From Lentimicrobium saccharophilum (GTDB lineage Bacteria > Bacteroidota > Bacteroidia > Bacteroidales > Lentimicrobiaceae), in contig NZ_DF968183.1 in the NCBI RefSeq assembly GCF_001192835.1, positions 868,001-932,000 on the forward strand: a stretch of DNA of 64,000 bases. The letters run 5' to 3'. Below the pieces are notes generated by a model that did no database searches, was not told where the DNA came from, and was given only the letters and a program-made list of their open reading frames with translations. Position 1 is the first letter of the stretch; each line of letters starts with the position of its first letter. Positions 1 to 64,000 of the stretch are shown piece by piece. The position numbers and the translations under genes are program-made.

Positions 1-693
1 TTAGGTTATTCAAAGAAGGTTTGGGAAGCCTGCTGCAAATACCGCATCCCGCTGGTTTACGCTTCTTCGGCTGCCACATACGGATCCGGTGAGTATGGAT
101 ACCATGACCGCCACGATATTGTGGATCAGCTCAGGCCGCTGAATCCTTACGGTATTTCTAAAAATGAATTTGACAAATGGGTGCTCGGGCAATCAGAAAC
201 GCCTCCCTTCTGGGCAGGGATGAAATTCTTTAATGTTTACGGTCCGAATGAATATCATAAAGGGAGAATGGCCTCGGTGATATTCCATTCATTCAATCAG
301 ATCAAACAAACCGGGAAGGTCAGGCTGTTCCGCTCGCACCGCCCCGACTTCACCGATGGCGGTCAGCTGCGTGACTTCATTTATGTTAAAGATGTGGTTA
401 CGGTGTTGGAGTTTATGATGAACAAAAGACCACAATCAGGACTTTACAACCTGGGAACCGGCAAGGCAAGAACCTTTTTCGACCTCGCCAGAGCTACGTT
501 CTCGGCATTGAATCTTGAACCGGATATTGAATTTATCGACACCCCGGCAGATATCCGTGATAAATATCAGTATTTTACCGAGGCTGAAATGAATAAACTG
601 AGAAGTGCCGGCTACACCGGTGCTTTCACTTCGCTGGAGGATGGAATTTCAGATTATGTCCGCAATTACCTTGCAAACAACAGTTACAGGTAA
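1..693 (+). CDS. rfaD: ADP-L-glycero-D-manno-heptose 6-epimerase, 3' part
   Basis: The reading frame is open from base 1, so the N-terminal third with the Rossmann glycine motif lies outside the window; 230 residues are visible. It is an extended short-chain dehydrogenase/epimerase. SSAATYG (visible residues 22-28) carries the active-site Ser/Thr, and the YxxxK pair is Y50/K54 in NPYGISK. The stretch FFNVYGPNEYHKGRMAS and the later GGQLRDFIYVKDV are diagnostic of HldD/RfaD rather than GalE. The enzyme epimerises ADP-D-glycero-manno-heptose to the L-glycero form used for the LPS inner core, in the cytosol. It ends 2 bp before the convergent MerR gene. The family call is firm; only the start is missing. 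Confidence 0.9.
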   Translation, partial: LGYSKKVWEACCKYRIPLVYASSAATYGSGEYGYHDRHDIVDQLRPLNPYGISKNEFDKWVLGQSETPPFWAGMKFFNVYGPNEYHKGRMASVIFHSFNQIKQTGKVRLFRSHRPDFTDGGQLRDFIYVKDVVTVLEFMMNKRPQSGLYNLGTGKARTFFDLARATFSALNLEPDIEFIDTPADIRDKYQYFTEAEMNKLRSAGYTGAFTSLEDGISDYVRNYLANNSYR

Positions 694-695
694 TA

Positions 696-1040
696 TCAGT
701 CTTCAGAGAGATTTTGCTTGAGTTCCAGAAGGAAAGCCCGCATCTGCTGAAGCGTTTTCACCACTTCATGGTTGGCGGTAACATCATCCCTGTTCGCTTT
801 CAGTTTTTCCCGGGCGCCCTGGAGCGTGAATCCGCGTTCTTTTACCAGATGGTAAATCAGGTGAAAGTTATCAACGTCTTGCTTCGTGAAAAACCGGTTA
901 CCCTTTTTATTCCGGAAAGGCTTGATAATATCAAATTCTTTTTCCCAGTACCGGATCAGTGATACATTTACACCGAACATTTCCGCCACCTCCCCTATCC
1001 TGAAATAGACCTTTTCAATTTCCTTTTTCCGGTATGGCAT
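696..1040 (-). CDS. MerR-family transcriptional regulator, short form
   Basis: A 114-residue protein. The N-terminal winged-helix MerR domain occupies about residues 10-80 (RIGEVAEMFGVNVSLIRYWE, then the wing GNRFFTKQDVDNF), followed by a short helical tail with no visible effector domain or metal-binding cysteines. It therefore looks like a minimal DNA-binding member of the type common in Bacteroidota next to an M23 peptidase gene. It lies 14 bp downstream of that peptidase on the same strand, so the two probably share the promoter at 2093-2123. The target is unknown. Confidence 0.8.
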   Translation of the reverse strand: MPYRKKEIEKVYFRIGEVAEMFGVNVSLIRYWEKEFDIIKPFRNKKGNRFFTKQDVDNFHLIYHLVKERGFTLQGAREKLKANRDDVTANHEVVKTLQQMRAFLLELKQNLSED

Positions 1041-1054
1041 AAGGCAGGAAATGT

Positions 1055-2026
1055 TTAATCGAGGGTTTGCGACGGACGTTGTGAAAGTTCAATCATCTGG
1101 GCATATTCCTCGGGAGTAATGTCATTGAAGAAAAAGTTTATCGGATCAACAGCCCTGCCCCCTTTACGCACTTCATAGTGCAGGTGGGGCGAAGTAGATT
1201 TACCTGTATTGCCGACAAACCCGATAACCTGCCCCCGTTTTACCTTCTGACCTTTTTTTACGGACATTTTGGAGAGATGCGCGTATAGTGTCTCGTAGCC
1301 AAAGCCATGATTAATTACAATACAATTCCCATATCCACTCCGCGAGTACTCTATCCCGGTAACAGTTCCGTCGCCTGTGGCATAAATTTCAGTGCCGACC
1401 GGAGCGGTAAAATCAATTCCCTCATGGAACTTCGTTACCTTGTAAAACGGATCGGTACGATAACCGAAATAGGAACCGATGCGGCGCAGATCAGTATTTG
1501 AAACGGGTTGAATCGCGGGTATTGAAGCAATAAGCTCTTCCTTTCTCTTGGCAAGTTCAAAAACCTCATCAAATGACTTGGACTGAACGTATAACTGACT
1601 GGTAAGCACATCCAGCTTACGAGTGGTATTGATAATGATGTCGCTGTTTCTGAAACCTTCAAGCCTGGCATACCGGTCAGTGCCACCAAACCCCGCCTTC
1701 CTCACGGATGAGGGAATGGGCTCTGACTCGAATATTACCCGGTAAATATTGTCATCCCTGTCCTGCAGATCACTCACAACCGCCTGCACCTTGTCAAGCC
1801 GGTCATTCAAAATAGCAAACTGCAGCTTATACTGATCTATTTCCCGCTGCAAAATGCGTTCTTTGGGAGATTCTATAAAATTATATGCAAACAGCAGCAC
1901 AACCGCTGCGAAAACCATTCCGGTTGCAATTACCGACAACAGGCGAAGGAGCCTTTGCTTGAAAGTAACCTTAACCTTTTCGATTTTAAGCGACTTGGTA
2001 TTGAAATGATATCTGACTTTTGCCAT
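1055..2026 (-). CDS. M23-family (LytM) peptidoglycan peptidase, membrane-anchored
   Basis: Start chosen at the ATG at 2026 (MAKVRYHFNTKSLKIEKV), because this N-terminus is typical of the Bacteroidota family and the promoter box lies just upstream; a longer frame to 2110 would run through that promoter. The 323-residue protein has one membrane segment (about residues 33-53), a periplasmic coiled-coil-like region (55-110), and a C-terminal LytM domain with the zinc/catalytic signatures HEGIDF (HxxxD) and HLHYEV (HxH). It should be an inner-membrane-anchored periplasmic endopeptidase acting on cross-links during wall growth or division. It is followed by the MerR gene. Confidence 0.88.
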   Translation of the reverse strand: MAKVRYHFNTKSLKIEKVKVTFKQRLLRLLSVIATGMVFAAVVLLFAYNFIESPKERILQREIDQYKLQFAILNDRLDKVQAVVSDLQDRDDNIYRVIFESEPIPSSVRKAGFGGTDRYARLEGFRNSDIIINTTRKLDVLTSQLYVQSKSFDEVFELAKRKEELIASIPAIQPVSNTDLRRIGSYFGYRTDPFYKVTKFHEGIDFTAPVGTEIYATGDGTVTGIEYSRSGYGNCIVINHGFGYETLYAHLSKMSVKKGQKVKRGQVIGFVGNTGKSTSPHLHYEVRKGGRAVDPINFFFNDITPEEYAQMIELSQRPSQTLD

Positions 2027-2092
2027 AGAGCAAAGAAAAAAATTGTAATCAGGTGAAAGGCAGATTATTGGTTTGTTTTTCCCGGGGGACTG

Positions 2093-2123
2093 CAAAATTA
2101 ACATTTTCAATTAAATTTGCAAA
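2093..2123 (-). promoter_or_regulatory. Bacteroidota-type promoter for the M23/MerR pair
   Basis: Read on the minus strand, TTTG (2123-2120) is followed after exactly 19 nt by TAATTTTG (2100-2093), a full match to the Bacteroidota sigma-ABfr consensus TTTG-N19-TAnnTTTG. Transcription would start about 60 nt upstream of the ATG at 2026. Confidence 0.65.
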
Positions 2124-2180
2124 CCTTTTGCTTGTTAAAAATCTATAATCACAAGACCCGTTTTCAACTTAAAAATACAC

Positions 2181-4802
2181 ATGAACGCTCAGCAGACCAG
2201 ACAGATTTTTCTTGATTTCTTTGAAAAAAAATCCCACCATATCGTTTCTTCGGCACCCATGGTGATCAAGGACGACCCTACCCTGATGTTTACCAATGCC
2301 GGCATGAACCAGTTCAAGGATATCTTCCTGGGCAATTCACCGGTAAAGTTTCCGCGCATCGCCAACACGCAGAAGTGCCTGAGGGTTTCAGGAAAACACA
2401 ACGACCTCGAAGAAGTCGGACACGACACCTATCACCACACTATGTTTGAAATGCTTGGCAACTGGTCGTTCGGTGATTATTTCAAGAAAGACGCCATCAA
2501 CTGGGCTTGGGAACTGCTCACCGAAGTTTATAAGATCGACAAGGACCGGTTATATGTGACCATTTTCGGCGGCGATGAGGGCGATAATCTTCAACCGGAC
2601 ATGGAAGCGCATGATCTTTGGAAAGCGCATGTTCCCGAAAACCGTATTCTCAGGGGAAACAAAAAAGATAACTTCTGGGAAATGGGCGACAGCGGTCCCT
2701 GTGGTCCCTGTTCCGAAATCCATGTTGATATACGGGATAAGAAAGAAAGGGCTGAAGTTGACGGCGCCACCCTGGTGAACACCGGAGACCCTAAAGTAAT
2801 TGAAATCTGGAACCTGGTGTTTATGGAGTTCAACCGCCTGGCCAACGGAAACCTTCAACCGCTGCCGGCAAAGCATGTTGATACAGGCATGGGCTTCGAA
2901 CGTCTCTGTATGGTTTTGCAGCAAAAGCAATCCAACTACGACACCGATATCTTTCAACCGCTTATAGGAAAAATAGCTGATATCAGTGGAATCCGTTATG
3001 GCGCTGCCGATAAAACCGATATTGCCATGCGCGTGATAGCCGACCATGTGAGGGCTATTGCCTTTGCCATTGCCGACGGGCAGCTGCCATCCAATAACAA
3101 AGCCGGTTACGTAATAAGACGCATCCTGAGAAGGGCGGTGAGATACGGCTTTACTTTCCTGAAAATGGACGAGCCCTTTATTTACAAACTCATTCCTGTG
3201 CTCAGCGAACAAATGGGGGCTTACTTCATCGAACTCAAAAGTCAGCAAACACTGGTCGAAAAAGTAATTCATGAAGAAGAAGCCTCTTTCCTCAGAACGC
3301 TTTCTCACGGAATAACAAAATTCAACAATTATATTGATTCAAATCCGGGAAACACACTTGTAGATGGTGCCTTTGCCTTTGAACTTTACGATACCTATGG
3401 CTTCCCGATTGACCTCACCGGCCTGATGGCCCGTGAACACGGTAAAGAGGTTGATATGGCCGGATTCAGCAAAGGCCTTGAACTTCAGAAGGAAAGATCA
3501 AGAAAAGACGCCAGCATTGAGGTTGAAGACTGGATTGTGCTTGATGACAAAGCCGCTGAAACATTCGTAGGTTACGACACGTTGTCAGTCGCAACTAAAA
3601 TCACCCGCTATCGCAAGGTGCGCACCAAAGGAAGGGATGCTTACCAGATTGCCCTTGCCAGTACCCCTTTTTATGCCGAATCGGGTGGTCAGGTCGGCGA
3701 CCGGGGAACGCTGAAATCCGGAGACCAGATTATTCCGGTACTTGACACAAAAAAAGAAAACAACCTTATCATCCACCTGACCGAAGCAATCCCTGCCGAT
3801 CCTGCTGAAAGCCTTGTGGCAACCGTATCGGAAGCAGCAAGAACAGACACTGCCAATAATCACTCTGCCACACACCTGCTTCATCACGCATTGCGTAACG
3901 TTATCGGCACTCATGTTGAACAAAAGGGCTCATATGTGCATCCGGATTATTTGAGGTTCGACTTCTCGCATTTCCAAAAAGTAACTGAAGAAGAGATTCA
4001 TGAGATTGAAAAACAGGTAAACAGGATGATACGGCAGAATCTCGTATTGGATGAAATGCGCGACATGCCCTTTGACAAAGCAAAAGAAGCCGGGGCGCTT
4101 GCCCTCTTCGGGGAAAAGTACGGAGATTCGGTAAGGGTCATCCGGTTTGGCAATTCTGTTGAATTATGCGGGGGAACCCATGTGCATGCTACCGGTCAGA
4201 TCGGGTTGTTCAAAATTACATCCGAATCGGCCATCGCCGCCGGTGTACGCAGAATTGAAGCGATCACTGCAGGAAAAGCGGAAGCGTTTTATGATCACCA
4301 GTTGTCGTTGATCAGCGAAATCAAAGAACTGGTAAAAAACCCCGTTGATCCGGTTAAAGGCCTCAGAAACCTGCTTGAAGAAAATCAGAAACTGCGGGCA
4401 CAGCTGGAGCAAATTTCGATGGAAAAAGTGAACGAACTTTACCATCAGCTGATGGCCGGAAGCCGGGATATAAACGGGTGCAGGCTGATCACCGGAAAAG
4501 TAAACCTGGATGCCGGCTCTGCCAAAGATCTTGCTTTCCGGCTGATGGATGCTTCCGACAATCACCTTATTATATTGGGAACCCTGCATGATGATAAACC
4601 GGGAATTACCGTAGCCATCTCAGGACCGCTTGTAAATACCGGAAAATACAACGCTGCAGCAATTGTAAAGGAACTCGCAAAAGAGATCAGTGGCGGTGGC
4701 GGCGGGCAACCGCATTATGCTACCGCAGGCGGTAAAAACCCCGGAGGAATTGAAAGCGCCCTGGGGAAAGCCGCTTCACTTGTTGCCGGCTTAGCCTCAT
4801 GA
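2181..4802 (+). CDS. alaS: Alanine--tRNA ligase
   Basis: 873 residues, normal full length for AlaRS. The class II catalytic core is at about 1-250 (TNAGMNQFKDIFLG early), and the tRNA-recognition region follows to about 450. The editing domain carries the zinc-site motif HSATH near residue 561 and CGGTH near 663, both intact, so hydrolysis of mischarged Ser/Gly-tRNA is expected. The C-terminal C-Ala/DHHA1 domain ends with the glycine-rich GGGGGQPHYATAGG. It charges tRNA-Ala in the cytosol. It stands alone, divergent from the M23 gene. Confidence 0.97.
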   Translation: MNAQQTRQIFLDFFEKKSHHIVSSAPMVIKDDPTLMFTNAGMNQFKDIFLGNSPVKFPRIANTQKCLRVSGKHNDLEEVGHDTYHHTMFEMLGNWSFGDYFKKDAINWAWELLTEVYKIDKDRLYVTIFGGDEGDNLQPDMEAHDLWKAHVPENRILRGNKKDNFWEMGDSGPCGPCSEIHVDIRDKKERAEVDGATLVNTGDPKVIEIWNLVFMEFNRLANGNLQPLPAKHVDTGMGFERLCMVLQQKQSNYDTDIFQPLIGKIADISGIRYGAADKTDIAMRVIADHVRAIAFAIADGQLPSNNKAGYVIRRILRRAVRYGFTFLKMDEPFIYKLIPVLSEQMGAYFIELKSQQTLVEKVIHEEEASFLRTLSHGITKFNNYIDSNPGNTLVDGAFAFELYDTYGFPIDLTGLMAREHGKEVDMAGFSKGLELQKERSRKDASIEVEDWIVLDDKAAETFVGYDTLSVATKITRYRKVRTKGRDAYQIALASTPFYAESGGQVGDRGTLKSGDQIIPVLDTKKENNLIIHLTEAIPADPAESLVATVSEAARTDTANNHSATHLLHHALRNVIGTHVEQKGSYVHPDYLRFDFSHFQKVTEEEIHEIEKQVNRMIRQNLVLDEMRDMPFDKAKEAGALALFGEKYGDSVRVIRFGNSVELCGGTHVHATGQIGLFKITSESAIAAGVRRIEAITAGKAEAFYDHQLSLISEIKELVKNPVDPVKGLRNLLEENQKLRAQLEQISMEKVNELYHQLMAGSRDINGCRLITGKVNLDAGSAKDLAFRLMDASDNHLIILGTLHDDKPGITVAISGPLVNTGKYNAAAIVKELAKEISGGGGGQPHYATAGGKNPGGIESALGKAASLVAGLAS

Positions 4803-4813
4803 AAGTATTTTTG
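4783..4813 (+). promoter_or_regulatory. Candidate promoter for the MerR/B12 regulator
   Basis: TTG at 4783-4785 is followed after 20 nt by TATTTTTG (4806-4813), matching TAnnTTTG. It overlaps the alaS stop codon and would give a leader of about 100 nt before the ATG at 4921. Confidence 0.4.
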
Positions 4814-4920
4814 CAGCACCTGACCCATCTTCCGCATTTTTGTATCACTTTCAACGCTTAAAAATTAAACAATTTATCAACGAACATTGTTATTAAGACG
4901 ATTAGAAAGTCAGACACAAA

Positions 4921-5829
4921 ATGTTTTACACAGCACAACCCATGATAAGGTACTCAATCAAAGATCTGGAAAAACTTACCGGCATCAAGGCCCACACGAT
5001 CCGGATCTGGGAGAAAAGGTATCAACTGATAGAACCTGAGAGAACATCGACCAACATCAGGTACTATTCTGACAACGACCTGAAAAAATTGCTGAACGTC
5101 TCCATACTTAACCGCAATGGTCTTAAGATTTCCAACATTGTCAATATGGGCAATGAGGAAATAAACGAAAGGATCATGGAGATATCAGAGACTTCCTACG
5201 ATCACGACAACCAGATTGAACAACTTATTGTTGCCATGATCGATTTTGATGAAGTCAGGTTTGAACGGGTGCTCACTACTTCTATCATCAAATCGGGATT
5301 TGACGATACTGTTATCAACCTGCTTTATCCCTTCTTTGAAAAGATTGGCATACTCTGGCAGATCGGCACCATATTTCCGGCCCAGGAACATTTTGTCTCC
5401 AATATTATCAGACAAAAACTGATCATCGCGATCGACGGACAGAACAACCCGCTGAAACCGGATACCAAATGCATACTGATGGCCCTGCCATCCGGAGAGT
5501 GGCATGAATTGGGACTGTTATTCTATTATTACCTTGCCAGGAAAGCTGGATTACGGGTTATTTACCTGGGGCAGTCGGTTCCCTTTGAAGATCTCATCGA
5601 AGTGAGCAGGAAACAAACCGTTGATCTTTTCTTTACTTCCATGACAACCCCTCTGACCCAGAAAAAGTATTCCGAATATATCCAGCAGTTATCTCTGGCT
5701 TTCAGCGAAAAGCAGGTATTTGTTACAGGCTATCAAACAAAGGAATATCCTGTTGAGCTGCCCGGGAATGTCATCAGGATTGAATCACCCGAGCATTTCA
5801 CGGAAATGCTGAAATCGCTTCATTCCTGA
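4921..5829 (+). CDS. MerR-family regulator with cobalamin-binding domain (CarH/LitR-like)
   Basis: 302 residues. The MerR winged helix is at about 9-78 (YSIKDLEKLTGIKAHTIRIW, wing NIRYYSDNDL). A B12-binding helical cap follows at about 90-170, then a Rossmann B12-binding fold at about 180-300. The cap has W followed by nine residues and EHF, where light-sensing CarH proteins have Wx9EHE. The lower-ligand motif (E/D)xHxxG is present as EWHELG. Known relatives are repressors released by light or by loss of adenosylcobalamin. Light or B12 response here is inferred; the EHF variant leaves open whether photochemistry is retained. The start could be the second Met (residue 8). Confidence 0.82.
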   Translation: MFYTAQPMIRYSIKDLEKLTGIKAHTIRIWEKRYQLIEPERTSTNIRYYSDNDLKKLLNVSILNRNGLKISNIVNMGNEEINERIMEISETSYDHDNQIEQLIVAMIDFDEVRFERVLTTSIIKSGFDDTVINLLYPFFEKIGILWQIGTIFPAQEHFVSNIIRQKLIIAIDGQNNPLKPDTKCILMALPSGEWHELGLLFYYYLARKAGLRVIYLGQSVPFEDLIEVSRKQTVDLFFTSMTTPLTQKKYSEYIQQLSLAFSEKQVFVTGYQTKEYPVELPGNVIRIESPEHFTEMLKSLHS

Positions 5830-6238
5830 CGGTGCCCTTAACTGTTATATAAATCTTCCCTGATTAATCCTTTTTCGTTTAGGATTTACACCCAGTTTAC
5901 ATTGATTTGTAAACGATTCTTCAAGGCGTGTTTCAGTTACTGTGCATTTTTATCTTTCATCATTTTAAGGAAGCCGGATACCGGGATTTCAGGATACCGA
6001 CATCCTGACATGACAGGAATTCAGCTGTATTCTGTATCCTCATAAACAAACGTAATCAATACATTTTCAAACAATTAGAACACATAATAAAATTTATCAT
6101 TATCTATAATAACCTTTCTAATAAATTTCTGGCCCAAAATGGTGCACTTTTTTTCAGGGAGAACAACGTTCGTTTTTTAATATAATCTAATAATAACGTT
6201 GATTCAGGCAATACAGTAAAACTATCCGGCACAATATT

Positions 6239-6271
6239 CCCGTTTCAGGACATACCATGTCCTGAAACGGG
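6239..6271 (+). terminator. Perfect 15-bp hairpin inside the MerR-sigma intergenic region
   Basis: Arms 6239-6253 (CCCGTTTCAGGACAT) and 6257-6271 are exact reverse complements with a 3-nt loop, followed by CCATTTTTA. It looks like an intrinsic terminator but lies 410 bp after the MerR stop codon, so it would end either a very long 3' UTR or a separate small transcript. Confidence 0.55.
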
Positions 6272-6413
6272 CCATTTTTATGTAAAATTTTTGTTTAACA
6301 TTTTATTCTCAAACAATAAACATTTGTAAAAAATTGTTTAACGTTTCTAATTAACTGTTTATCAATTACTTTAAATAATTTGATTCAAGTCATGAAAATT
6401 TTAAATGTTAAAA

Positions 6414-6446
6414 TTGCATTAAAACGAAGGTTTGTGTTTAATTTTG
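6414..6446 (+). promoter_or_regulatory. Candidate promoter for the ECF sigma gene
   Basis: TTG (6414-6416), 22 nt, then TAATTTTG (6439-6446), an exact TAnnTTTG -7 box. The predicted start lies about 40 nt before the ATG at 6493. The spacer is slightly long for the consensus. Confidence 0.45.
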
Positions 6447-6492
6447 CATCATGTTTGTTAAACATATTTTACCAATCTAAAGCCAAGATATC

Positions 6493-6999
6493 ATGACAGC
6501 AATTGAGTTCAGCCACAAACTTATTAGTCTACACGACAACCTTTCCTATTTTGCCAACACTTTAACCAACAATCGCGAAGAGGCGAAAGACCTGATTCAG
6601 GATACATATCTGAAAGCGCTCACGCACATGGATAAATTTGAAAGTGATACCAATCTGAAAGCATGGACTTATACCATCATGAAGAACACTTTCATCAACA
6701 ACTACCGCAGGAATCAGAAAGCAAACACCATAGTTGACAACACCGAGGATTTGTATTACCTCAACATTCCCAGGAAATCCGACTTTGTTTCACCCGAATC
6801 GGAAATCAGCACCAAGGAAATAAAAGCGGGGATTGCAAAACTTGAAACGGATCAGCGCCTGCCTTTCGAAATGCATACCGAGGGCTACAAATACAAGGAG
6901 ATTGCCGAAAACTTAAACCTTTCAATAGGCACGGTGAAAAGCAGGATTTTCTTCACCCGCAAGAAACTTATGGAATCTCTGAAAGAGTTTCAGAGTTAA
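6493..6999 (+). CDS. ECF-type RNA polymerase sigma factor
   Basis: 168 residues with region 2 at about 12-78 (REEAKDLIQDTYLKAL, then NLKAWTYTIMKNTFINNYRR) and region 4 at about 110-160 (LPFEMHTEGYKYKEIAENL, then LSIGTVKSRIFFTRKKL). No anti-sigma gene is adjacent. In many Bacteroidota a sigma factor of this kind follows a MerR/B12 regulator and drives carotenoid genes; here the regulator is upstream across 663 bp, but no carotenoid gene is in the window. Light or oxidative-stress control is therefore inference from context. Confidence 0.9.
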   Translation: MTAIEFSHKLISLHDNLSYFANTLTNNREEAKDLIQDTYLKALTHMDKFESDTNLKAWTYTIMKNTFINNYRRNQKANTIVDNTEDLYYLNIPRKSDFVSPESEISTKEIKAGIAKLETDQRLPFEMHTEGYKYKEIAENLNLSIGTVKSRIFFTRKKLMESLKEFQS

Positions 7000-7022
7000 A
7001 CAAAATAAAATCTGCATCGGAG

Positions 7023-7052
7023 CCGGGTACTGTTTAGTATCCGGTTTTTTTT
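7023..7052 (+). terminator. Intrinsic terminator of the ECF sigma gene
   Basis: Stem CCGGGTACT (7023-7031) with AGTATCCGG (7036-7044), one G-T pair, loop GTTT, then eight T residues. It lies 23 bp after the sigma stop codon. Confidence 0.85.
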
Positions 7053-7090
7053 ATTCAACCCGACACAAAAGGGGAAAAAGCAGACTTAGC

Positions 7091-7122
7091 AGAGAGTGTG
7101 TGTATGTGAGTGTGAGTGAGAG
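7091..7122. repeat. GT/GA-rich simple repeat
   Basis: A run of alternating AG and GT dinucleotides between the convergent sigma factor and histidine kinase genes. No further function is seen. Confidence 0.6.
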
Positions 7123-7143
7123 AAAAAACGGCAAATTAAATAT

Positions 7144-8064
7144 TCAGGTTGGCTGACTCTGCTTATCCGCAACCTGGCAGGGAAGTGTAAAATAAAATAC
7201 TGAACCGGCTCCCGGTTTCGACTCAGCCCACATTTCCCCTCCCATCAATTCAACAAATTTCTTCGAAAGTGTAAGCCCCAGTCCGATTCCCCCGTAATTT
7301 CTGTTATGCCCTTCCTCAACCTGCCTGAATTTCTGAAACAGTACATCCAGTTTCTCCTGGGGGAAGCCGATGCCTGAATCCCTGACATAAAACTCAACCA
7401 TGCTGTTATCGCGAAACTGATAACCCACCTCAATAAAGCCTTCATTGGTATACTTCAGCGCATTCTCTATCAGATTATATAAGGTTTGCCTGAGTTTACG
7501 CTCATCGGTCATTATTGTAAATGAATGGTCCTTATTCGCCTTCTGCATCCGGATATTGATATGCTCCTTACCTGAAAGGCCTTTTTCAAGATTAAAGAAA
7601 GTTATCAGGCTCATCAGCACTTCATTAATCTGACAAGGTTCACGTTGCATGATGATCAACCCGGATTCTATCTGGGCAATATCAAAGATTTCCCCCATCA
7701 GATCAAGCAATTTGTTGCTGTTATTGTGAATGATGCTTATAAACTGCCGGCGTTCTTCTTCTTCAGGACCTGAATCAAGCAGCAGGGAGGAAAAACCCAT
7801 AATTGCATTCAGGGGGGTTCTTATCTCGTGCGACATATTGGCAAGAAATGCAGACTTCAGTTTATCTGATTCCTCGGCTTTTTCCTTGGCTTTCCGCAAT
7901 TCTTCCTGTGTATTGAGAATCGATTTATTCTGATCGCTCAGCAGTTTGATCATGCGGTTTTTCTCACGGGAAGCCCTTAAATAATAAATCAGCACTCCGC
8001 CAAGGATCATCAGTGCCAACAGAATAGTAATCAGAAAATAATAAAATGGAATTTCGCTTGCCAT
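7144..8064 (-). CDS. Membrane-anchored sensor histidine kinase without an evident sensor domain
   Basis: 306 residues. One transmembrane segment lies at about 7-29, then a coiled coil (35-68), then HisKA with the phospho-acceptor His in MSHEIRTPLN (about residue 79). The HATPase_c domain has N box NLIENALKYT, G1 DSGIGFP and G2 GIGLGLTLSK. There is no periplasmic or PAS domain, so the input is unknown and may come from a partner protein. No response regulator is adjacent. It is monocistronic and convergent with the sigma gene. Confidence 0.9.
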   Translation of the reverse strand: MASEIPFYYFLITILLALMILGGVLIYYLRASREKNRMIKLLSDQNKSILNTQEELRKAKEKAEESDKLKSAFLANMSHEIRTPLNAIMGFSSLLLDSGPEEEERRQFISIIHNNSNKLLDLMGEIFDIAQIESGLIIMQREPCQINEVLMSLITFFNLEKGLSGKEHINIRMQKANKDHSFTIMTDERKLRQTLYNLIENALKYTNEGFIEVGYQFRDNSMVEFYVRDSGIGFPQEKLDVLFQKFRQVEEGHNRNYGGIGLGLTLSKKFVELMGGEMWAESKPGAGSVFYFTLPCQVADKQSQPT

Positions 8065-8226
8065 CTTGATTTTTCAATACTGGATAACTGAATAATAAAG
8101 TAAACCATTTGCCTGATTAATACAGGCCCCGGGCACAGGATTACAATGCCGCACTTTTCATCAAATTTAATGCTAATATTTCGATTCGCTGAAAAAACGT
8201 GAAAATAATTCCTCTGGGCATCCGTA

Positions 8227-8859
8227 TCAGGGAGTAATTGTATGCGTTCCCGGCGGATAATCCCCGAGGATCAGCTTGTACAGCAATTCAAAATGATCAG
8301 GAATATTAACAAAATCAAGACGGTTAGCATCAATAATCAGGATCCGCATACCGGTCTGCTGCCGGATATAATCAAAATAGCCGCTCTGAATTTTTTCGAG
8401 ATATGCCGGTTCAATATCCATCTCGTACGAACGTCCCCTCTGGATGATGTTTGATTTTAGCCGCTCAACAGAAACATACAGATAAACCAGTAAATCAGGC
8501 TTTGGAATCGAAAGATTTATAATATTGAACAATCTGGCATAAAGCGCATACTCATCATCGGCAAGGGTTTTACGGGCGAAAATCAGCGACTTGGTGATAA
8601 AATAGTCAGAAATGGTGAGGGGCCTGAAAAGGTCGGTTACCGACAATTCATTTTTTAACTGTTGAAACCGGCTCGCCAGAAATGAAAGCTCCAGCGGAAA
8701 AGCATATTTTGACGGATCGCGGTAAAATTTCGGCAGGAAGTCGTTATCCTCAAACTGCTCAAGGATCAGCCTGGCGTTCAGTCTTTCTGAAAGCATCGTT
8801 GCCAGAGAAGTTTTCCCGGCGCCTATGGTACCTTCTATTGCTATAAAATTATATTTCAT
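8227..8859 (-). CDS. Deoxynucleoside kinase
   Basis: 210 residues of the dNK/dGK-dAK family. The P-loop GTIGAGKTSLA is at residues 9-19, and the ERLKSNIIQRGRSYE stretch supplies the Arg residues of the lid and DRS-like region. It phosphorylates deoxynucleosides to monophosphates for dNTP salvage in the cytosol; substrate preference cannot be read from sequence alone. Its start overlaps the end of folK by 4 bp, so it is translationally coupled as the second gene of a folK-dNK operon, an arrangement frequent in Bacteroidota. Confidence 0.9.
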   Translation of the reverse strand: MKYNFIAIEGTIGAGKTSLATMLSERLNARLILEQFEDNDFLPKFYRDPSKYAFPLELSFLASRFQQLKNELSVTDLFRPLTISDYFITKSLIFARKTLADDEYALYARLFNIINLSIPKPDLLVYLYVSVERLKSNIIQRGRSYEMDIEPAYLEKIQSGYFDYIRQQTGMRILIIDANRLDFVNIPDHFELLYKLILGDYPPGTHTITP

Positions 8860-9368
8860 TGATCAGAAGCACTGCTTTTCAAAGGTTTATAAATGTCAAC
8901 AGCGAGTTTATCGATGCACAGATCCAGCAGTTGTCCGACAGTTTTCCCAAGGACAGGATGCACAACAGCATGGGCAATTTCATCAAGTGGTAAAAGCACA
9001 AATCTGCGCAGATGCATCCTGGGATGAGGTATCCGGAGGGCAGGCTTATCGATAATACGGTTTCCAAAAAGCATTATGTCAATATCGATGGTGCGGGGAG
9101 CATTAAAACTCCCATCCCGCTCCCTGCCCATTTCAGATTCAATATCGAGCAAAACCCCTATCAGCTGCAATGGCTCAAGGCCCGTTTCAATACAAACTGC
9201 CATATTGAGAAAAGGGAGATCGGGACTGGCTTCCCAGGGCTCTGTTTCATATACGGATGAAGATAACCTCACCCTGCCCGCCCTGGCCTGGATCAGGGCA
9301 AGTGCCTGCTTCAGCAGTTCAGCCCTGTCACCAAGATTACTCCCGAGTAAAAGGTAAGCTTCTTCCAT
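8856..9368 (-). CDS. folK: 2-amino-4-hydroxy-6-hydroxymethyldihydropteridine diphosphokinase
   Basis: 170 residues, normal HPPK length. The N-terminus LLLGSNLGDR, the middle SSVYETEPW, and the signature TIDIDIMLFG followed by IPHPRMHLRRFVLLPL are all present. It transfers pyrophosphate from ATP to 6-hydroxymethyl-7,8-dihydropterin in folate synthesis. It is the first gene of a two-gene operon with the deoxynucleoside kinase (ATGA overlap). Confidence 0.95.
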   Translation of the reverse strand: MEEAYLLLGSNLGDRAELLKQALALIQARAGRVRLSSSVYETEPWEASPDLPFLNMAVCIETGLEPLQLIGVLLDIESEMGRERDGSFNAPRTIDIDIMLFGNRIIDKPALRIPHPRMHLRRFVLLPLDEIAHAVVHPVLGKTVGQLLDLCIDKLAVDIYKPLKSSASDQ

Positions 9369-9716
9369 TTAGTTAATTAATACATACAAAAATACTGACC
9401 TTTATCCAATGGTTGCCTGCTGAGCATCCATATTTGTCAATAAATTTCAACATTTCTTTACCTGTCACGACCATCCAAACAAGCACCCGGCATTCATTAC
9501 ATCCTGGATCAGGGGCAGATATGTATAAATGAATAAGTGAAAGTGGGTTTGATATCAGAATTATCCGGAGAAACAATTGTAACTTTACGGTCTGTTTAAC
9601 GTCAAAAATAATTGTTGGCCTTGTTACCTGACAATAATATTGTCCGCATAAACGGTTAATACTTCCGCATCATCAATCATGTTTAAATCTAACCAATTTT
9701 CAAAATCAGATCGTAT
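9369..9716. other. Divergent intergenic region folK / sppA
   Basis: 348 bp without a convincing gene. On the minus strand TATTTTTG (9394-9387) is a possible -7 box for folK with no good -33 partner. Nothing else recognisable was seen. Confidence 0.4.
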
Positions 9717-11486
9717 ATGAAACAGTTCTTCAAATTCATGCTGGCTTCCATGGCAGGTTTCTTCCTGACTTTAATCGTACTGTTTTTCTTTTTTGCCATC
9801 CTGGTTGCATCACTGCTGACCTTTACCAAAAAAGAGGAAGTTGTGGTAAAGCCTAAAACGGTACTCCATCTTACGCTTAAAGAAGCCATTCCTGAACGAA
9901 GTCTGGCCAGCCCGTTTACTTTCAGCGAAACCACGCTTTTCAGCACTTCAGATGTTCCGGGGCTGCTGGAAACCACCGACCTGCTCAAACAGGCATCAGA
10001 GGATGAAAATATCAGCGGGATTTTACTGGACCTGAGTGAAATAGGTTCGGGGATGGCCACGATGGAAGAAGTAAGGAATGCCCTGCTTAAGTTTAAGGAA
10101 TCAGGTAAATTCGTGATTGCCTATGGCGAAGTTTATTCCCAGAAAGCATATTATATGGCTACCACTGCTGACATTATCTGCCTGAATCCCGAAGGAGCGC
10201 TTGATTTCAGGGGAATGGCCGGCGAACTTGTGTTTATCAAAGGTTTACTTAGTAAACTAGATATTAATCCACAGATTATCAGGCATGGCAAATATAAAAG
10301 CGCCATTGAACCTTTGATCAGCGACCGGATGAGTGAGGCCAATAAAGAGCAGACGCTTGCCTATATGAATTCTCTCTGGATGCACATCTCTGACGGCATC
10401 AGCAAAGCCAGAAATATTGATCCCGCTAAGCTGCAGTTAATTGCCGATTCCCTGCTTATTCAGACGCCTGAGGATGCATTGAATTATCGTTTTGTAGACC
10501 AGGTTATTTATAAGGATCAATTGATTGATCTGTTGAAAGAGAAACTGGAAATCGGCAAAAATGATAAGATTGAGATGATTAAGCTGGAGCGCTATAAGGA
10601 TGCACCGGCCAAAACGCTCAGGAAAAGAGCCAAAGAGAAAATTGCCGTGATCTATGCGGTCGGCAGCATTGGTGATGGCGAAGGAAACGATGAAACCATC
10701 GGGTCGGAGCGTATTTCAAAGGCAATCAGGAATGCCAGAACCGACAGCACGGTAAAAGCCATTGTTTTCAGGGTGAATTCACCCGGAGGCAGCGCCCTTG
10801 CTTCTGATGTCATCCTCCGCGAAATCAGACTGGCCCGGGATGAGAAACCGGTGGTTGTTTCGATGGGAGATTATGCGGCATCAGGGGGATACTATATTGC
10901 CTGTGCCGCCGATACCATCCTGGCCAATCCCACCACACTTACCGGCTCCATCGGCGTTTTCGGTGTAATCCCGGATTTCAGCAAATTTTTCAACAATAAA
11001 CTCGGGGTCACCTTCGACGTTGTGAAGACCAATGATCATGCCGACTATATTTCAGTAACAAGGCCCATGACCCCTTACGAGGAAAAAGTAATTACAAACG
11101 ATGTGGAGCGGATCTACAAAGTCTTCGTCAACCATGTATCAGAAGGAAGGTCAATGCCTGAAGCGCTGGTTGACAGCCTGGGCCAGGGAAGGGTATGGAG
11201 TGGTACTGACGGGGTAAAAACCGGTTTGGTTGATTTGACCGGCGGACTGCAGGATGCCATCAGCATCGCCGCAACCATGGCAAAACTCGAAGATTACCGG
11301 ATTACGTCTCTCCCTGAACAGAAAGATCCTTTTACCCAGATCATGGATGAACTTACCGGTAAACCTTCTGAAACAAGACTAAAGAAAGAACTGGGTCTCT
11401 TGTATCCCTACATGAAAGAATTACAGTCACTTTCGGGCATGAAAGGCGTACAGGCAAGACTGCCGTTTTTACTTAACATCCAATAA
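9717..11486 (+). CDS. sppA: Signal peptide peptidase SppA, 67-kDa type
   Basis: 589 residues, matching the long tandem-domain form. An N-terminal membrane anchor is at about 5-32. Two Clp-protease-like (S49) halves follow. The N-terminal half supplies the catalytic Lys in RHGKYKSAIEPL (about residue 196), and the C-terminal half supplies the Ser nucleophile in GDYAASGGYYIA (about residue 390). The Ser/Lys dyad digests cleaved signal peptides in the inner membrane. It is a single gene followed by a repeat element. Confidence 0.95.
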   Translation: MKQFFKFMLASMAGFFLTLIVLFFFFAILVASLLTFTKKEEVVVKPKTVLHLTLKEAIPERSLASPFTFSETTLFSTSDVPGLLETTDLLKQASEDENISGILLDLSEIGSGMATMEEVRNALLKFKESGKFVIAYGEVYSQKAYYMATTADIICLNPEGALDFRGMAGELVFIKGLLSKLDINPQIIRHGKYKSAIEPLISDRMSEANKEQTLAYMNSLWMHISDGISKARNIDPAKLQLIADSLLIQTPEDALNYRFVDQVIYKDQLIDLLKEKLEIGKNDKIEMIKLERYKDAPAKTLRKRAKEKIAVIYAVGSIGDGEGNDETIGSERISKAIRNARTDSTVKAIVFRVNSPGGSALASDVILREIRLARDEKPVVVSMGDYAASGGYYIACAADTILANPTTLTGSIGVFGVIPDFSKFFNNKLGVTFDVVKTNDHADYISVTRPMTPYEEKVITNDVERIYKVFVNHVSEGRSMPEALVDSLGQGRVWSGTDGVKTGLVDLTGGLQDAISIAATMAKLEDYRITSLPEQKDPFTQIMDELTGKPSETRLKKELGLLYPYMKELQSLSGMKGVQARLPFLLNIQ

Positions 11487-11572
11487 TAGTTTATCTTTTA
11501 TTGTTGTCCGGAGAAAAGTGTGAGATTCTTCGCTAACGCTCAGAATGACTGTAACTTACGTAGGTTTTTAAG

Positions 11573-11617
11573 GAGAGGGGGCTAGGTGGAGGCTTCGCCT
11601 CCACCTAGCCCCCTCTC
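11573..11617. repeat. Hairpin of repeat copy 1
   Basis: Arms 11573-11593 and 11597-11617 are exact 21-bp reverse complements (GAGAGGGGGCTAGGTGGAGG then C) around a TTC loop. GC-rich, no T tract. Confidence 0.9.
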
Positions 11618-11693
11618 TAAAACCCTAAAACATTGTCCTTCTGAGCGTAACAACGTGGAGCGACGAAGACTGTAACTTACGTAGGTTTTTAAG

Positions 11694-11738
11694 GAGAGGG
11701 GGCTAGGTGGAGGCTTCGCCTCCACCTAGCCCCCTCTC
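11694..11738. repeat. Hairpin of repeat copy 2
   Basis: Exact second copy of the 21-bp-stem hairpin, 121 bp downstream of the first. Confidence 0.9.
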
Positions 11739-11837
11739 TAAAACCCTAAAACATTGTCCTTCTGAGCGTAACAACGTGGAGCGAAGAATCTCTATGTTTG
11801 ATAATCAATTTTTCCGGACAATAGTATTTATCTTTCA

Positions 11838-11845
11838 TAAATTTG
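11838..11845 (+). promoter_or_regulatory. Candidate -7 box upstream of the 5-FCL gene
   Basis: TAAATTTG matches TAnnTTTG, 54 bp before the ATG at 11900. No convincing -33 element at the usual distance. Confidence 0.3.
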
Positions 11846-11899
11846 CACGGGTCCTTCCGGAATGCTGAATGAATCAGTTTCCGTAAGGGCCCGGTTTAT

Positions 11900-12505
11900 A
11901 TGCATTCAATCCTAAACATGGACTCCTTTACCATAATAGCAGAAAAAACAGAACTACGGCGGACAATAAGCCGGCTTAAAGCAGCCCAGTCGCCGCAGCA
12001 ATACCTGGAAGCCTCAGCAATAATCACCGGCAGCCTCGAAATGCTCCCTGAATTCAGGAACGCAAAAACAGTACTGGCTTACTGGTCTTATAAAGGCGAA
12101 GTGCATACCCATGACCTGATCAGAAAATGGGCAGAAAAAAAACGGATACTACTTCCTTCGGTAAACGGTGATGAGATGCTGATCAGGCAGTATCTGGGCG
12201 ATGATTCCCTGGTTCCCGGAGAAATGTTTGGCATTCCCGAACCGGCGGGTCCGGTATTTACCGATTACAACGAAATTGACCTTGTAATCATCCCGGGTAT
12301 CGCTTTTGACAGGAAAAATAACCGGATGGGGCGTGGAAAGGCTTATTATGACAGATTTTTAGGCAAAATCAACGCCTTTAAGGCAGGAATCTGTTTCAGC
12401 TTTCAGTTGTTTGAGACCATTCCGGCCGATGAGCACGATATCCTTATGGATACAGTGATAACCGAAGTATCTCAGAATGAGCGCAGGGCCTTTCTGCGCA
12501 ACTGA
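11900..12505 (+). CDS. 5-formyltetrahydrofolate cyclo-ligase
   Basis: 201 residues of the 5-FCL (MTHFS/YgfA) family. The N-terminal helix carries KTELRRTISRL. The ATP/substrate motif near the C-terminus reads NRMGRGKAYYDRFL (about residues 140-153) after LVIIPGIAFDRKN. It converts 5-formyl-THF to 5,10-methenyl-THF with ATP. The start may be the Met at residue 7 (11918) instead. Its 3' end overlaps the convergent acid phosphatase gene by 34 bp. Confidence 0.92.
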   Translation: MHSILNMDSFTIIAEKTELRRTISRLKAAQSPQQYLEASAIITGSLEMLPEFRNAKTVLAYWSYKGEVHTHDLIRKWAEKKRILLPSVNGDEMLIRQYLGDDSLVPGEMFGIPEPAGPVFTDYNEIDLVIIPGIAFDRKNNRMGRGKAYYDRFLGKINAFKAGICFSFQLFETIPADEHDILMDTVITEVSQNERRAFLRN

Positions 12506-13332
12506 AATCTGACCGAATCTTCAACTCCCGGGTTATAGTTATAAAGGGCATTCTCCCAGTCACCGTACATGGCATTGGGCAGTAAAATAAACCGTTTACC
12601 AAACTCGGCTGACACACGGTCAACAGCATCCAACCTTGGCTTCACAGCAAGCCCTTCAAAGTCTTCAGCAAAGTCGTTGAGGTTGTCACCGAACAACAGC
12701 GATATATGATACTTCCCGGCCAGCAGCTGTCTTCTCCCCTCTTTACTGGCTTCCGCAGCGCGTGTAATGACATGTTCCCCATCGGCATGCGGAAATCCCA
12801 GGGCTGCCAGATTTTTAACGGTCACATCCTTCAGGTAGTCCTTCCGGTTGGTGACATAAAAAATACTCACCCCGTTTGCCCGGGCATACTTCAGGAAATC
12901 AAGGGCGCCCGGTAAGGCTTCGGCACGGGCCAGGTTGCACCATTCATCCCAGTTTACAGGATAAGAGGTACTTTCAAGCACAGATTTAGCCTGGAAAGGG
13001 CTGTTATCCAGTACGGTTTCATCCACATCCAGGACGATAATCCTATGCTTGTTCACCGATTTATCGGCCAGATCAAGGTCAAGCATGATCTTCCCAATAT
13101 TAAAGGCCTGATAACACAGCGCCCTGTATTCTGCAGCAGTTTGCTGATAAAGGGTTGCAAGCACCATGTGTTCGTTCCTGATCAGCTGTCTGAATGCAGA
13201 GTCCTTAACAATGACCGCCGGGACTTCAGCGGGCTTTTCAGCGGAACCGGTACGATCCTCACGTTGAAACCATTTACACGATGAGGTCAGCAAAATCAAT
13301 ACAAGTGATGTAAGCAGCGCTATGTTTTTCAT
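12472..13332 (-). CDS. HAD-superfamily acid phosphatase, lipoprotein e(P4)-like 5'-nucleotidase
   Basis: Start chosen at 13332, giving a clean lipoprotein signal (MKNIALLTSLVLILLTSSC, lipobox LTSSC); an in-frame Met 13 codons earlier would spoil it. 286 residues. HAD motif I is VLDVDETVLDN (DxDxT), and FYVTNR carries motif II. Later come the conserved Lys and LLFGDNLNDF (motif III/IV Asp residues). The family dephosphorylates nucleotides such as NMN at the outer membrane or periplasm. It lies downstream of PFOR with a hairpin between, so it is probably a separate unit. Confidence 0.88.
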   Translation of the reverse strand: MKNIALLTSLVLILLTSSCKWFQREDRTGSAEKPAEVPAVIVKDSAFRQLIRNEHMVLATLYQQTAAEYRALCYQAFNIGKIMLDLDLADKSVNKHRIIVLDVDETVLDNSPFQAKSVLESTSYPVNWDEWCNLARAEALPGALDFLKYARANGVSIFYVTNRKDYLKDVTVKNLAALGFPHADGEHVITRAAEASKEGRRQLLAGKYHISLLFGDNLNDFAEDFEGLAVKPRLDAVDRVSAEFGKRFILLPNAMYGDWENALYNYNPGVEDSVRFQLRRKALRSF

Positions 13333-13347
13333 GAGATAATAAATAAA

Positions 13348-13370
13348 TGAGCCGGGATAAACCCGGCTCA
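13348..13370 (-). terminator. Hairpin between PFOR and the acid phosphatase gene
   Basis: TGAGCCGGG (13348-13356) and CCCGGCTCA (13362-13370), 9-bp stem, 5-nt loop. On the minus strand TTTATT follows, so it is a plausible terminator for nifJ, 32 bp after its stop codon. Confidence 0.6.
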
Positions 13371-13401
13371 AAATTACAAAGGGTATTGAAATTCCGGCAA
13401 A

Positions 13402-16400
13402 TTATTTTTTACTGAAATCCATATCCGCCATTCTGCGGTAGCTGTAGTAACGCCATTTGGCATTCTCCTCAGCAGCTGCAAAGAGTTCATTAGCTTCCTT
13501 CGGGAAGGACTTCTTCAGTGAAGTATACCTTACCTCAGAGTCAAGGAATGACTGGAATTTGGTAAAATCAGGTTCCTTTGAATCAAGCTGGAACGGATTC
13601 TTTCCTTCTTCTTCCAGCAGCGGGTTATACCGGTACAGGCTCCAGTAACCGGCCTCTACAGCGTGGGCCTGCTGATCCTGTGCCTTACCCATTCCATTGC
13701 GGAGCCCGTGATTGATACAGGGCGAATAGGCGATGATGAGTGAAGGTCCGGGATAAGCTTCTGCTTCACGCAGGGCTTTGAGGTATTGTGTCTGATTGGC
13801 GCCCATGGCTACCTGGGCAACATAAACGAATCCATAACTCATGGCCATCATACCCAGATCTTTTTTCCTGACTTTCTTGCCGCTTGCAGCAAACTTGGCA
13901 ACAGCACCCACCGGAGTTGATTTTGAAGCCTGTCCACCGGTGTTGGAATACACTTCGGTATCAAGTACAAGAATGTTTACATCTTCACCCGATGCGATCA
14001 CGTGGTCCAGTCCACCGTAACCGATATCATAAGCCCAACCGTCACCGCCAAACATCCAGACCGATTTTTTGACGAAATACTGTTTCAGGGATAGCAGTTC
14101 CTTTGCAACATCGGAGGTCTCTTTTTCCAGCATTGCAAGCACCCTTGGTGAAACTTCACGTGATTTTGCAGCATCATTGCGGCCATCAATCCATTCCTGG
14201 CAGGCAGCCTTGAGTTCAGCATTGTAATTACCTTCAAGGATAAGCTTCATGCGAAGGGCAATTCTTTCGCGCAACTTCGATACGGCAGTTGCCATTCCGA
14301 AACCATATTCTGCATTGTCTTCAAAGAGGGAGTTGGCCCATGCCGGACCTTCGCCCTTTGCATTGACGGTGTATGGTGTTGACGGAGCTGAACCACCATA
14401 GATGGATGAACATCCGGTAGCATTGGCTACCATCATCCGGTCTCCATAGAGCTGGGTAATCAGCTTGATGTAGGGAGTTTCACCGCAACCGGCACAGGCG
14501 CCCGAAAACTCGAACAATGGCTGTGCAAACTGACTGTTTTTAATATTCTGCTCTTTGTTTGCGATGGTATCCTTGTATGAAACATTCTTTGAAATAATGT
14601 TCCACAGCTTATCCTGCTCCATTTGCGATTCGAGGGGCTCCATAACCAATGCCTTGGTTTTGGCCGGACATACATCCACGCAATTGCCGCAGCCGGTGCA
14701 GTCAAGCGGACTGAGCTGAATACGGAACTGCAGCCCATCAAAAGTTTTCGGAATGGCTTTCAATGCAGGGGTACCTTCCGGCAACAGTTTCATCTCGTTC
14801 TCATCAATCAGGAAAGGACGGATGCAGGCGTGCGGACAAACATAAGCACATTGATTACACTGAATACAGTTGTCAGGTATCCACTGAGGCACGTGAACGG
14901 CAATACCCCGCTTTTCATAGGCGGTAGTACCTGCCGGGAAAGTTCCATCTTCACGGCCGAGGAATGCACTTACCGGCAAATCATCACCCTTCATAGCGTT
15001 GATGGGCATCACCACATTCTTAATAAAATCGGGCACATCCACTTCGACGGAAACCTTTTCACCGGACAGCGATTTCCAATCTGCCGGAATATCAATTTTT
15101 GTCACTTCACCGCCACGATCGATTGCTGCATGATTCATGCGGACAATCTCTTCTCCCTTGCGGCCAAAGTCTTTCACGACCGCCTTTTTCATGTAATCAA
15201 CGGCGGTCTCGTAAGGAATAACCCCTGAAATACGGAAGAATGCCGACTGCATAATGGTGTTGGTGCGTCCGCCCAGACCGATCTCTTCAGCGATCTTCGT
15301 AGCATTGATTATATAGAAGGCAATATCATGATCAGCCATGTAGCGCTTCATGTAGTCAGGAACATGCTGCTTGGTTTCTTCAACATCCCAGATGCTGTTG
15401 AGCAGGAATGTACCGCCGTTTTTCAGGCCTTTGAGCATATCGTATTTCTCGAGGTATGCCGGCACGTGGCAGGCTACAAAGTCAGGGGTGTTTACAAGGT
15501 AGGGCGAACGGATGGGTTTGTCGCCGAAACGCAGGTGCGAAGTTGTAACACCTCCGGACTTTTTGGAGTCGTAAGCAAAATATGCCTGACAATATTTATC
15601 GGTGGTTTCACCAATAATCTTGATGGAATTCTTGTTGGCGCCCACGGTTCCGTCAGCACCTATGCCGTAAAACTTACCCTGGAAAGTTCCTTTGGGGGCG
15701 AGGTCAATTTCGGGAAGCAACGGCAGTGACAGGTAGGTTACATCATCAACAATACCAACGGTAAATCCGTTTTTCGGCTCGTTGCTCTTAAGATTATTGA
15801 TCACGGAAACGATCATCGAAGGAGTGGTATCCTTTGAACTGAGGCCATAACGGCCACCAATGATCAATGGTTTTACCGCATGGTTGTAGAAAAGATCCTT
15901 CACATCAAGGTAAAGCGGCTCACCATTGGCGCCGGGCTCCTTGGTACGATCGAGCACACAGATGCGTTTGACCGACTTCGGCATTACATTGAAGAAATAC
16001 TTTGCCGAGAAAGGTCTGTAGAGGTGTACGGAAACCAGGCCGAGTTTTTCCCCTTTGGAATTCAGGTGGTCAATCACTTCCTTGATGGTTTCGGTAATGG
16101 AACCCATGGCTACCAGCACGTTTTCGGCATCAGCAGCACCATAATAGGTAAAAGGATGGTATTCGCGTCCGGTTAATTTGCTGATTTGCTGCATGTAGCT
16201 CTCAACGATGTCGGGAAGGGCATTGTAGAATGGATTTGCAGCTTCGCGTGACTGGAAGTATATATCCGGATTCTGGGCGGTTCCGCGGGTTACGGGATGC
16301 TCAGGATTCAGCGCGCGGTCGCGGTAGGCCTGAAGGGCTTCCCAGTCGATCATCGGAGCGAGGTCTTCATTCGAAGGCGCTTCCACTTTCTGGATTTCAT

Positions 16401-16938
16401 GAGAAGTACGGAAACCGTCAAAGAAATGCAGGAAGGGAATCCGTGACTTAATCGCGGCCAGGTGTGCTACTCCGGCTATATCCATAATTTCCTGAACGCT
16501 GCCGGTTGCAAGCATGGCGAATCCGGTCTGACGGGTGGAATATACGTCTGAATGGTCACCAAAAATAGACAATGCCTGAGCAGCTAAACTGCGCGCCGAA
16601 ACATGGAAAACGCCGGGGAGAAGTTCGCCGGATATTTTATACATATTGGGAATCATCAGCAACAATCCCTGGGAGGCGGTGTAAGTAGTTGTCAGCGCCC
16701 CAGCCTGCAGCGAACCATGCACGGCACCCGCGGCACCTGCCTCTGACTGCATTTCGGTTACTTTAACGGTTTCACCGAAAATATTCTTACGTCCGTGTGC
16801 AGCCCATTCATCTACATATTCGGCCATGGTTGATGATGGGGTGATGGGATAAATGGCAGCCACTTCGCTGAACATATAGGCGATATGTGCAGCAGCATAG
16901 TTTCCGTCACAGGTAACAAAATTTCTCTTTTGTGTCAT
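13402..16938 (-). CDS. nifJ: Pyruvate:ferredoxin (flavodoxin) oxidoreductase, single-chain
   Basis: 1178 residues, full length for homodimeric PFOR. Pyrimidine-binding domain I starts FVTCDGNYAAAHIAYMFSE and contains YPITPSS. Two 4Fe-4S ferredoxin motifs follow near residues 690 (CIQCNQCAYVC) and 745 (CTGCGNCVDVC). The C-terminal half binds TPP (GDGWAYDIGYGG near 963) and holds further conserved cysteines. It oxidises pyruvate plus CoA to acetyl-CoA and CO2, reducing ferredoxin, in the cytosol of anaerobes; this ferredoxin is the likely partner of the hydrogenase at 44.5-48.7 kb. Divergent from the DHOD-like gene. Confidence 0.97.
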   Translation of the reverse strand: MTQKRNFVTCDGNYAAAHIAYMFSEVAAIYPITPSSTMAEYVDEWAAHGRKNIFGETVKVTEMQSEAGAAGAVHGSLQAGALTTTYTASQGLLLMIPNMYKISGELLPGVFHVSARSLAAQALSIFGDHSDVYSTRQTGFAMLATGSVQEIMDIAGVAHLAAIKSRIPFLHFFDGFRTSHEIQKVEAPSNEDLAPMIDWEALQAYRDRALNPEHPVTRGTAQNPDIYFQSREAANPFYNALPDIVESYMQQISKLTGREYHPFTYYGAADAENVLVAMGSITETIKEVIDHLNSKGEKLGLVSVHLYRPFSAKYFFNVMPKSVKRICVLDRTKEPGANGEPLYLDVKDLFYNHAVKPLIIGGRYGLSSKDTTPSMIVSVINNLKSNEPKNGFTVGIVDDVTYLSLPLLPEIDLAPKGTFQGKFYGIGADGTVGANKNSIKIIGETTDKYCQAYFAYDSKKSGGVTTSHLRFGDKPIRSPYLVNTPDFVACHVPAYLEKYDMLKGLKNGGTFLLNSIWDVEETKQHVPDYMKRYMADHDIAFYIINATKIAEEIGLGGRTNTIMQSAFFRISGVIPYETAVDYMKKAVVKDFGRKGEEIVRMNHAAIDRGGEVTKIDIPADWKSLSGEKVSVEVDVPDFIKNVVMPINAMKGDDLPVSAFLGREDGTFPAGTTAYEKRGIAVHVPQWIPDNCIQCNQCAYVCPHACIRPFLIDENEMKLLPEGTPALKAIPKTFDGLQFRIQLSPLDCTGCGNCVDVCPAKTKALVMEPLESQMEQDKLWNIISKNVSYKDTIANKEQNIKNSQFAQPLFEFSGACAGCGETPYIKLITQLYGDRMMVANATGCSSIYGGSAPSTPYTVNAKGEGPAWANSLFEDNAEYGFGMATAVSKLRERIALRMKLILEGNYNAELKAACQEWIDGRNDAAKSREVSPRVLAMLEKETSDVAKELLSLKQYFVKKSVWMFGGDGWAYDIGYGGLDHVIASGEDVNILVLDTEVYSNTGGQASKSTPVGAVAKFAASGKKVRKKDLGMMAMSYGFVYVAQVAMGANQTQYLKALREAEAYPGPSLIIAYSPCINHGLRNGMGKAQDQQAHAVEAGYWSLYRYNPLLEEEGKNPFQLDSKEPDFTKFQSFLDSEVRYTSLKKSFPKEANELFAAAEENAKWRYYSYRRMADMDFSKK

Positions 16939-17451
16939 ATCAGTTTGTGTTTAAAACGCTCATTAACAATAACTCACATTTTCATCTGAAAAGCAGTGCA
17001 AAATTACTGATTTTAAAGGATAGCAGTCTCAATTCATGCATGGATATCACCCCTGAAAAGCTAATTTATAATGAGTTTAATTAAGGAGGTCTGCCGGAAA
17101 ATAATGCCTTGATGATGGCCCGTAAAACTTTTGAATCAATTTTAAATGTTCGGAAAGGATGATGGTCAGGGGAACTATGCGTTAGCGTTGAAAGGTAAGA
17201 CCCCGCCGGAATTTACCGGAGCAGTCCTTCAAAATATAAACCTGATGTTATGCTGAAAATAATTCCGGTATAAAACCATCCGGAAATTCATTTCAGACCG
17301 TATACAAAACTGATAACAATAAAAATGAAACTTTTTGTTTAGCAATCTGACCAAAAACAGCTAATATTCTTAAGCATCGTAAAACAAAAAATGTAAAGAT
17401 ATTGTTAATAGACTCAGATATCAAACCAACCATCAATCAGGAGAAAGCACT
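16939..17451. other. 513-bp divergent region between nifJ and the DHOD-like gene
   Basis: No credible gene. It contains the minus-strand promoter match for nifJ. A TTGTTAA half-site lies on the minus strand near 16965, but its partner arm is poor, so it is not called as a Rex site. The middle (17080-17300) shows no recognisable structure. Confidence 0.4.
16999..17032 (-). promoter_or_regulatory. Candidate nifJ promoter
   Basis: On the minus strand TTG (17032-17030) and TAATTTTG (17006-16999). The -7 box is an exact match; the 23-nt spacer is long. Confidence 0.4.
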
Positions 17452-18465
17452 ATGACAAAACTGGCTGTACATTACATGGGAATTCCCTTAAAAAATCCCA
17501 TAATAGTAGGTTCAAGCAACATGGTAAACAATCCGGAAATGCTTAAGAGGCTGCAGGACGCCGGTGCAGCAGCAATCGTGTATAAATCTCTTTTCGAAGA
17601 GCAGATACAACTGGAAAGCATTCAGTTTCAGGATGAAATGGAGTTATACAACGAGCGCAATGCCGAAATGATCAGTCTTTACCCCGATATGCAGCATGCG
17701 GGCCCTGAAGAATATCTTCACAAACTCCGCGAAGCCAAATCCATGCTGGATATTCCCCTTATCGGCAGTTTAAATTGCGTATTCACTGAAACATGGGTTG
17801 AGTATGCCGAACTGATTGAAAAAACCGGTGTTGACGGTCTTGAGCTGAATTTCTTTTCCGTTCCCCGTGATTTCGACACAGAAGCGAAGTCAATAGAAGA
17901 TGAGCAGGTGGCTGTAGTAGAGCAGGTATGTAAAAAAGTTAAAATTCCCGTCAGTGTCAAATTAAGTCCGTTTTACACCAACACCCTTCAGGTTATCAGG
18001 AGAATGGAAAAAGCCGGAGCAAAGGCGTTTGTACTTTTTAACCGGATGTTTGAACCTGATATCAACCTTGATACACTTCAGCACAGCACACCGTTCAATT
18101 TAAGTACGGAAGGCGATTATCGTCTGGCCCTGCGTTATGCCGGCGTTCTTTACGGCAATACAAAAGCCGCTATTTGCAGTTCTTCCGGTATTTACACAGG
18201 TCATGACCTTGCTAAAATGATCCTTGCCGGCGCTGATGCCGTGCAGATGGTAAGTGCACTTTACAAGCACAAACCCGAACTGATTACCAACATCCTGGCA
18301 GATCTTGAAAAATTTATGGCTAAAAATGGCTTCGGCGATATTCAGGCTTTCAAAGGAAAGCTATCCAAAGCCGAAGTTAAGGATCCCTACATATACAAAC
18401 GTGCCCAGTATATTGACCTTTTGCTGCACTCTGAGCAGATTTTCAAGAAATATCCGATGGCATAA
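17452..18465 (+). CDS. Dihydroorotate dehydrogenase-like flavoprotein
   Basis: 337 residues, class 1 DHOD/PreA-like FMN TIM barrel. Near the N-terminus come GIPLKNPIIVGSSNM and AGAAAIVYKSLFEEQ. The FMN-binding region includes LIGSLNC, PVSVKLSPF and ICSSSGIYTGHD. There is no Fe-S motif. True PyrD activity is uncertain because the family includes many uncharacterised oxidoreductases that sit beside PFOR genes in Bacteroidota, as here. A redox role linked to PFOR is inference. Preceded by GGAGAAAG 7 nt before the ATG and followed by a strong terminator. Confidence 0.8.
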   Translation: MTKLAVHYMGIPLKNPIIVGSSNMVNNPEMLKRLQDAGAAAIVYKSLFEEQIQLESIQFQDEMELYNERNAEMISLYPDMQHAGPEEYLHKLREAKSMLDIPLIGSLNCVFTETWVEYAELIEKTGVDGLELNFFSVPRDFDTEAKSIEDEQVAVVEQVCKKVKIPVSVKLSPFYTNTLQVIRRMEKAGAKAFVLFNRMFEPDINLDTLQHSTPFNLSTEGDYRLALRYAGVLYGNTKAAICSSSGIYTGHDLAKMILAGADAVQMVSALYKHKPELITNILADLEKFMAKNGFGDIQAFKGKLSKAEVKDPYIYKRAQYIDLLLHSEQIFKKYPMA

Positions 18466-18484
18466 TTCCATCAATAAGTTTTAT

Positions 18485-18512
18485 AAAAGCCGGGAAATCC
18501 CGGCTTTTTTAT
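18485..18512 (+). terminator. Intrinsic terminator of the DHOD-like gene
   Basis: AAAAGCCGGG (18485-18494) with CCCGGCTTTT (18499-18508), loop AAAT, continuing into a T run, 19 bp after the stop codon. Confidence 0.9.
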
Positions 18513-18564
18513 TTCCTGAAAAACGCTGCTGATCAATTAAACAGATCATTTTGACAGGTTCAGG

Positions 18565-18596
18565 TTGCGGACCACCGGACGAATATCGTACCTTTA
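18565..18596 (+). promoter_or_regulatory. Candidate aqpZ promoter
   Basis: TTG (18565-18567), 21 nt, TACCTTTA (18589-18596), one mismatch to TAnnTTTG. The start would lie about 25 nt before the ATG at 18626. Confidence 0.4.
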
Positions 18597-18625
18597 AAAA
18601 TTGTTCACCTAAAAAAGGAGGTATT

Positions 18626-19315
18626 ATGTCAATGACAAAAAGAGCAGCGGCAGAGTTTATCGGCACATTCTGGCTGGTACTCGGCGGTTGTGGAAGTGCA
18701 GTACTTGCAGCAGCCTATCCCGAACTTGGCATCGGGTTCGCAGGCGTGGCACTGGCGTTCGGACTTACAGTTCTGACCATGGCATTTGCCATCGGCCACA
18801 TTTCGGGATGCCATCTCAATCCGGCCGTTTCGCTTGGCCTTTGGGCCGGAGGCAGGTTCAAAGGATCAGACCTGCTGCCTTACATTATTGCCCAGGTTCT
18901 GGGAGCCATTTTAGCTGCATTTATCCTTTATCTGATAGCTTCCGGTAAGGACGGTTATGCAGGCGGTCTTGCTTCAAATGGCTACGGCGAGCACTCACCT
19001 GGCGGTTATCCGTATATGTCAGGCTTGATCACAGAGGTGGTGATGACTTTTATGTTCCTGATTATTATCCTGGGGTCAACTGACGAAAGGGCGCCCAAAG
19101 GCCTCGCACCTGTTGCCATCGGACTTGGCCTTACCCTGATCCACCTGATCAGCATTCCGGTAACGAATACCTCTGTCAATCCAGCCCGCAGCACCGGCCC
19201 CGCCCTGCTCGAAGGAGGCATTGCACTGAAACAACTCTGGTTCTTTTGGATAATGCCGGCTATTGGCGCTCTCCTGGCCGGATTCGCCTACAAGTGGCTC
19301 GGGAAAGAAAAATAA
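18626..19315 (+). CDS. aqpZ: Aquaporin Z, water channel
   Basis: Start at 18626 because an exceptionally strong Shine-Dalgarno (AAAAAAGGAGGT) sits 5 nt before it; the frame is open upstream but non-coding in character. 229 residues, six membrane helices plus two half-helices with NPA motifs ([11 protein letters not shown] about 62-72 and [12 protein letters not shown] about 184-195). The stretch [18 protein letters not shown] keeps the His and Arg of the narrow AqpZ filter, so water rather than glycerol is the expected substrate. Single gene with its own promoter and terminator. Confidence 0.95.
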
Positions 19316-19406
19316 TAATTTAAAGCTGATCAGCTGAGAAAAATCTGAAAATTGTTCGCATTGTCAGCAACAGCTGAAGCAACAATGCGCTGAATTACAA
19401 TGCCGG

Positions 19407-19429
19407 AGGGGGCTTAAGCCCCCTTTTTC
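19407..19429 (+). terminator. Intrinsic terminator downstream of aqpZ
   Basis: AGGGGGCTTAAGCCCCCT palindrome (19407-19424) followed by TTTTTCG, 92 bp after the aqpZ stop codon. It could also serve the minus-strand polyferredoxin gene weakly. Confidence 0.75.
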
Positions 19430-19574
19430 GTCTTATTAACCCGGATTAAGCATTTGATGATTAGGTGTTTGTAATCGGCACAATAAGAATAACGATGCAC
19501 AAACAGTAAATCGGGATTACCTTTACAGAATCAATAGCTCAGCCTTTCCGGGTTTCCTGTGGATTAATCCGGGA

Positions 19575-21149
19575 TTAAAAAGGAAAGTCCTCCCCTGTAT
19601 CTTTGAGGATAATTTCCTCCTGCTGCGGCTCTTCAGCCATGATGTGTTGCCGGTTCCCTTCAACGAATATGGCCCTGAACGGCCTTGTCGGACAAGCGTA
19701 TTCACAGGCACCGCAGCCTATGCAGATTTTATCGTCCACTTCGGGAATCGTAAGCCCGTCCTTATAGGGTACCATATCAACCGCCTTGGTCGGACAATGT
19801 TCAGAACAGGCTCCACAGTCAGTTTCATCGGTGTAAACCACACAGTTTTCCTTAATAAATACAGCCACCCCCAGTTGTACCCTCTTTTTTTGCTCCCGGA
19901 CAAGCGGAAGTATCGCTCCCGTAGGACATATATCACTGCAAACCGTGCATTCAAAATTGCAGAAACCCGAATGATAATCCATATAAGGTTGCATCAGCCC
20001 CTGGAGACCATACTCCAGGAAGGATGGCTGCAATACGTGGGTAGGGCAAGCGCTGACACACAGATGACAGGCAGTGCAGTTCATATTGAAATGGTCATGG
20101 CCCTCAGATCCGGGAGGGGATGAAACCAGACTGCGCTGCTCAGGAATTGTGGTTGGCTTTTCGCCTCCTGTTAGCCGGATAGCAAAGGCTCTGGTCGATA
20201 AAAATGCCGTGCCCACCATAAATGCTTTCAGCAGGGTCCGTCGTTGTCCGTTCTCCACTGCTTCAAAATTCTCTTTACCGTTATTTATCCTGGATTTAAC
20301 GATTCCATACACCACCCCTGACGACGGACAAGCCGTGATGCAGTTGAAACATGCCACACAACGGGAATAATCAACTTCCCTGTTTTTTACATCAATACAC
20401 TGAGCTTTGCAAACCTTGCTGCATTGTCCGCAACTGTTGCACAGCTGTTTGTCGAGAGAGATCCTGAAAAGCGAAACCCTTGAAAATAAACTGAGCAGTG
20501 CCCCAACCGGGCATACCGTGTTGCAATACAACCTGCCTCTCACGGCTGACATCCAGGCAACCAATACAAAAAAAGCAGCGGCAAACCCCAGGGAAGCCAA
20601 CTGATACCCTTTCCACGGGGTGCGGGGTAACCAGAAAATATCCTGTTTTTCAAGCATTGCGGCCATCGCATTGTTGCCGGTAAGGACAACAGGCCTGAAC
20701 AGATTGGCCATAATCCTGCCAAAATTACTGTACGGATCAAGAAAATTAACCAGCAAAGCAGATCCAGCAATAATTGATATAATGACAATAATCAGGATAA
20801 TATGCCGCAGTATATTTTGGGGCCTGGCATAGCGAAGTGGCTTCTGGCGGAGGATTCTGCGACGGATGCGGAAAATAATATCCTGTAAAGTGCCCAGGGG
20901 GCAAACGGTTGAGCAATAAATCCTGCCGAAAACAAGCGTAATGACAACAAACAGTAAAAATCCTGCAGCTGCCCACCCGCCGGTGATCAGAAACTTTAAC
21001 AAAGAAGGGGTAAACTGGGGCCAGGTGATTGCTTGCAACCATACAACCGGAATCCACCGGGCGGGATCGAGGAAAATAACACCCGTAAATAGAAGGAACA
21101 CCAGAGACAATGCAATCCGGGCCTTACGGGGCCACGCAACACTTCTCAT
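19575..21149 (-). CDS. Membrane polyferredoxin (NapH/NosR-like 4Fe-4S protein)
   Basis: 524 residues. The N-terminal half has about five membrane helices carrying the paired CxxxCP motifs typical of NapH/NosR (YCSTVCPLG about 78-86, YCNTVCPVG about 209-217). These are followed by many 4Fe-4S sites: CNSCGQCSKVC, CVACFNCITAC, CTACHLCVSAC, CTVCSDIC, CGACSEHC and CIGCGACEYAC. It should pass electrons across or along the inner membrane. The gene begins 1 bp after the DUF362 stop, so they form an operon and probably one redox module. The electron donor and acceptor are not evident. Confidence 0.85.
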   Translation of the reverse strand: MRSVAWPRKARIALSLVFLLFTGVIFLDPARWIPVVWLQAITWPQFTPSLLKFLITGGWAAAGFLLFVVITLVFGRIYCSTVCPLGTLQDIIFRIRRRILRQKPLRYARPQNILRHIILIIVIISIIAGSALLVNFLDPYSNFGRIMANLFRPVVLTGNNAMAAMLEKQDIFWLPRTPWKGYQLASLGFAAAFFVLVAWMSAVRGRLYCNTVCPVGALLSLFSRVSLFRISLDKQLCNSCGQCSKVCKAQCIDVKNREVDYSRCVACFNCITACPSSGVVYGIVKSRINNGKENFEAVENGQRRTLLKAFMVGTAFLSTRAFAIRLTGGEKPTTIPEQRSLVSSPPGSEGHDHFNMNCTACHLCVSACPTHVLQPSFLEYGLQGLMQPYMDYHSGFCNFECTVCSDICPTGAILPLVREQKKRVQLGVAVFIKENCVVYTDETDCGACSEHCPTKAVDMVPYKDGLTIPEVDDKICIGCGACEYACPTRPFRAIFVEGNRQHIMAEEPQQEEIILKDTGEDFPF

Positions 21150-21150
21150 G

Positions 21151-22068
21151 TCAGATCTTTATCCTGTTAATGTTCAGCTTGGTCAGGTCCATGGTCCCAA
21201 GCTTCATTTCGTTTGCAATCCGTATGTGCGGTATATCCTGGGGTTTGCTTCCGAAAACCAGGGTAGCGGCAGCGTCTGCCGCGACAATATCGGCAGAAAC
21301 AATCAGTTGCTTCATCAGCACCACATCGGCTTCAGAAACCCCGCGCGGACCATTGCGCAGCATCACCCGGTACCCGTCGATCACATTCAGCGTTGGCTTA
21401 CGCCAGGTAACAAAATCAGCAATGCACTGATGCAGGTCATTCCTGTGCCAGTACCTGCGGTCCCACACCACTCCCATCAGGTTTTTCATTGCCAGGGAAA
21501 TGCTGGCCGAACTATGGTGCTTGAGCACCGGAACATTGATAAAAACATCCGAGTTCAGAATCAATTCATGAACCCTGGCTTCTTTCAGCCGCTTTCCTTT
21601 GGGAATCTGCACCGTTTTATAATAATTTTCCGTATTCCCGGGTACAATTTTACCCCCGGCATCTTTAACGGCTTTTTCGATTCCACTGTTCTTATAACAT
21701 AAATTCCATGCATCGCAGGTATTGTCAAACACATACACCTCCGATGCCCCGGCTTCAAGACAATGTTTAACAATCCTGCCAACCAGTTTGGGATTTGTGT
21801 TTCCGGCCCTTTCGGGAGAGACGTCCCACCCTATGTTTGGTTTTACCACCACTTTCTGACCCTTTCTGACATATTTCGTCATCCCTCCCAGAGAGGCTAT
21901 CGCCCTGTCAAACATAACATCTGGTTCTCCATCCCTCACAGCAACCAGATCGTAGGCGCTTTGAGCAGGCAAGACAGAGGCCATCCCTGATAATCCTCCA
22001 ATGCTTAAGGATGTGCCGGTTACCAGCCCGGCACTGACTCCCTTTAAAATGAATTCACGGCGCTTCAT
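21151..22068 (-). CDS. DUF362 protein with Tat-like signal
   Basis: Start chosen at 22068, giving MKRREFILKGVSAGLVTG, a twin-arginine-like signal; an upstream Met would hide it. 305 residues of the DUF362 family, with VVVKPNIGWD (about 70-79), DVFINVPVLKHH and AMKNLMG. No CxxC cluster motif is visible in this copy. The family has no established reaction. Being 1 bp from the polyferredoxin suggests a periplasmic partner in electron transfer (inference). Confidence 0.8.
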   Translation of the reverse strand: MKRREFILKGVSAGLVTGTSLSIGGLSGMASVLPAQSAYDLVAVRDGEPDVMFDRAIASLGGMTKYVRKGQKVVVKPNIGWDVSPERAGNTNPKLVGRIVKHCLEAGASEVYVFDNTCDAWNLCYKNSGIEKAVKDAGGKIVPGNTENYYKTVQIPKGKRLKEARVHELILNSDVFINVPVLKHHSSASISLAMKNLMGVVWDRRYWHRNDLHQCIADFVTWRKPTLNVIDGYRVMLRNGPRGVSEADVVLMKQLIVSADIVAADAAATLVFGSKPQDIPHIRIANEMKLGTMDLTKLNINRIKI

Positions 22069-22257
22069 AAAACCCGAAATTTTTAAGTCAGAATCCGGCA
22101 AAAATTGCCTGGAAATATCCACGGGTAAAAATAAATATTTCAACAGACTTTAATACTTTCACGTAAAAAAAACGTCGGGGAATCAACAAAATTTTATTTT
22201 TGTAATCGTTAAACTACCTGAGAACAGGCCTGAAACCAAACATTTAATCACACAGAG

Positions 22258-22761
22258 ATGAGCACTGCCAGCCTTTCCCGCAGCACAATTACGAAAAGTA
22301 TCATTATCAACACCACGGCGATACTGCTTATTTATTTTACGCCCGCGCTGTCGCATTTTCTTAATTTTCCGCTTTATCTTATTGAGCCGATGCGCCTGAT
22401 GCTGGTGCTTGCAATGATCCATGGCGACCGGCGCAATGCTTATCTGCTGGCGCTCACCCTTCCCATTTTCTCTTTCGCGGTTTCGGCACATCCGGTAATT
22501 TATAAAATGCTGCTGATAACAGGTGAGCTAATGTTCAATGTCTGGCTGTTCTATGCGTTCCGCAGCCGCATCAAAAACGTTTTTGCAGCCATGGCCTCGG
22601 CAATAATCATCAGTAAAGCAGCCTATTATGGCCTTAAAGCGATGTTTATTTCGCTAGCCCTTATCGGCCCGGGGCTGATCTCCACCCCCCTTTGGATACA
22701 ACTGATAACTACGCTGATATTCAGCAGTTACGCCTTACTGCTGCTGAAGAATAAAGCCTGA
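22258..22761 (+). CDS. Small integral membrane protein, possible ECF-transporter S component
   Basis: 167 residues with five or six hydrophobic segments (about 14-32, 38-52, 60-80, 83-100, 108-130, 138-162) and no soluble domain. Size and topology, with a conserved loop around MRLMLVLAMIHGDRRNAYLL, resemble substrate-binding S components, but no diagnostic motif was recognised and no EcfA/EcfT genes are nearby. Alone on its strand; TATTTTTG at 22195-22202 is a possible -7 box 55 bp upstream. Confidence 0.55.
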   Translation: MSTASLSRSTITKSIIINTTAILLIYFTPALSHFLNFPLYLIEPMRLMLVLAMIHGDRRNAYLLALTLPIFSFAVSAHPVIYKMLLITGELMFNVWLFYAFRSRIKNVFAAMASAIIISKAAYYGLKAMFISLALIGPGLISTPLWIQLITTLIFSSYALLLLKNKA

Positions 22762-22839
22762 TAACCTCAACGGAAGAGGATTTCACCAGATTCTGTAAAG
22801 CATACGGATTTATTCTGAGGCGGGATGGCCAGCATGAAA

Positions 22840-23760
22840 TTACGCTGCAGTACGACGCTGTGTGCTTAAACGTATAATGGCCAGCAGCATCAGACCAACG
22901 CTTGCCCACTGAACCGGGCTGAGCACTTTACCATGGAAGAGATAATCAAAAACAATGGCTGAAAGCGGGAAACACAACTCACAGATGGCTGCCAGCATGG
23001 CGGTCACCTTCTTCAATCCGAAATAATACAAAAAGATGGCCCCGGATCCGACGGTGAGTGAGATGATCACAATGATGAGCCAATTGAACGGGGTAGCCAA
23101 GACGAAACCACTCAAGTTGCCTGTGACCACAACTAAAATCAGCATAATCAGGGAAGTAAAACCATACCTGTAGAAGGTTGCGGCCTGAAAAGAGAGATTA
23201 TGCAATACGCCCTTCCCAAGCACAGTGGCAGCTCCGAAACAAAATGCGGCAATCATTGAATAACCCGCTGCAATCATGGTCTTTGAACCGGTATTGAAGT
23301 CAGGCAGATTAAACCCGAAAGTCAGAAAGTATCCTGCAATAATTGCCATCGATGCCCAGAAAACAAAGTTTCTGTTCAGCTTTTCGCGTAATAAAATAGC
23401 TGCCAGCGCAATGGCAAAGACGGGCTGAAGTTTCTGCAATAAAACTACAATGGACAAATCTTTAAATTCTACCAGGAAAAGCGCTTTTACAATTGCCATG
23501 GTCCCCAGCGCTCCACCGGTTAATGCAATGAGCGCCAGATATATAATTTCTCTTGACGTCAGCTTGCCGAACAGTTTGTATTCCCTGTAAAGAAAAAAAT
23601 TCATCAGTAAAAACGGGAGCGCATGGAGAATAAAAACGACAAAAACGATGTTTAGATTGTATAGTTGCGGTGTTAGCAAAATACCATCAAGGCCCCAGAG
23701 CGATGCGGAAATGCAGACGGCGAGTGAGCCAAAAACCAGGGCTTTTCCGGATTTTGTCAT
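22840..23760 (-). CDS. EamA/DMT-family permease
   Basis: 306 residues, ten predicted membrane helices in two five-helix EamA halves (about 5-140 and 155-300). The motif LLQKLQPVFAIALAAILLRE near 115-134 is the end-of-half signature of drug/metabolite exporters, repeated in weaker form as AAICELCFPLSAIVFDYLF. It exports or imports an unknown small metabolite at the inner membrane. Convergent with the upstream small membrane gene. Confidence 0.85.
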   Translation of the reverse strand: MTKSGKALVFGSLAVCISASLWGLDGILLTPQLYNLNIVFVVFILHALPFLLMNFFLYREYKLFGKLTSREIIYLALIALTGGALGTMAIVKALFLVEFKDLSIVVLLQKLQPVFAIALAAILLREKLNRNFVFWASMAIIAGYFLTFGFNLPDFNTGSKTMIAAGYSMIAAFCFGAATVLGKGVLHNLSFQAATFYRYGFTSLIMLILVVVTGNLSGFVLATPFNWLIIVIISLTVGSGAIFLYYFGLKKVTAMLAAICELCFPLSAIVFDYLFHGKVLSPVQWASVGLMLLAIIRLSTQRRTAA

Positions 23761-23849
23761 CAGGTGAAAGTGAATTAATGAAATGGCTGCGCAAAGCTAT
23801 GAAAATCCGGGAAATGTTTTCAGGAAACCAAAAACAGCAAGTCCGGAAT

Positions 23850-24338
23850 TTAAGGGAACATTTGTCCGATGATGCTGCGGCGATGTTCAAATATCTTTTG
23901 AATTTTTCTCCTGACCAGATCCCCGGCAATTATCCTGCCAGGCCAACCCATAGGCAACTCATAATTGACTATATCCGTCATCATTACGCCTTCAGGCACC
24001 TCTTCAAAAATATGCTGATGATGCCACAGGCGATAGGGGCCTGATACCTGATTATCTACAAAATAACGCAGCCGGTCAACATGGGTAATTTCAGTAATCC
24101 ATGTTACCGTAAACGCCGGAAATGGCCTTACAGTGTAGCGTATTATCATACCGGCATACATCCCGGGTACTGGTTGAGGAAACCGTATTTTGAAACCCAT
24201 CTCCGGAGGCGTTATTCTGGCAAGGTTCGAGGGATCAGAAAAAAAATTCCAACAGGTCAGGACATCTGTTTTTACCAGCTGGGTAGTCATAAATACAGGC
24301 ATATCAAGGATATTAAAAGTTAAACAATCAAGGTTCAT
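23850..24338 (-). CDS. SRPBCC-fold (polyketide cyclase/START-like) protein
   Basis: 162 residues. The pattern of an early helix (TDVLTCWNFFSDPSNLARITPP), strands, WITEITHVDRLRYFVDNQVSGPY, the WHHQHIFEEV stretch and a long C-terminal helix matches the Bet v1-like SRPBCC family (YndB/cell-division-inhibitor-like). It probably binds a hydrophobic ligand; function unknown. The start overlaps the DoxX-like gene by 11 bp, so the two are co-translated. Confidence 0.8.
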   Translation of the reverse strand: MNLDCLTFNILDMPVFMTTQLVKTDVLTCWNFFSDPSNLARITPPEMGFKIRFPQPVPGMYAGMIIRYTVRPFPAFTVTWITEITHVDRLRYFVDNQVSGPYRLWHHQHIFEEVPEGVMMTDIVNYELPMGWPGRIIAGDLVRRKIQKIFEHRRSIIGQMFP

Positions 24339-24795
24339 TGGTCAGCCGGCCACCCCTTACTGTTGCCCCGATTACAATACCGGCAGAAATAATAATCAGG
24401 TTTTTGATAATATATTGCCCTTCAAGGGTAGGTACAAAAGGAAATACGCTGAAAGCAAGTCCGGGAAATAACACAAGCGGCGACAAAGTGCCGGCCATCT
24501 GAAGGAAAAGCAACAGTAAAGTCTCGCGTAACATAAAACCTGTAATCAATCCCAATCCGATCAGCGTTTCCCAGGCGGCAAGAATTATCATGGCCGTTCC
24601 TCCCGGAATAAGGCCGAAAGTCAGCAGTGATATGGTATCTGAAGCCAGGGTTTCAGCAGGACTTAAAGAAGGAAAAAACTTTAAAACGCCAAACCAGATA
24701 AAAATCAGTCCCACACTGATTCTGAGCAAAAGAATTCCCCTTGAGGCCATCCAGTAAGTGATTCGCCGGTCTGTTTCTGAGAGTTGTTTCCACAT
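24328..24795 (-). CDS. DoxX/YkgB-like small membrane protein
   Basis: Start chosen at 24795 (MWKQLSETDRRITYWM), since upstream sequence is AT-rich promoter DNA. 155 residues, four membrane helices; the first, RGILLLRISVGLIFIWFGVL followed by KFFP, is the DoxX/DUF417 hallmark. The family is loosely tied to oxidative and thiol stress; the role here is unknown. First gene of a two-gene operon with the SRPBCC protein. Confidence 0.75.
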   Translation of the reverse strand: MWKQLSETDRRITYWMASRGILLLRISVGLIFIWFGVLKFFPSLSPAETLASDTISLLTFGLIPGGTAMIILAAWETLIGLGLITGFMLRETLLLLFLQMAGTLSPLVLFPGLAFSVFPFVPTLEGQYIIKNLIIISAGIVIGATVRGGRLTNEP

Positions 24796-25101
24796 AGTAA
24801 GATTAGTTTGCCAAAACAACAATGGGCAGGCCACTTTGTTTAGCTTTGCAGACTTACAAAACAATGTTTAGCATATAAATTATTATATTAAACATTTTTT
24901 ATCAAGACCTAAAGATTATCCATTAAAGAAAATTGATCTTATCTAATTGATTTATTGTTATTTATAACATTTTTTATCACATTATCTGATTTTTTAACAT
25001 TTTTTTTGTTTAATTTTTATTATCCTTTATTGAACATTTATCCAACAACCCTGTTAAATTACCGTTACAAATCAATTCACGTTAACCTAAACTTGAAAAC
25101 A
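24796..25101. other. AT-rich divergent promoter region before the DUF4397 gene
   Basis: 306 bp, very AT-rich with many T runs. The frame of the downstream gene stays open through it, but translated it is low-complexity Phe/Leu and lacks a start signal. The palindrome TGTTATTTATAACA (24956-24969) resembles a Rex half-site pair but with a 4-bp rather than 6-bp spacer. Confidence 0.4.
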
Positions 25102-28100
25102 ATGAAACTATTCAGCTTTACACTCCGTTCCTTATCGTTCGTGTTGACGCTGTTACCGGTGTTGGCCTTCAGTCAGGCCAGGGTGCAGGTAATTCACAAC
25201 TCGGCCGATGCGGCAGCAAGCGTAGTCGATGTCTGGTTGAATGACCAGTTGCTCATCGACGATTTCGCCTTCCGCACAGCTTCACCATTTATTGACGCCC
25301 CCTCCGGCGTTGATTTTGACGTGGTGATTCAGCCTTCAAATTCTACCGACACAACGAATGCCCTGGCGAGATTCACTTACAATCTTACTGATGGGGAAAC
25401 TTATGTCCTCGTTGCCAATGGCATCGTAGTTCCTACCGGTTACAATCCGGCTACCCCTTTTGATATTTATGTTTACCCTATGGGCAGGGAATCTGCCACA
25501 TCACCCACCAACACAGACCTTCTGGTTTTCCATGGGTCCACCGACGCACCCGTGGTTGATGTTGTGGAAGTAGGCGTCGGAGCGGGAACCATCGTTGACA
25601 ATCTTGCTTACAGTGATTTCGACGGATATCTCGAACTCCCCACCCTTGATTTCAGCCTTCAGATCCGCGATGAATCAGGCACCACAACCGTTGCCCAGTT
25701 TGACGCTCCTTTATCCACTTTAGGTCTTGACGGTGCCGCTGCAGTGGTAGTTGCATCCGGATTCCTGAATCCATCCAACAATAATAATGGCCCTGCCTTT
25801 GGCCTGTATGTTGCCTTGCCTTCAGGAGGCAACCTTGTCGCGTTGCCTTCTGTTCCGATCTCAACCGCACGTATACAGGTGATTCACAATTCAGCCGATG
25901 CCGCTGCAGCCGAAGTTGACGTATGGCTCAACGATCAGCTGCTGATCGATAATTTTGCTTTCCGCACTGCTTCTCCTTTTATTGATGCACCCGCCGGAGT
26001 TGATTTTGACGTGGTAATCCAGCCGGCCAGTTCTACCGACACCACCAATGCCCTCGCACGGTTCACCTATAACCTCACCGGAGGCTCTAAATATATTTTG
26101 GTAGCCAATGGAATAGTCGTTCCTGCCGGTTACAACCCTGCAACTCCTTTTGATATTTATGTCTATGACATGGGCCGTGAAGCTGCAACTTCGCCCGTAA
26201 ACTCAGATGTACTTGTATTCCATGGATCTACCGATGCCCCTGTGGTGGACGTAGTTGAAACCGGTGCAGGCGCAGGAACGATTGTAGATAATCTTGCTTA
26301 CGGAGACTTTGCCGGATACCTTGAGCTTCCGACGGATGATTACGTACTGGATATCCGCGATGAGACCGGCACCGTTACAGTAGCCAGATATTCGGCTCCT
26401 CTTGCAACCCTCGGACTGGAAGGCGCCGCCATGGCAGTGGTCGCTTCAGGCTTCCTCGATCCTTCAGTCAATAACAACGGCGATGCATTCGGTCTTTTCG
26501 TTGCACTGCCCTCGGGAGGCGCGCTGGTTGAACTGCCGGTTTATAACCCCACCGCCCGCGTACAGGTAATCCACAATTCAGCCGATGCCGCAGCTGCCGA
26601 AGTTGATGTATGGCTCAACGACCAGCTGCTGATTGATAACTTTGCATTCCGCACTGCCTCTCCCTTTATAGATGCACCCGCCGAAGTTGATTTTGATGTG
26701 GTAATCCAGCCGGCCAATTCTACCGATACCACCAATGCCCTGGCAAGGTTCACTTACAACCTTACCAATGGCGAAACCTATGTACTTGTCGCCAATGGCA
26801 TCGTAGTTCCTACCGGATATAATCCGGCTACCCCTTTTGATATTTATGTTTACCCAATGGGCAGGGAATCTGCCACATCACCCACCAACACAGACCTTCT
26901 GGTTTTCCATGGGTCCACCGACGCACCCGTGGTTGATGTTGTGGAAGTAGGAGTCGGAGCAGGAACCATCGTTGACAATCTTGCTTACAGTGATTTCGAC
27001 GGATATCTCGAACTCCCCACCCTCGATTTCAGCCTTCAGATCCGCGATGAATCAGGCACCACAACCGTTGCCCAGTTTGACGCTCCTTTATCCACTTTAG
27101 GTCTTGACGGGGCTGCTGCTGTGGTAGTTGCTTCCGGATTCCTGAATCCATCCAACAATAATAATGGCCCTGCCTTTGGCCTGTATGTTGCCTTGCCTTC
27201 AGGAGGCGACCTTGTCGCGCTGCCTTCAGCTCCGATCTCAACCGCACGGATACAGGTGATTCACAATTCATCCGACACCGCTGCAGCCGAAGTTGACGTA
27301 TGGCTCAACGATCAGCTGCTGATCGATAATTTTGCTTTCCGCACTGCCTCTCCCTTTATTGATGCACCCGCCGGAGTTGATTTTGACGTGGTAATCCAGC
27401 CTGCCAGTTCTACCGATACTACCAACGCCCTGGCACGGTTCACCTATAACCTTACCGGAGGCTCGAAATATGTCTTGGTAGCCAATGGAATAGTCGTTCC
27501 TGCCGGTTACAACCCTGCAACTCCTTTTAATATCTACGTCTATGACATGGGCCGTGAAGCTGCAACTTCTCCCGTAAACTCAGATGTACTTGTATTCCAT
27601 GGATCTACCGATGCCCCTGTGGCGGACGTAGTTGAAACCGGTGCAGGCGCAGGAACGATTGTAGATAATCTTGCTTACGGAGACTTTGCCGGATACCTTG
27701 AACTTCCGACGGATGATTACGTACTGGATATCCGCGATGAGACCGGCACCGTTACAGTAGCCAGATATTCGGCTCCTCTTGCAACCCTTGGACTGGAAGG
27801 CGCCGCCATGGCAGTGGTCGCTTCAGGCTTCCTCGATCCTTCAGTCAATAACAACGGCGCTGCATTCGGTCTTTTCGTTGCACTGCCCTCGGGAGGCGCG
27901 CTGGTTGAACTGCCGGTTTATGTCCCCACCGCCCGCGTTCAGGTAATCCACAATTCAGCCGATGCCGCTGCTGCCGAAGTTGATGTATGGCTCAATGATC
28001 AGCTGCTGATTGATAACTTTGCATTCCGCACGGCATCTCCTTTCATTGATGCACCTGCTGAAGTTGATTTTGATGTGGTTATCCAGCCGGCCAATTCCAC

Positions 28101-30957
28101 CGATACCACCAATGCCCTGGCCCGGTTTACCTATAACCTTGTCGATGGCGAAACTTATGTACTTGTTGCCAATGGCATCGTGGTTCCCACGGGTTACAAC
28201 CCTGCAACGCCCTTTGATATCTATGTCTATGGCATGGGTCGTGAAGCCGCAACTTCGCCCTCAAACGCTGACGTACTTGTTTTCCACGGATCAACTGACG
28301 CCCCTGTAGTGGATGTTGTTGAAACCGGTGTAGGTGCAGGAACGATTGTAGATAATCTTGCTTACGGTGACTTTGCCGGATACCTCGAACTTCCTGCCGA
28401 TGATTACGTGCTTGACATCCGCGATGAAACCGGCACTGTTACAGTAGCCAGGTATGCTGCCCCCCTTGCAACCCTTGGACTGGAAGGCGCCGCCATGGCA
28501 GTGGTCGCTTCAGGCTTCCTCGATCCTTCAGTCAATAACGACGGCGCTGCATTCGGTCTTTTCGTTGCACTGCCCGCAGGAGGCGCGCTGGTTGAACTGC
28601 CGGTTTATGTCCCCACCGCCCGCGTTCAGGTAATCCACAATTCAGCCGATGCCGCTGCTGCCGAAGTTGATGTATGGCTCAACGACCAGCTGCTGATTGA
28701 TAACTTTGCATTCCGCACGGCATCTCCTTTTATTGATGCACCTGCTGAAGTTGATTTTGATGTGGTTATCCAGCCGGCCAATTCCACCGATACCACCAAT
28801 GCCCTGGCGCGGTTTACCTATAACCTTGTCGATGGCGAAACTTATGTACTTGTTGCCAATGGCATCGTGGTTCCCACGGGTTATAACCCTGCAACGCCCT
28901 TTGATATCTATGTCTATGGCATGGGTCGTGAAGCCGCAACTTCCTCATCCAACACCGATGTACTTGTATTCCATGGTTCTACCGATGCCCCTGTGGTTGA
29001 TATAGTTGAGGTTGGCGCAGGTGCCGGCACACTGGTTGACGACATCGCCTATGGTGAATACGCCGGTTATCTGGAACTGCCAACAGCTGATTACAGCCTT
29101 CAGGTTCGCGATGCAAGCGGCACAAGTGTAGTAGCAGAATACCTTGCACCGCTGGAGACCCTTGGCTTAAACGGGGCTGCTGCTGTGGCTCTTGCCTCAG
29201 GTTTCCTGAACCCCGCTGTAAATAATGACGGCCCGGCATTTGGAATATATGTTGCACTGCCTTCAGGCGGCGAACTTGTTGCACTTCCTGCTACTGACAT
29301 CTCTACTGCTAGACTTCAGGTCATTCACAATTCAGCCGATGCCGCTGCTGCCGAGGTTGACGTATGGCTCAACGACCAGCTGCTGATAGATAACTTCGCT
29401 TTCCGGACTGCAACCCCGTTTATTGATGCACCCGCCGGCGTTGACTTTGATGTGGTAATTCAGCCTGCAAACTCAACCGATACGACCAATGCGCTCGCCA
29501 GATTCACCTACAACCTTACCGGTGGCGAAAAATACATTCTCGTTGCCAACGGCATCGTTGCGCCCGGCGGCTACAATCCTGCTACCCCGTTTGATCTTTA
29601 CGCGTTTGGCAGTGCCCGGGAAATGGCTACTGATCCGATGAATACCGACATGATGGCTTTCCATGGCTCCACAGATGCACCCGTTGTTGATATCGTAGAA
29701 ACATGGGTTGGCGCCGGAACCATCATTGACAACCTTGCTTACGGCAATTTCGCAGGATACCTTGAGCTTCAGACACTTGATTACATTATCGATGTTCGCG
29801 ACGAAACAGGTACTGCTGTTGTTGCAACATATCTTGCCCCACTGGCCTCACTGAGTCTCGGCGGACAGGCAATTTCGGTAATTGCCAGTGGATTCCTGAA
29901 TCCTGCCGCTAATAACGACGGCCCGGCATTTGGTCTCTATGTTGCCCTGGCCTCTGGCGGCGCCCTGATTGCCCTGCCCGAATACGTAGCTCCTACCGCG
30001 CGGGTGCAGGTAATTCACAATTCGGCTGACGCTGCTGCTGCCGAAGTTGACGTATGGCTCAACGATCAGTTATTACTCGACAACTTTGCCTTCATGACCG
30101 CATCGCCATTTATTGATGCCCCCGCAGGAGTTGATTTTGATATCGTGATTCAGCCGGCCAATTCAACCGACACGACCAACGCGCTTGCCAGGTTTACTTA
30201 TAACCTTGAGGAAAACGGGACATACATCCTTGTAGCCAATGGTATTGTCAGCAGTTCGGGATACACCCCGGTTCAGCCCTTCAATATCTACGTTTATGAC
30301 AACGCCCGTGAAACAGCAACCTCTGGTTCTAATACTGATGTACTGGTATTTCACGGTTCAACGGACGCTCCGGTTGTGGATGTTGTAGAGGTTTATGCCG
30401 GTGCAGGAACCATTGTAGACAATCTTGCCTATGGCAGCTTCGCCGGATATCTTGAACTTCCTACTGCTAATTACCAGCTCGAAGTTCGTGATGAAACCGG
30501 AACTACAACCGTTGCTGTATTCAATGCACCGCTGGCTTCACTCAATCTGGATGGCCAGGCTATCAGTCTGCTTGCCTCCGGCTTCCTGGATCCGTCCAAC
30601 AACAGCAACGGCGCGGCATTCGGACTTTATACAGTGCTTGCTTCAGGTGGAGATTTCGTAGCCCTGGGCAATACCACAGGAATCAATGAGAATAGTCTTG
30701 CACAAAACCTCAATGCATTCCCGAATCCGGCTTCATACATGGTAAATCTTTCATTCGAACTGAAGAACAGTACTCAGGTCAGCTATGAAATTTATAACAC
30801 CAGCGGCCGGATGATGATGAATACCAATCTGGGCACATTGAACTCCGGAATTCACCTGAACAGAATCGATACTTCTGTCCTTCCTTCAGGATTTTACCTT
30901 GTAAAAATCAATGCAGGAAACACCATCTCAACAATAAAGATTCAGGTTTCCAATTAA
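25102..30957 (+). CDS. Giant T9SS-secreted DUF4397 repeat surface protein
   Basis: Start at 25102 gives a signal peptide (MKLFSFTLRSLSFVLTLLPV, cleavage near SQA). 1951 residues: eight tandem units of 229-230 residues begin at residues 26, 256, 485, 715, 944, 1173, 1403 and 1633. A type A T9SS sorting domain (about 1870-1951, FPNPASYMVNLSFEL to the C-terminus) follows. Each unit itself holds two related halves (VIHNSADA and VFHGSTDAPVVDVVE, 112 and 118 residues apart), so about sixteen DUF4397-like modules. Rich in Asp/Asn/Thr/Ala and almost free of Lys. Expected to be exported and anchored on the cell surface, perhaps adhesive; function unproven. Confidence 0.9.
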   Translation: MKLFSFTLRSLSFVLTLLPVLAFSQARVQVIHNSADAAASVVDVWLNDQLLIDDFAFRTASPFIDAPSGVDFDVVIQPSNSTDTTNALARFTYNLTDGETYVLVANGIVVPTGYNPATPFDIYVYPMGRESATSPTNTDLLVFHGSTDAPVVDVVEVGVGAGTIVDNLAYSDFDGYLELPTLDFSLQIRDESGTTTVAQFDAPLSTLGLDGAAAVVVASGFLNPSNNNNGPAFGLYVALPSGGNLVALPSVPISTARIQVIHNSADAAAAEVDVWLNDQLLIDNFAFRTASPFIDAPAGVDFDVVIQPASSTDTTNALARFTYNLTGGSKYILVANGIVVPAGYNPATPFDIYVYDMGREAATSPVNSDVLVFHGSTDAPVVDVVETGAGAGTIVDNLAYGDFAGYLELPTDDYVLDIRDETGTVTVARYSAPLATLGLEGAAMAVVASGFLDPSVNNNGDAFGLFVALPSGGALVELPVYNPTARVQVIHNSADAAAAEVDVWLNDQLLIDNFAFRTASPFIDAPAEVDFDVVIQPANSTDTTNALARFTYNLTNGETYVLVANGIVVPTGYNPATPFDIYVYPMGRESATSPTNTDLLVFHGSTDAPVVDVVEVGVGAGTIVDNLAYSDFDGYLELPTLDFSLQIRDESGTTTVAQFDAPLSTLGLDGAAAVVVASGFLNPSNNNNGPAFGLYVALPSGGDLVALPSAPISTARIQVIHNSSDTAAAEVDVWLNDQLLIDNFAFRTASPFIDAPAGVDFDVVIQPASSTDTTNALARFTYNLTGGSKYVLVANGIVVPAGYNPATPFNIYVYDMGREAATSPVNSDVLVFHGSTDAPVADVVETGAGAGTIVDNLAYGDFAGYLELPTDDYVLDIRDETGTVTVARYSAPLATLGLEGAAMAVVASGFLDPSVNNNGAAFGLFVALPSGGALVELPVYVPTARVQVIHNSADAAAAEVDVWLNDQLLIDNFAFRTASPFIDAPAEVDFDVVIQPANSTDTTNALARFTYNLVDGETYVLVANGIVVPTGYNPATPFDIYVYGMGREAATSPSNADVLVFHGSTDAPVVDVVETGVGAGTIVDNLAYGDFAGYLELPADDYVLDIRDETGTVTVARYAAPLATLGLEGAAMAVVASGFLDPSVNNDGAAFGLFVALPAGGALVELPVYVPTARVQVIHNSADAAAAEVDVWLNDQLLIDNFAFRTASPFIDAPAEVDFDVVIQPANSTDTTNALARFTYNLVDGETYVLVANGIVVPTGYNPATPFDIYVYGMGREAATSSSNTDVLVFHGSTDAPVVDIVEVGAGAGTLVDDIAYGEYAGYLELPTADYSLQVRDASGTSVVAEYLAPLETLGLNGAAAVALASGFLNPAVNNDGPAFGIYVALPSGGELVALPATDISTARLQVIHNSADAAAAEVDVWLNDQLLIDNFAFRTATPFIDAPAGVDFDVVIQPANSTDTTNALARFTYNLTGGEKYILVANGIVAPGGYNPATPFDLYAFGSAREMATDPMNTDMMAFHGSTDAPVVDIVETWVGAGTIIDNLAYGNFAGYLELQTLDYIIDVRDETGTAVVATYLAPLASLSLGGQAISVIASGFLNPAANNDGPAFGLYVALASGGALIALPEYVAPTARVQVIHNSADAAAAEVDVWLNDQLLLDNFAFMTASPFIDAPAGVDFDIVIQPANSTDTTNALARFTYNLEENGTYILVANGIVSSSGYTPVQPFNIYVYDNARETATSGSNTDVLVFHGSTDAPVVDVVEVYAGAGTIVDNLAYGSFAGYLELPTANYQLEVRDETGTTTVAVFNAPLASLNLDGQAISLLASGFLDPSNNSNGAAFGLYTVLASGGDFVALGNTTGINENSLAQNLNAFPNPASYMVNLSFELKNSTQVSYEIYNTSGRMMMNTNLGTLNSGIHLNRIDTSVLPSGFYLVKINAGNTISTIKIQVSN
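25177..30666 (+). repeat. Eight tandem in-frame 687-690-bp coding repeats
   Basis: Unit starts: 25177, 25867, 26554, 27244, 27931, 28618, 29308, 29998. Units 1 and 3 are nearly identical, as are units 2 and 4, giving a 1377-bp two-unit block copied twice (25177-26553 and 26554-27930). The first halves of units 5 and 6 are nearly identical, while their second halves differ in type. Units 7 and 8 are more diverged. Confidence 0.95.
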
Positions 30958-30980
30958 TTACAACTAAACTCTGCTTTGAA

Positions 30981-31009
30981 CGGGTTGCCTTACCGGGCAA
31001 CCCGTTTTT
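30981..31009 (+). terminator. Intrinsic terminator of the DUF4397 gene
   Basis: CGGGTTGCC (30981-30989) and GGCAACCCG (30996-31004), then TTTTTC, 23 bp after the stop codon. Confidence 0.9.
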
Positions 31010-31192
31010 CATTGTCTGAAAATTTTTAAAAAAATAATTTCAGAATAGCTATCCGTATTACCTATTTAGTAATTTTAGATTAATTAATCTCCCTGCCACT
31101 ACTTGTATTACTATAAGAACAGACATTCTTCAACCTATTAGAAATCTGAATCTTAAATCATCAAATTCTTATTAACTCCAAATTCTATTTAC

Positions 31193-34114
31193 ATGAAAAA
31201 TTTCTATGTCTTTGTTTTGGCCGCCGTTTTGGCCTGTTTTCAAAGTCAGGCACAAACTTTCAGAAAAATTTCCGGCAAACCGGCTGCAATCAATTCAACG
31301 CTGCAACAACTACCCGCTGTCCGAAGCACGGAAGTATTGAATAGCCTTAATGACGGCTTTGAATCATACGATGATTTCAGCCTTGATTTTGCTCCATGGA
31401 CCCTTACAGATGTTGATGGAGCAGAAACATGGGGCATCGAGGGCGTCGAGTTTACCAATCAGTATGCACCGATGTCGTTTATTATATTCAATCCTTCTGC
31501 AACTGATCCTCCTATGACATCGGCGGCCATACTTCCTCACGAAGGATCAAAATTTGCTGCTTGTTTTGCTTCAAACGGAGCTACCAACAACGATTGGCTG
31601 ATATCTCCTCCCCTGTCGGCAGGAACCAATACCTCCGTTTCTTTCTGGGTAAAATCATACACCGCGCAATACGGTCTCGAGCGATATAAGGTAGCCGTAT
31701 CCACCACCGGAACCGACCCGGCTGATTTCACTTACATCTCGGGATCCAATTACCTGACAGCGCCCGCCACAGCCTGGGAACAGAAAACCTTCGATCTGAA
31801 TGCATACAATGGTCAGACCATCTATGTCGGAATCCATTGTGTTTCTGATGACGCTTTTATCTTTATGGTTGATGATTTTTCATTTACAACCACTACTTCA
31901 TCAACCTCCACACTTACAGGCCTGGTTACCGATGCTTTTGACGGCACCCCCATTCCCGGAGCCACGGTGACCATTGCCGGCCTCAGCACTACTACCGACC
32001 AGGACGGGAATTATACAATCAACAATGTCCCCGCCGGTACACTCAATGCAGCATTTACATCCAATGTTACCCAGGGCGCAGCGCCACTGGCCGTTAACTT
32101 CTTCGATCAGTCTTCCGAAGGCTCCAATACCGTTACCTGTGCCAAAGAGGGTTACATCACTTATGTAAACAATAATGTGATAATTCCCCAGGGTGAAACT
32201 TTGAATCTGAACATTTCTCTGACACAAACCCTGCTTGCCGGCAACATGCGTTTTGTCCTGAACTGGGGTGCAACGCCCGAAGACCTTGACTCACATCTGA
32301 ACACGCCTTCCATCGAAGGCCAGCCCTATCATATCTTTTACAGCGATCAGGGCAATGCAACATCCGCGCCCTATGCTGCGCTCGATCATGACGTTACCGA
32401 AGGTTACGGTCCCGAAACCATGACCATTTACCAGATGTTTGACGGAACTTATCAGTATTACATTCACAATTATTCAGAAGAGCCTGCCATAACAACTTCC
32501 CAGGCAGTTCTTCAGATATATAACCAGAGCGGCCTTATACAAACCATGCAGATTCCCACGGTTGGCAACGGCCTTTACTGGTATGTATGCGACATCAACG
32601 GTTCAAACGGACAACTCACCATTAAAAATATCATTCAGGAAACCCCTCCGGGGAATTTCCGTTATGAACTTCCGGAAAAAACATCCGGTAACATCGCGCA
32701 AAACAGCAGAAGTATCACTTCATGGAACTGGAATTTCGGTGACGGAGCAAGCAGCACACAGCAAAATCCATCCCACACCTATACGGCAGCAGGAACTTAT
32801 ACGGTCAGCCTGACCATTGGAGATGGTACAAATTCCGATACAGAAACAAAAACCGGATACATAACCGTAACGGGAGGTAGCAGCGGCAACGGAACCCTCA
32901 CCGGATTGGTCACAGATGCCGTAAATGGAAACCCTGTTGAAGGAGCCCTGGTGAGCGTAGCCGGAAAATCTGCCACCACCGATGCAAACGGCAACTATAC
33001 CATCACCAACATCCCTGCGGGGGCGCTCGTAGCAAATTTCTCAGCCAGTCAAACATCCGGTACAGCCCCCCTGACGGTTGTATTTTCAGACCAGTCAACC
33101 GAAAACGCAAACACAGTAACTTGTTCCAAGTCAGGATATATTACTTATTCCAACAATCAGGTAGTAATTCCCGACGGCGGGTCACTGGAACTGAACATCT
33201 CTCTTTCACCCGAACTTGCAGCCGGCAATATGCGTTTTGTGCTCAACTGGGGCGCCACTCCCGAAGACCTCGATTCGCACCTGAACACCCCTAGCATTGA
33301 AGGGAATATTTATCACATCTATTATAGTGATGAAGGAAATGCAACAGCCGCCCCCTATGCTTTGCTCGATTATGACATTACAACCGGATTCGGGCCTGAG
33401 ACCATGACCATTTACAAAATGTTCAGCGGCACCTATCAGTATTATATCCACAACTATTCGGAAGAGCCTTCAATTACCACATCACAGGCAGTAGTGCAGA
33501 TATACGATCAGACCGGTTTACTTTACACCCTTCAGGTTCCTACCGGTGGAACAGGTTTGTACTGGTATGTTTGTGATGTTAACGGTGCAACCGGTAATAT
33601 CATCATCCGCAATGTGATTCAGCAGAATCCGCCATCCGGATCAAGAGAACTATGGCCGGCTAAAGATGCCGCACCGGTGGTACCGGCTGAAAGGAATATC
33701 ACTTCCTGGCTCTGGGATTTTGGTGACGGCGGAACCTCAACCCAGCAAAATCCATCGCATACCTTTAATGTAAATGGTTCTTATACGATTTCCCTTACCG
33801 TAAGCACCGGAACTGCCCAGGCTACTGAAGTTAAGGCCGCCTATATTCAGGTAGGCCCCCAGGGAATCGGCGAAAACGGTCTTTCTGACAGAATAACCGC
33901 ATTCCCCGTTCCTGCTGAAAGCACCATGCAGCTTGACTCCCCGGAGCTGATCAAAACAGTAATTGTTACAGACCTCACCGGCAAAGAGCTGAACCACATC
34001 ATTGTCAACGACAGGAGAGCGGTCATCAATACCAGTCAGCTTAACAGCGGAACCTACCTGCTGATAATTGAGACCGGCATTGGGAAGGCAACCAAGAAGT
34101 TCAACGTAAAATAG
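31193..34114 (+). CDS. T9SS-secreted multidomain protein: cleaved-adhesin, carboxypeptidase-regulatory, DUF2135-like and PKD modules
   Basis: 973 residues. Signal peptide (about 1-21, ending QSQA). A cleaved-adhesin/jelly-roll domain spans about 52-235 (NDWLISPPL, FIFMVDDFSF). Then two long units follow (about 239-560 and 565-887), each ordered: regulatory-domain start (LTGLVTDA), a PKD first half (APLAVNFFDQSS), the regulatory-domain end (TVTCAKEGYITY), a DUF2135-like domain (NMRFVLNWGATPEDLDSHLN), and a PKD second half (SWNWNFGDG, QNPSHTYTAAGTYTVSLT). A type A sorting domain closes the chain (about 888-973). Expected to be a secreted or surface glycan- or protein-binding protein. Has its own terminator. 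Confidence 0.88.
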   Translation: MKNFYVFVLAAVLACFQSQAQTFRKISGKPAAINSTLQQLPAVRSTEVLNSLNDGFESYDDFSLDFAPWTLTDVDGAETWGIEGVEFTNQYAPMSFIIFNPSATDPPMTSAAILPHEGSKFAACFASNGATNNDWLISPPLSAGTNTSVSFWVKSYTAQYGLERYKVAVSTTGTDPADFTYISGSNYLTAPATAWEQKTFDLNAYNGQTIYVGIHCVSDDAFIFMVDDFSFTTTTSSTSTLTGLVTDAFDGTPIPGATVTIAGLSTTTDQDGNYTINNVPAGTLNAAFTSNVTQGAAPLAVNFFDQSSEGSNTVTCAKEGYITYVNNNVIIPQGETLNLNISLTQTLLAGNMRFVLNWGATPEDLDSHLNTPSIEGQPYHIFYSDQGNATSAPYAALDHDVTEGYGPETMTIYQMFDGTYQYYIHNYSEEPAITTSQAVLQIYNQSGLIQTMQIPTVGNGLYWYVCDINGSNGQLTIKNIIQETPPGNFRYELPEKTSGNIAQNSRSITSWNWNFGDGASSTQQNPSHTYTAAGTYTVSLTIGDGTNSDTETKTGYITVTGGSSGNGTLTGLVTDAVNGNPVEGALVSVAGKSATTDANGNYTITNIPAGALVANFSASQTSGTAPLTVVFSDQSTENANTVTCSKSGYITYSNNQVVIPDGGSLELNISLSPELAAGNMRFVLNWGATPEDLDSHLNTPSIEGNIYHIYYSDEGNATAAPYALLDYDITTGFGPETMTIYKMFSGTYQYYIHNYSEEPSITTSQAVVQIYDQTGLLYTLQVPTGGTGLYWYVCDVNGATGNIIIRNVIQQNPPSGSRELWPAKDAAPVVPAERNITSWLWDFGDGGTSTQQNPSHTFNVNGSYTISLTVSTGTAQATEVKAAYIQVGPQGIGENGLSDRITAFPVPAESTMQLDSPELIKTVIVTDLTGKELNHIIVNDRRAVINTSQLNSGTYLLIIETGIGKATKKFNVK

Positions 34115-34134
34115 AATCGCCCATGTAAATAAGT

Positions 34135-34177
34135 GTTCCGCAGGCTCCTTTCCGGGAATCTGCGGAACTTTTTTTTT
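34135..34177 (+). terminator. Intrinsic terminator after the PKD protein gene
   Basis: GTTCCGCAG (34135-34143) with CTGCGGAAC (34160-34168), followed by nine T residues, 21 bp after the stop codon. Confidence 0.9.
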
Positions 34178-34247
34178 ACCGGATCCGGCCGCTGAAAACA
34201 AAATGACCCTAAAAGGCCTTGATTGAAACCGGCTTCATGAAATTGCC

Positions 34248-34769
34248 TCAGAAAAGCTCTCTGGCTTCTTTTTTAAGATATTCCAGTGCCTTATAGAGTG
34301 TAGATCCTTCGCTGTTCAGTTCATCCTGAAAGATCAACTGGGCAAGGTCAGTGGCAGTCGCATCTTCCTTAAGATTTTCGGAAGCCGTATTGATGGCGGA
34401 AATTAGTGCCTCCCTCGCATTTTTAACCAATTCCCATGCATTGGATGAGATATAGAGCTGTTGCGAAAGGTTGTGGTCATACTCCTGCCGGATGTTGCCA
34501 ATCAACGCCTGCTGCAGTTCCCTTGCATTCATCCCCTGTTGGATGTTGCGCATAATAAGTTGAGAAGGGGTGATGCGTTCAAGCAGCAGAACGACTCTTT
34601 CATAGGCCTGTAATCGCACCGGGCTGATCATTTTCATGCGTTCAGTCTTAACCTCAAGCTCCCGCCGGTCAGCTTCCGATTTCAGATGCATTTTTAGCAG
34701 AAAATAAACGGCGGCACCTACAAGCAATGCAGGAATCAGGACTAAAATCAGGTCACGCAGGATTTCCAT
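34248..34769 (-). CDS. Conserved membrane-anchored protein of unknown function
   Basis: 173 residues: one N-terminal membrane helix (about 5-25), a short basic/coiled stretch (28-48), then an all-helical domain (RLQAYERVVLLLERITPSQL, QYDHNLSQQLYISSNAW-like core). This matches a conserved Bacteroidota family of uncharacterised proteins. The bulk probably faces the cytoplasm. No partner gene is evident; it is divergent from the aminotransferase. Confidence 0.7.
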   Translation of the reverse strand: MEILRDLILVLIPALLVGAAVYFLLKMHLKSEADRRELEVKTERMKMISPVRLQAYERVVLLLERITPSQLIMRNIQQGMNARELQQALIGNIRQEYDHNLSQQLYISSNAWELVKNAREALISAINTASENLKEDATATDLAQLIFQDELNSEGSTLYKALEYLKKEARELF

Positions 34770-34837
34770 GGACTAAATATTTTATTGAACCTGGCAAAGG
34801 TCGCAATTTTTGAAATTTTTCTATGATAAAATGCTTG

Positions 34838-34866
34838 TTTGCTGAATTTTAATTTCTTTAAATTTG
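34838..34866 (+). promoter_or_regulatory. Promoter of the aminotransferase gene
   Basis: TTTG (34838-34841), 17 nt, TAAATTTG (34859-34866); a TTG four bases earlier gives a 21-nt spacer. Start about 35 nt before the ATG at 34910. Confidence 0.55.
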
Positions 34867-34909
34867 TCCCCTTCCTGAACATACTGACTGACAACCATCC
34901 AAAAACATT

Positions 34910-36112
34910 ATGAATATACTATCCGAAAGAATTCACAGGCTGGCCGAATCCGAAACGCTGGCCATGACAAGAAGAAGCCGGGAGCTTAAAGAACAAGGGT
35001 TTGATGTCATCAACCTCAGCATCGGGCAACCCGATTTCAACACTCCCGATTACATTAAGGAAGCTGCACGGGAGGCGCTGGACCAGAATTTCACCTTTTA
35101 CCCTCCGGTAAACGGCTACCTTGACCTCCGCAAGGCGATCTGCCAGAAGCTGAAGCGCGACAACAACCTGGACTACACTCCTGATCAGGTGGTTGTTTCA
35201 ACCGGAGCCAAACAGGCATTGGCAAATACCATGCTCAGCCTGGTAAATCCGGGGGATGAAGTAATTGTTCCCGCACCGTATTGGGTTTCGTACCGCGAAA
35301 TCGTGAAGCTTGCAGAAGGCACCTCTGTCGTCATCAAAACCGGTGTTGAAACTGATTTTAAGGTTACCCCGGATCAACTTGAAAAGGCGATAAGCCCGAA
35401 AACAAAAGTTTTTATATTCAGCAGCCCCTGCAACCCGACTGGTTCCGTTTATTCTCGTGAAGAGTTGTCAGCCCTGGCCAAAGTGTTTGAGGCTCATCCC
35501 GGCATTTTTATTATTTCTGATGAGATTTACGAGTTAATCAATTTTAAGGGCCGCCATGAATCCATTGCTCAGTTCCCCGAACTGAGAGACAGGGTAATCA
35601 TTATCAATGGCGTATCAAAAGGCTTTGCCATGACGGGCTGGCGGTTGGGATATTGTGTGGCCGCTCCCGAAATCGCGAAAGCCTGTGACAAGATTCAGGG
35701 GCAATTTACTTCGGGTGCCAGCAGCATTTCACAGCGGGCAGCCATTGCAGCAATAACCACGGATCCGGCCAAATCGGAAGAGCTCAGGAATATGATCGAT
35801 ACCTTCAGAAACCGGCGCGACCTGTTCCTGAAACTACTCAACGAAATCCCCGGCTTCAGGACCAACGTGCCCGACGGCGCTTTTTATATCTTCCCGGATG
35901 TAACCTGGTATTACGGAAAGTCGAACGGCAACGTAAAAATCAATAATGGTACCGACCTGTGCAATTATTTACTGGATCATGCGCATGTTGCACTGGTATC
36001 CGGCGAAGCCTTCGGCAACCCTGACTGTATCAGGCTCTCCTATGCAACCTCCAACGGGGAGCTGACCGAGGCCGCCCGGCGCATTAAGGAAACCCTGGCC
36101 CTGTTGCATTAA
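34910..36112 (+). CDS. Class I aspartate/aromatic aminotransferase
   Basis: 400 residues, aminotransferase subgroup I-beta. FDVINLSIGQPDFNTP is near the N-terminus, then STGAKQALANTM, SSPCNPTGSVYS (Asn that binds PLP) and IISDEIYE (Asp). The Schiff-base Lys is in NGVSKGFAMTGWRLGY (about residue 239), and a C-terminal Arg lies in IRLSYATS. It moves the amino group between aspartate and 2-oxoglutarate, possibly also prephenate. It is a class I fold enzyme, so it is not the missing WbpE (DegT family) of the neighbouring sugar genes. Confidence 0.93.
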   Translation: MNILSERIHRLAESETLAMTRRSRELKEQGFDVINLSIGQPDFNTPDYIKEAAREALDQNFTFYPPVNGYLDLRKAICQKLKRDNNLDYTPDQVVVSTGAKQALANTMLSLVNPGDEVIVPAPYWVSYREIVKLAEGTSVVIKTGVETDFKVTPDQLEKAISPKTKVFIFSSPCNPTGSVYSREELSALAKVFEAHPGIFIISDEIYELINFKGRHESIAQFPELRDRVIIINGVSKGFAMTGWRLGYCVAAPEIAKACDKIQGQFTSGASSISQRAAIAAITTDPAKSEELRNMIDTFRNRRDLFLKLLNEIPGFRTNVPDGAFYIFPDVTWYYGKSNGNVKINNGTDLCNYLLDHAHVALVSGEAFGNPDCIRLSYATSNGELTEAARRIKETLALLH

Positions 36113-36134
36113 AAAAACTGATCGCCTTTCAAAC

Positions 36135-36183
36135 GACCTTCCCGGGATATAAGCCAACAATACAGGAAACTCCCGGGACGGTC
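36135..36183 (+). terminator. Hairpin after the aminotransferase gene
   Basis: GACCTTCCCGGGA (36135-36147) pairs with TCCCGGGACGGTC (36171-36183) with one mismatch and a 23-nt loop; no clear T tract, so termination is uncertain. Confidence 0.5.
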
Positions 36184-36242
36184 TGCTTTATGAATTTATT
36201 ATAAAAAACTGTTTAACCTCCCCTGCCTGAAAAGGAGATCAT

Positions 36243-36271
36243 TTTGCAAAACGCATTGTTGCCTATATTTG
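36243..36271 (+). promoter_or_regulatory. Promoter of the wbpB-tviB operon
   Basis: TTTG (36243-36246), 17 nt, TATATTTG (36264-36271), about 90 nt before the wbpB ATG. Confidence 0.5.
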
Positions 36272-36362
36272 CATATCCATTGTTTTTTTTCGAGAAAAAG
36301 AAACCATATTGGATTTCATTAGTTAAATCACAGACACATTATCAATTCCAATACACTCCTAA

Positions 36363-37322
36363 ATGATCAGCATTAGCGATAATCCGTTAAAATTTGCATT
36401 GATTGGAGCTGCAGGATACATTGCGCCCAGGCACATGAAAGCCATCAGGGAAACAGGAAATATTCTTGTTACCGCACTTGACAAGTACGACGGGGTCGGC
36501 ATCATTGACAGCTACTTCCCTGACGCCGACTTTTTTACAGAACCGGAACGTTTCGACCGCCACCTTGATAAACTCCGCCGTGGCATTAACAATAAAATTG
36601 ATTACGTAAGCATCTGCTCGCCCAATTACCTGCACGATGCACACATCAGGCTTGCCTTGCGCAATCAGGCCCATGCCATCTGCGAAAAACCCATTGTGCT
36701 GAATCCGTGGAACGTTGATGCCCTGAACGAGATTGAACATGAAACGGGAAAGAACATCTATACGATTCTTCAGCTGCGGCTTCATCCTGCCATCATTGCC
36801 CTGAAAAAGAAAATTGATGAAGGGCCGGAAGACAAGGTTTATGACATTGACCTGAGCTATATCACCAGCCGGGGCAAGTGGTATTTTATTTCATGGAAAG
36901 GGGATATAGAAAAATCGGGAGGGGTTGCCACCAACATCGGCGTTCACTTCTTTGATATGCTATCCTGGATCTTCGGAGATGTTGAACAACAAACTGTTCA
37001 TGTGCTTGAACCGGCCAGGGCTGCCGGGTTTATGCAGCTGAAAAAAGCACGCGTACGCTGGTTTCTGAGTATCGATGAAAATGATCTGCCTGAAATCGCG
37101 GTGCAGAACGGCAAACGGACTTACCGCTGCCTGAGCATCTCAGGCGAGGAGTTCGAATTCAGCGACGGATTCACCGATCTGCATACAAACTCATACAGGG
37201 ATATCCTTTCCGGAGGCGGATTCAGACTTAATGATGCAAGAAACAGTATCAAAACTGTCTATGAAATCAGAAATTCAAAACCGGTTGGAATTACCGGCGA
37301 TTATCACCCGTTTGTAAAATGA
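36363..37322 (+). CDS. wbpB: UDP-N-acetyl-2-amino-2-deoxy-D-glucuronate oxidase (WbpB/WlbA-like)
   Basis: 319 residues of the Gfo/Idh/MocA family. The N-terminal NAD fold begins FALIGAAGYIAPRHMKAIRE. The conserved Lys is in CEKPIVLNPWN (about residue 104), and later come ILQLRLHPAIIALKKKI, YITSRGKWYFISWKGD and GVATNIGVHFFDML. These stretches match WbpB closely. It oxidises C3 of UDP-GlcNAcA in the pathway to 2,3-diacetamido uronic acids for O-antigen or capsule. It is followed 56 bp on by a UDP-HexNAc dehydrogenase. The partners wbpD, wbpE and wbpI are not in the window. Confidence 0.88.
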   Translation: MISISDNPLKFALIGAAGYIAPRHMKAIRETGNILVTALDKYDGVGIIDSYFPDADFFTEPERFDRHLDKLRRGINNKIDYVSICSPNYLHDAHIRLALRNQAHAICEKPIVLNPWNVDALNEIEHETGKNIYTILQLRLHPAIIALKKKIDEGPEDKVYDIDLSYITSRGKWYFISWKGDIEKSGGVATNIGVHFFDMLSWIFGDVEQQTVHVLEPARAAGFMQLKKARVRWFLSIDENDLPEIAVQNGKRTYRCLSISGEEFEFSDGFTDLHTNSYRDILSGGGFRLNDARNSIKTVYEIRNSKPVGITGDYHPFVK

Positions 37323-37378
37323 TGACATTGATTCCGGTTACTTTTTTACTTTCAATTCATAAATAGCTAAACATTAAC

Positions 37379-38638
37379 ATGAACGACCCGATAAAAATCT
37401 GTGTAATCGGCCTGGGATATGTAGGCCTGCCGCTTGCAGTTGAATTTGGCAAGAAATTCCCGGTAACCGGTTTTGACATTAATCAAACCCGTGTAAATGA
37501 ACTGATGGCCGGCCACGACCGTACACTGGAAACCTCCGATGAGGACCTGGCCGCTGCGGTTTATCTCAAATATACCACAAGCATTGAGGATATCAAAGAC
37601 TGCAATTATTACATTGTTACTGTCCCAACCCCCATCGATAGTCACAAACGACCCGACCTCACCCCGCTTTTAAAGGCGTCAGAGACTGTCGGGAAAGTGC
37701 TGAAAAAAGGTGACATTGTGATTTATGAATCCACCGTTTATCCCGGAGCCACTGAAGAAGAGTGTGTGCCCTTACTTGAAAAGTTCTCGGGACTTGCATT
37801 CAACAGGGACTTCTTCTGTGGATACTCCCCCGAGCGCATCAACCCGGGCGATAAGGTACATACGGTGACCAAAATCCTTAAAGTAACCTCCGGATCCACC
37901 CCTGAGGTGGCAAAAAAAGTTGATGACCTTTACAAAAGTATCATAACGGCCGGTACCTTTATGGCATCGAGTCTTAAAGTTGCGGAAGCAGCTAAAGTAA
38001 TCGAAAACTCACAACGCGATATCAACATAGCGTTTGTGAATGAACTGGCGCTGATCTTTAATAAAATCGGGATAGATACCCAGGAAGTTCTTGCCGCTGC
38101 CGGCACCAAATGGAATTTTCTGAAATTCTTTCCCGGTCTGGTGGGCGGACATTGCATAGGTGTTGACCCGTATTACCTTACCCACAAAGCGCAGGAGCTG
38201 GGATACAATCCTGAAATTATCCTTGCAGGCCGCCGCTTGAATGACAACATGGGATTTTACGTGGCCAACCGCACCATTAAGCTGATGATTAAGAAGGGGC
38301 ATACCATTGCCGGAAGCCGCGTACTGGTGCTGGGAATCACCTTCAAGGAAAACTGCCCCGACATCCGCAATTCGCGGGTGATTGATGTGGTAAACGAATT
38401 CAGGGATTTCTCCTGCAAGGTGGATGTATACGACCCCTGGGCCGACCATGCCGAAGTAAAGCATGAATATGGCCTTGACCTGATTGACAAGCCCAATGGC
38501 AATTACGATGCTGTGGTACTGGCCGTTGCACACAATCAATTCAAGGAAACCGATATCCGCTCATTTGGTCATAGTGATTCCGTTTTCTATGACATTAAAG
38601 GGTTACTTGACAAATCCCTGGTGGATGAACGCCTTTGA
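37379..38638 (+). CDS. tviB: UDP-N-acetyl-hexosamine 6-dehydrogenase (TviB/WbpO-like)
   Basis: 419 residues, UDP-glucose/GDP-mannose dehydrogenase superfamily. NAD motif [16 protein letters not shown] is at 9-24, [15 protein letters not shown] follows, and the catalytic Cys is in [15 protein letters not shown] (about residue 260). The C-terminal domain has [15 protein letters not shown]. Full-length resemblance is to TviB/WbpO, which make UDP-GalNAcA or UDP-GlcNAcA, rather than to UDP-glucose dehydrogenase. It probably supplies the uronic acid substrate for WbpB in the same operon. A strong hairpin ends the operon. Confidence 0.92.
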
Positions 38639-38660
38639 TATATCCGGTTTAGCATATATC

Positions 38661-38696
38661 ACAGGAACTGCCGGTCATTCGTCCGGCAGTTCCTGT
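38661..38696. terminator. Hairpin between convergent tviB and osmC
   Basis: Exact 14-bp arms ACAGGAACTGCCGG (38661-38674) and 38683-38696, 8-nt loop, no T tract; plausible as a bidirectional terminator for the two convergent genes. Confidence 0.65.
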
Positions 38697-38778
38697 ATCA
38701 GATGAGATTCATAAAATTTCCTGCTGAAAGGTAACTTTCCAGGCCAGCGAAATTTTGCTTTTTTTTGCTGCAAGAATG

Positions 38779-39174
38779 TCAGGTGCTCCTTACTTCCGTT
38801 ACCACCTTCATCTCAGGCGCATTATGCAAATGCTTTTTAACAGCGCAAAGATTGGCTGCATTGATAACGGCATCCCGGTATTTCTCAGGAAACGTTTCCG
38901 GCAATACAATTCTGATTTCAACACCGCCGATCATACGGGTTTCTGCATTATACTTCATTTCCTGCTCCAGGCTGATCCCATCGGTTGATATGCCGCGCTG
39001 CTCGCAGAAAGATTTTACATAAATACCTGCACAGGTGCCCAGTGAGGCCAGAAACAGATCGAATGGAGCCGGCGCACTGCCTTCTCCTCCGGCTCTGACA
39101 GGCTGGTCAGTCACAATGCGGTGACCGTTAAATTCCGCAATTACCTTTTTTTTGCCTTCAAATGTAATCTTCAT
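38779..39174 (-). CDS. OsmC-family protein
   Basis: Start at 39174 (MKITFEGKKKV) fits the family; the longer frame adds an unrelated tail that overlaps the upstream gene. 131 residues. The two family cysteines are present, in SLGTCAG (about residue 49) and KSFCEQRG (about 58). Some members reduce organic hydroperoxides using these cysteines; the spacing here is that of the YhfA/YmaD-like branch, where activity is less certain. Downstream of the DUF2079 gene on the same strand. Confidence 0.82.
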   Translation of the reverse strand: MKITFEGKKKVIAEFNGHRIVTDQPVRAGGEGSAPAPFDLFLASLGTCAGIYVKSFCEQRGISTDGISLEQEMKYNAETRMIGGVEIRIVLPETFPEKYRDAVINAANLCAVKKHLHNAPEMKVVTEVRST

Positions 39175-39227
39175 ATTTTTTCGTATTAATTGAATTTTAA
39201 AAACCGCAAAAAGGGACTGTAAAATAA

Positions 39228-40682
39228 TCAATATCTCCCGTCTCTTTGCAGGATCACTATGTCGCCTTCATAAAGAACATGCCATTGACCGGAGGCCTTA
39301 AGAGAATCAGTAGTCATACGAAATTCCGTTTCTGTCAATGGATAGGGAACTTCATTGAACGAAAAAACAATGTATTCTGCATCTCTGATAACCGGAAACT
39401 GATAGATTCTGTCCCTCAATGCCAGATGCGGGAGGAAAGGCGACTGGGCACTTATAATTGCATCAGGGGGCAATCCGGATAAAACCTTATGAACGGCTGC
39501 AACATCATAGGCTCTTGTATAATGCTGTTTCTGGTAAAATCTGATGTTGACCTTATCTGTATGGATGACGGTATTATCCATCACCCGGAAGGTAGACGCA
39601 AAAGTCAGCAACAGCACCAGGATAGAGAGTATCCCGGCAAGCCGTTTCTTCCGGATACCTGAAATAACCGCAAAAATCCCGATGGCCATCACCGGGGCAA
39701 ACTCAATGCTGTACTGATCGGCAATGCCCCACATATAATAATTGTCGTGAAAGAGTTTCTGAAAATATACCGGGATAAGCATCAGCAAATAAGCGGGCCG
39801 AAGCAGAAGGAATGGCAGCCCTGAAAAGACAAGTAAAAGATGCAGTTCAAGCTTAACAAAATCACCAAACGGGCTGTTGTTGTGATTCACAAATAAAACC
39901 TTCAGCGATTCCAGCGGATGGGATACAAGATGCAGAAAAGCCTCTTTGTAATTGCTACCCAGAAAACTGTAGTGAAAATGAGGATAATCGCCTGTATTTG
40001 AAAATGCGGGCATGATAAGTGAAACAATCATTATAAAAGCTGCACCGCAAATGATTGAGGAAAACAGCATAAAATTCCTGATCCGGGTCTCCTTTCTATA
40101 CTCGAACGCTATACCAAGACATACAAATACGAGCCACAGGGATACATTTTCCTTTGAAACCAGCATCAATGCCAGCAGCAGGGCAGCGGCCCCCAAATTT
40201 CGTCTCCGCACAGAATAAAACAGCCAGGGCAGCAAGGAGGCCGCAATAACATTACTGTGATAATCAAAGGAAAGGGCTGAATAAACTCCAAAAAACAGGT
40301 AGAAATAAAGAGCGGCGTACAGGGGTATATTGCCATGCGGATTTCTCAGCCTGAAACAGAACCATACCCCTGCCCCACCGGCCAGGACCGCTGCAATCTG
40401 AACGATCAGCAAGGTATAGCTACCGAAAACCAATGACAATGGAGAAAAAAAGATAAGATACAGATCAAAATGATCGGCCAGCAGATTTTCTTCAATTTCC
40501 TTGAAAACTGCGCTGTCGTTCCAGCGGAAATGGATGTAATCATACATCGCATTGGTGTAAGCACCCAGATCCAGGGCATACGTTCTGAAATTATAATGAT
40601 TCACCAGCGATATCAACGAGTATATCACCCCGAAAATAATAATAATCAGAGCAAGCCCTTTGTATTGCTTTAGCATTCTCAT
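39228..40682 (-). CDS. DUF2079 polytopic membrane protein
   Basis: Start chosen at 40682 because AAAAGGA lies 5 nt upstream; an in-frame Met 16 codons earlier lacks a signal. 484 residues, about ten membrane helices. The first periplasmic loop contains NFRTYALDLGAYTNAMYDY and LLADHFDLYLIFFSPL, the pattern of DUF2079, a glycosyltransferase-C-like (PMT/ArnT-type) fold. The acidic loop after the first helix fits a lipid-linked sugar transferase active site, but the substrate is unknown. The nearby sugar-nucleotide genes are on the other strand. Confidence 0.78.
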   Translation of the reverse strand: MRMLKQYKGLALIIIIFGVIYSLISLVNHYNFRTYALDLGAYTNAMYDYIHFRWNDSAVFKEIEENLLADHFDLYLIFFSPLSLVFGSYTLLIVQIAAVLAGGAGVWFCFRLRNPHGNIPLYAALYFYLFFGVYSALSFDYHSNVIAASLLPWLFYSVRRRNLGAAALLLALMLVSKENVSLWLVFVCLGIAFEYRKETRIRNFMLFSSIICGAAFIMIVSLIMPAFSNTGDYPHFHYSFLGSNYKEAFLHLVSHPLESLKVLFVNHNNSPFGDFVKLELHLLLVFSGLPFLLLRPAYLLMLIPVYFQKLFHDNYYMWGIADQYSIEFAPVMAIGIFAVISGIRKKRLAGILSILVLLLTFASTFRVMDNTVIHTDKVNIRFYQKQHYTRAYDVAAVHKVLSGLPPDAIISAQSPFLPHLALRDRIYQFPVIRDAEYIVFSFNEVPYPLTETEFRMTTDSLKASGQWHVLYEGDIVILQRDGRY

Positions 40683-40783
40683 TTTATCCTTTTCAAATTG
40701 AAAAGATTTTGAAGCCTGTAACCTGATCAAAGAAAATACAATATGTGGGTTTGAATCGCTGAACTTCCAGGTTTTCGGGCACT

Positions 40784-41968
40784 CTAAATAAAAGTCAGGG
40801 CCACTTCCTTCAGAAACTTATCCTCCAGCAGCCGTGCAATCCTTTTCACCACAGTGCGACGGATTTCCAGTTCAACCGGCAGACTTGGATCCTGATGGGC
40901 GATATTGATGCGCGTACCGATGATAAAATGAATTTCATCGCTTTCGATAAGCATTTTTACAATCCGGTCGGCAGGGCCTTTGGTGAGGCGGGTAGAACTG
41001 TTAAAACCTTTGAGTATCTCGGTAACCTTTCCCAGGGTAAGAATTCCCTCTGTAACCAGGTCAACGCCCTGCATCAGCGAGATTGGCGGCAGGTCGGGAT
41101 CGTCGAAGTCGAAAGTATCTTCAATGCTGCGCTTCAGCTCCCTGGCAATAATATCCGCGGTGGTTGCGCCGCAGATGATCTTCTTGCCGTCGAACTGGTC
41201 CACCCTGCGGGCAAACTCGCTGTCATTGCTTTCCTCAAATGGCGGGCCCGTGCACACCAGCATCTTTCTGGGCTCTCTGAAATAGATTACGCCGCAACTG
41301 GTATCATCTTTACTCAGGTATCCATCATTTACGTGAGCCATATTCACTACTTTATGGGCAAGTTGCAAAGCTGAAATATCGGGTTCATGGTTAACCAGTT
41401 CCAATACATACTGCTGCACGCTGTCGCGCCCCCAGCCAAAAAGAAACTTGCCTCCGCCAAGCCCCGACTGGGCGACACCGTCACTGAAAAAGATGATCCG
41501 ATCTTCCTTTTCCGGAACAAATTCACAACTCTTAAGTTCTTTCCCTGCACTCTTGCCGCCTTCAAGCATCACACAGGTCCACTCGGGTTCAAATATCTTC
41601 TTCCCACGCAAAACAATGGTTTGCGGATTATCATACTCAAGTATTCTCACCTTGCCATCAAATTCTATATCAATAATGGTAAAAGTGGAGTAACTCATCT
41701 TTCGCTCGCTGCATTCCGGCAACGTATTCATGATGATCTCGGCAATGCGGTGCATTTCTTTATGCTCAGCCGTGAAATTCAACGCCATGGTAGCCGTAAG
41801 GGTCGCCAGCATATTTGCCTTTACCCCGTGCCCCATGCCATCAGACAGAACCGCCACAATGCGGTTTTCCTCATTGATCCGTCTTGAAAGGAATACATCA
41901 CCACAGATGCGCGATTCATGATGATTTTTAAGCTCCGCGTTGACCTCGATGTAAAACCTGTTATCCAT
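40784..41968 (-). CDS. SpoIIE/PP2C-type serine phosphatase of the hydrogenase island
   Basis: 394 residues. The SpoIIE phosphatase domain fills about 1-230, with metal-binding Asp residues in VAVLSDGMGHG (42-48), IIFFSDGVAQ (about 160) and KDDTSCGV (about 222). The C-terminal region (about 235-394) is a conserved extension (GPPFEES, ICGATTADII, INIAHQDPSLPVELEIRR) found in phosphatases beside sensory hydrogenases. It lies 9 bp downstream of the PAS hydrogenase homologue, so the two form a sensor-effector pair: the sensor may control dephosphorylation of an unidentified target (inference). Confidence 0.85.
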   Translation of the reverse strand: MDNRFYIEVNAELKNHHESRICGDVFLSRRINEENRIVAVLSDGMGHGVKANMLATLTATMALNFTAEHKEMHRIAEIIMNTLPECSERKMSYSTFTIIDIEFDGKVRILEYDNPQTIVLRGKKIFEPEWTCVMLEGGKSAGKELKSCEFVPEKEDRIIFFSDGVAQSGLGGGKFLFGWGRDSVQQYVLELVNHEPDISALQLAHKVVNMAHVNDGYLSKDDTSCGVIYFREPRKMLVCTGPPFEESNDSEFARRVDQFDGKKIICGATTADIIARELKRSIEDTFDFDDPDLPPISLMQGVDLVTEGILTLGKVTEILKGFNSSTRLTKGPADRIVKMLIESDEIHFIIGTRINIAHQDPSLPVELEIRRTVVKRIARLLEDKFLKEVALTFI

Positions 41969-41977
41969 GCGCTTAGC

Positions 41978-43840
41978 TTACTTTTTGGCTGCCTTGTGCG
42001 ACTCAATAATTGAATTGAGCATGCGCTCCGTTTTCGCGGCGCCTTCACCAAGCAGAAATGCAATTTTCTGGACCAGGTCAAGATTCTCATCAATCACTTC
42101 GGTGACCCTGTGGATTACTTCTTCTTTGCGGACTTCCGGCAGGTACATATCGCGCAGCACAGCGCCGGCGATTTTCCCTTTCCTGATCGAAAACACTGAA
42201 ACATTCAGAAGGCGGTCGCCAAGATGCACATCGCGGTTTACCACATTCTCGTTGGTAGTAAGGACTGCAGTAAAGAGTTTATAAAACTGGAAAGGAAGCA
42301 GGGTTTTCAGATCCGCTCCAACCAGCCCGGGTATGATTTCATTGATTTCTTCGGCATCTTCGCCCAGCGTATTGATAAAACTCTGATTCGACTCTATCAC
42401 CTTCAGGTTCTCATCCACAATAACTATCGCACTGGGCAGTTTCTGAAGCATGGATGACGTTCTTTCAAGGGCCTCCTGTGATGCCTGTTGCTCCTGACGC
42501 GCTTTGCGTTCGGACTCAAGCAGGGCTTCCTGGGTTTTGGCCAGTTTTTCATTGGTCAGCTTGAGGGTTCTGATAAAATCGTGCTTGCTTTTCAGCGAAT
42601 AAGTTATACACATGTCGGTCTTTGTCAGCCCCTTGGCAACATTCACGGCAAAATCCCTGCACGACTCGTAGCCACAGGCACCACACCCGAGCTTATCCTC
42701 ACTGTTTTGCTTGCCGATCACTTTCAGGATTTCCTCAACTTTTTCTTCGCTTGGCTGAGGCAAACGCTGATCATCGACGGAGAATTCCGCTTTAAAGTCG
42801 GTCAGGTTGCTGTGTTTCTTACATGCCTTTTCCCATGTTTTCAGGTCAAAATTCTTCAGCTTTTTATTGGCATAATCCGTTACCAGAGTTTTGCGCGCAT
42901 ACTTTTTACCGCCACGTGAAGTTCCCGGTCCCATTAAACAACCTTCGCAATAGAACAGGTTAAAATGCTTACGGATAAAATCAATGGATGATTCAAATTC
43001 ACGGATGGCCTCCAGCACATTGTCTTTCCCTTCCGCAGTGATTACACTTCCCTGCATCAGATCCTCATCCAGGCCGGCTGCCTGAAGAATTCCGTTACTG
43101 ACTGCGTAAAGCGATCCTTTATACCCAAGCGGCGGGTCAAAATCGGAATATTCAACCGTGCTTTCCTTAATGTTAAACTCCGCGAACAACTGCCTCAGTT
43201 CCACAAACGTAAGCACAGCATCAACCTTTGCATCGCCTTCAAACCGAAGGGCTTCATCCTTGGCTCCGATACAGGGGCCTATGTAAACCACTTTGAGATC
43301 CTTGCCATAAAGCTGACGGGCAATCTGTGCGGTAGCAATCATCGGACTGATGATGGGTGCAAGGTTACCAAGCAGATCAGGATGGAATTTTTCTATAAGC
43401 GCTACAATGGGCGGGCAGTTGGTGGTAATATAATACTTTCCGAGAAATTTGGTAAACAACTCACGGTATTCGGCCGCGACCAGATCAACCCCGAATGAAA
43501 CCTCATTTACGTATGAAAATCCGAGTTCACGGATCATGCGCACAAATTTCCTGTAGTCAGTTATATCGTCAAACTCCCCTGAAATACTGGGTGCGACAAT
43601 GGCAACAGCTTTTTCTCCCGAAGTCAGGATTTTCTTCACATCCTCGCAGGAATCCCTGTAAGTGATGGCCTGAGGTGCACATACCTGAAGGCAACTACCG
43701 CAGCCAATGCAACGGCCGTGATCAACCTCCGGCGCTTCCTGGTTTGCCTTTACCTGAATGGCATTCACCGGGCAGGCACGAACACATGCATAACACACCT
43801 TGCACTTCACCTTATCTATGTTAATCAGCGGAGGTTTCAT
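41978..43840 (-). CDS. Sensory-type [FeFe] hydrogenase homologue with PAS domain (HydS-like)
   Basis: 620 residues. Two 4Fe-4S motifs lie at 13-60 (CKVCYACVRACP, CIGCGSCLQVCAP). The H-cluster-like domain spans about 75-345. Motif 1 is TTNCPP (N141, C142), motif 2 GPCIGAK (C190), and motif 3 YCEGCLMGPG (C298, C301). Then come a CGACGYESC 4Fe-4S domain (about 390-420), a coiled coil (425-470) and a PAS domain (about 475-570). Canonical enzymes have CC in motif 1 and CxxxC in motif 3; here Asn replaces the proton-relay Cys, and Tyr297 holds the usual first-ligand place, with a Cys one residue later. No catalytic turnover is assumed; an H2 or redox sensor acting on the adjacent phosphatase is likely. 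Confidence 0.88.
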   Translation of the reverse strand: MKPPLINIDKVKCKVCYACVRACPVNAIQVKANQEAPEVDHGRCIGCGSCLQVCAPQAITYRDSCEDVKKILTSGEKAVAIVAPSISGEFDDITDYRKFVRMIRELGFSYVNEVSFGVDLVAAEYRELFTKFLGKYYITTNCPPIVALIEKFHPDLLGNLAPIISPMIATAQIARQLYGKDLKVVYIGPCIGAKDEALRFEGDAKVDAVLTFVELRQLFAEFNIKESTVEYSDFDPPLGYKGSLYAVSNGILQAAGLDEDLMQGSVITAEGKDNVLEAIREFESSIDFIRKHFNLFYCEGCLMGPGTSRGGKKYARKTLVTDYANKKLKNFDLKTWEKACKKHSNLTDFKAEFSVDDQRLPQPSEEKVEEILKVIGKQNSEDKLGCGACGYESCRDFAVNVAKGLTKTDMCITYSLKSKHDFIRTLKLTNEKLAKTQEALLESERKARQEQQASQEALERTSSMLQKLPSAIVIVDENLKVIESNQSFINTLGEDAEEINEIIPGLVGADLKTLLPFQFYKLFTAVLTTNENVVNRDVHLGDRLLNVSVFSIRKGKIAGAVLRDMYLPEVRKEEVIHRVTEVIDENLDLVQKIAFLLGEGAAKTERMLNSIIESHKAAKK

Positions 43841-43868
43841 AAATCAACTCTTTCCTTCTTTTAGATCA

Positions 43869-44171
43869 TCAAACACCCGAAGATGTCTTCCCGAAAATTC
43901 CATCCAGGATCATGATCACTTTGTCTTCATTCAGACCGGTATATTCTTTACCATCTATGCTGATAAGCGGCCCCTGATCGCAACTGCTGAAACAATGGGC
44001 ACCATGAAAATACACCAGATGCCTCAGGTTTCTCTCAGTCAGGTATTGCTCGATCACTTTAACCAACCGTTTGTTCCCCCTTGAAAAGCAGGAACTACCC
44101 AAACAGATCTGGATATCAATTCTGTTTTCCACCAAAGTTTGTATTAAACTATAACCAAACCGGATTAACAT
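43869..44171 (-). CDS. 2Fe-2S thioredoxin-like ferredoxin
   Basis: 100 residues. Four cysteines with the thioredoxin-fold spacing: CLGSSC (Cx4C, about residues 23-28) and, about 30 residues on, CFSSC (Cx3C). This is the HndB/NuoE-C-terminal type of 2Fe-2S protein found in [FeFe] hydrogenase loci. It probably passes electrons to or from the hydrogenase or its sensor. First gene of the minus-strand unit with the PAS sensor (28 bp downstream) and phosphatase, sharing the divergent Rex-site region. The exact start is uncertain. Confidence 0.82.
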   Translation of the reverse strand: MLIRFGYSLIQTLVENRIDIQICLGSSCFSRGNKRLVKVIEQYLTERNLRHLVYFHGAHCFSSCDQGPLISIDGKEYTGLNEDKVIMILDGIFGKTSSGV

Positions 44172-44388
44172 CCGGAGTATTAACTTCCCCTACCGGGAGC
44201 TGCCGGCAAAAGAAAAGATATCTGATGCCAACAACCATTGCGAAATTAAAGCAAAAATGCATCTGATGCAACTTCTCCTTTTTCAGGACATTGCATACAA
44301 TTACCGCTACTGTTAACCAAAACCTGCTGCACCGTTGATTTCCGCTTATCCTGACAAAACAAAATTACTACTTTTTTATAAAAATATC

Positions 44389-44421
44389 TGTTAAAGAAAT
44401 AACAATGTTAAAAAAATAACA
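44389..44421 (+). promoter_or_regulatory. Two tandem Rex operators
   Basis: TGTTA-N6-TAACA occurs twice: 44389-44404 and 44406-44421, separated by one base, 17 bp centre to centre. This agrees in arms and spacing with the known Rex consensus TTGTTAANNNNTTAACAA of clostridia and Thermotogales. rex itself lies in the operon downstream. The sites overlap the expected -33 region of hydC, so NAD+-bound Rex would block polymerase and NADH would relieve it; the divergent sensor unit may be co-controlled. Confidence 0.75.
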
Positions 44422-44453
44422 GTAATTTTATCCTCAGAAAATCATAAAAGCAT

Positions 44454-44478
44454 GCGTCCGGGCTTTTTTTCCGGATGC
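44454..44478 (+). other. Leader hairpin before hydC
   Basis: GCGTCCGG (44454-44461) pairs with CCGGATGC (44471-44478), one G-T pair, with a T-rich loop. It ends 36 nt before the hydC start and may affect mRNA stability or early termination. Confidence 0.4.
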
Positions 44479-44514
44479 AAGTATAAAATTTATACAATTG
44501 AATATCAGTTAACT

Positions 44515-44985
44515 ATGGCTGACAAGATTGATGAGATCATAAAAAAGCACATAAATGTGCAGCGCGACAGCCTGTTGCCCTTATTGCAGGACATCCAGAA
44601 TGAATTAGGCTATCTGTCGGAAGAATCGATCAACAGGATTGCGCGGTCACTGGATCTGCCGACAAGCAAGGTATATGGTGTTGCCACATTTTATGATCAG
44701 TTCCGCTTTGAACCCAGGGGGCGGTTCCATATACAGATTTGCCACGGCACAGCCTGCCACATCAATAATTCTGCCCGCATTATCCAGGAAGCTGAACGGC
44801 TTCTGAAAATAAAACAAGGTCAGACCACCCGTGACGGCATATTCAGCCTTGAAGTTGTTAACTGCATGGGCGCCTGTGGATTGTCACCGGTGATGGCTGT
44901 AAACGATATTTATTATCATGGTATTGTACCGGGTGATCTGAAAGAAATTATTGACCAGTGTAAAGAAAAAATCAGCCGGCAATGA
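44515..44985 (+). CDS. hydC: NAD-dependent [FeFe] hydrogenase, NuoE-like subunit
   Basis: Start at 44515 (MADKIDEIIKKHINVQRDSL) matches NuoE family N-termini; an earlier in-frame ATG falls in the leader hairpin. 156 residues. A helical N-terminal part leads into the thioredoxin-fold 2Fe-2S domain with CHGTAC (Cx4C, about 79-84) and CMGAC (Cx3C, about 120-124). It is the gamma subunit of the HydABC complex and overlaps hydB by 4 bp (ATGA), implying coupled translation. Confidence 0.92.
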   Translation: MADKIDEIIKKHINVQRDSLLPLLQDIQNELGYLSEESINRIARSLDLPTSKVYGVATFYDQFRFEPRGRFHIQICHGTACHINNSARIIQEAERLLKIKQGQTTRDGIFSLEVVNCMGACGLSPVMAVNDIYYHGIVPGDLKEIIDQCKEKISRQ

Positions 44986-46928
44986 ACACACTGACAACAA
45001 TGAGTTTAAAAGAACTGGCCGGGCATTTACTGCTCAATGCGCATCCGGGCAGCGATCCGGCTACCGAAGAATACATTAACAGACTCAGGCGCGACACTGT
45101 TGACAAGCCGGTAATTTATGTCGGCACCGGCACCTGCGGAATGGTAGCAGGAGCTAAAGGAACACTGAAAGCCATCCGCCAGTACCTGACCGAAAAAAGC
45201 ATTGACGCGGAAATCATTGAGGTGGGTTGTATCGGACTGTGTATTCATGAGCCGATGGTTGATGTTCAGCTTCCGGGTAAACGAAGGATTGCCTTCTCAT
45301 GCATTACCGAAAACAAGGTTGAACCTCTGCTGGATGAGATCCTGAATTATGAAGTTCCTGCTGAAAACCTGCTCGGACAATACTCGCATCCTAACCATGA
45401 GGCCTGGGACGGAGTAAAGTTATTGGGGGAAATGCCTTACTTCAGGCTTCAAAACAGACTCGTACTCAGAAACTGCGGGATTATCAATCCATACTCCATC
45501 GAAGAATATATTGCCCGGGGGGGATACCGCTCATTGGTAAGGGTACTTCGGAACTATGCACCGGACAAGGTTTGCGATATCATTGAAGAGAGCGGACTCA
45601 GAGGCCGTGGCGGAGGGGGGTTCCCTACCGGCCGCAAATGGAAAACCGCGCTTAACACTCAGGACGATGAGCGTTACCTGATTTGCAACGGCGATGAAAG
45701 TGATCCCGGAGCCTTTATGGACAGAGCTATTTTCGAAGGCGACCCCCATAAACTGATTGAAGGAACCGCCATTGCAGCATATGCTGTAAATGCGAAGAAA
45801 GCCTATATTTACGTCAGGGCAGAATATTCGATTGCCGTTGACAGGCTCAGGCAGGCCATCCAACAGGTAAATGATGCCGGGTTGCTTGGCTACAACATCC
45901 TGAACAGCGGTTACAACCTGCAGATTCAGATACGTGAAGGAGCCGGCGCTTTCGTATGCGGCGAAGAAACCGCGCTGATTTCAAGCATAGAAGGCAAAAG
46001 AGGAACTCCCAGACCAAAGCCACCCTTTCCCTCCATCCGGGGTTTATTCGGCAAGCCAACCGTTGTTAACAATGTGGAAACATTGGCCAATGTTCCGGCC
46101 ATCATCGAGAACGGACCAAGCTGGTTTAGCTCGATGGGAACTTCCACCAGCAAAGGAACCAAAGTTTTTGCGCTGGCAGGGCGGATAGCAATTACCGGAC
46201 TTGCCGAAGTTACCATGGGTACTTCCCTGAAAGACCTGATCTACATCATAGCAGGAGGGGTAAGAGACGGAAAGCGACTGAAAGCCATACAACTGGGTGG
46301 TCCTTCGGGCAGCTGTCTGCCGGAAAAAAGCCTGGATGTGCTGATCGACTACGAAGCCCTGCTCAAAGCCGGTACAATTATGGGCTCGGGAGGACTGGTA
46401 GTAATGGATGAAGATACCTGCATGGTAGACATTGCAAAGTTTTTTACCGATTTCCTGCAACGTGAAAGCTGCGGCAAATGCATCCCCTGCCGTGAAGGCT
46501 CCCGGCGCATGCATGAAATCATGGAAAATATCACCCGCAGGCCCGTAAACGAAAGCGGACATGAAACCCTGGAACGGTTCAAAGGGGTCATGCAGCTTGA
46601 AAATCTTGCTGATGTAATCAAAGATACTTCCCTTTGCGGGCTCGGACAAACAGCGCCTAACCCACTGTTGAGCGCCCTTAAATATTTCAGGGAAGAATTT
46701 GAGGAGCATATCTTCGACAGAAAATGCCGTGCGGGAGTTTGTAAAGACCTGAAGGTATATTACATAGATGTTGAAAAATGCACAGGGTGTACCGCATGTG
46801 CCAAAAAGTGTCCGACCACTGCTATTATCGGCTCACCCCGGGTACCGCATTTCATCATCGAAGATAAATGTATCGGATGCGGAATCTGTTTCGATGTATG
46901 CAAATTCGTCGCTGTTTTTGTGAAATGA
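44982..46928 (+). CDS. hydB: NAD-dependent [FeFe] hydrogenase, NuoF-like flavin subunit
   Basis: 648 residues. N-terminal 2Fe-2S thioredoxin-like domain at about 35-130. The NuoF core follows with the NADH/FMN glycine motif GLRGRGGGGFPTG (about 206-218), CNGDESDPGAF, and GAFVCGEETALI. The SLBB region comes next, then the 4Fe-4S motif CGKCIPCREG (near 497). Two C-terminal 4Fe-4S ferredoxin motifs end the chain (CTGCTACAKKC, CIGCGICFDVC). This domain order is that of HydB in electron-bifurcating or NAD-linked hydrogenases. It exchanges electrons among NADH, ferredoxin and HydA. The sequence alone does not prove bifurcation. Confidence 0.95.
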   Translation: MNTLTTMSLKELAGHLLLNAHPGSDPATEEYINRLRRDTVDKPVIYVGTGTCGMVAGAKGTLKAIRQYLTEKSIDAEIIEVGCIGLCIHEPMVDVQLPGKRRIAFSCITENKVEPLLDEILNYEVPAENLLGQYSHPNHEAWDGVKLLGEMPYFRLQNRLVLRNCGIINPYSIEEYIARGGYRSLVRVLRNYAPDKVCDIIEESGLRGRGGGGFPTGRKWKTALNTQDDERYLICNGDESDPGAFMDRAIFEGDPHKLIEGTAIAAYAVNAKKAYIYVRAEYSIAVDRLRQAIQQVNDAGLLGYNILNSGYNLQIQIREGAGAFVCGEETALISSIEGKRGTPRPKPPFPSIRGLFGKPTVVNNVETLANVPAIIENGPSWFSSMGTSTSKGTKVFALAGRIAITGLAEVTMGTSLKDLIYIIAGGVRDGKRLKAIQLGGPSGSCLPEKSLDVLIDYEALLKAGTIMGSGGLVVMDEDTCMVDIAKFFTDFLQRESCGKCIPCREGSRRMHEIMENITRRPVNESGHETLERFKGVMQLENLADVIKDTSLCGLGQTAPNPLLSALKYFREEFEEHIFDRKCRAGVCKDLKVYYIDVEKCTGCTACAKKCPTTAIIGSPRVPHFIIEDKCIGCGICFDVCKFVAVFVK

Positions 46929-46954
46929 CCTTAGTGGATCGAAATAAATAAAAC

Positions 46955-48679
46955 ATGAACTTCCCCATTGAAGTAAATAATAAAACAATCGTTGCCCGAA
47001 GGGGAGAAACCATTCTGGAAGCGCTGGAGCGTAACGGAATAAAGGTCCCTACCCTGTGCCACATGCAGGGCCTCTATCCTACCGGCTCCTGCCGCATGTG
47101 CGTTGTAGAGGTGGAAGGCAAGCACAACCTTATTACGGCCTGCTCTTACCCTGTGGAGGAATGGATGAAGATCAGGACACACTCCCCACGGGTGGTAAAT
47201 GCCAGAAAAACCAATGTGGAATTGCTTTTGAGCAACCATCCCGACGATTGTCTGTATTGCGAACGAAACGGCAACTGCGAACTTCAAAACTTTGCAGAAC
47301 AGCTTAATGTCAGGGAACGCAGGTTCACCGGCAAAAAGAATAAATACAAAACCGACCCTTCCGGATCCAGTATTGTGCGCGACCCAGCCAAATGCATCCT
47401 TTGCGGCCGTTGTGTCAGAACCTGTGAAGAGATTATCGGCGCCGCCACCCTCGGATTTATCGGAAGAGGAAACACAACCATCATCGGGCCGGCTTTTAAC
47501 AAACAGCTCAACCTGTCAAGCTGCATCACCTGCGGACAATGTATCATGGCCTGCCCTACCGGCGCTTTACACGAAAAAAGACATTCATCCGACCTGCAAA
47601 GCGCGTTGCACAACAAAGACATCCATGTGGTAATGCAATACTCTCCTACCATTGCCGTGAGCCTGGCTGAAGAGTTCGGGCTGAAGGCCGGTAAGGAGAT
47701 CAACGGGCTTCTGAATGCAGCGCTGAGAAAAACAGGTTTTGATAAAGTATTCGACAGCACTTTCGGCGCCGATATTTACATAATGGAACTTGCCGCCGAA
47801 TTGGAGCACCGACTTAAAAACAGCCTTACGTTTCCCATGTTCAGCAGTGATTGTCCTGCATGGATCAAATATGTGGAGCAATGGCATCCTGAACTTATTC
47901 CCGATATTTCCACCTGCAAATCGCCCCAGCAGATGCTCGGAGCCATCATCAGCGAATACTATACCAAAACCTACCATATCAACATTGACAATCTCTATAC
48001 GGTTTCGGCAATGCCCTGTACGGCGAAGAAGTTTGAGGCACAGCGTGAGCAAATGACCCACAAGGGGATCAGTGATGTTGATGCGGTTCTGACCACCCGG
48101 GAACTGGCTCAGTTTATACGCCTCAACGGCATCGACATTCATCAGGGCGAACCGGAACTTGCTGATTTTCCCTTTCACATCCGCAGCTCGGCAGGAAAAC
48201 TGTTCAGTGTTTCCGGTGGAGTAACCGAAGCGCTGATACGGACCCTTCACTTCAGGCTTACAGGCAAGGAGCTGCAACAGCTGCGCATCACCGAACTCAG
48301 AAGTAACAAAGATTACAAGGAAGTAAAACTGAAGATCGGGGAATTTAAACTCGGCTTTGCCGCCGTAAGCACTGTAAAGCAGGCTGCGGTATTGATTGAA
48401 GAAATCAGAAACGGGCGCAACGACCTTCATTTTATCGAGGTGATGGCCTGCCCCATCGGATGCGTTAACGGAGGCGGTCAACCCATTGTAGATGATCAGA
48501 CGGCCCTGAAAGCAAGAATTAAAGCGGTATATGACCTGGATGAAAAAGAGCCGATCAGAGTGGCACATAAAAACCCGGCCGTAATAGAATTGTACAAGGA
48601 GTTCCTCGGCGAGCCGTTGGGTGAACTCTCCATGAAACTGCTGCATACTTCTTACAAAAAAAGAGATGTCTCATTGTAA
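46955..48679 (+). CDS. hydA: [FeFe] hydrogenase catalytic subunit, with altered proton-relay residues
   Basis: 574 residues, aligning without gaps to Clostridium pasteurianum CpI numbering at every motif checked. It has an N-terminal 2Fe-2S domain (CRMCVVEV), a His/Cys 4Fe-4S motif (DCLYCERNGNC), two 4Fe-4S motifs (CILCGRCVRTC, CITCGQCIMAC) and the H domain. All H-cluster ligands are present: C300 (SSDCPAW), C355 (MPCTAKK), C499 and C503 (MACPIGCVNGGGQP). Oddly, residue 299, the proton-relay Cys, is Asp (GAT at 47849-47851) and residue 279, Glu in CpI, is Leu; E282, R286 and S319 are kept. It reversibly makes or oxidises H2 with HydB/HydC. Confidence 0.95.
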   Translation: MNFPIEVNNKTIVARRGETILEALERNGIKVPTLCHMQGLYPTGSCRMCVVEVEGKHNLITACSYPVEEWMKIRTHSPRVVNARKTNVELLLSNHPDDCLYCERNGNCELQNFAEQLNVRERRFTGKKNKYKTDPSGSSIVRDPAKCILCGRCVRTCEEIIGAATLGFIGRGNTTIIGPAFNKQLNLSSCITCGQCIMACPTGALHEKRHSSDLQSALHNKDIHVVMQYSPTIAVSLAEEFGLKAGKEINGLLNAALRKTGFDKVFDSTFGADIYIMELAAELEHRLKNSLTFPMFSSDCPAWIKYVEQWHPELIPDISTCKSPQQMLGAIISEYYTKTYHINIDNLYTVSAMPCTAKKFEAQREQMTHKGISDVDAVLTTRELAQFIRLNGIDIHQGEPELADFPFHIRSSAGKLFSVSGGVTEALIRTLHFRLTGKELQQLRITELRSNKDYKEVKLKIGEFKLGFAAVSTVKQAAVLIEEIRNGRNDLHFIEVMACPIGCVNGGGQPIVDDQTALKARIKAVYDLDEKEPIRVAHKNPAVIELYKEFLGEPLGELSMKLLHTSYKKRDVSL

Positions 48680-48688
48680 GCTTAAAAA

Positions 48689-50716
48689 ATGACAACCATG
48701 AATCCCGGAGATACAACTTCAAAACGGCCACTCGTTACCACCATCAGGGAGCGGTGCCGGGTTTGCTACACCTGTGTGCGGGAATGTCCGGCCAAGGCCA
48801 TCAAAATCAGCAATGGCCAGGCAGAAGTTATGTCGGAAAGGTGTATCGGATGCGGCAATTGTATAAAGGTGTGCAGTCAGAATGCAAAGGTTTTCCGGAA
48901 AGAGATTGATAAAGTGAGGGAACTGATCGACAGCAAACAAAGGGTTGCTGCCATTGTCGCACCAAGCTTCCCGGCCGAGTTTTCAGAAATAAAGAATCAC
49001 CGGCTGCTGGTATCATTGATTCGTGCCCAGGGATTCAGATATGTTTCAGAAGTTTCATTCGGTGCAGACCTGGTTGCCGGGGAATACAAGAAGATCATAC
49101 AATCGAAGCGTTATCCTCCGGTAATCTCTTCAGATTGTCCGGCCATTGTAAACTACATCGAACACTATCATCCTGACCTGGTAGGATCACTGGCAAACAT
49201 CGTTTCGCCAATGGTTGCCATGACCCGGGTAATGCGCAGGAAATACGGCACAGACCTTAAAATTGTTTTCATCGGGCCCTGCATAGCAAAAAAGGATGAA
49301 TCGTCCGAAGTGGATGCCGCCATCACCTTCAGGGAACTCAGGGAGATGATTAACCAGACAGGGCTGAAACCTGCAGAGGTAAGTCCCACTGAGTTTGACC
49401 CTCCTTTGGGGGGCAAAGGATCCATATTTCCTGTTAGCAGGGGATTGCTCAACACAATGGAGGTTGAAGAAGATATTTTTGAAAGAAATGTGATTGTAGC
49501 CGACGGACGCAGCGATTTTCAGGAAGCCATCAGGGAGTTTGAGAGCGGACAGATTGCCCAGGAACACCTGGAATTACTTTGCTGCGAAGGCTGTATTATG
49601 GGCCCCGGCATGTCTCCTTATCCCTTCCTTTCATCACTCAGCCGCAGATTCAGAAAAAGGGCCAGTGTAAGCGACTATGTAATTCACAAGATGGAAACCA
49701 TGGATATGGACCAGTGGAAAAAAGATTACGAGGAATTTTCGGATCTCGATCTTTTCTGTGAATTTACAAAGCGCGACATTCGTTACAGCAGACCTGACAA
49801 CGAAGAAATCAGAAAGGCGCTGAATAAAATGGGAAAATTTGAGCCGCACGACCATCTGGATTGCGGAGCCTGCGGATACGAATCATGCGAAGAGCATGCC
49901 ATTGCGATTATCCGGGGGTTGGCCGAACATGAAATGTGCCTCCCTTATACCATCGAGAAACTTCATAACTATATCAGGGAATTAAATATTTCGAATGAAA
50001 AGCTTGCTAATACCCAGGAAGCTTTAAGACAATCGGAAAAACTTGCGGGAATGGGCCAGCTTTCAGCCGGCATTGCCCATGAGCTGAATAATCCCCTGGG
50101 AATCATTACTATGTACAGCAACATCCTGAAGGATGAAGCCCCCGCTGAAGATCCGATCCGCAAGGACCTGGACCTGATTGCAGAGCAGGCCGAACGCTGT
50201 AAAAAAATAGTAGGCGGATTGCTTAACTTTGCACGCAAAAACCAGGTCAACTTTACAGATGTCAATATCAACCAGTTGATGGAGCATTCGATAAGCTCGG
50301 TTATCGTTCCTGAAAACATCAAAATATCGCTTGAATCCAAGGTCAACAATACTGAGATTAAACTGGATTACGATCAGATGACCCAGGTGTTCACCAACCT
50401 GCTGAAAAATGCCATCGAGGCCATGCCTGAAGAGGGCGGACTGATCACTGTTGAAATGACCGATTCCAGCGACGAAATAACGGTTAATATTACCGACACC
50501 GGAACAGGAATCGAAGAAGAGAATATGAATAAACTCTTCACGCCCTTTTTTACCACCAAGCCCATTGGAAAAGGAACCGGTCTTGGATTGCCGATTATCT
50601 ATGGAATTGTCAAAATGCACAAGGGGAACATCACCTTCAGGTCGAATGCCGATAAAAACAAGGGAGTAACGGGGACCACGTTTACCATTACACTTCCAAG
50701 AATGGCAATGACTTGA
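48689..50716 (+). CDS. Soluble hydrogenase-like sensor histidine kinase
   Basis: 675 residues, no membrane segment. Two 4Fe-4S motifs come first (CRVCYTCVREC, CIGCGNCIKVC), then an H-cluster-like domain (about 85-345): SSDCPA (D149, C150), GPCIAKK (C198) and CCEGCIMGPG (C298, C299, C302). A CGACGYESC 4Fe-4S domain follows near 400, then a coiled coil and HisKA with the phospho-His in AGIAHELNNPLG (about 466). The HATPase_c domain (NLLKNAIEAM, DTGTGIEEEN, GTGLGLPI) closes the chain. Unlike the PAS homologue it has Cys at all four expected ligand positions. A cytoplasmic H2 or redox sensor feeding the next genes is inferred. Confidence 0.9.
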   Translation: MTTMNPGDTTSKRPLVTTIRERCRVCYTCVRECPAKAIKISNGQAEVMSERCIGCGNCIKVCSQNAKVFRKEIDKVRELIDSKQRVAAIVAPSFPAEFSEIKNHRLLVSLIRAQGFRYVSEVSFGADLVAGEYKKIIQSKRYPPVISSDCPAIVNYIEHYHPDLVGSLANIVSPMVAMTRVMRRKYGTDLKIVFIGPCIAKKDESSEVDAAITFRELREMINQTGLKPAEVSPTEFDPPLGGKGSIFPVSRGLLNTMEVEEDIFERNVIVADGRSDFQEAIREFESGQIAQEHLELLCCEGCIMGPGMSPYPFLSSLSRRFRKRASVSDYVIHKMETMDMDQWKKDYEEFSDLDLFCEFTKRDIRYSRPDNEEIRKALNKMGKFEPHDHLDCGACGYESCEEHAIAIIRGLAEHEMCLPYTIEKLHNYIRELNISNEKLANTQEALRQSEKLAGMGQLSAGIAHELNNPLGIITMYSNILKDEAPAEDPIRKDLDLIAEQAERCKKIVGGLLNFARKNQVNFTDVNINQLMEHSISSVIVPENIKISLESKVNNTEIKLDYDQMTQVFTNLLKNAIEAMPEEGGLITVEMTDSSDEITVNITDTGTGIEEENMNKLFTPFFTTKPIGKGTGLGLPIIYGIVKMHKGNITFRSNADKNKGVTGTTFTITLPRMAMT

Positions 50717-50770
50717 TTAACAGCGACATGAAAGAAATAAAAATAAACTTTGTTTTTTAAACGCAGTACA

Positions 50771-51157
50771 ATGAAAAAGACTATTCTGATTGTGGATGAT
50801 GACATGGATTACCTGTTTCAGATGAAGATGAAGGTGGAACAGTTCGGATTCGACACCATTACTGCCGATGGGCAGAAAGAGGCAGAGTCGATCATCGAAA
50901 CTGTCAGGCCCGATCTGGCAATCCTTGACCTGATGATGGAAAGTGACGACAGCGGTTTTATCCTGGCATACAAGATCAAGCGCATGTATCCTGATGTACC
51001 GATCATTATTGCAACCGCGGTAACGGCGGAAACCGGGATTACATTCGATATCAATTCAGATGAAAACAAGCAATGGATAAAAGCGGATCTGTTCCTCGAC
51101 AAGGGAATACGGGCGGATCAGCTTCAGCGCGAAATCAACAAACTTCTAAAGATTTAA
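50771..51157 (+). CDS. Stand-alone response-regulator receiver
   Basis: Start at 50771 (MKKTILIVDDD); an ATG seven codons earlier is less likely. 128 residues, one REC domain: acidic pocket VDDDMDY, phospho-acceptor Asp in LAILDLMM (about residue 54), conserved Thr in IATAVT (about 82) and Lys in FLDKGI (about 112). It has no output domain, so it must act by protein contact, as in a phosphorelay. It sits 54 bp after the hydrogenase-like kinase and 3 bp before the receiver-kinase hybrid. Confidence 0.9.
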   Translation: MKKTILIVDDDMDYLFQMKMKVEQFGFDTITADGQKEAESIIETVRPDLAILDLMMESDDSGFILAYKIKRMYPDVPIIIATAVTAETGITFDINSDENKQWIKADLFLDKGIRADQLQREINKLLKI

Positions 51158-51160
51158 GGA

Positions 51161-52288
51161 ATGGCATCATACAAAGTATTGGTAGTTGATGATGAGATGG
51201 GCATCCGTATGGGCACCCGGAGAATTCTGCAAAATTTCAAAGTTGATTACCCGTTCATGGATGAGCACATAGAGTATGTTGTGCTGGAAGCCCCCACCGG
51301 AGAAGAAGCCATTGAGATCATCGACCGTGAAATGCCCGACATCATTCTTCTTGACAATAAGCTTCCGGGAATTCAGGGAATTGAAGTCCTGGAATATGTA
51401 AAGAAAAAACTTTACGATATTGTGGTGGTAATGATTACCTCCTACGCATCGCTGGAACTGGCAGTTAAAGCCACCCGCGACGGGGCCTATGACTTTATAC
51501 CAAAACCTTTTACCCCTCAGGAGTTGCGCAGCTCACTCGAGAATATTACAAAACAGCTCTTCCTTAAGCGGATGACGCAAAAAATGAACAAGGAAGGCAA
51601 ACTGATCAGGTTCCAGTTTCTTTCAGTGCTTTCGCATGAGCTCAAAGCCCCCATCAATGCCATAGAAGGGTATCTGAAAATTATGCAGGATAAGCAATTC
51701 GGCGACAAGATCACATCCTACAATGAGATGATTGACCGCTCCCTGGAACGGATCAGCGGTATGCGCAGCCTGATTATGGACCTGCTTGACCTGACTAAGA
51801 TTGAATCAGGAAAACCCGTGCAGCATATGCAGTTGGTGGATATCACAAAAATAGCAGGCATTTCAGCGGATACGATGCGACCATACGCCATTCAGAAGGA
51901 CGTTGACATTTATCTCAACACCAAAGAGCCGGTTATGATGGAAGCAGATGCCAAAGAGATCGAAATTATTTTCAATAATCTGATATCCAATGCGGTAAAA
52001 TACAATAAACAGGGAGGTCGTGTTGATGTATTCGTACACCAGGGAAAGAACAACATCAAACTCAAGGTTGCTGACTCCGGCATTGGCATGACAGAAGAAG
52101 AGAAAAGCACACTTTTCCAGGACTTTGTTCGAATTAAAAATCCAAAAACCAAACACATTACAGGCTCCGGTCTGGGCCTTTCAATACTCAAAAAAATTGT
52201 TGAGATGTATCACGGAGACATAGAGGTTGAAAGTATCCCTGACCAAGGCACTACATTTACCGTAATTCTTCCGACAGAAAACTCTTAA
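51161..52288 (+). CDS. Receiver-histidine kinase hybrid (REC-HisKA-HATPase)
   Basis: 375 residues. N-terminal REC at about 4-125 (VDDEMGIRMG, Asp in IILLDNKLPG, Thr/Ser in MITSYASL, Lys in FIPKPFTP). HisKA has the phospho-His in LSVLSHELKAPINAIEGYL (about residue 157). HATPase_c has NLISNAVKYN, DSGIGMTEEE and GSGLGLSILKK. No membrane segment. The order suggests the upstream kinase phosphorylates this REC to control the second kinase. Its own target is not obvious, since no DNA-binding response regulator is in the cluster. Spaced 3 bp from the receiver and 13 bp from rex. Confidence 0.9.
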   Translation: MASYKVLVVDDEMGIRMGTRRILQNFKVDYPFMDEHIEYVVLEAPTGEEAIEIIDREMPDIILLDNKLPGIQGIEVLEYVKKKLYDIVVVMITSYASLELAVKATRDGAYDFIPKPFTPQELRSSLENITKQLFLKRMTQKMNKEGKLIRFQFLSVLSHELKAPINAIEGYLKIMQDKQFGDKITSYNEMIDRSLERISGMRSLIMDLLDLTKIESGKPVQHMQLVDITKIAGISADTMRPYAIQKDVDIYLNTKEPVMMEADAKEIEIIFNNLISNAVKYNKQGGRVDVFVHQGKNNIKLKVADSGIGMTEEEKSTLFQDFVRIKNPKTKHITGSGLGLSILKKIVEMYHGDIEVESIPDQGTTFTVILPTENS

Positions 52289-52301
52289 AAGCAAACTGCA
52301 A

Positions 52302-52925
52302 ATGATAAAAAGGCTTCCCGATAAAACAGTCGAAAGACTCAGCCAGTACCGTCGCGCCCTGCTGAATTATTATTCAGGGGGTAAACACCACATTTTCTCG
52401 CATGAGATTGCAAGTTTATTGCACATCACGGCGGTGCAGGTGAGGCGCGACATTATGCTGATAGGCTATACCGGTACCCTGAGGCAGGGATATGATGTTA
52501 AGGAATTAATTGATATTATCGGGAAAATCATCGATACCAGAGAAGGGCAGAAAGTAGCGGTAATAGGTATCGGTAACCTGGGACGCGCCATTATGGGTTA
52601 TTTCAGCGGCAAACGGACCAAACTGACCATTGTGGCAGCATTTGACAGCAATCCAGAAAAAGTAAACCGCATATATACCGGTGTGCAATGCTATCATAGT
52701 GATCAGATGATTGAAATCATCAAGCGCGAGGGAATATCCATTGCAGTAATTTCGGTTCCTGGCGAGATGGCAGCGCAGGTAGCCGAAGAACTGGTGATGG
52801 CCGGGATCAGGGGAATTCTCAACTTTTCCCCCAAAGCACTGAATGTCCCTCCCCATGTTTATCTTCAGGAGTATGATATGATTACAAGCCTCGAAAAGAT
52901 TGCCTATTTCGTCAAGAAACCCTGA
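52302..52925 (+). CDS. rex: Redox-sensing transcriptional repressor Rex
   Basis: 207 residues, normal Rex length. The winged helix is at about 1-80 (LPDKTVERLSQYRRALLNYY, IASLLHITAVQVRRDIMLIG). A Rossmann NAD(H) domain follows with VAVIGIGNLGRAIMGY (about 86-101) and the FDSNPEK acidic end of beta 2 (about 116). A domain-swapped C-terminal helix is expected at the end. It binds DNA when NAD+ is high and releases it with NADH. Two matching operators lie at the head of this operon (44389-44421), so it is probably autoregulatory and controls hydCBA. Confidence 0.95.
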   Translation: MIKRLPDKTVERLSQYRRALLNYYSGGKHHIFSHEIASLLHITAVQVRRDIMLIGYTGTLRQGYDVKELIDIIGKIIDTREGQKVAVIGIGNLGRAIMGYFSGKRTKLTIVAAFDSNPEKVNRIYTGVQCYHSDQMIEIIKREGISIAVISVPGEMAAQVAEELVMAGIRGILNFSPKALNVPPHVYLQEYDMITSLEKIAYFVKKP

Positions 52926-52951
52926 TATTAAGGTCTGACAAGGACACTCAG

Positions 52952-53893
52952 ATGAAGATATACTACGATCTTGACTCCATATCCTCCATCCGGAATCCGG
53001 TGGTTACCACCGGGTCCTTCGACGGTGTGCATATCGGCCATAAAACCATCCTCAACCGGTTGCGCGAAATCGCTTCAAACATTGACGGGGAATCGGTGCT
53101 GATTACCTTCCATCCGCATCCGCGCAAGGTTTTGTTCCCTGATACTGCAGGAAAAACCCTGTTGCTGATCAACTCACAACGCGAGAAAATCGAACTGCTT
53201 CGCAAAACCGGGCTTGATCACCTGATTATCATCAAATTCACCCGTGAATTTTCCGAGATTTCTTCCATAGATTTTATCCGGAATATTCTTGTCGGAAAGC
53301 TCCACGCCAGCAAGGTGGTAATTGGATTTAACCATCATTTCGGGCATAACCGCGAAGGCAATTTCGACTACCTCTACGAATTGGGACAATATTACAATTT
53401 CGGCGTAGAGGAAATTCCTGAACAGGACATCCACAATGAAACGGTCAGCTCAACCCTGATCAGAAAAGCCTTGCTCGAAGGGAAAGTTCAGCGCGCCAAT
53501 GCATACCTCGATCACCATTACATTATCATCAGCGAACTCCTTCCGGGCAGCGAAACATGTCAAAGCATTAACTTTCCGACCCTGCGCGTAAAAATTGAGG
53601 AAGAGAGCAAGCTTGTTCCGTGCGACGGAGTATATGCCGTAAATGTGCTGGTTGACGGGGAATTTTACAAAGGCATCCTGAACATCAAGAATTCACTGCC
53701 CCTCGAAGTCAGAAACATCGAAGAAATCACCATTGATGTTCATCTGTTTGATGCGGAAGTAAATCTGACCGGGAAAACCGCCACTGTCTTTTTTGCCAAG
53801 CGAATCCGGGATGAACTGCAATTTGACGATAAAGATGCCATGAGCCGGCAACTTAAATCTGACCTTGCCGAAGTTGAAGAACTTATTTATTAA
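52952..53893 (+). CDS. ribF: Bifunctional riboflavin kinase/FMN adenylyltransferase
   Basis: 313 residues. N-terminal FMN adenylyltransferase has TTGSFDGVHIGHK (about 20-32) and FHPHPRKVLFP, with SSTLIRKAL near 170. The C-terminal riboflavin kinase part (about 185-310) keeps NFPT and GILNIKNSLP but is diverged from the usual ANIGxRPT motif. It makes FMN and FAD; FMN is the cofactor of HydB in the same run of genes. It follows rex by 26 bp, so it likely rides on the hydrogenase operon, although it may also be the only housekeeping copy. Confidence 0.92.
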   Translation: MKIYYDLDSISSIRNPVVTTGSFDGVHIGHKTILNRLREIASNIDGESVLITFHPHPRKVLFPDTAGKTLLLINSQREKIELLRKTGLDHLIIIKFTREFSEISSIDFIRNILVGKLHASKVVIGFNHHFGHNREGNFDYLYELGQYYNFGVEEIPEQDIHNETVSSTLIRKALLEGKVQRANAYLDHHYIIISELLPGSETCQSINFPTLRVKIEEESKLVPCDGVYAVNVLVDGEFYKGILNIKNSLPLEVRNIEEITIDVHLFDAEVNLTGKTATVFFAKRIRDELQFDDKDAMSRQLKSDLAEVEELIY

Positions 53894-53903
53894 AACAAAG
53901 AAC

Positions 53904-54686
53904 ATGAGCCGGACAGGCCCGATAAAAATTACCTTTCTTGGAACCGGAACATCAATCGGGGTGCCGGTAATAGCCTGCAACTGTCCGGTCTGCAAATCTT
54001 CCGACCCGAGGGATAAGCGTTTCAGGACCTCTGCCCTGATCAATGTTGACAATCAAAATATTGTGATCGATTGCGGACCTGATTTCAGGTTCCAGATGCT
54101 TAAACAAAATGTAGAAGACATTGACGCGGTGATTTTTACGCATGAACACCGTGACCATATAGCCGGCCTGGACGATGTCAGGGCGTTCAACTATATCCTC
54201 AACAAGAATATCCCTATCTATGGATCCGCCAACGTGATGGAAGCCATTAAGACGGAGTTCCCCTATATTTTTACCGAAACCCGTTACTTCGGGGTTCCTC
54301 AGCTGACCATTCATGAAATTGACGCGACAGAATTCAGCATCGGCCCTACCAGAATATTACCCGTAAATGTATTGCACAACAAACTACCGGTATTCGGATA
54401 CCGTATCGGAGGCCTGACGTACATCACGGATGCAAGTATGATTCCTGAAGAGGAAAAACATAAAATTTTCGGATCAGAAGTCCTGGTGCTGAATGCGCTC
54501 AGGAATTCAAAACATATCTCTCATCTCTCGCTGAGCGAGGCATTGCTGTTGATAGAAGAGCTTAAACCGGCCAGGGCTTACCTTACCCATATCAGCCATT
54601 TCCTAGGGCTGCATTCAGAAGTTGAGAAGAAGCTTCCTGAGAATGTACGTCTGGCTTATGACAACCTCATCGTGGAAATCCCGTAA
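53904..54686 (+). CDS. MBL-fold metallo-hydrolase (PhnP-like)
   Basis: Start at 53904 (MSRTGPIKITFLGTGTSIGV), 10 bp after ribF. 260 residues: zinc motif THEHRDHIAG (HxHxDH, about 76-83), YITDAS (Asp), and a distal His in YLTHISHFLG. The CNCPVC motif near residue 25 is typical of the PhnP-like branch, where the cysteines bind a structural zinc. PhnP acts on cyclic phosphodiesters; no phosphonate genes are nearby, so the substrate is unknown. Last gene of the long hydrogenase operon. Confidence 0.85.
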   Translation: MSRTGPIKITFLGTGTSIGVPVIACNCPVCKSSDPRDKRFRTSALINVDNQNIVIDCGPDFRFQMLKQNVEDIDAVIFTHEHRDHIAGLDDVRAFNYILNKNIPIYGSANVMEAIKTEFPYIFTETRYFGVPQLTIHEIDATEFSIGPTRILPVNVLHNKLPVFGYRIGGLTYITDASMIPEEEKHKIFGSEVLVLNALRNSKHISHLSLSEALLLIEELKPARAYLTHISHFLGLHSEVEKKLPENVRLAYDNLIVEIP

Positions 54687-55101
54687 AAACGGGGTATTTC
54701 GTTATTTGCTGTGCCGGAGTTAAAGATGAACTTTGTAATCCGTAGTGTAATAATGAAAGATTTTCACCTAAGGGGGCACAGTGTTTTATAATCTTCTCTG
54801 TGTTGCTCTGCGTTGCCTCGGTGAGCTCTGTGTAACTGGTTATTTTACGAAGATAAAACAAGTCGAATTTTGAGGGATCAACCTTTAACCCGTGCCAAAT
54901 ATTTCTTTTCTTACAAATATTTGGTTTCTTATATCCTGATGCATCCGCGATGGCGTGAAACCGGCACAGCATTTAACGAAAAGCCCTGAAAACGTAATCT
55001 GGAAGCAATTTAGAATACTCAGGAATGGATTTTACGGTGAATAAACATTAACTTTGTAGCATAGAATTCATTTTTTTTAAACAACTGAACACCAGTATAT
55101 A
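54687..55101. other. 415-bp intergenic region before hydG
   Basis: No gene. It contains a degenerate CTCTGTGT/GCTCTGCGTTGC-rich stretch (about 54780-54840), a 10-bp hairpin CCAAATATTT/AAATATTTGG (54895-54924), and a 10-bp inverted repeat GCTGTGCCGG (54708-54717) and CCGGCACAGC (54961-54970) that brackets about 260 bp, possibly a remnant element. The hydG -7 box is at its 3' end. Confidence 0.4.
55049..55056 (+). promoter_or_regulatory. Candidate -7 box of hydG
   Basis: TAACTTTG, exact TAnnTTTG, 45 nt before the ATG at 55102; the -33 element is weak. No Rex-type palindrome is seen here. Confidence 0.45.
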
Positions 55102-56538
55102 ATGATTTTTACACCGGAAAAATGCCGCATTCCTGATCAAAGGATGAAACCGTTTATCGATGCAGATGAGTTGTGGGAAATCCTCAATGAAACCAAATCG
55201 GATAAACAGGCAGTGCGGGAGGTGATCGCCAAATCACTTGATAAGAAAAGACTGACGCTGCGGGAAACTGCCGTCTTGATCAATGCCAATGACCCTGAGT
55301 TGATTGAAGAAATCAAGGAAGGTGCCCGGGAACTTAAGAAGAGGGTTTATGGAAACCGTATTGTACTGTTCGCACCGCTCTATGTAGGCAACAAATGCAC
55401 CAACAATTGCAAATATTGCGGATTCAGGGCGTCAAACAAGGAGGCTATCCGTAAAACCTTATCTGATCAGGAATTGGTTCAGGAGGTTGAAGCGTTGGAA
55501 GATAATGGTCAGAAAAGGCTGATACTTGTATACGGTGAACATCCTGAATATTCAGCTGATTACATTGCCCATACCGTAAGGACCGTTTATGGAGTGAAAA
55601 AAGGACCGGGAGAAATCCGCAGGGTCAATATCAATGCTGCTCCGCTGGAGATAGAAGATTTCAGGAAAGTGAAAGAGGCCGGCATCGGCACTTATCAGAT
55701 TTTCCAGGAGACTTACCACCCCGAAGCCTACAAAAACTACCATCTGGGCGGTAAAAAAAGGAACTTTGAATACAGGTTGACCGCGCTTGACCGGGCTCAG
55801 GAAGCGGGAATTGACGACGTTGGCATCGGTGCGCTATTCGGTTTGTACGACTGGCGTTACGAGGTGCTGGGCCTGGTGAGACATACAAACCACCTGGAAG
55901 CCTGCTACCATGTAGGTCCCCATACCATCTCCTTCCCAAGGATTCAGAATGCTTCAAAACTGGACCTTGGAACCGATTATACGGTTAACGATGAGGATTT
56001 TGCCAGATTGGTGGCCATTTTACGGCTTGCAGTTCCTTATACCGGAATGATCCTTACCGCCCGCGAAAATCCCGGGCTCAGGCATGAAGTGATTCAATTC
56101 GGCGTTTCGCAGATTGACGGGGGGACAAAACTTGAACTCGGATCTTACTCAAATTCCATCAATGAAGCCCAGGACCTCAACCGGGAACAATTCCAGATTA
56201 ATGACAACCGGTCCCTGAATGAAATCATTGAGGAACTCTTCGAAAATGACTACCTCCCCTCCTTTTGCACAGCCTGTTACAGACTCGGCAGAACCGGAGA
56301 ACACTTTATGGAATTCTCGGTTCCGGGATTTATCAAGCGTTTCTGTTCACCAAATGCCATGCTTACCCTGGCCGAATACCTCGAGGATTATGCCCCGGCG
56401 AATACAAAGCAAAGAGGCTGGGAAGTTATTGACAAGAACCTCAGCGACCTCCAGCAGTATCCCGATGCTGTCAATATCAATGAACTCAGGAACAGACTGG
56501 AACGCGTCAGGGCGGGCGAAAGGGACATTTACTTCTGA
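55102..56538 (+). CDS. hydG: [FeFe] hydrogenase H-cluster maturase HydG
   Basis: 478 residues. Radical-SAM CX3CX2C motif CTNNCKYCGF (about residues 98-105). The C-terminal auxiliary cluster motif CX2CX22C is intact (CTAC, 22 residues, then the Cys of FIKRFC), which separates HydG from the related tyrosine lyase ThiH. It cleaves tyrosine to give the CO and CN ligands of the H-cluster. Two TM1266-type genes follow closely. The other maturases, HydE and HydF, are not in the window. Confidence 0.96.
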   Translation: MIFTPEKCRIPDQRMKPFIDADELWEILNETKSDKQAVREVIAKSLDKKRLTLRETAVLINANDPELIEEIKEGARELKKRVYGNRIVLFAPLYVGNKCTNNCKYCGFRASNKEAIRKTLSDQELVQEVEALEDNGQKRLILVYGEHPEYSADYIAHTVRTVYGVKKGPGEIRRVNINAAPLEIEDFRKVKEAGIGTYQIFQETYHPEAYKNYHLGGKKRNFEYRLTALDRAQEAGIDDVGIGALFGLYDWRYEVLGLVRHTNHLEACYHVGPHTISFPRIQNASKLDLGTDYTVNDEDFARLVAILRLAVPYTGMILTARENPGLRHEVIQFGVSQIDGGTKLELGSYSNSINEAQDLNREQFQINDNRSLNEIIEELFENDYLPSFCTACYRLGRTGEHFMEFSVPGFIKRFCSPNAMLTLAEYLEDYAPANTKQRGWEVIDKNLSDLQQYPDAVNINELRNRLERVRAGERDIYF

Positions 56539-56565
56539 TATTAAATCTTTACAGGAATATTTTAT

Positions 56566-56823
56566 ATGAAAGAGACGAGAATTATCGGTCTGCTCATCAG
56601 GGATCGCATCAAGGAAGCCGGGAAATTACAGCTTACATTGAGTAAGCATGCACATCTGATCAAATCCAGACTGGGTTTTCATGAATTAAGTGAAAACACC
56701 TGCAGCAGGATGGGATTTGTTATTCTTCATCTTTCAGGTAAACCAGAGGAATGGCAGGCTTTTGAGACCGAAATTTCGGAAATTGGCGGAGTAGAAATGC
56801 AAAAAATGTCATTTGAATTATAA
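56566..56823 (+). CDS. TM1266-type small ACT-like protein, copy 1
   Basis: 85 residues with a beta-alpha-beta ferredoxin/ACT-like layout: RIIGLLIRDRIKEAGKLQLT, KSRLGFHELSEN, then GFVILHLSG and a final KMSFEL strand. This is the family annotated as putative iron-only hydrogenase system regulator, found next to hydEFG genes. Function untested. It follows hydG by 27 bp, and the second copy follows by 9 bp. Confidence 0.82.
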   Translation: MKETRIIGLLIRDRIKEAGKLQLTLSKHAHLIKSRLGFHELSENTCSRMGFVILHLSGKPEEWQAFETEISEIGGVEMQKMSFEL

Positions 56824-56832
56824 GGCAGAATC

Positions 56833-57084
56833 ATGAAAAGGCGAATTCTTGGAATCAGTGTCAGCAATCAGCGCAAAGTTGCTGAAAAGGTGCAGAAAAT
56901 TCTCACAACCTACGGATGTTCAATACGTACCCGCCTGGGGTTAAATGAAACCGACGATGATACGGAATCAGGCGGATTGATTCTGCTTGAACTGATCGGA
57001 GATGAAAATGAATGGATAAGGCTGGAAAGTGAATTGTCAGCTATTGAACACACCGAGCTGAAACGTATGGATTTCTCAAGTTAA
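56833..57084 (+). CDS. TM1266-type small ACT-like protein, copy 2
   Basis: 83 residues, clearly related to the preceding protein (RILGISVSNQRKVAEKVQKI, RTRLGLNETDDD, LILLELIG, final KRMDFSS) but well diverged. The pair probably arose by old duplication and may form a heterodimer, or one may bind a different ligand. It ends 2 bp before the convergent T9SS gene. Confidence 0.82.
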   Translation: MKRRILGISVSNQRKVAEKVQKILTTYGCSIRTRLGLNETDDDTESGGLILLELIGDENEWIRLESELSAIEHTELKRMDFSS

Positions 57085-57086
57085 GG

Positions 57087-58376
57087 CTAATTGCGGTTTC
57101 CGCGCAGTATGGTCACTGCACCTCTATAGGTCTCATCCCGGAAGTAACCATAAGTATTCAGCCTGTAATAATATGTACCCTCCGGAAGATTCCCTCCGTC
57201 CCAGTCGTTTTTGTAATTGTCATTATCATATACCTTACGTCCCCATCTATCAAGTACGACAAGTTCAAGACGCATATATTCCAGATTGAGCGGGATGTAT
57301 TCACTGCCACTGCTGCTGCCGCCATCATTGGCCTTCGCAATTTTGAAAACATCATTGATATTGTCACCGTTTGGTGTGAAAACATTCGGAATAAATATTT
57401 CCGCTTCACTCACGGGAAGTTCAAAAATGATCAGCGTATCGCAGCCCTGACTGTTGACCACTATAAGCTTAACCTGATAGGACTCAAGATCCGGCGTTGC
57501 CGCAGTAGAGTAAACATGCAAAGGATTCCTTTCCCGCGATTTCTCACTTCCGTCTCCAAAGTCCCATAGCCATTCCACAACATTCTGATCCTCAGTGAAT
57601 GAAAAAGTTACAACCGGATTCTGAATATAAACCGTATCAGGTGTCACCTCAACTTCAACCTTTGTGGAAGGCAGTTCAGAAACACTGAAGTTCGTATCAA
57701 GCACACAGCCATTTGCATCAGTGATGTTCAGGTTGTTGATACCGCTGCAGGCGCCGGTCTTAATACTGTCGAACAACGCAGGCTCTCCATTCCAGAGGTA
57801 TTGATAGGGCTTCAGACCACCGGTTACATAAGCCGCAATATTTGCATCGCATTTTCCGGAACAGGTAGCATCAATTTCTTCAATCTCAACGTAGAGTGAG
57901 GGAAATAATTCAATTTCTGCTCCAATGTATTCCGACAACAATTCATTACCGTCTGACTGCCTGTAATAACAAACTGCTTCATCCCAATCCAGCGAACCGG
58001 GTTGCGTACCGGTTTCAAAAACAAACTCCAGCAATTTATCATTGGTAATACTGATTGGAGCAGCAGATTTCCAGGTAAAAGTAACCCTTGACCCATTTGC
58101 CTCGACTATTGGAAAACCCGTCAGCAGCAGAGGATTAACCTGCCGGTAACTAAGGTAAGCAAGCGTTTGGGATGGAAATGTCAGGGTCAGTGAGATTGAA
58201 TCCACATTTTCAACGGATGTGACCATTACCGGTGTTACGAACTGTGACTTCGGACAATAAAGTCCTCCTGTTACCCGGGTTTCATTAACCTGTCCAAGCG
58301 CAGAAACACCTGATAACAAAAGGAATGCGCCGAGCGTCAGGAGTAAAGATCTGAATAAAATGAGTCTCTTCATCAA
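57087..58376 (-). CDS. T9SS type B sorting-domain protein with PKD domain
   Basis: 429 residues. Signal peptide about 1-29 (SGVSALGQ). A cohesin-like beta region lies at about 30-160, a SprB-like repeat at about 165-235 (CSGKCDANIAAYVTGGLKPY), and a PKD domain at about 245-325 (EWLWDFGDGSEKSRERNPLH). A C-terminal gliding-motility/CHU_C type B sorting domain (about 335-429: FIPNVFTPNGDNINDVFKI, LDRWGRKVYDN, GTYYYRLNTYGY) follows. Secreted through the T9SS to the surface. Convergent with the TM1266 pair. Confidence 0.88.
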   Translation of the reverse strand: MMKRLILFRSLLLTLGAFLLLSGVSALGQVNETRVTGGLYCPKSQFVTPVMVTSVENVDSISLTLTFPSQTLAYLSYRQVNPLLLTGFPIVEANGSRVTFTWKSAAPISITNDKLLEFVFETGTQPGSLDWDEAVCYYRQSDGNELLSEYIGAEIELFPSLYVEIEEIDATCSGKCDANIAAYVTGGLKPYQYLWNGEPALFDSIKTGACSGINNLNITDANGCVLDTNFSVSELPSTKVEVEVTPDTVYIQNPVVTFSFTEDQNVVEWLWDFGDGSEKSRERNPLHVYSTAATPDLESYQVKLIVVNSQGCDTLIIFELPVSEAEIFIPNVFTPNGDNINDVFKIAKANDGGSSSGSEYIPLNLEYMRLELVVLDRWGRKVYDNDNYKNDWDGGNLPEGTYYYRLNTYGYFRDETYRGAVTILRGNRN

Positions 58377-58513
58377 ACTAATTAGGTTCCGGAATCAGCC
58401 ACAGACAAGCCTAAGTACTGCAGCAGTTTATCAGCAGGCTAAATTACTGAAAAATCTTTTGTCTGCCAGATAACGTTTTTTCTGTGGTTTTCGTGTACTA
58501 TGTGAATCTTTTA

Positions 58514-58888
58514 TCAGAAATATCCGCCTGAAATCATCATCAGTGTGCACTTTTGCTCCGTACTGATTCCATGCCTTCCGGCCAGTTCTGCCAGTTCAGG
58601 ATTCCAGGTACCGGGATTAAAAATAATCCGGGCGGGTTTCAGTTTCACCAGATAGTTATAATACTGAGCCTGATTCTTAGGCCCAAGATAAAGAGTTACA
58701 GTATGAATGTTGTTTAATTCCGGAAAACCGGTCATTATATTAACCCCTGCAACTATGCCACTGCGGAGTCCCACCGCAGAAACCGGGAAACCCCCGTCTA
58801 CAAGCTCATTGATACAGATATTAGAAAACCGTTCAGGATTCAGGCTTGCGCCAAGTACGAGAGTGTGCTTGCTTGATTTAGGGATCAT
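58514..58888 (-). CDS. CoA-binding-domain protein
   Basis: 124 residues, single Rossmann-like CoA-binding domain: TLVLGASLNPERFSNICI near the N-terminus and IIFNPGTWNPELAELA later. It is related to the small YccU-type proteins. It probably binds CoA or acyl-CoA; no activity is known. Stand-alone gene. Confidence 0.85.
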   Translation of the reverse strand: MIPKSSKHTLVLGASLNPERFSNICINELVDGGFPVSAVGLRSGIVAGVNIMTGFPELNNIHTVTLYLGPKNQAQYYNYLVKLKPARIIFNPGTWNPELAELAGRHGISTEQKCTLMMISGGYF

Positions 58889-58961
58889 TACAGAATGCTT
58901 TTCGACTGCAAAGTTATAAAACCCGGTATAGCAGGGCCGGAAGAAACCAGCTTTTCAACGG

Positions 58962-59636
58962 TTAAACTTCTGAGAGCAGCGTATCCAGATTTTCAAACTT
59001 CTGACGGTAATCCTCCATGGATGCCTCAATCACTTCATGGGCTTCTGCAGCACTGTATGTATGGGTAATTTCACAATCCCGCGCTTCACCGGGAAGGTCC
59101 TTATAAGTCAGGAAATAGTGCTTCAAACGGGTTACAATCAGGGGGGGCAACTGTTCCACATCGGTATACTCTCCATAAACGGCATCATTCTTAAGTACGG
59201 CAATAATTTTGTCATCGGCCTGGTTTCCATCAAGCATTCTGAATCCCCCGATGGGAATAGCCTGAACCAGGATATCGCCGTGAGATATGCTCTTCTCGGC
59301 AAGAATGCAGATATCCAGCGGATCGCCGTCACCAATGATATCCTTCCTCCCCGATTTTTGTGCGGCATAATCAGCAATTTTCTTTGCACAAAGCGTCTGT
59401 GGAATAAAACCATACAGCGCCGGCAGCACGTTTGAGTACTTCTGAGGCCGGTCGATTTTCAGATATCCCGAAATTTTATCAACCTCATATTTAACCGTGT
59501 CTGTCGTAACCATTTCAACAAAACAGGTGAGTACCTGAGGTGCATCCGGGCCGATATCCACCCCATGCCACGGGTGCGATTTGTACCTTAAACCCATCAG
59601 CCTTCCGATGGGATCCATTAATCTGTTTGCTGCCAT
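58962..59636 (-). CDS. ppa: Inorganic pyrophosphatase, class I
   Basis: 224 residues. The signature DGDPLDICIL (metal Asp residues) is at about 103-112, with EVDKISGYLKIDRPQ and YGFIPQTLC upstream and KHYFLTYKDLP downstream, in the order of family I soluble PPases of Bacteroidota. It hydrolyses PPi to phosphate, pulling biosynthetic reactions, in the cytosol. Divergent from clpB. Confidence 0.93.
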   Translation of the reverse strand: MAANRLMDPIGRLMGLRYKSHPWHGVDIGPDAPQVLTCFVEMVTTDTVKYEVDKISGYLKIDRPQKYSNVLPALYGFIPQTLCAKKIADYAAQKSGRKDIIGDGDPLDICILAEKSISHGDILVQAIPIGGFRMLDGNQADDKIIAVLKNDAVYGEYTDVEQLPPLIVTRLKHYFLTYKDLPGEARDCEITHTYSAAEAHEVIEASMEDYRQKFENLDTLLSEV

Positions 59637-59845
59637 ATACTGATTTTAATCTGATTTCATGTGAAAGCACAAAGGTAACAGGCTTTCGCGGGATTTGTTT
59701 ACCCGAATAAAAAAAGAATTACGCCAATATGACTTACCGCAAAGGCGAAAATATGCCATTTTGACAGATATGTATGCATTTCTATGGCTGGCAAGACATT
59801 TGCAAAACCATTACCTGTTGAAAAGGTATAAAAGGAGATCAAAAA

Positions 59846-62434
59846 ATGAATCTGAATAACTTCACCATAAAATCGCAGCAGGCTTTAGAATCGGCCCGGG
59901 AACTGGCTGCTTCGCGGGGGCATCAGTCTATAGAAACCGTACATCTGCTCAAAGGCCTGCTGATTGCTGATGAGCATATACTCCCATTCCTGTTTGGCAA
60001 ACTCGGGGTGAATTCCGCCGTAATTGAGAAAACCCTTGAAGCCATGATGCAGGGGATGCCAAAGGTGAGCGGCGGGGAACAATACCTTGGCAACTCAACT
60101 TCAAAAGCGCTCCAGAAGGCATCTTCGGCAGCCCGTGACATGAGAGACGAATATGTTTCATTGGAACACCTGTTGCTGGGGCTGCTTGCAACGGGAGACC
60201 AGGTTTCAGACATGCTGAAACAGTCCGGGATAAATGAAAAAGAGTTAAAATCCGCCATCAGAGAGTTGCGCAAGGGTTCTGCGGCAAATTCAGCCTCATC
60301 AGAGGATTCATTCAATGCGCTTAACCGTTATGCCCGTAATCTGAACGAACTGGCCCGCAACGGAAAGCTGGACCCGGTGATCGGCCGTGACGAAGAGATC
60401 AGAAGGGTGCTCCAGATCCTGACGCGCCGCACCAAAAACAATCCCATTCTGATCGGTGAGCCCGGAGTCGGGAAGACCGCCATCGCCGAAGGATTGGCGC
60501 ACCGTATCGTCAACGGGGACGTACCTGAAAACCTTAAATCGAAGCAAATATTCTCACTCGACATGGGTGCGTTGATTGCCGGGGCAAAATACAAAGGCGA
60601 ATTTGAAGAGAGGCTCAAGAGTGTCGTCAGGGAGGTTATTGAATCTGAAGGTGAAGTGGTCCTGTTTATCGATGAGATTCACACCCTGGTCGGAGCCGGG
60701 GGCGGCGAAGGCGCAATGGACGCCGCAAATATCCTGAAACCGGCCCTGGCCCGTGGTGAACTTCGTGCCATCGGCGCAACAACGCTGAATGAATACCAGA
60801 AATACTTCGAAAAAGACAAAGCCCTGGAGCGCAGATTTCAGATCGTAATGATTGATGAGCCCGACACGGTCAGCGCCATTTCAATCCTGAGGGGATTGAA
60901 AGAACGATACGAAACACATCACCAGGTAAGGATTAAGGACGAGGCCATCATCAGCGCGGTTGAACTTTCGCAGCGGTATATCAGCGACCGTTTCCTTCCC
61001 GACAAGGCCATCGACCTGATTGATGAAGCGGCAGCAAGGCTGAGGCTTCAGATAAACTCTGTGCCGGAAAAATTAGATGAGGTTGAACGCCAGATCAAAC
61101 AGCTGGAAATCGAACGGGAAGCCATCAAACGCGAGGGGGACGAACAACGTCTAAAGATTATTACTGCCGAATTGGCCAATCGGAATGAAGAACGCAATGC
61201 GATTGCCGGCCGGTGGAAATCAGAAAAACAGATTGTCGATGGTATACAGCAGACAAAAAAAGCGATAGAACAATACCGTTTTGAAGCTGAAAAAGCCGAA
61301 CGCGACGGCGACTACGGACGTGTTGCTGAAATCAGGTACGGATTGATCAAAACAGCAGAACTGAAACTGGAAGAGTTTAAAAATCAACTTGCCGGAATGC
61401 AGGCCGACTCAGCGCTGATCAAAGAAGAAGTAGGTTCCGAAGAAATTGCCGAGATCGTTTCACGCTGGACCGGAATTCCGGTCAGCCGCATGCTGCAGAG
61501 CGAAAGGGAAAAACTTCTCCACCTTGAAAACGAATTACACAAAAGGGTAATCGGTCAGGACGAGGCCATTGAAGCCATTGCTGATGCCATTCGCCGCAGC
61601 CGGGCAGGGCTGCAGGACAGCCGCAGGCCGGTTGGTTCGTTCATCTTCCTCGGCACCACAGGCGTGGGCAAAACCGAGCTTGCAAGGGCACTCGCTGAGT
61701 TTCTTTTCAATGATGAAAATGCCATGGTCCGCATAGATATGTCTGAATATCAGGAACGGCATACCGTATCAAGGCTGATCGGCGCCCCTCCCGGATATAT
61801 AGGTTATGACGAAGGCGGACAACTTACCGAAAAAGTCAGGCGTAAGCCCTATTCCGTGGTATTGCTCGATGAAATTGAAAAAGCACACCCTGACGTTTTC
61901 AACATTCTGCTTCAGGTACTCGACGATGGCCGGCTCACCGACAACAAAGGCAGAACCGCTGATTTCAGAAATACCATCATCATCATGACATCCAATCTTG
62001 GTTCGCATATAATCAGTGAACGTACCGAAAACCTGAATGAAGAAAACCGGGAAAATGTATTTGAACAGACAAAGGCAGAGGTAATGGAATTGCTGCGCAA
62101 AACCATACGCCCCGAATTCCTTAACAGGATAGATGAATTGATTATGTTCAGACCTTTGTCGGCGGCAGAAATATCGGGCGTTGTGAGATTGATGCTGAAC
62201 AACCTGGTGCAGGTACTGAAAAAAAATGACATTGCCCTGACATATACTGACAATGCCGTTCAGCATATTGCCGTCTTGGGGTATGACCCCCAGTACGGGG
62301 CAAGACCGGTAAAAAGAGTTATACAACGGGAAGTTATGAATGCCCTGTCCAAAAAAATCCTTAGCGGAGAAGTCAGTAAAGATGCAAACATCACGCTGGA
62401 TTTGGAAAACAACAGGCTTGAATTCAGGAACTGA
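59846..62434 (+). CDS. clpB: ATP-dependent disaggregase ClpB
   Basis: 862 residues, full length. N domain about 1-150. AAA+ module 1 has Walker A GEPGVGKT near 204 and Walker [11 protein letters not shown] near 272. The coiled M domain (about 400-525) separates ClpB from ClpA/ClpC. AAA+ module 2 has [11 protein letters not shown] near 603 and [15 protein letters not shown] near 670, and there is no ClpP-binding loop motif. It rescues aggregated proteins with DnaK. A strong Shine-Dalgarno (AAAAGGAGA) precedes the start, unusual for this phylum, suggesting high translation under stress. Confidence 0.97.
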
Positions 62435-62517
62435 AAGCACTGAAAAACAACAGGTAAAGCCTGACCAAAGTGCCTCAGACCGCTCTGAACAAATGAATCA
62501 CATGAATTTACGCCGGC

Positions 62518-62558
62518 AATCCGCCTTCTTACAGAAAACAATCTGAAGAAGGCGGATT
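62518..62558 (+). terminator. Hairpin downstream of clpB
   Basis: AATCCGCCTTCTT (62518-62530) pairs with AAGAAGGCGGATT (62546-62558), and CAGA/TCTG extends the stem inward after one bulged A, giving 17 bp; no strong T tract. Confidence 0.65.
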
Positions 62559-62627
62559 CCTGGTTTGTTTATCCATAGAAGTCCGGATTCATCCGAGTTC
62601 CTTACCTTTGCTTCGATTTTTTGTCTT

Positions 62628-64000
62628 ATGGATAACCTGATATCGGTCAGCTACCTTGCACTTTTCCTGATAATCAGCCTGGGCCTTATAGCCGGAAGGG
62701 CCAGGATCAGGGGCTTTTCGCTTGATATCTCCGCAGTTATTTTTATCGCGATGCTGCTTGGGCATTTCGGATTCAGGCTACCTTCCGAATATCAGCACAT
62801 CGGTTTGTTGCTTTTCATATTTACCATCGGCATACAATCAGGTCCGGGTTTTTTCCGCAGTTTCAGGCAGTATGGAAAGCAGCTCTTCATCATTGCCGGC
62901 ATCATCATAACCAGCGGAGCCGTTATAACATGGTTACTCAGCAGCATACTGGGCATAGATAAAGCGCTGGCTATCGGGCTTTTCAACGGAGCCATGACCA
63001 GTACACCAGGTCTTGCCGCTGCCGTGGAAGTAAGTAAATCGCCTTTGGCCTCCATCGGCTATGGCATTGCCTATCCTTTCGGAGTCATCGGTGTTGTATT
63101 ATTCGTGAGTTTAATTCCAAAGATCCTGAAGATTAATTTCAGTAAGAGTGAGGAAGATTTTAACCTGAGCCTGAAGCAGAGTTATCCTGAATTTATTCCC
63201 GGCAATTTCAGGGTAGAAAACCCGAACATTGACGGCAAATCACTGGTTGAGCTTAAGTTCAGAACAGTGACCAACTGTGTCATATCCCGCGTAAAACATG
63301 GAGATCATACCACAACGCCTTCCAGGGATACCATTCTGAAAAAAGGCGATGTAATCAGGGCACTCGGAACCGCAGAAGACCTTGAGAAAGTCAAGTTGCT
63401 GGTCGGACCTCAGACTGATGAGGATATTCCGCTGGACAAAGGCCATGGTGTGCAGTGGGTACTGGTTACCAGTAAGCAGGTCGTGAACAAACCCCTTCAG
63501 AAACTTAATCTTGGGGCAAACTACGATGCCACCGTAGTAAGAATACGCCGCAGCGGCATAGAACTGCGGCCAATGCATTATACCATGCTGCGTTTCGGCG
63601 ACCGCCTGATGGTTGCAGCGAGCCGTGACAGTATGCAACAGGTAGTAAAACTGCTGGGTAATGACGACAAACGGCTTTCCGAAACGGACTTCCTTCCGAT
63701 TACCCTGGGCATTGTTATCGGTATCCTGATCGGAATGATTAACATTCCTGTTTTCGGGCTGTTCGATTTCAGCCTCGGCATCACCGGAGGTGTTCTTTCT
63801 GCCGCACTGATCCTGAGCGGAATAGGCAAAACAGGGCCCATAATATGGTCTATGTCAAGCAATGCCAACCAGCTTTTCAGGGAACTCGGATTGCTGATGT
63901 TTCTGGCCACGGTCGGCTGTGAGGCAGGCGGCCACATCGGGGAAACTTTTCAAAGTTACGGGGCAGGACTTATTGCAGCCGGAGCGGCCATCACCCTGAT
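62628..64000 (+). CDS. AspT/YidE-type transporter, 5' part
   Basis: Starts at ATG 62628 (MDNLISVSYLALFLIISLGL) and is still open at the window edge, with 457 complete codons visible. The first AspT/YidE membrane half covers about 1-170 (TIGIQSGPGFF, NGAMTSTPGLAAAVEVS). A pair of TrkA-C (RCK_C) domains covers about 185-350, and a second membrane half starts near 360 (LGIVIGILIGMINIPVFGLF). This is the layout of aspartate-alanine-antiporter-like YidE/YbjL proteins. The transported substrate is unknown. Confidence 0.88.
   Translation, partial: MDNLISVSYLALFLIISLGLIAGRARIRGFSLDISAVIFIAMLLGHFGFRLPSEYQHIGLLLFIFTIGIQSGPGFFRSFRQYGKQLFIIAGIIITSGAVITWLLSSILGIDKALAIGLFNGAMTSTPGLAAAVEVSKSPLASIGYGIAYPFGVIGVVLFVSLIPKILKINFSKSEEDFNLSLKQSYPEFIPGNFRVENPNIDGKSLVELKFRTVTNCVISRVKHGDHTTTPSRDTILKKGDVIRALGTAEDLEKVKLLVGPQTDEDIPLDKGHGVQWVLVTSKQVVNKPLQKLNLGANYDATVVRIRRSGIELRPMHYTMLRFGDRLMVAASRDSMQQVVKLLGNDDKRLSETDFLPITLGIVIGILIGMINIPVFGLFDFSLGITGGVLSAALILSGIGKTGPIIWSMSSNANQLFRELGLLMFLATVGCEAGGHIGETFQSYGAGLIAAGAAITL

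Follow-up and report, generated by a model that had tools for sequence, protein, structure and literature searches.

For the so-called sensory [FeFe]-hydrogenases, the accessible part of a 2022 review calls the sensory role putative and the physiological evidence wanting (PMC8924675). A locus of Lentimicrobium saccharophilum, in which two hydrogenase-derived signalling proteins flank a hydrogenase operon, poses the question of how such proteins relay their signal in a concrete form: on what do these two proteins act? The DNA analyzed (the window) comprises 64,000 nucleotides (assembly GCF_001192835.1, contig NZ_DF968183.1, forward-strand positions 868,001-932,000), and the island occupies its positions 40784-52925. 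The predicted wiring of the island, which addresses the question, combines transcriptional control through paired Rex operators with a phosphorelay of three proteins, and it assigns to the phosphatase a specific kinase as its likely opponent. We lean slightly towards the view that the island constitutes a unit of H2 metabolism that regulates itself through three inputs, namely Rex, a relay fed by the kinase HKin, and the sensor HPAS with its SpoIIE phosphatase set against an RsbW-like kinase.

Gene content and conservation of the island

The open reading frames and profile matches revealed ten intact genes in two divergent units (Table 1). The initial annotation had placed the described frames correctly, but had counted eleven genes. 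Fe_hyd_lg_C was matched in three island proteins, HydA (9.2e-79), HKin (2.9e-48) and HPAS (9.1e-41), the latter two being the hydrogenase-derived signalling proteins that had been recognized before.

Table 1. Features of the island in window coordinates; domains were assigned with Pfam and NCBIfam profiles.
Feature	Position	Strand	Evidence
SpoIIE, SpoIIE/PP2C-type Ser/Thr phosphatase, 394 aa	40784..41968	-	Pfam SpoIIE 3.4e-12
HPAS, phosphatase-linked group C-like sensor: two [4Fe-4S] motifs, [FeFe]-hydrogenase H-domain, extra Fe-S motif, coiled coil, PAS domain	41978..43840	-	Pfam, predicted structure, Foldseek
Trx2Fe, thioredoxin-like [2Fe-2S] protein, 100 aa	43869..44171	-	PF01257 4.8e-10
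Two tandem Rex-like operators, 17 bp apart, one shared base	44388..44422	.	12 and 11 of 14 consensus positions
HydC (NuoE-like)	44452..44985	+	PF01257 4.4e-49
HydB (NuoF-like flavoprotein)	44982..46928	+	Complex1_51K 1.2e-48, NADH_4Fe-4S 7.9e-29
HydA, group A catalytic subunit	46955..48679	+	NF040763, TIGR02512, Fe_hyd_lg_C 9.2e-79
HKin: two [4Fe-4S] motifs, H-domain, extra Fe-S motif, HisKA, HATPase_c	48689..50716	+	Pfam/NCBIfam
Lone receiver	50750..51157	+	Response_reg 6e-13
Receiver-HisKA-HATPase protein (receiver-controlled kinase)	51161..52288	+	Response_reg, HisKA, HATPase_c matches
Rex, NADH/NAD+-sensing repressor family	52302..52925	+	NF003995 197 bits (cut-off 126)

HydA, which has a NuoG-like N-terminal part and an H-domain, forms together with HydB and HydC the gene set of a trimeric [FeFe] group A3 hydrogenase, with a TIGR02512 score of 422 bits (cut-off 406) and an NF040763 score of 717 bits that stays below its cut-off of 765. 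The canonical proton-transfer Cys of A3 HydA is an Asp in the window; over 78 rows the position holds Cys in 48, Ala in 16, Asp in 10, Glu in 3 and His in 1. The likely start of HydC, judged by eye, is a later ATG near 44515. Trx2Fe has a PDB match in the C-terminal part of the Thermotoga HydA (1.3e-7), and a HydG gene lies 2.2 kb downstream of the Rex gene.

The gene order of the island is common to dozens of Bacteroidales loci, so that its arrangement is more than chance, and the conserved co-occurrence that had been put forward as a check is indeed found. Uncultured Bacteroidales genomes widely share this layout, which could therefore shed light on how fermenters of this kind adapt to H2. 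Loci were designated type I if Rex or SpoIIE was nearby (n=43, window included) and type II if neither was (n=19). In loci with sufficient room, HKin is accompanied by HydA in 77/79 cases, by the lone receiver in 74/76 and by the receiver-kinase in 68/69; these counts take the place of those from a set of 66 loci for which the receiver-kinase was required, a set circular for that gene. Rex and SpoIIE go together: 28 of the loci with room on both sides have both, 18 have neither and 2 are discordant, one of them being cut by a contig end. In the HKin tree all 19 type II rows are confined to a single section of 39 rows, and the link between Rex and SpoIIE may thus represent few events.

Part of this layout is already known, since two such sensors around one hydABC have been published for three Bacteroidota. 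The accessible text of that study (PMC11406978) describes bfuT-containing BfuABC clusters of sub-types IV and V, in which group C [FeFe]-hydrogenase genes, one of a PAS kind and one of a histidine kinase kind, lie beside hydABC. In Perlabentimonas, Tenuifilum and Williamwhitmania the cluster has two bfuT genes, the first upstream of bfuC and the second downstream of bfuA, which matches the arrangement of the island. However, no phosphatase, receivers, Rex or operators are named there, 'response regulator' and 'Rex' have zero occurrences in the main text, and the meaning of the two bfuT genes is called unclear. Likewise, HydDB, as far as its available description goes, lists the histidine kinase-linked C1 and phosphatase-linked C3 proteins as separate classes (PMC5037454), whereas in the island both output types flank one enzyme. 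Considering that each kind of sensor has been published, as has a cluster with two of them, the island might be an ordinary set, with hydABC and known C1 and C3 sensor genes clustered by happenstance and each having an unrelated target. The shared gene order, the tandem operators and the association of SpoIIE with an RsbW-like gene argue against this reading, which we hold to be distinctly improbable. Our literature search retrieved no paper linking hydrogenase, receiver/histidine kinase and Rex in Bacteroidales, and among the titles and abstract openings listed from the open literature none was recognized that deals with the SpoIIE link or with tandem Rex sites at hydABC.

Rex and the candidate tandem operators

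The product of the last gene matches a Rex structure in the PDB at 2.2e-36, and the combination of its gene with a Rex-type palindrome upstream corresponds to a Rex regulon. Rex would most likely repress the divergent promoters at low NADH by binding the two adjacent operators 17 bp apart, which form the sole tandem Rex-like pair of the window. Pairs with exactly this spacing, which was first noticed in the same data and tested afterwards, precede hydC in 33/43 type I and 0/19 type II loci, and a tandem operator was found in 0/8600 Markov-shuffled upstream regions. The 1.42 Mb of loci contain 35 tandem sites, 34 of which are inside the scored hydC upstream regions; the remaining one (L060) was placed by position immediately before a hydC match. 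Against control by Rex, the pair was not found in 10/43 type I loci, and one locus (L047) has a Rex gene but no operator site. In its favour, L043, with HPAS and SpoIIE present, has no Rex gene nearby and also lacks the operator. Among 20 retrieved regions that have SpoIIE only, Rex is near in three (L129, L134, L135) and the 17-bp pair is present in one alone (L139), which indicates that the operator tracks this island type and not every Rex-hydABC locus.

With 3 mismatches allowed, the genome of L. saccharophilum contains three tandem pairs, including that of the island, against 0 in the reversed control, and each of the four [FeFe]-hydrogenase/sensor operons observed there has paired Rex-like sites. 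Within the genus, with positions matched by hand, 18/18 genomes that encode HPAS or HKin have the operator at the island, and 12/12 genomes with the RsbW-like gene have it some 0.5 kb ahead of that gene. A related arrangement has been reported for Caldithrix abyssi (Cabys_3675-3679), where Rex and a bifurcating hydABC are encoded in one operon, preceded by a candidate Rex site; there, however, a single Rex site is reported, Rex is the first gene, and the accessible text describes no PAS/phosphatase arm (PMC5317091). Judging from the predicted sites, Rex very likely controls the hydrogenase of the island and is most likely its DNA-binding output. It is the sole DNA-binding protein of the island, as the initial annotation had stated.

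Hydrogenase-like domains and the proposed histidine kinase relay

HKin combines HisKA and HATPase_c in one chain with the H-domain, the H-box His is conserved in 80/80 sequences, and the PDB matches are ZraS and HydA. By this kinase linkage HKin would be assigned to HydDB group C1; comparable kinase-fused proteins are placed under C3 in the accessible text of PMC11406978. HPAS, with its H-domain, C-terminal Fe-S motif, PAS domain and adjacent Ser/Thr phosphatase gene, would correspond to HydDB group C3, and its best Foldseek matches are [FeFe]-hydrogenases. The window copy gives a weak PAS match (PF00989 0.0036, under its cut-off). Over the family, PAS_8 is matched with an E of 0.1 or lower in 27/36, the best value being 1.1e-6, and Pfam Fe_hyd_lg_C together with FeS in 36/36, and residues 471-564 of the model have, as read by eye from the secondary structure, the strand and helix order of a PAS domain.

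The two H-domains differ at ligand positions, as had been claimed. With the cluster ligands numbered as in CpI, the proton-transfer Cys is replaced by Asp in 79/80 kinases and by Asn in 27/37 PAS proteins. The third motif is C-x3-C in 76/80 kinases (Ser in 4), whereas the PAS proteins have Tyr/Phe where the fourth cubane ligand normally sits in 37/37 and a neighbouring Cys in 28/37. These replacements would fit H-domains that carry no H-cluster, so that the Fe-S clusters sense redox state or oxygen and not H2, and in Hydrogenedentota the H-cluster motifs were hardly found in group C1 proteins, according to the part of PMC11406978 available. Nevertheless, all 80 kinases and 37 PAS proteins retain the Cys residues of motifs 1 and 2 as well as the final one of motif 3, the HydG gene is close by, and TmHydS and TamHydS turn over H2 despite the same missing Cys, as stated in the accessible parts of PMC10055695 and PMC8163306. 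We consider the loss of the H-cluster somewhat unlikely.

HKin, seen as a cytoplasmic kinase with the hydrogenase-like domain as its sensor, would constitute a His-Asp relay with two receiver partners, the lone one and the receiver-kinase, and the output of this relay would run through protein contact. The phospho-acceptor Asp is present in 75/75 lone receivers, the window copy having an insert ahead of its last strand (by eye), and both the receiver Asp and the H-box His are present in 72/72 receiver-kinases. HKin and the two receiver proteins mostly occur together, even without phosphatase or Rex, and all three are retained in the type II loci. Two of the 20 SpoIIE-only regions keep receivers without HKin (the lone receiver in L129, both proteins in L131); the relay is thus not a strict unit, which speaks somewhat against the explanation favoured here.

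In line with the initial annotation, the Pfam and NCBIfam profiles detected neither a DNA-binding domain in the signalling proteins nor, anywhere in the island, a response regulator of the DNA-binding kind. Alternatively, HKin could act on a DNA-binding response regulator encoded elsewhere, with the lone receivers as phosphate sinks. An open reading frame of REC+HTH size is located 0.2-1.2 kb before the first receiver gene of the operon in 11/19 type II loci, and 7/7 of those scanned are Response_reg plus GerE proteins (NarL-type). However, the regulators of L084 and L106, the two cases scanned for this, are accompanied by a HisKA_3 kinase of their own, and upstream of the type I loci, covered to about 2 kb beyond SpoIIE, no such frame was found. 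The initial annotation had named an adjacent cognate DNA-binding regulator in relatives as a finding that would refute it; such regulators are thus present in part, beside a share of the type II loci but not beside type I loci as far as covered. A distant regulator as the target of HKin seems unlikely to us. A LytTR regulator some kb downstream in L083 was not taken as linked to the island, nor were lone receivers downstream of L062, L075 and L087.

The phosphatase and its probable opponent

The metal-binding Asp motifs of SpoIIE are intact in 34/34 rows, and the best PDB matches of its AlphaFold model (pLDDT 87) are PP2C, SpoIIE and RsbX phosphatases. The protein has a conserved C-terminal alpha/beta extension (residues about 235-394), for which only PP2C folds are among the 50 Foldseek matches listed. 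HPAS would control this phosphatase and thereby the removal of Ser/Thr phosphates. The HydS cluster of Ruminococcus albus, a member of another phylum, similarly has both a putative Ser/Thr phosphatase and an H-domain sensor of the PAS type; it adjoins hydrogenase and alcohol/aldehyde dehydrogenase genes and resembles the second locus of L. saccharophilum (L121), but the accessible text mentions no histidine kinase relay (PMC6776011).

The initial annotation had the histidine kinase branch and the SpoIIE branch converge with opposing effects on a single phosphoprotein, for which HydB or Rex was suggested as a possibility. The two modules lie on either side of one hydABC, they co-occur above chance in a sample of 247 Bacteroidales genomes, which share kinship (44 genomes, 28.6 expected), 33/34 adjacent pairs are 7.6-8.9 kb apart, and SpoIIE goes together with Rex. 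However, histidine kinases feed His/Asp phosphates and SpoIIE/PP2C enzymes remove Ser/Thr phosphates, and with such distinct chemistry the two are not opposed without a further step. In addition, 39 genomes have HKin without SpoIIE and 41 SpoIIE without HKin (n=247), the type II loci keep the relay without Rex and SpoIIE, and the Rex-SpoIIE link, perhaps the result of few events, extends to just 3/20 SpoIIE-only regions. On basis of the chemistry and the separable modules, convergence on one target was rejected as the default and is in our view very improbable. Rex appears better placed as transcriptional controller, via the predicted tandem operators, than as phosphorylation target.

The phosphatase tracks an RsbW-like gene more strongly than it tracks HKin. 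The two are found together in 61 genomes (26.5 expected, n=247), the RsbW-like gene being present in 61/85 genomes with SpoIIE versus 16/162 without and absent at threshold in the other 24/85. In genomes with HKin the figures are 28/44 with SpoIIE versus 5/39 without (Fisher 1.7e-6; with one genome per family 7.6e-5 or 4.4e-3, depending on the representatives chosen). Both genes lie within 25 kb in 10 genomes and within 4 kb in 4 of those, and in L138 HPAS, SpoIIE, the RsbW-like gene and HydSD are all on one strand. L. saccharophilum has a single small RsbW-like gene (PF13581 3.8e-13; G000:C1:1130801-1131217). It adjoins another H-domain sensor, HydSD, in a second hydrogenase operon, behind one of the three tandem Rex operators, and a gene for a small DRTGG-like protein lies 8 bp before it. 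The opponent of SpoIIE would most likely be this RsbW-like kinase, and the opposite outputs are probably SpoIIE versus this kinase and not SpoIIE versus the histidine kinase.

The known scheme for such a pair is the RsbU/RsbW/RsbV partner switch. L. saccharophilum has the genes for a PP2C phosphatase and an RsbW-like putative kinase, but its one PF01740 match is a protein of 588 aa, a lone STAS protein was found neither in this genome nor (PF01740) in 12 genus relatives, and PF13466 has no match in this genome; the classical switch with a small STAS protein was therefore rejected. A more specific scheme, which we put forward as tentative and rather doubtful, has two sensors, the PAS type with SpoIIE and the group D-like HydSD with the RsbW-like kinase, driving both directions of one STAS-free Ser/Thr cycle, perhaps with the DRTGG-like protein as substrate; both operons would be under tandem Rex operators, and the third H-domain protein would serve a separate His-Asp relay. 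If so, H2 and NADH would be read in four ways to set fermentation. A close known system for HydSD, putatively also of group D, is the group D HydS of Thermoanaerobacter mathranii, as described in the accessible part of PMC8163306, from which L. saccharophilum differs in that its HydSD is encoded in another operon than the phosphatase.

Two classes of loci around the H-domain kinase

The island comprises ten ORFs in two divergent units, in a genome of 4.51 Mb and two contigs (window at G000:C2:868001-932000). The initial annotation had remarked on the lack of a DNA-binding response regulator, and indeed a domain search of the island's signalling proteins gave no DNA-binding domain; their catalytic residues are all kept. 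The C-terminal extension of the SpoIIE-type phosphatase (SpoIIE; residues about 235-394) is highly conserved and finds no fold match of its own among the listed hits; it may form the contact to the PAS H-domain sensor (HPAS).

Features of the island and of related regions in the window genome and in relatives
Feature	Location	Strand	Content or remark
Minus-strand unit		-	SpoIIE, HPAS, thioredoxin-like [2Fe-2S] protein
SpoIIE	40784-41968	-	SpoIIE/PP2C-type phosphatase
HPAS	41978-43840	-	PAS H-domain sensor
Divergent region	44172-44451		tandem pair 1; palindromes CTGTTAAAGAAATAACAA and ATGTTAAAAAAATAACAG, starts 44388 and 44405, 17 bp apart
Plus-strand operon		+	HydC, HydB, HydA, HKin, lone receiver, receiver-kinase, Rex
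HydA	46955-48679	+	catalytic hydrogenase subunit
HKin	48689-50716	+	H-domain histidine kinase
Rex	52302-52925	+	redox repressor family
ORFs after the operon			RibF-like and metallo-beta-lactamase-like (both by eye), HydG
Tandem pair 2	L119 5164-6564		29 bp upstream of glutamate dehydrogenase gene
Tandem pair 3			before operon with RsbW-like gene (first ORF 114-aa DRTGG-like)
Sites 42 bp apart			before second HydC-HydB-HydA set; both 14/14, degenerate consensus
Sites 20 bp apart	L121		before alcohol dehydrogenase-Rex2-HPAS2-SpoIIE2-group B hydrogenase set
Second HPAS-SpoIIE pair	L121 7156-15053 (G000:C1:1727155-1735052)		between Fe-alcohol dehydrogenase with Rex paralogue and group B hydrogenase
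RsbW-like operon	L122 12949-18980 and L123 3407-5816		DRTGG-like ORF, RsbW-like ATPase, H-domain protein without PAS, DRTGG protein; then PHP protein, second HATPase, 132-aa protein without Pfam match, HydB, HydA, HydC
Type II extra receiver	L042 5203-5703 (and 18 other loci)		place of the type I phosphatase unit

A search with a four-row HKin alignment confirmed at least 555 loci, of which 80 named ones (L031-L110) were kept; neighbour counts are restricted to those with room for the gene in question. The closest named relatives among these matches are Bacteroidetes MAGs and one Lentimicrobium MAG (79-81% identity), which would place the organism close to Lentimicrobium within the Bacteroidales. 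The proposed co-occurrence in related genomes was borne out for the core of the operon: among the matches listed, HKin is adjoined by HydA in 77/79 loci and has the lone receiver nearby in 74/76 (exceptions to both being L058 and L092) and the receiver-kinase in 68/69. L092, on a contig labelled Spirochaetia, has HKin and the receiver-kinase but no lone receiver; its closeness to a Bacteroidetes row in the tree points to either a mislabelled bin or a transfer.

Rex (43/67) and SpoIIE (33/55 loci with upstream room) define two classes among the matches listed: type I loci carry SpoIIE-HPAS and Rex, and type II loci carry neither. More specifically, 48 listed loci leave space on either side, and SpoIIE and Rex are both present in 28 of them and both absent from 18; L043 has SpoIIE only and L060 Rex only, the SpoIIE side of the latter being cut by the contig end. 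Upstream of hydC, all 19 listed type II loci encode an additional lone receiver (164-204 aa), in which a long insert ahead of the last strand is visible by eye. In 11 of these 19, some of them near-copies, a regulator of REC plus HTH size lies 0.2-1.2 kb before this receiver, and the seven scanned were all Response_reg plus GerE. The view that no DNA-binding response regulator stands beside the operon is contradicted in part by these relatives; in type I loci like the window, no such ORF appeared upstream within the roughly 2 kb covered beyond SpoIIE. A quick tree of HKin confines all 19 type II rows to a single part of 39 rows, and the shared lack of Rex and SpoIIE therefore does not represent many independent events; six changes are needed, at least four of them demanded by well-supported branches. 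A Rex match above the cut-off was found elsewhere in 12 of the 15 type II genomes searched (13/16 with the genome of the type I locus L043 included).

Twenty regions picked from the 41 genomes that have SpoIIE without HKin argue against a strict unit. HKin is absent from L129 (HydCBA, lone receiver and Rex) and L131 (HydCBA, lone receiver and receiver-kinase); in L135, HydCBA and Rex are accompanied by neither HKin nor receivers. Rex is near in 3/20 of these regions and the 17-bp operator pair is present in 1/20 (L139).

Rex and the predicted paired operators

The predicted operators give good support to Rex as the DNA-binding output. With each site required to match the consensus at 10 or more of 14 positions and the two to sum to at least 22, the tandem pair was present in 33/43 type I loci (the window counted), 0/19 type II and 1/4 unclassed loci among the matches listed, and in 0/8600 Markov controls. 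Upstream sites spaced 9-59 bp in the listed type I loci are 17 bp apart in 32 cases and 49 bp in one. The ten type I loci without the pair have single or otherwise spaced sites (L039, L040, L061, L077, L083, L099, L100, L104) or no site (L043, L047).

In the whole window genome, three tandem pairs were found at up to three mismatches, and none with the reversed control pattern; the single-site scan was noisy (35 sites versus 16 for that control). The predicted site before the glutamate dehydrogenase gene suggests that Rex would tie amino-acid metabolism to H2 production. Domain matches of the DRTGG-like ORF behind the third pair are below the cut-off.

The probable opponent of the phosphatase

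The initial annotation had two sensors wired to opposite outputs. SpoIIE does appear to belong to an opposed pair, with co-occurrence placing the small PF13581 ATPase (RsbW-like), and not HKin, as its most likely opponent. In a sample of 247 related genomes of the order, orthologues of HKin (E<=1e-150), SpoIIE (E<=1e-40) and RsbW-like (E<=1e-20) occur in 83, 85 and 77, respectively. RsbW-like and SpoIIE are found together in 61 genomes (26.5 expected), HKin and SpoIIE in 44 (28.6 expected) and RsbW-like and HKin in 33 (25.9 expected). Among the 83 HKin genomes, a restriction that partially controls for possession of this hydrogenase type, RsbW-like is present in 28/44 with SpoIIE versus 5/39 without. 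When each of the 51 families is represented by a single genome, the odds are still raised, at 15/25 versus 2/26, or 12/23 versus 4/28 with alternative representatives. In 10 genomes no more than 25 kb separate RsbW-like from SpoIIE (1.7-3.8 kb in four), and both are present in 5/20 of the SpoIIE-only regions, all five with the group D-like H-domain protein found beside RsbW-like genes (HydSD).

Gene content is consistent with the HKin relay forming a separate post-translational arm. This arm may be linked to that of the phosphatase, since the kinase and phosphatase genes co-occur above chance; 34 HKin-SpoIIE pairs lie within 20 kb, 33 of them 7.6-8.9 kb apart.

PF13581 has 11 matches in the window genome, and apart from RsbW-like (139 aa) none of them is a small protein; the second small HATPase of the RsbW-like operon matches PF02518 only. 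A search of this genome for a lone STAS protein found none, so a classical RsbV/SpoIIAA was rejected as the substrate. The position directly before an RsbW-type gene is the usual place of an RsbV-type gene, and the small DRTGG-like ORF, ending 8 bp ahead of RsbW-like, is a candidate to be taken as a lead only. The operon encodes two small DRTGG-like proteins in all (L122 12949-13293 and 15113-15448), and either may be a substrate shared by RsbW-like and SpoIIE.

Passages of earlier papers (PMC11406978, PMC5317091, PMC5037454, PMC6776011) already describe the layout with two sensors, operons of hydABC with Rex, and each kind of sensor. Our literature searches did not find the tandem operator, the receiver pair or the SpoIIE/RsbW-like link as published.

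H-domain motifs of the sensors

As first noticed, the two H-domains differ at ligand positions. Among the matches listed, motif 1 reads Asp-Cys-Pro in HKin (79/80) and Asn-Cys-Pro in HPAS (27/37). According to passages of the TmHydS paper (PMC10055695), Cys, Ala, Pro and Ser are common at the proton-transfer position of sensory enzymes, and in prototypical enzymes Asp is the only replacement of Cys that retains activity; given the Asp of HKin, this protein may be the better of the two sensors at turning over H2. In motif 3, C-x3-C is found in HPAS2, in the group B enzyme of the window genome and, through a double Cys, in HKin. HPAS has Tyr or Phe at the corresponding place, and a complete H-cluster is uncertain there. 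The second HPAS-SpoIIE pair resembles the R. albus cluster. In the catalytic HydA of the island the proton-transfer Cys is replaced by Asp, and the hydrogenases beside these sensors are often atypical themselves, as 30 of 78 listed HydA rows lack this Cys.
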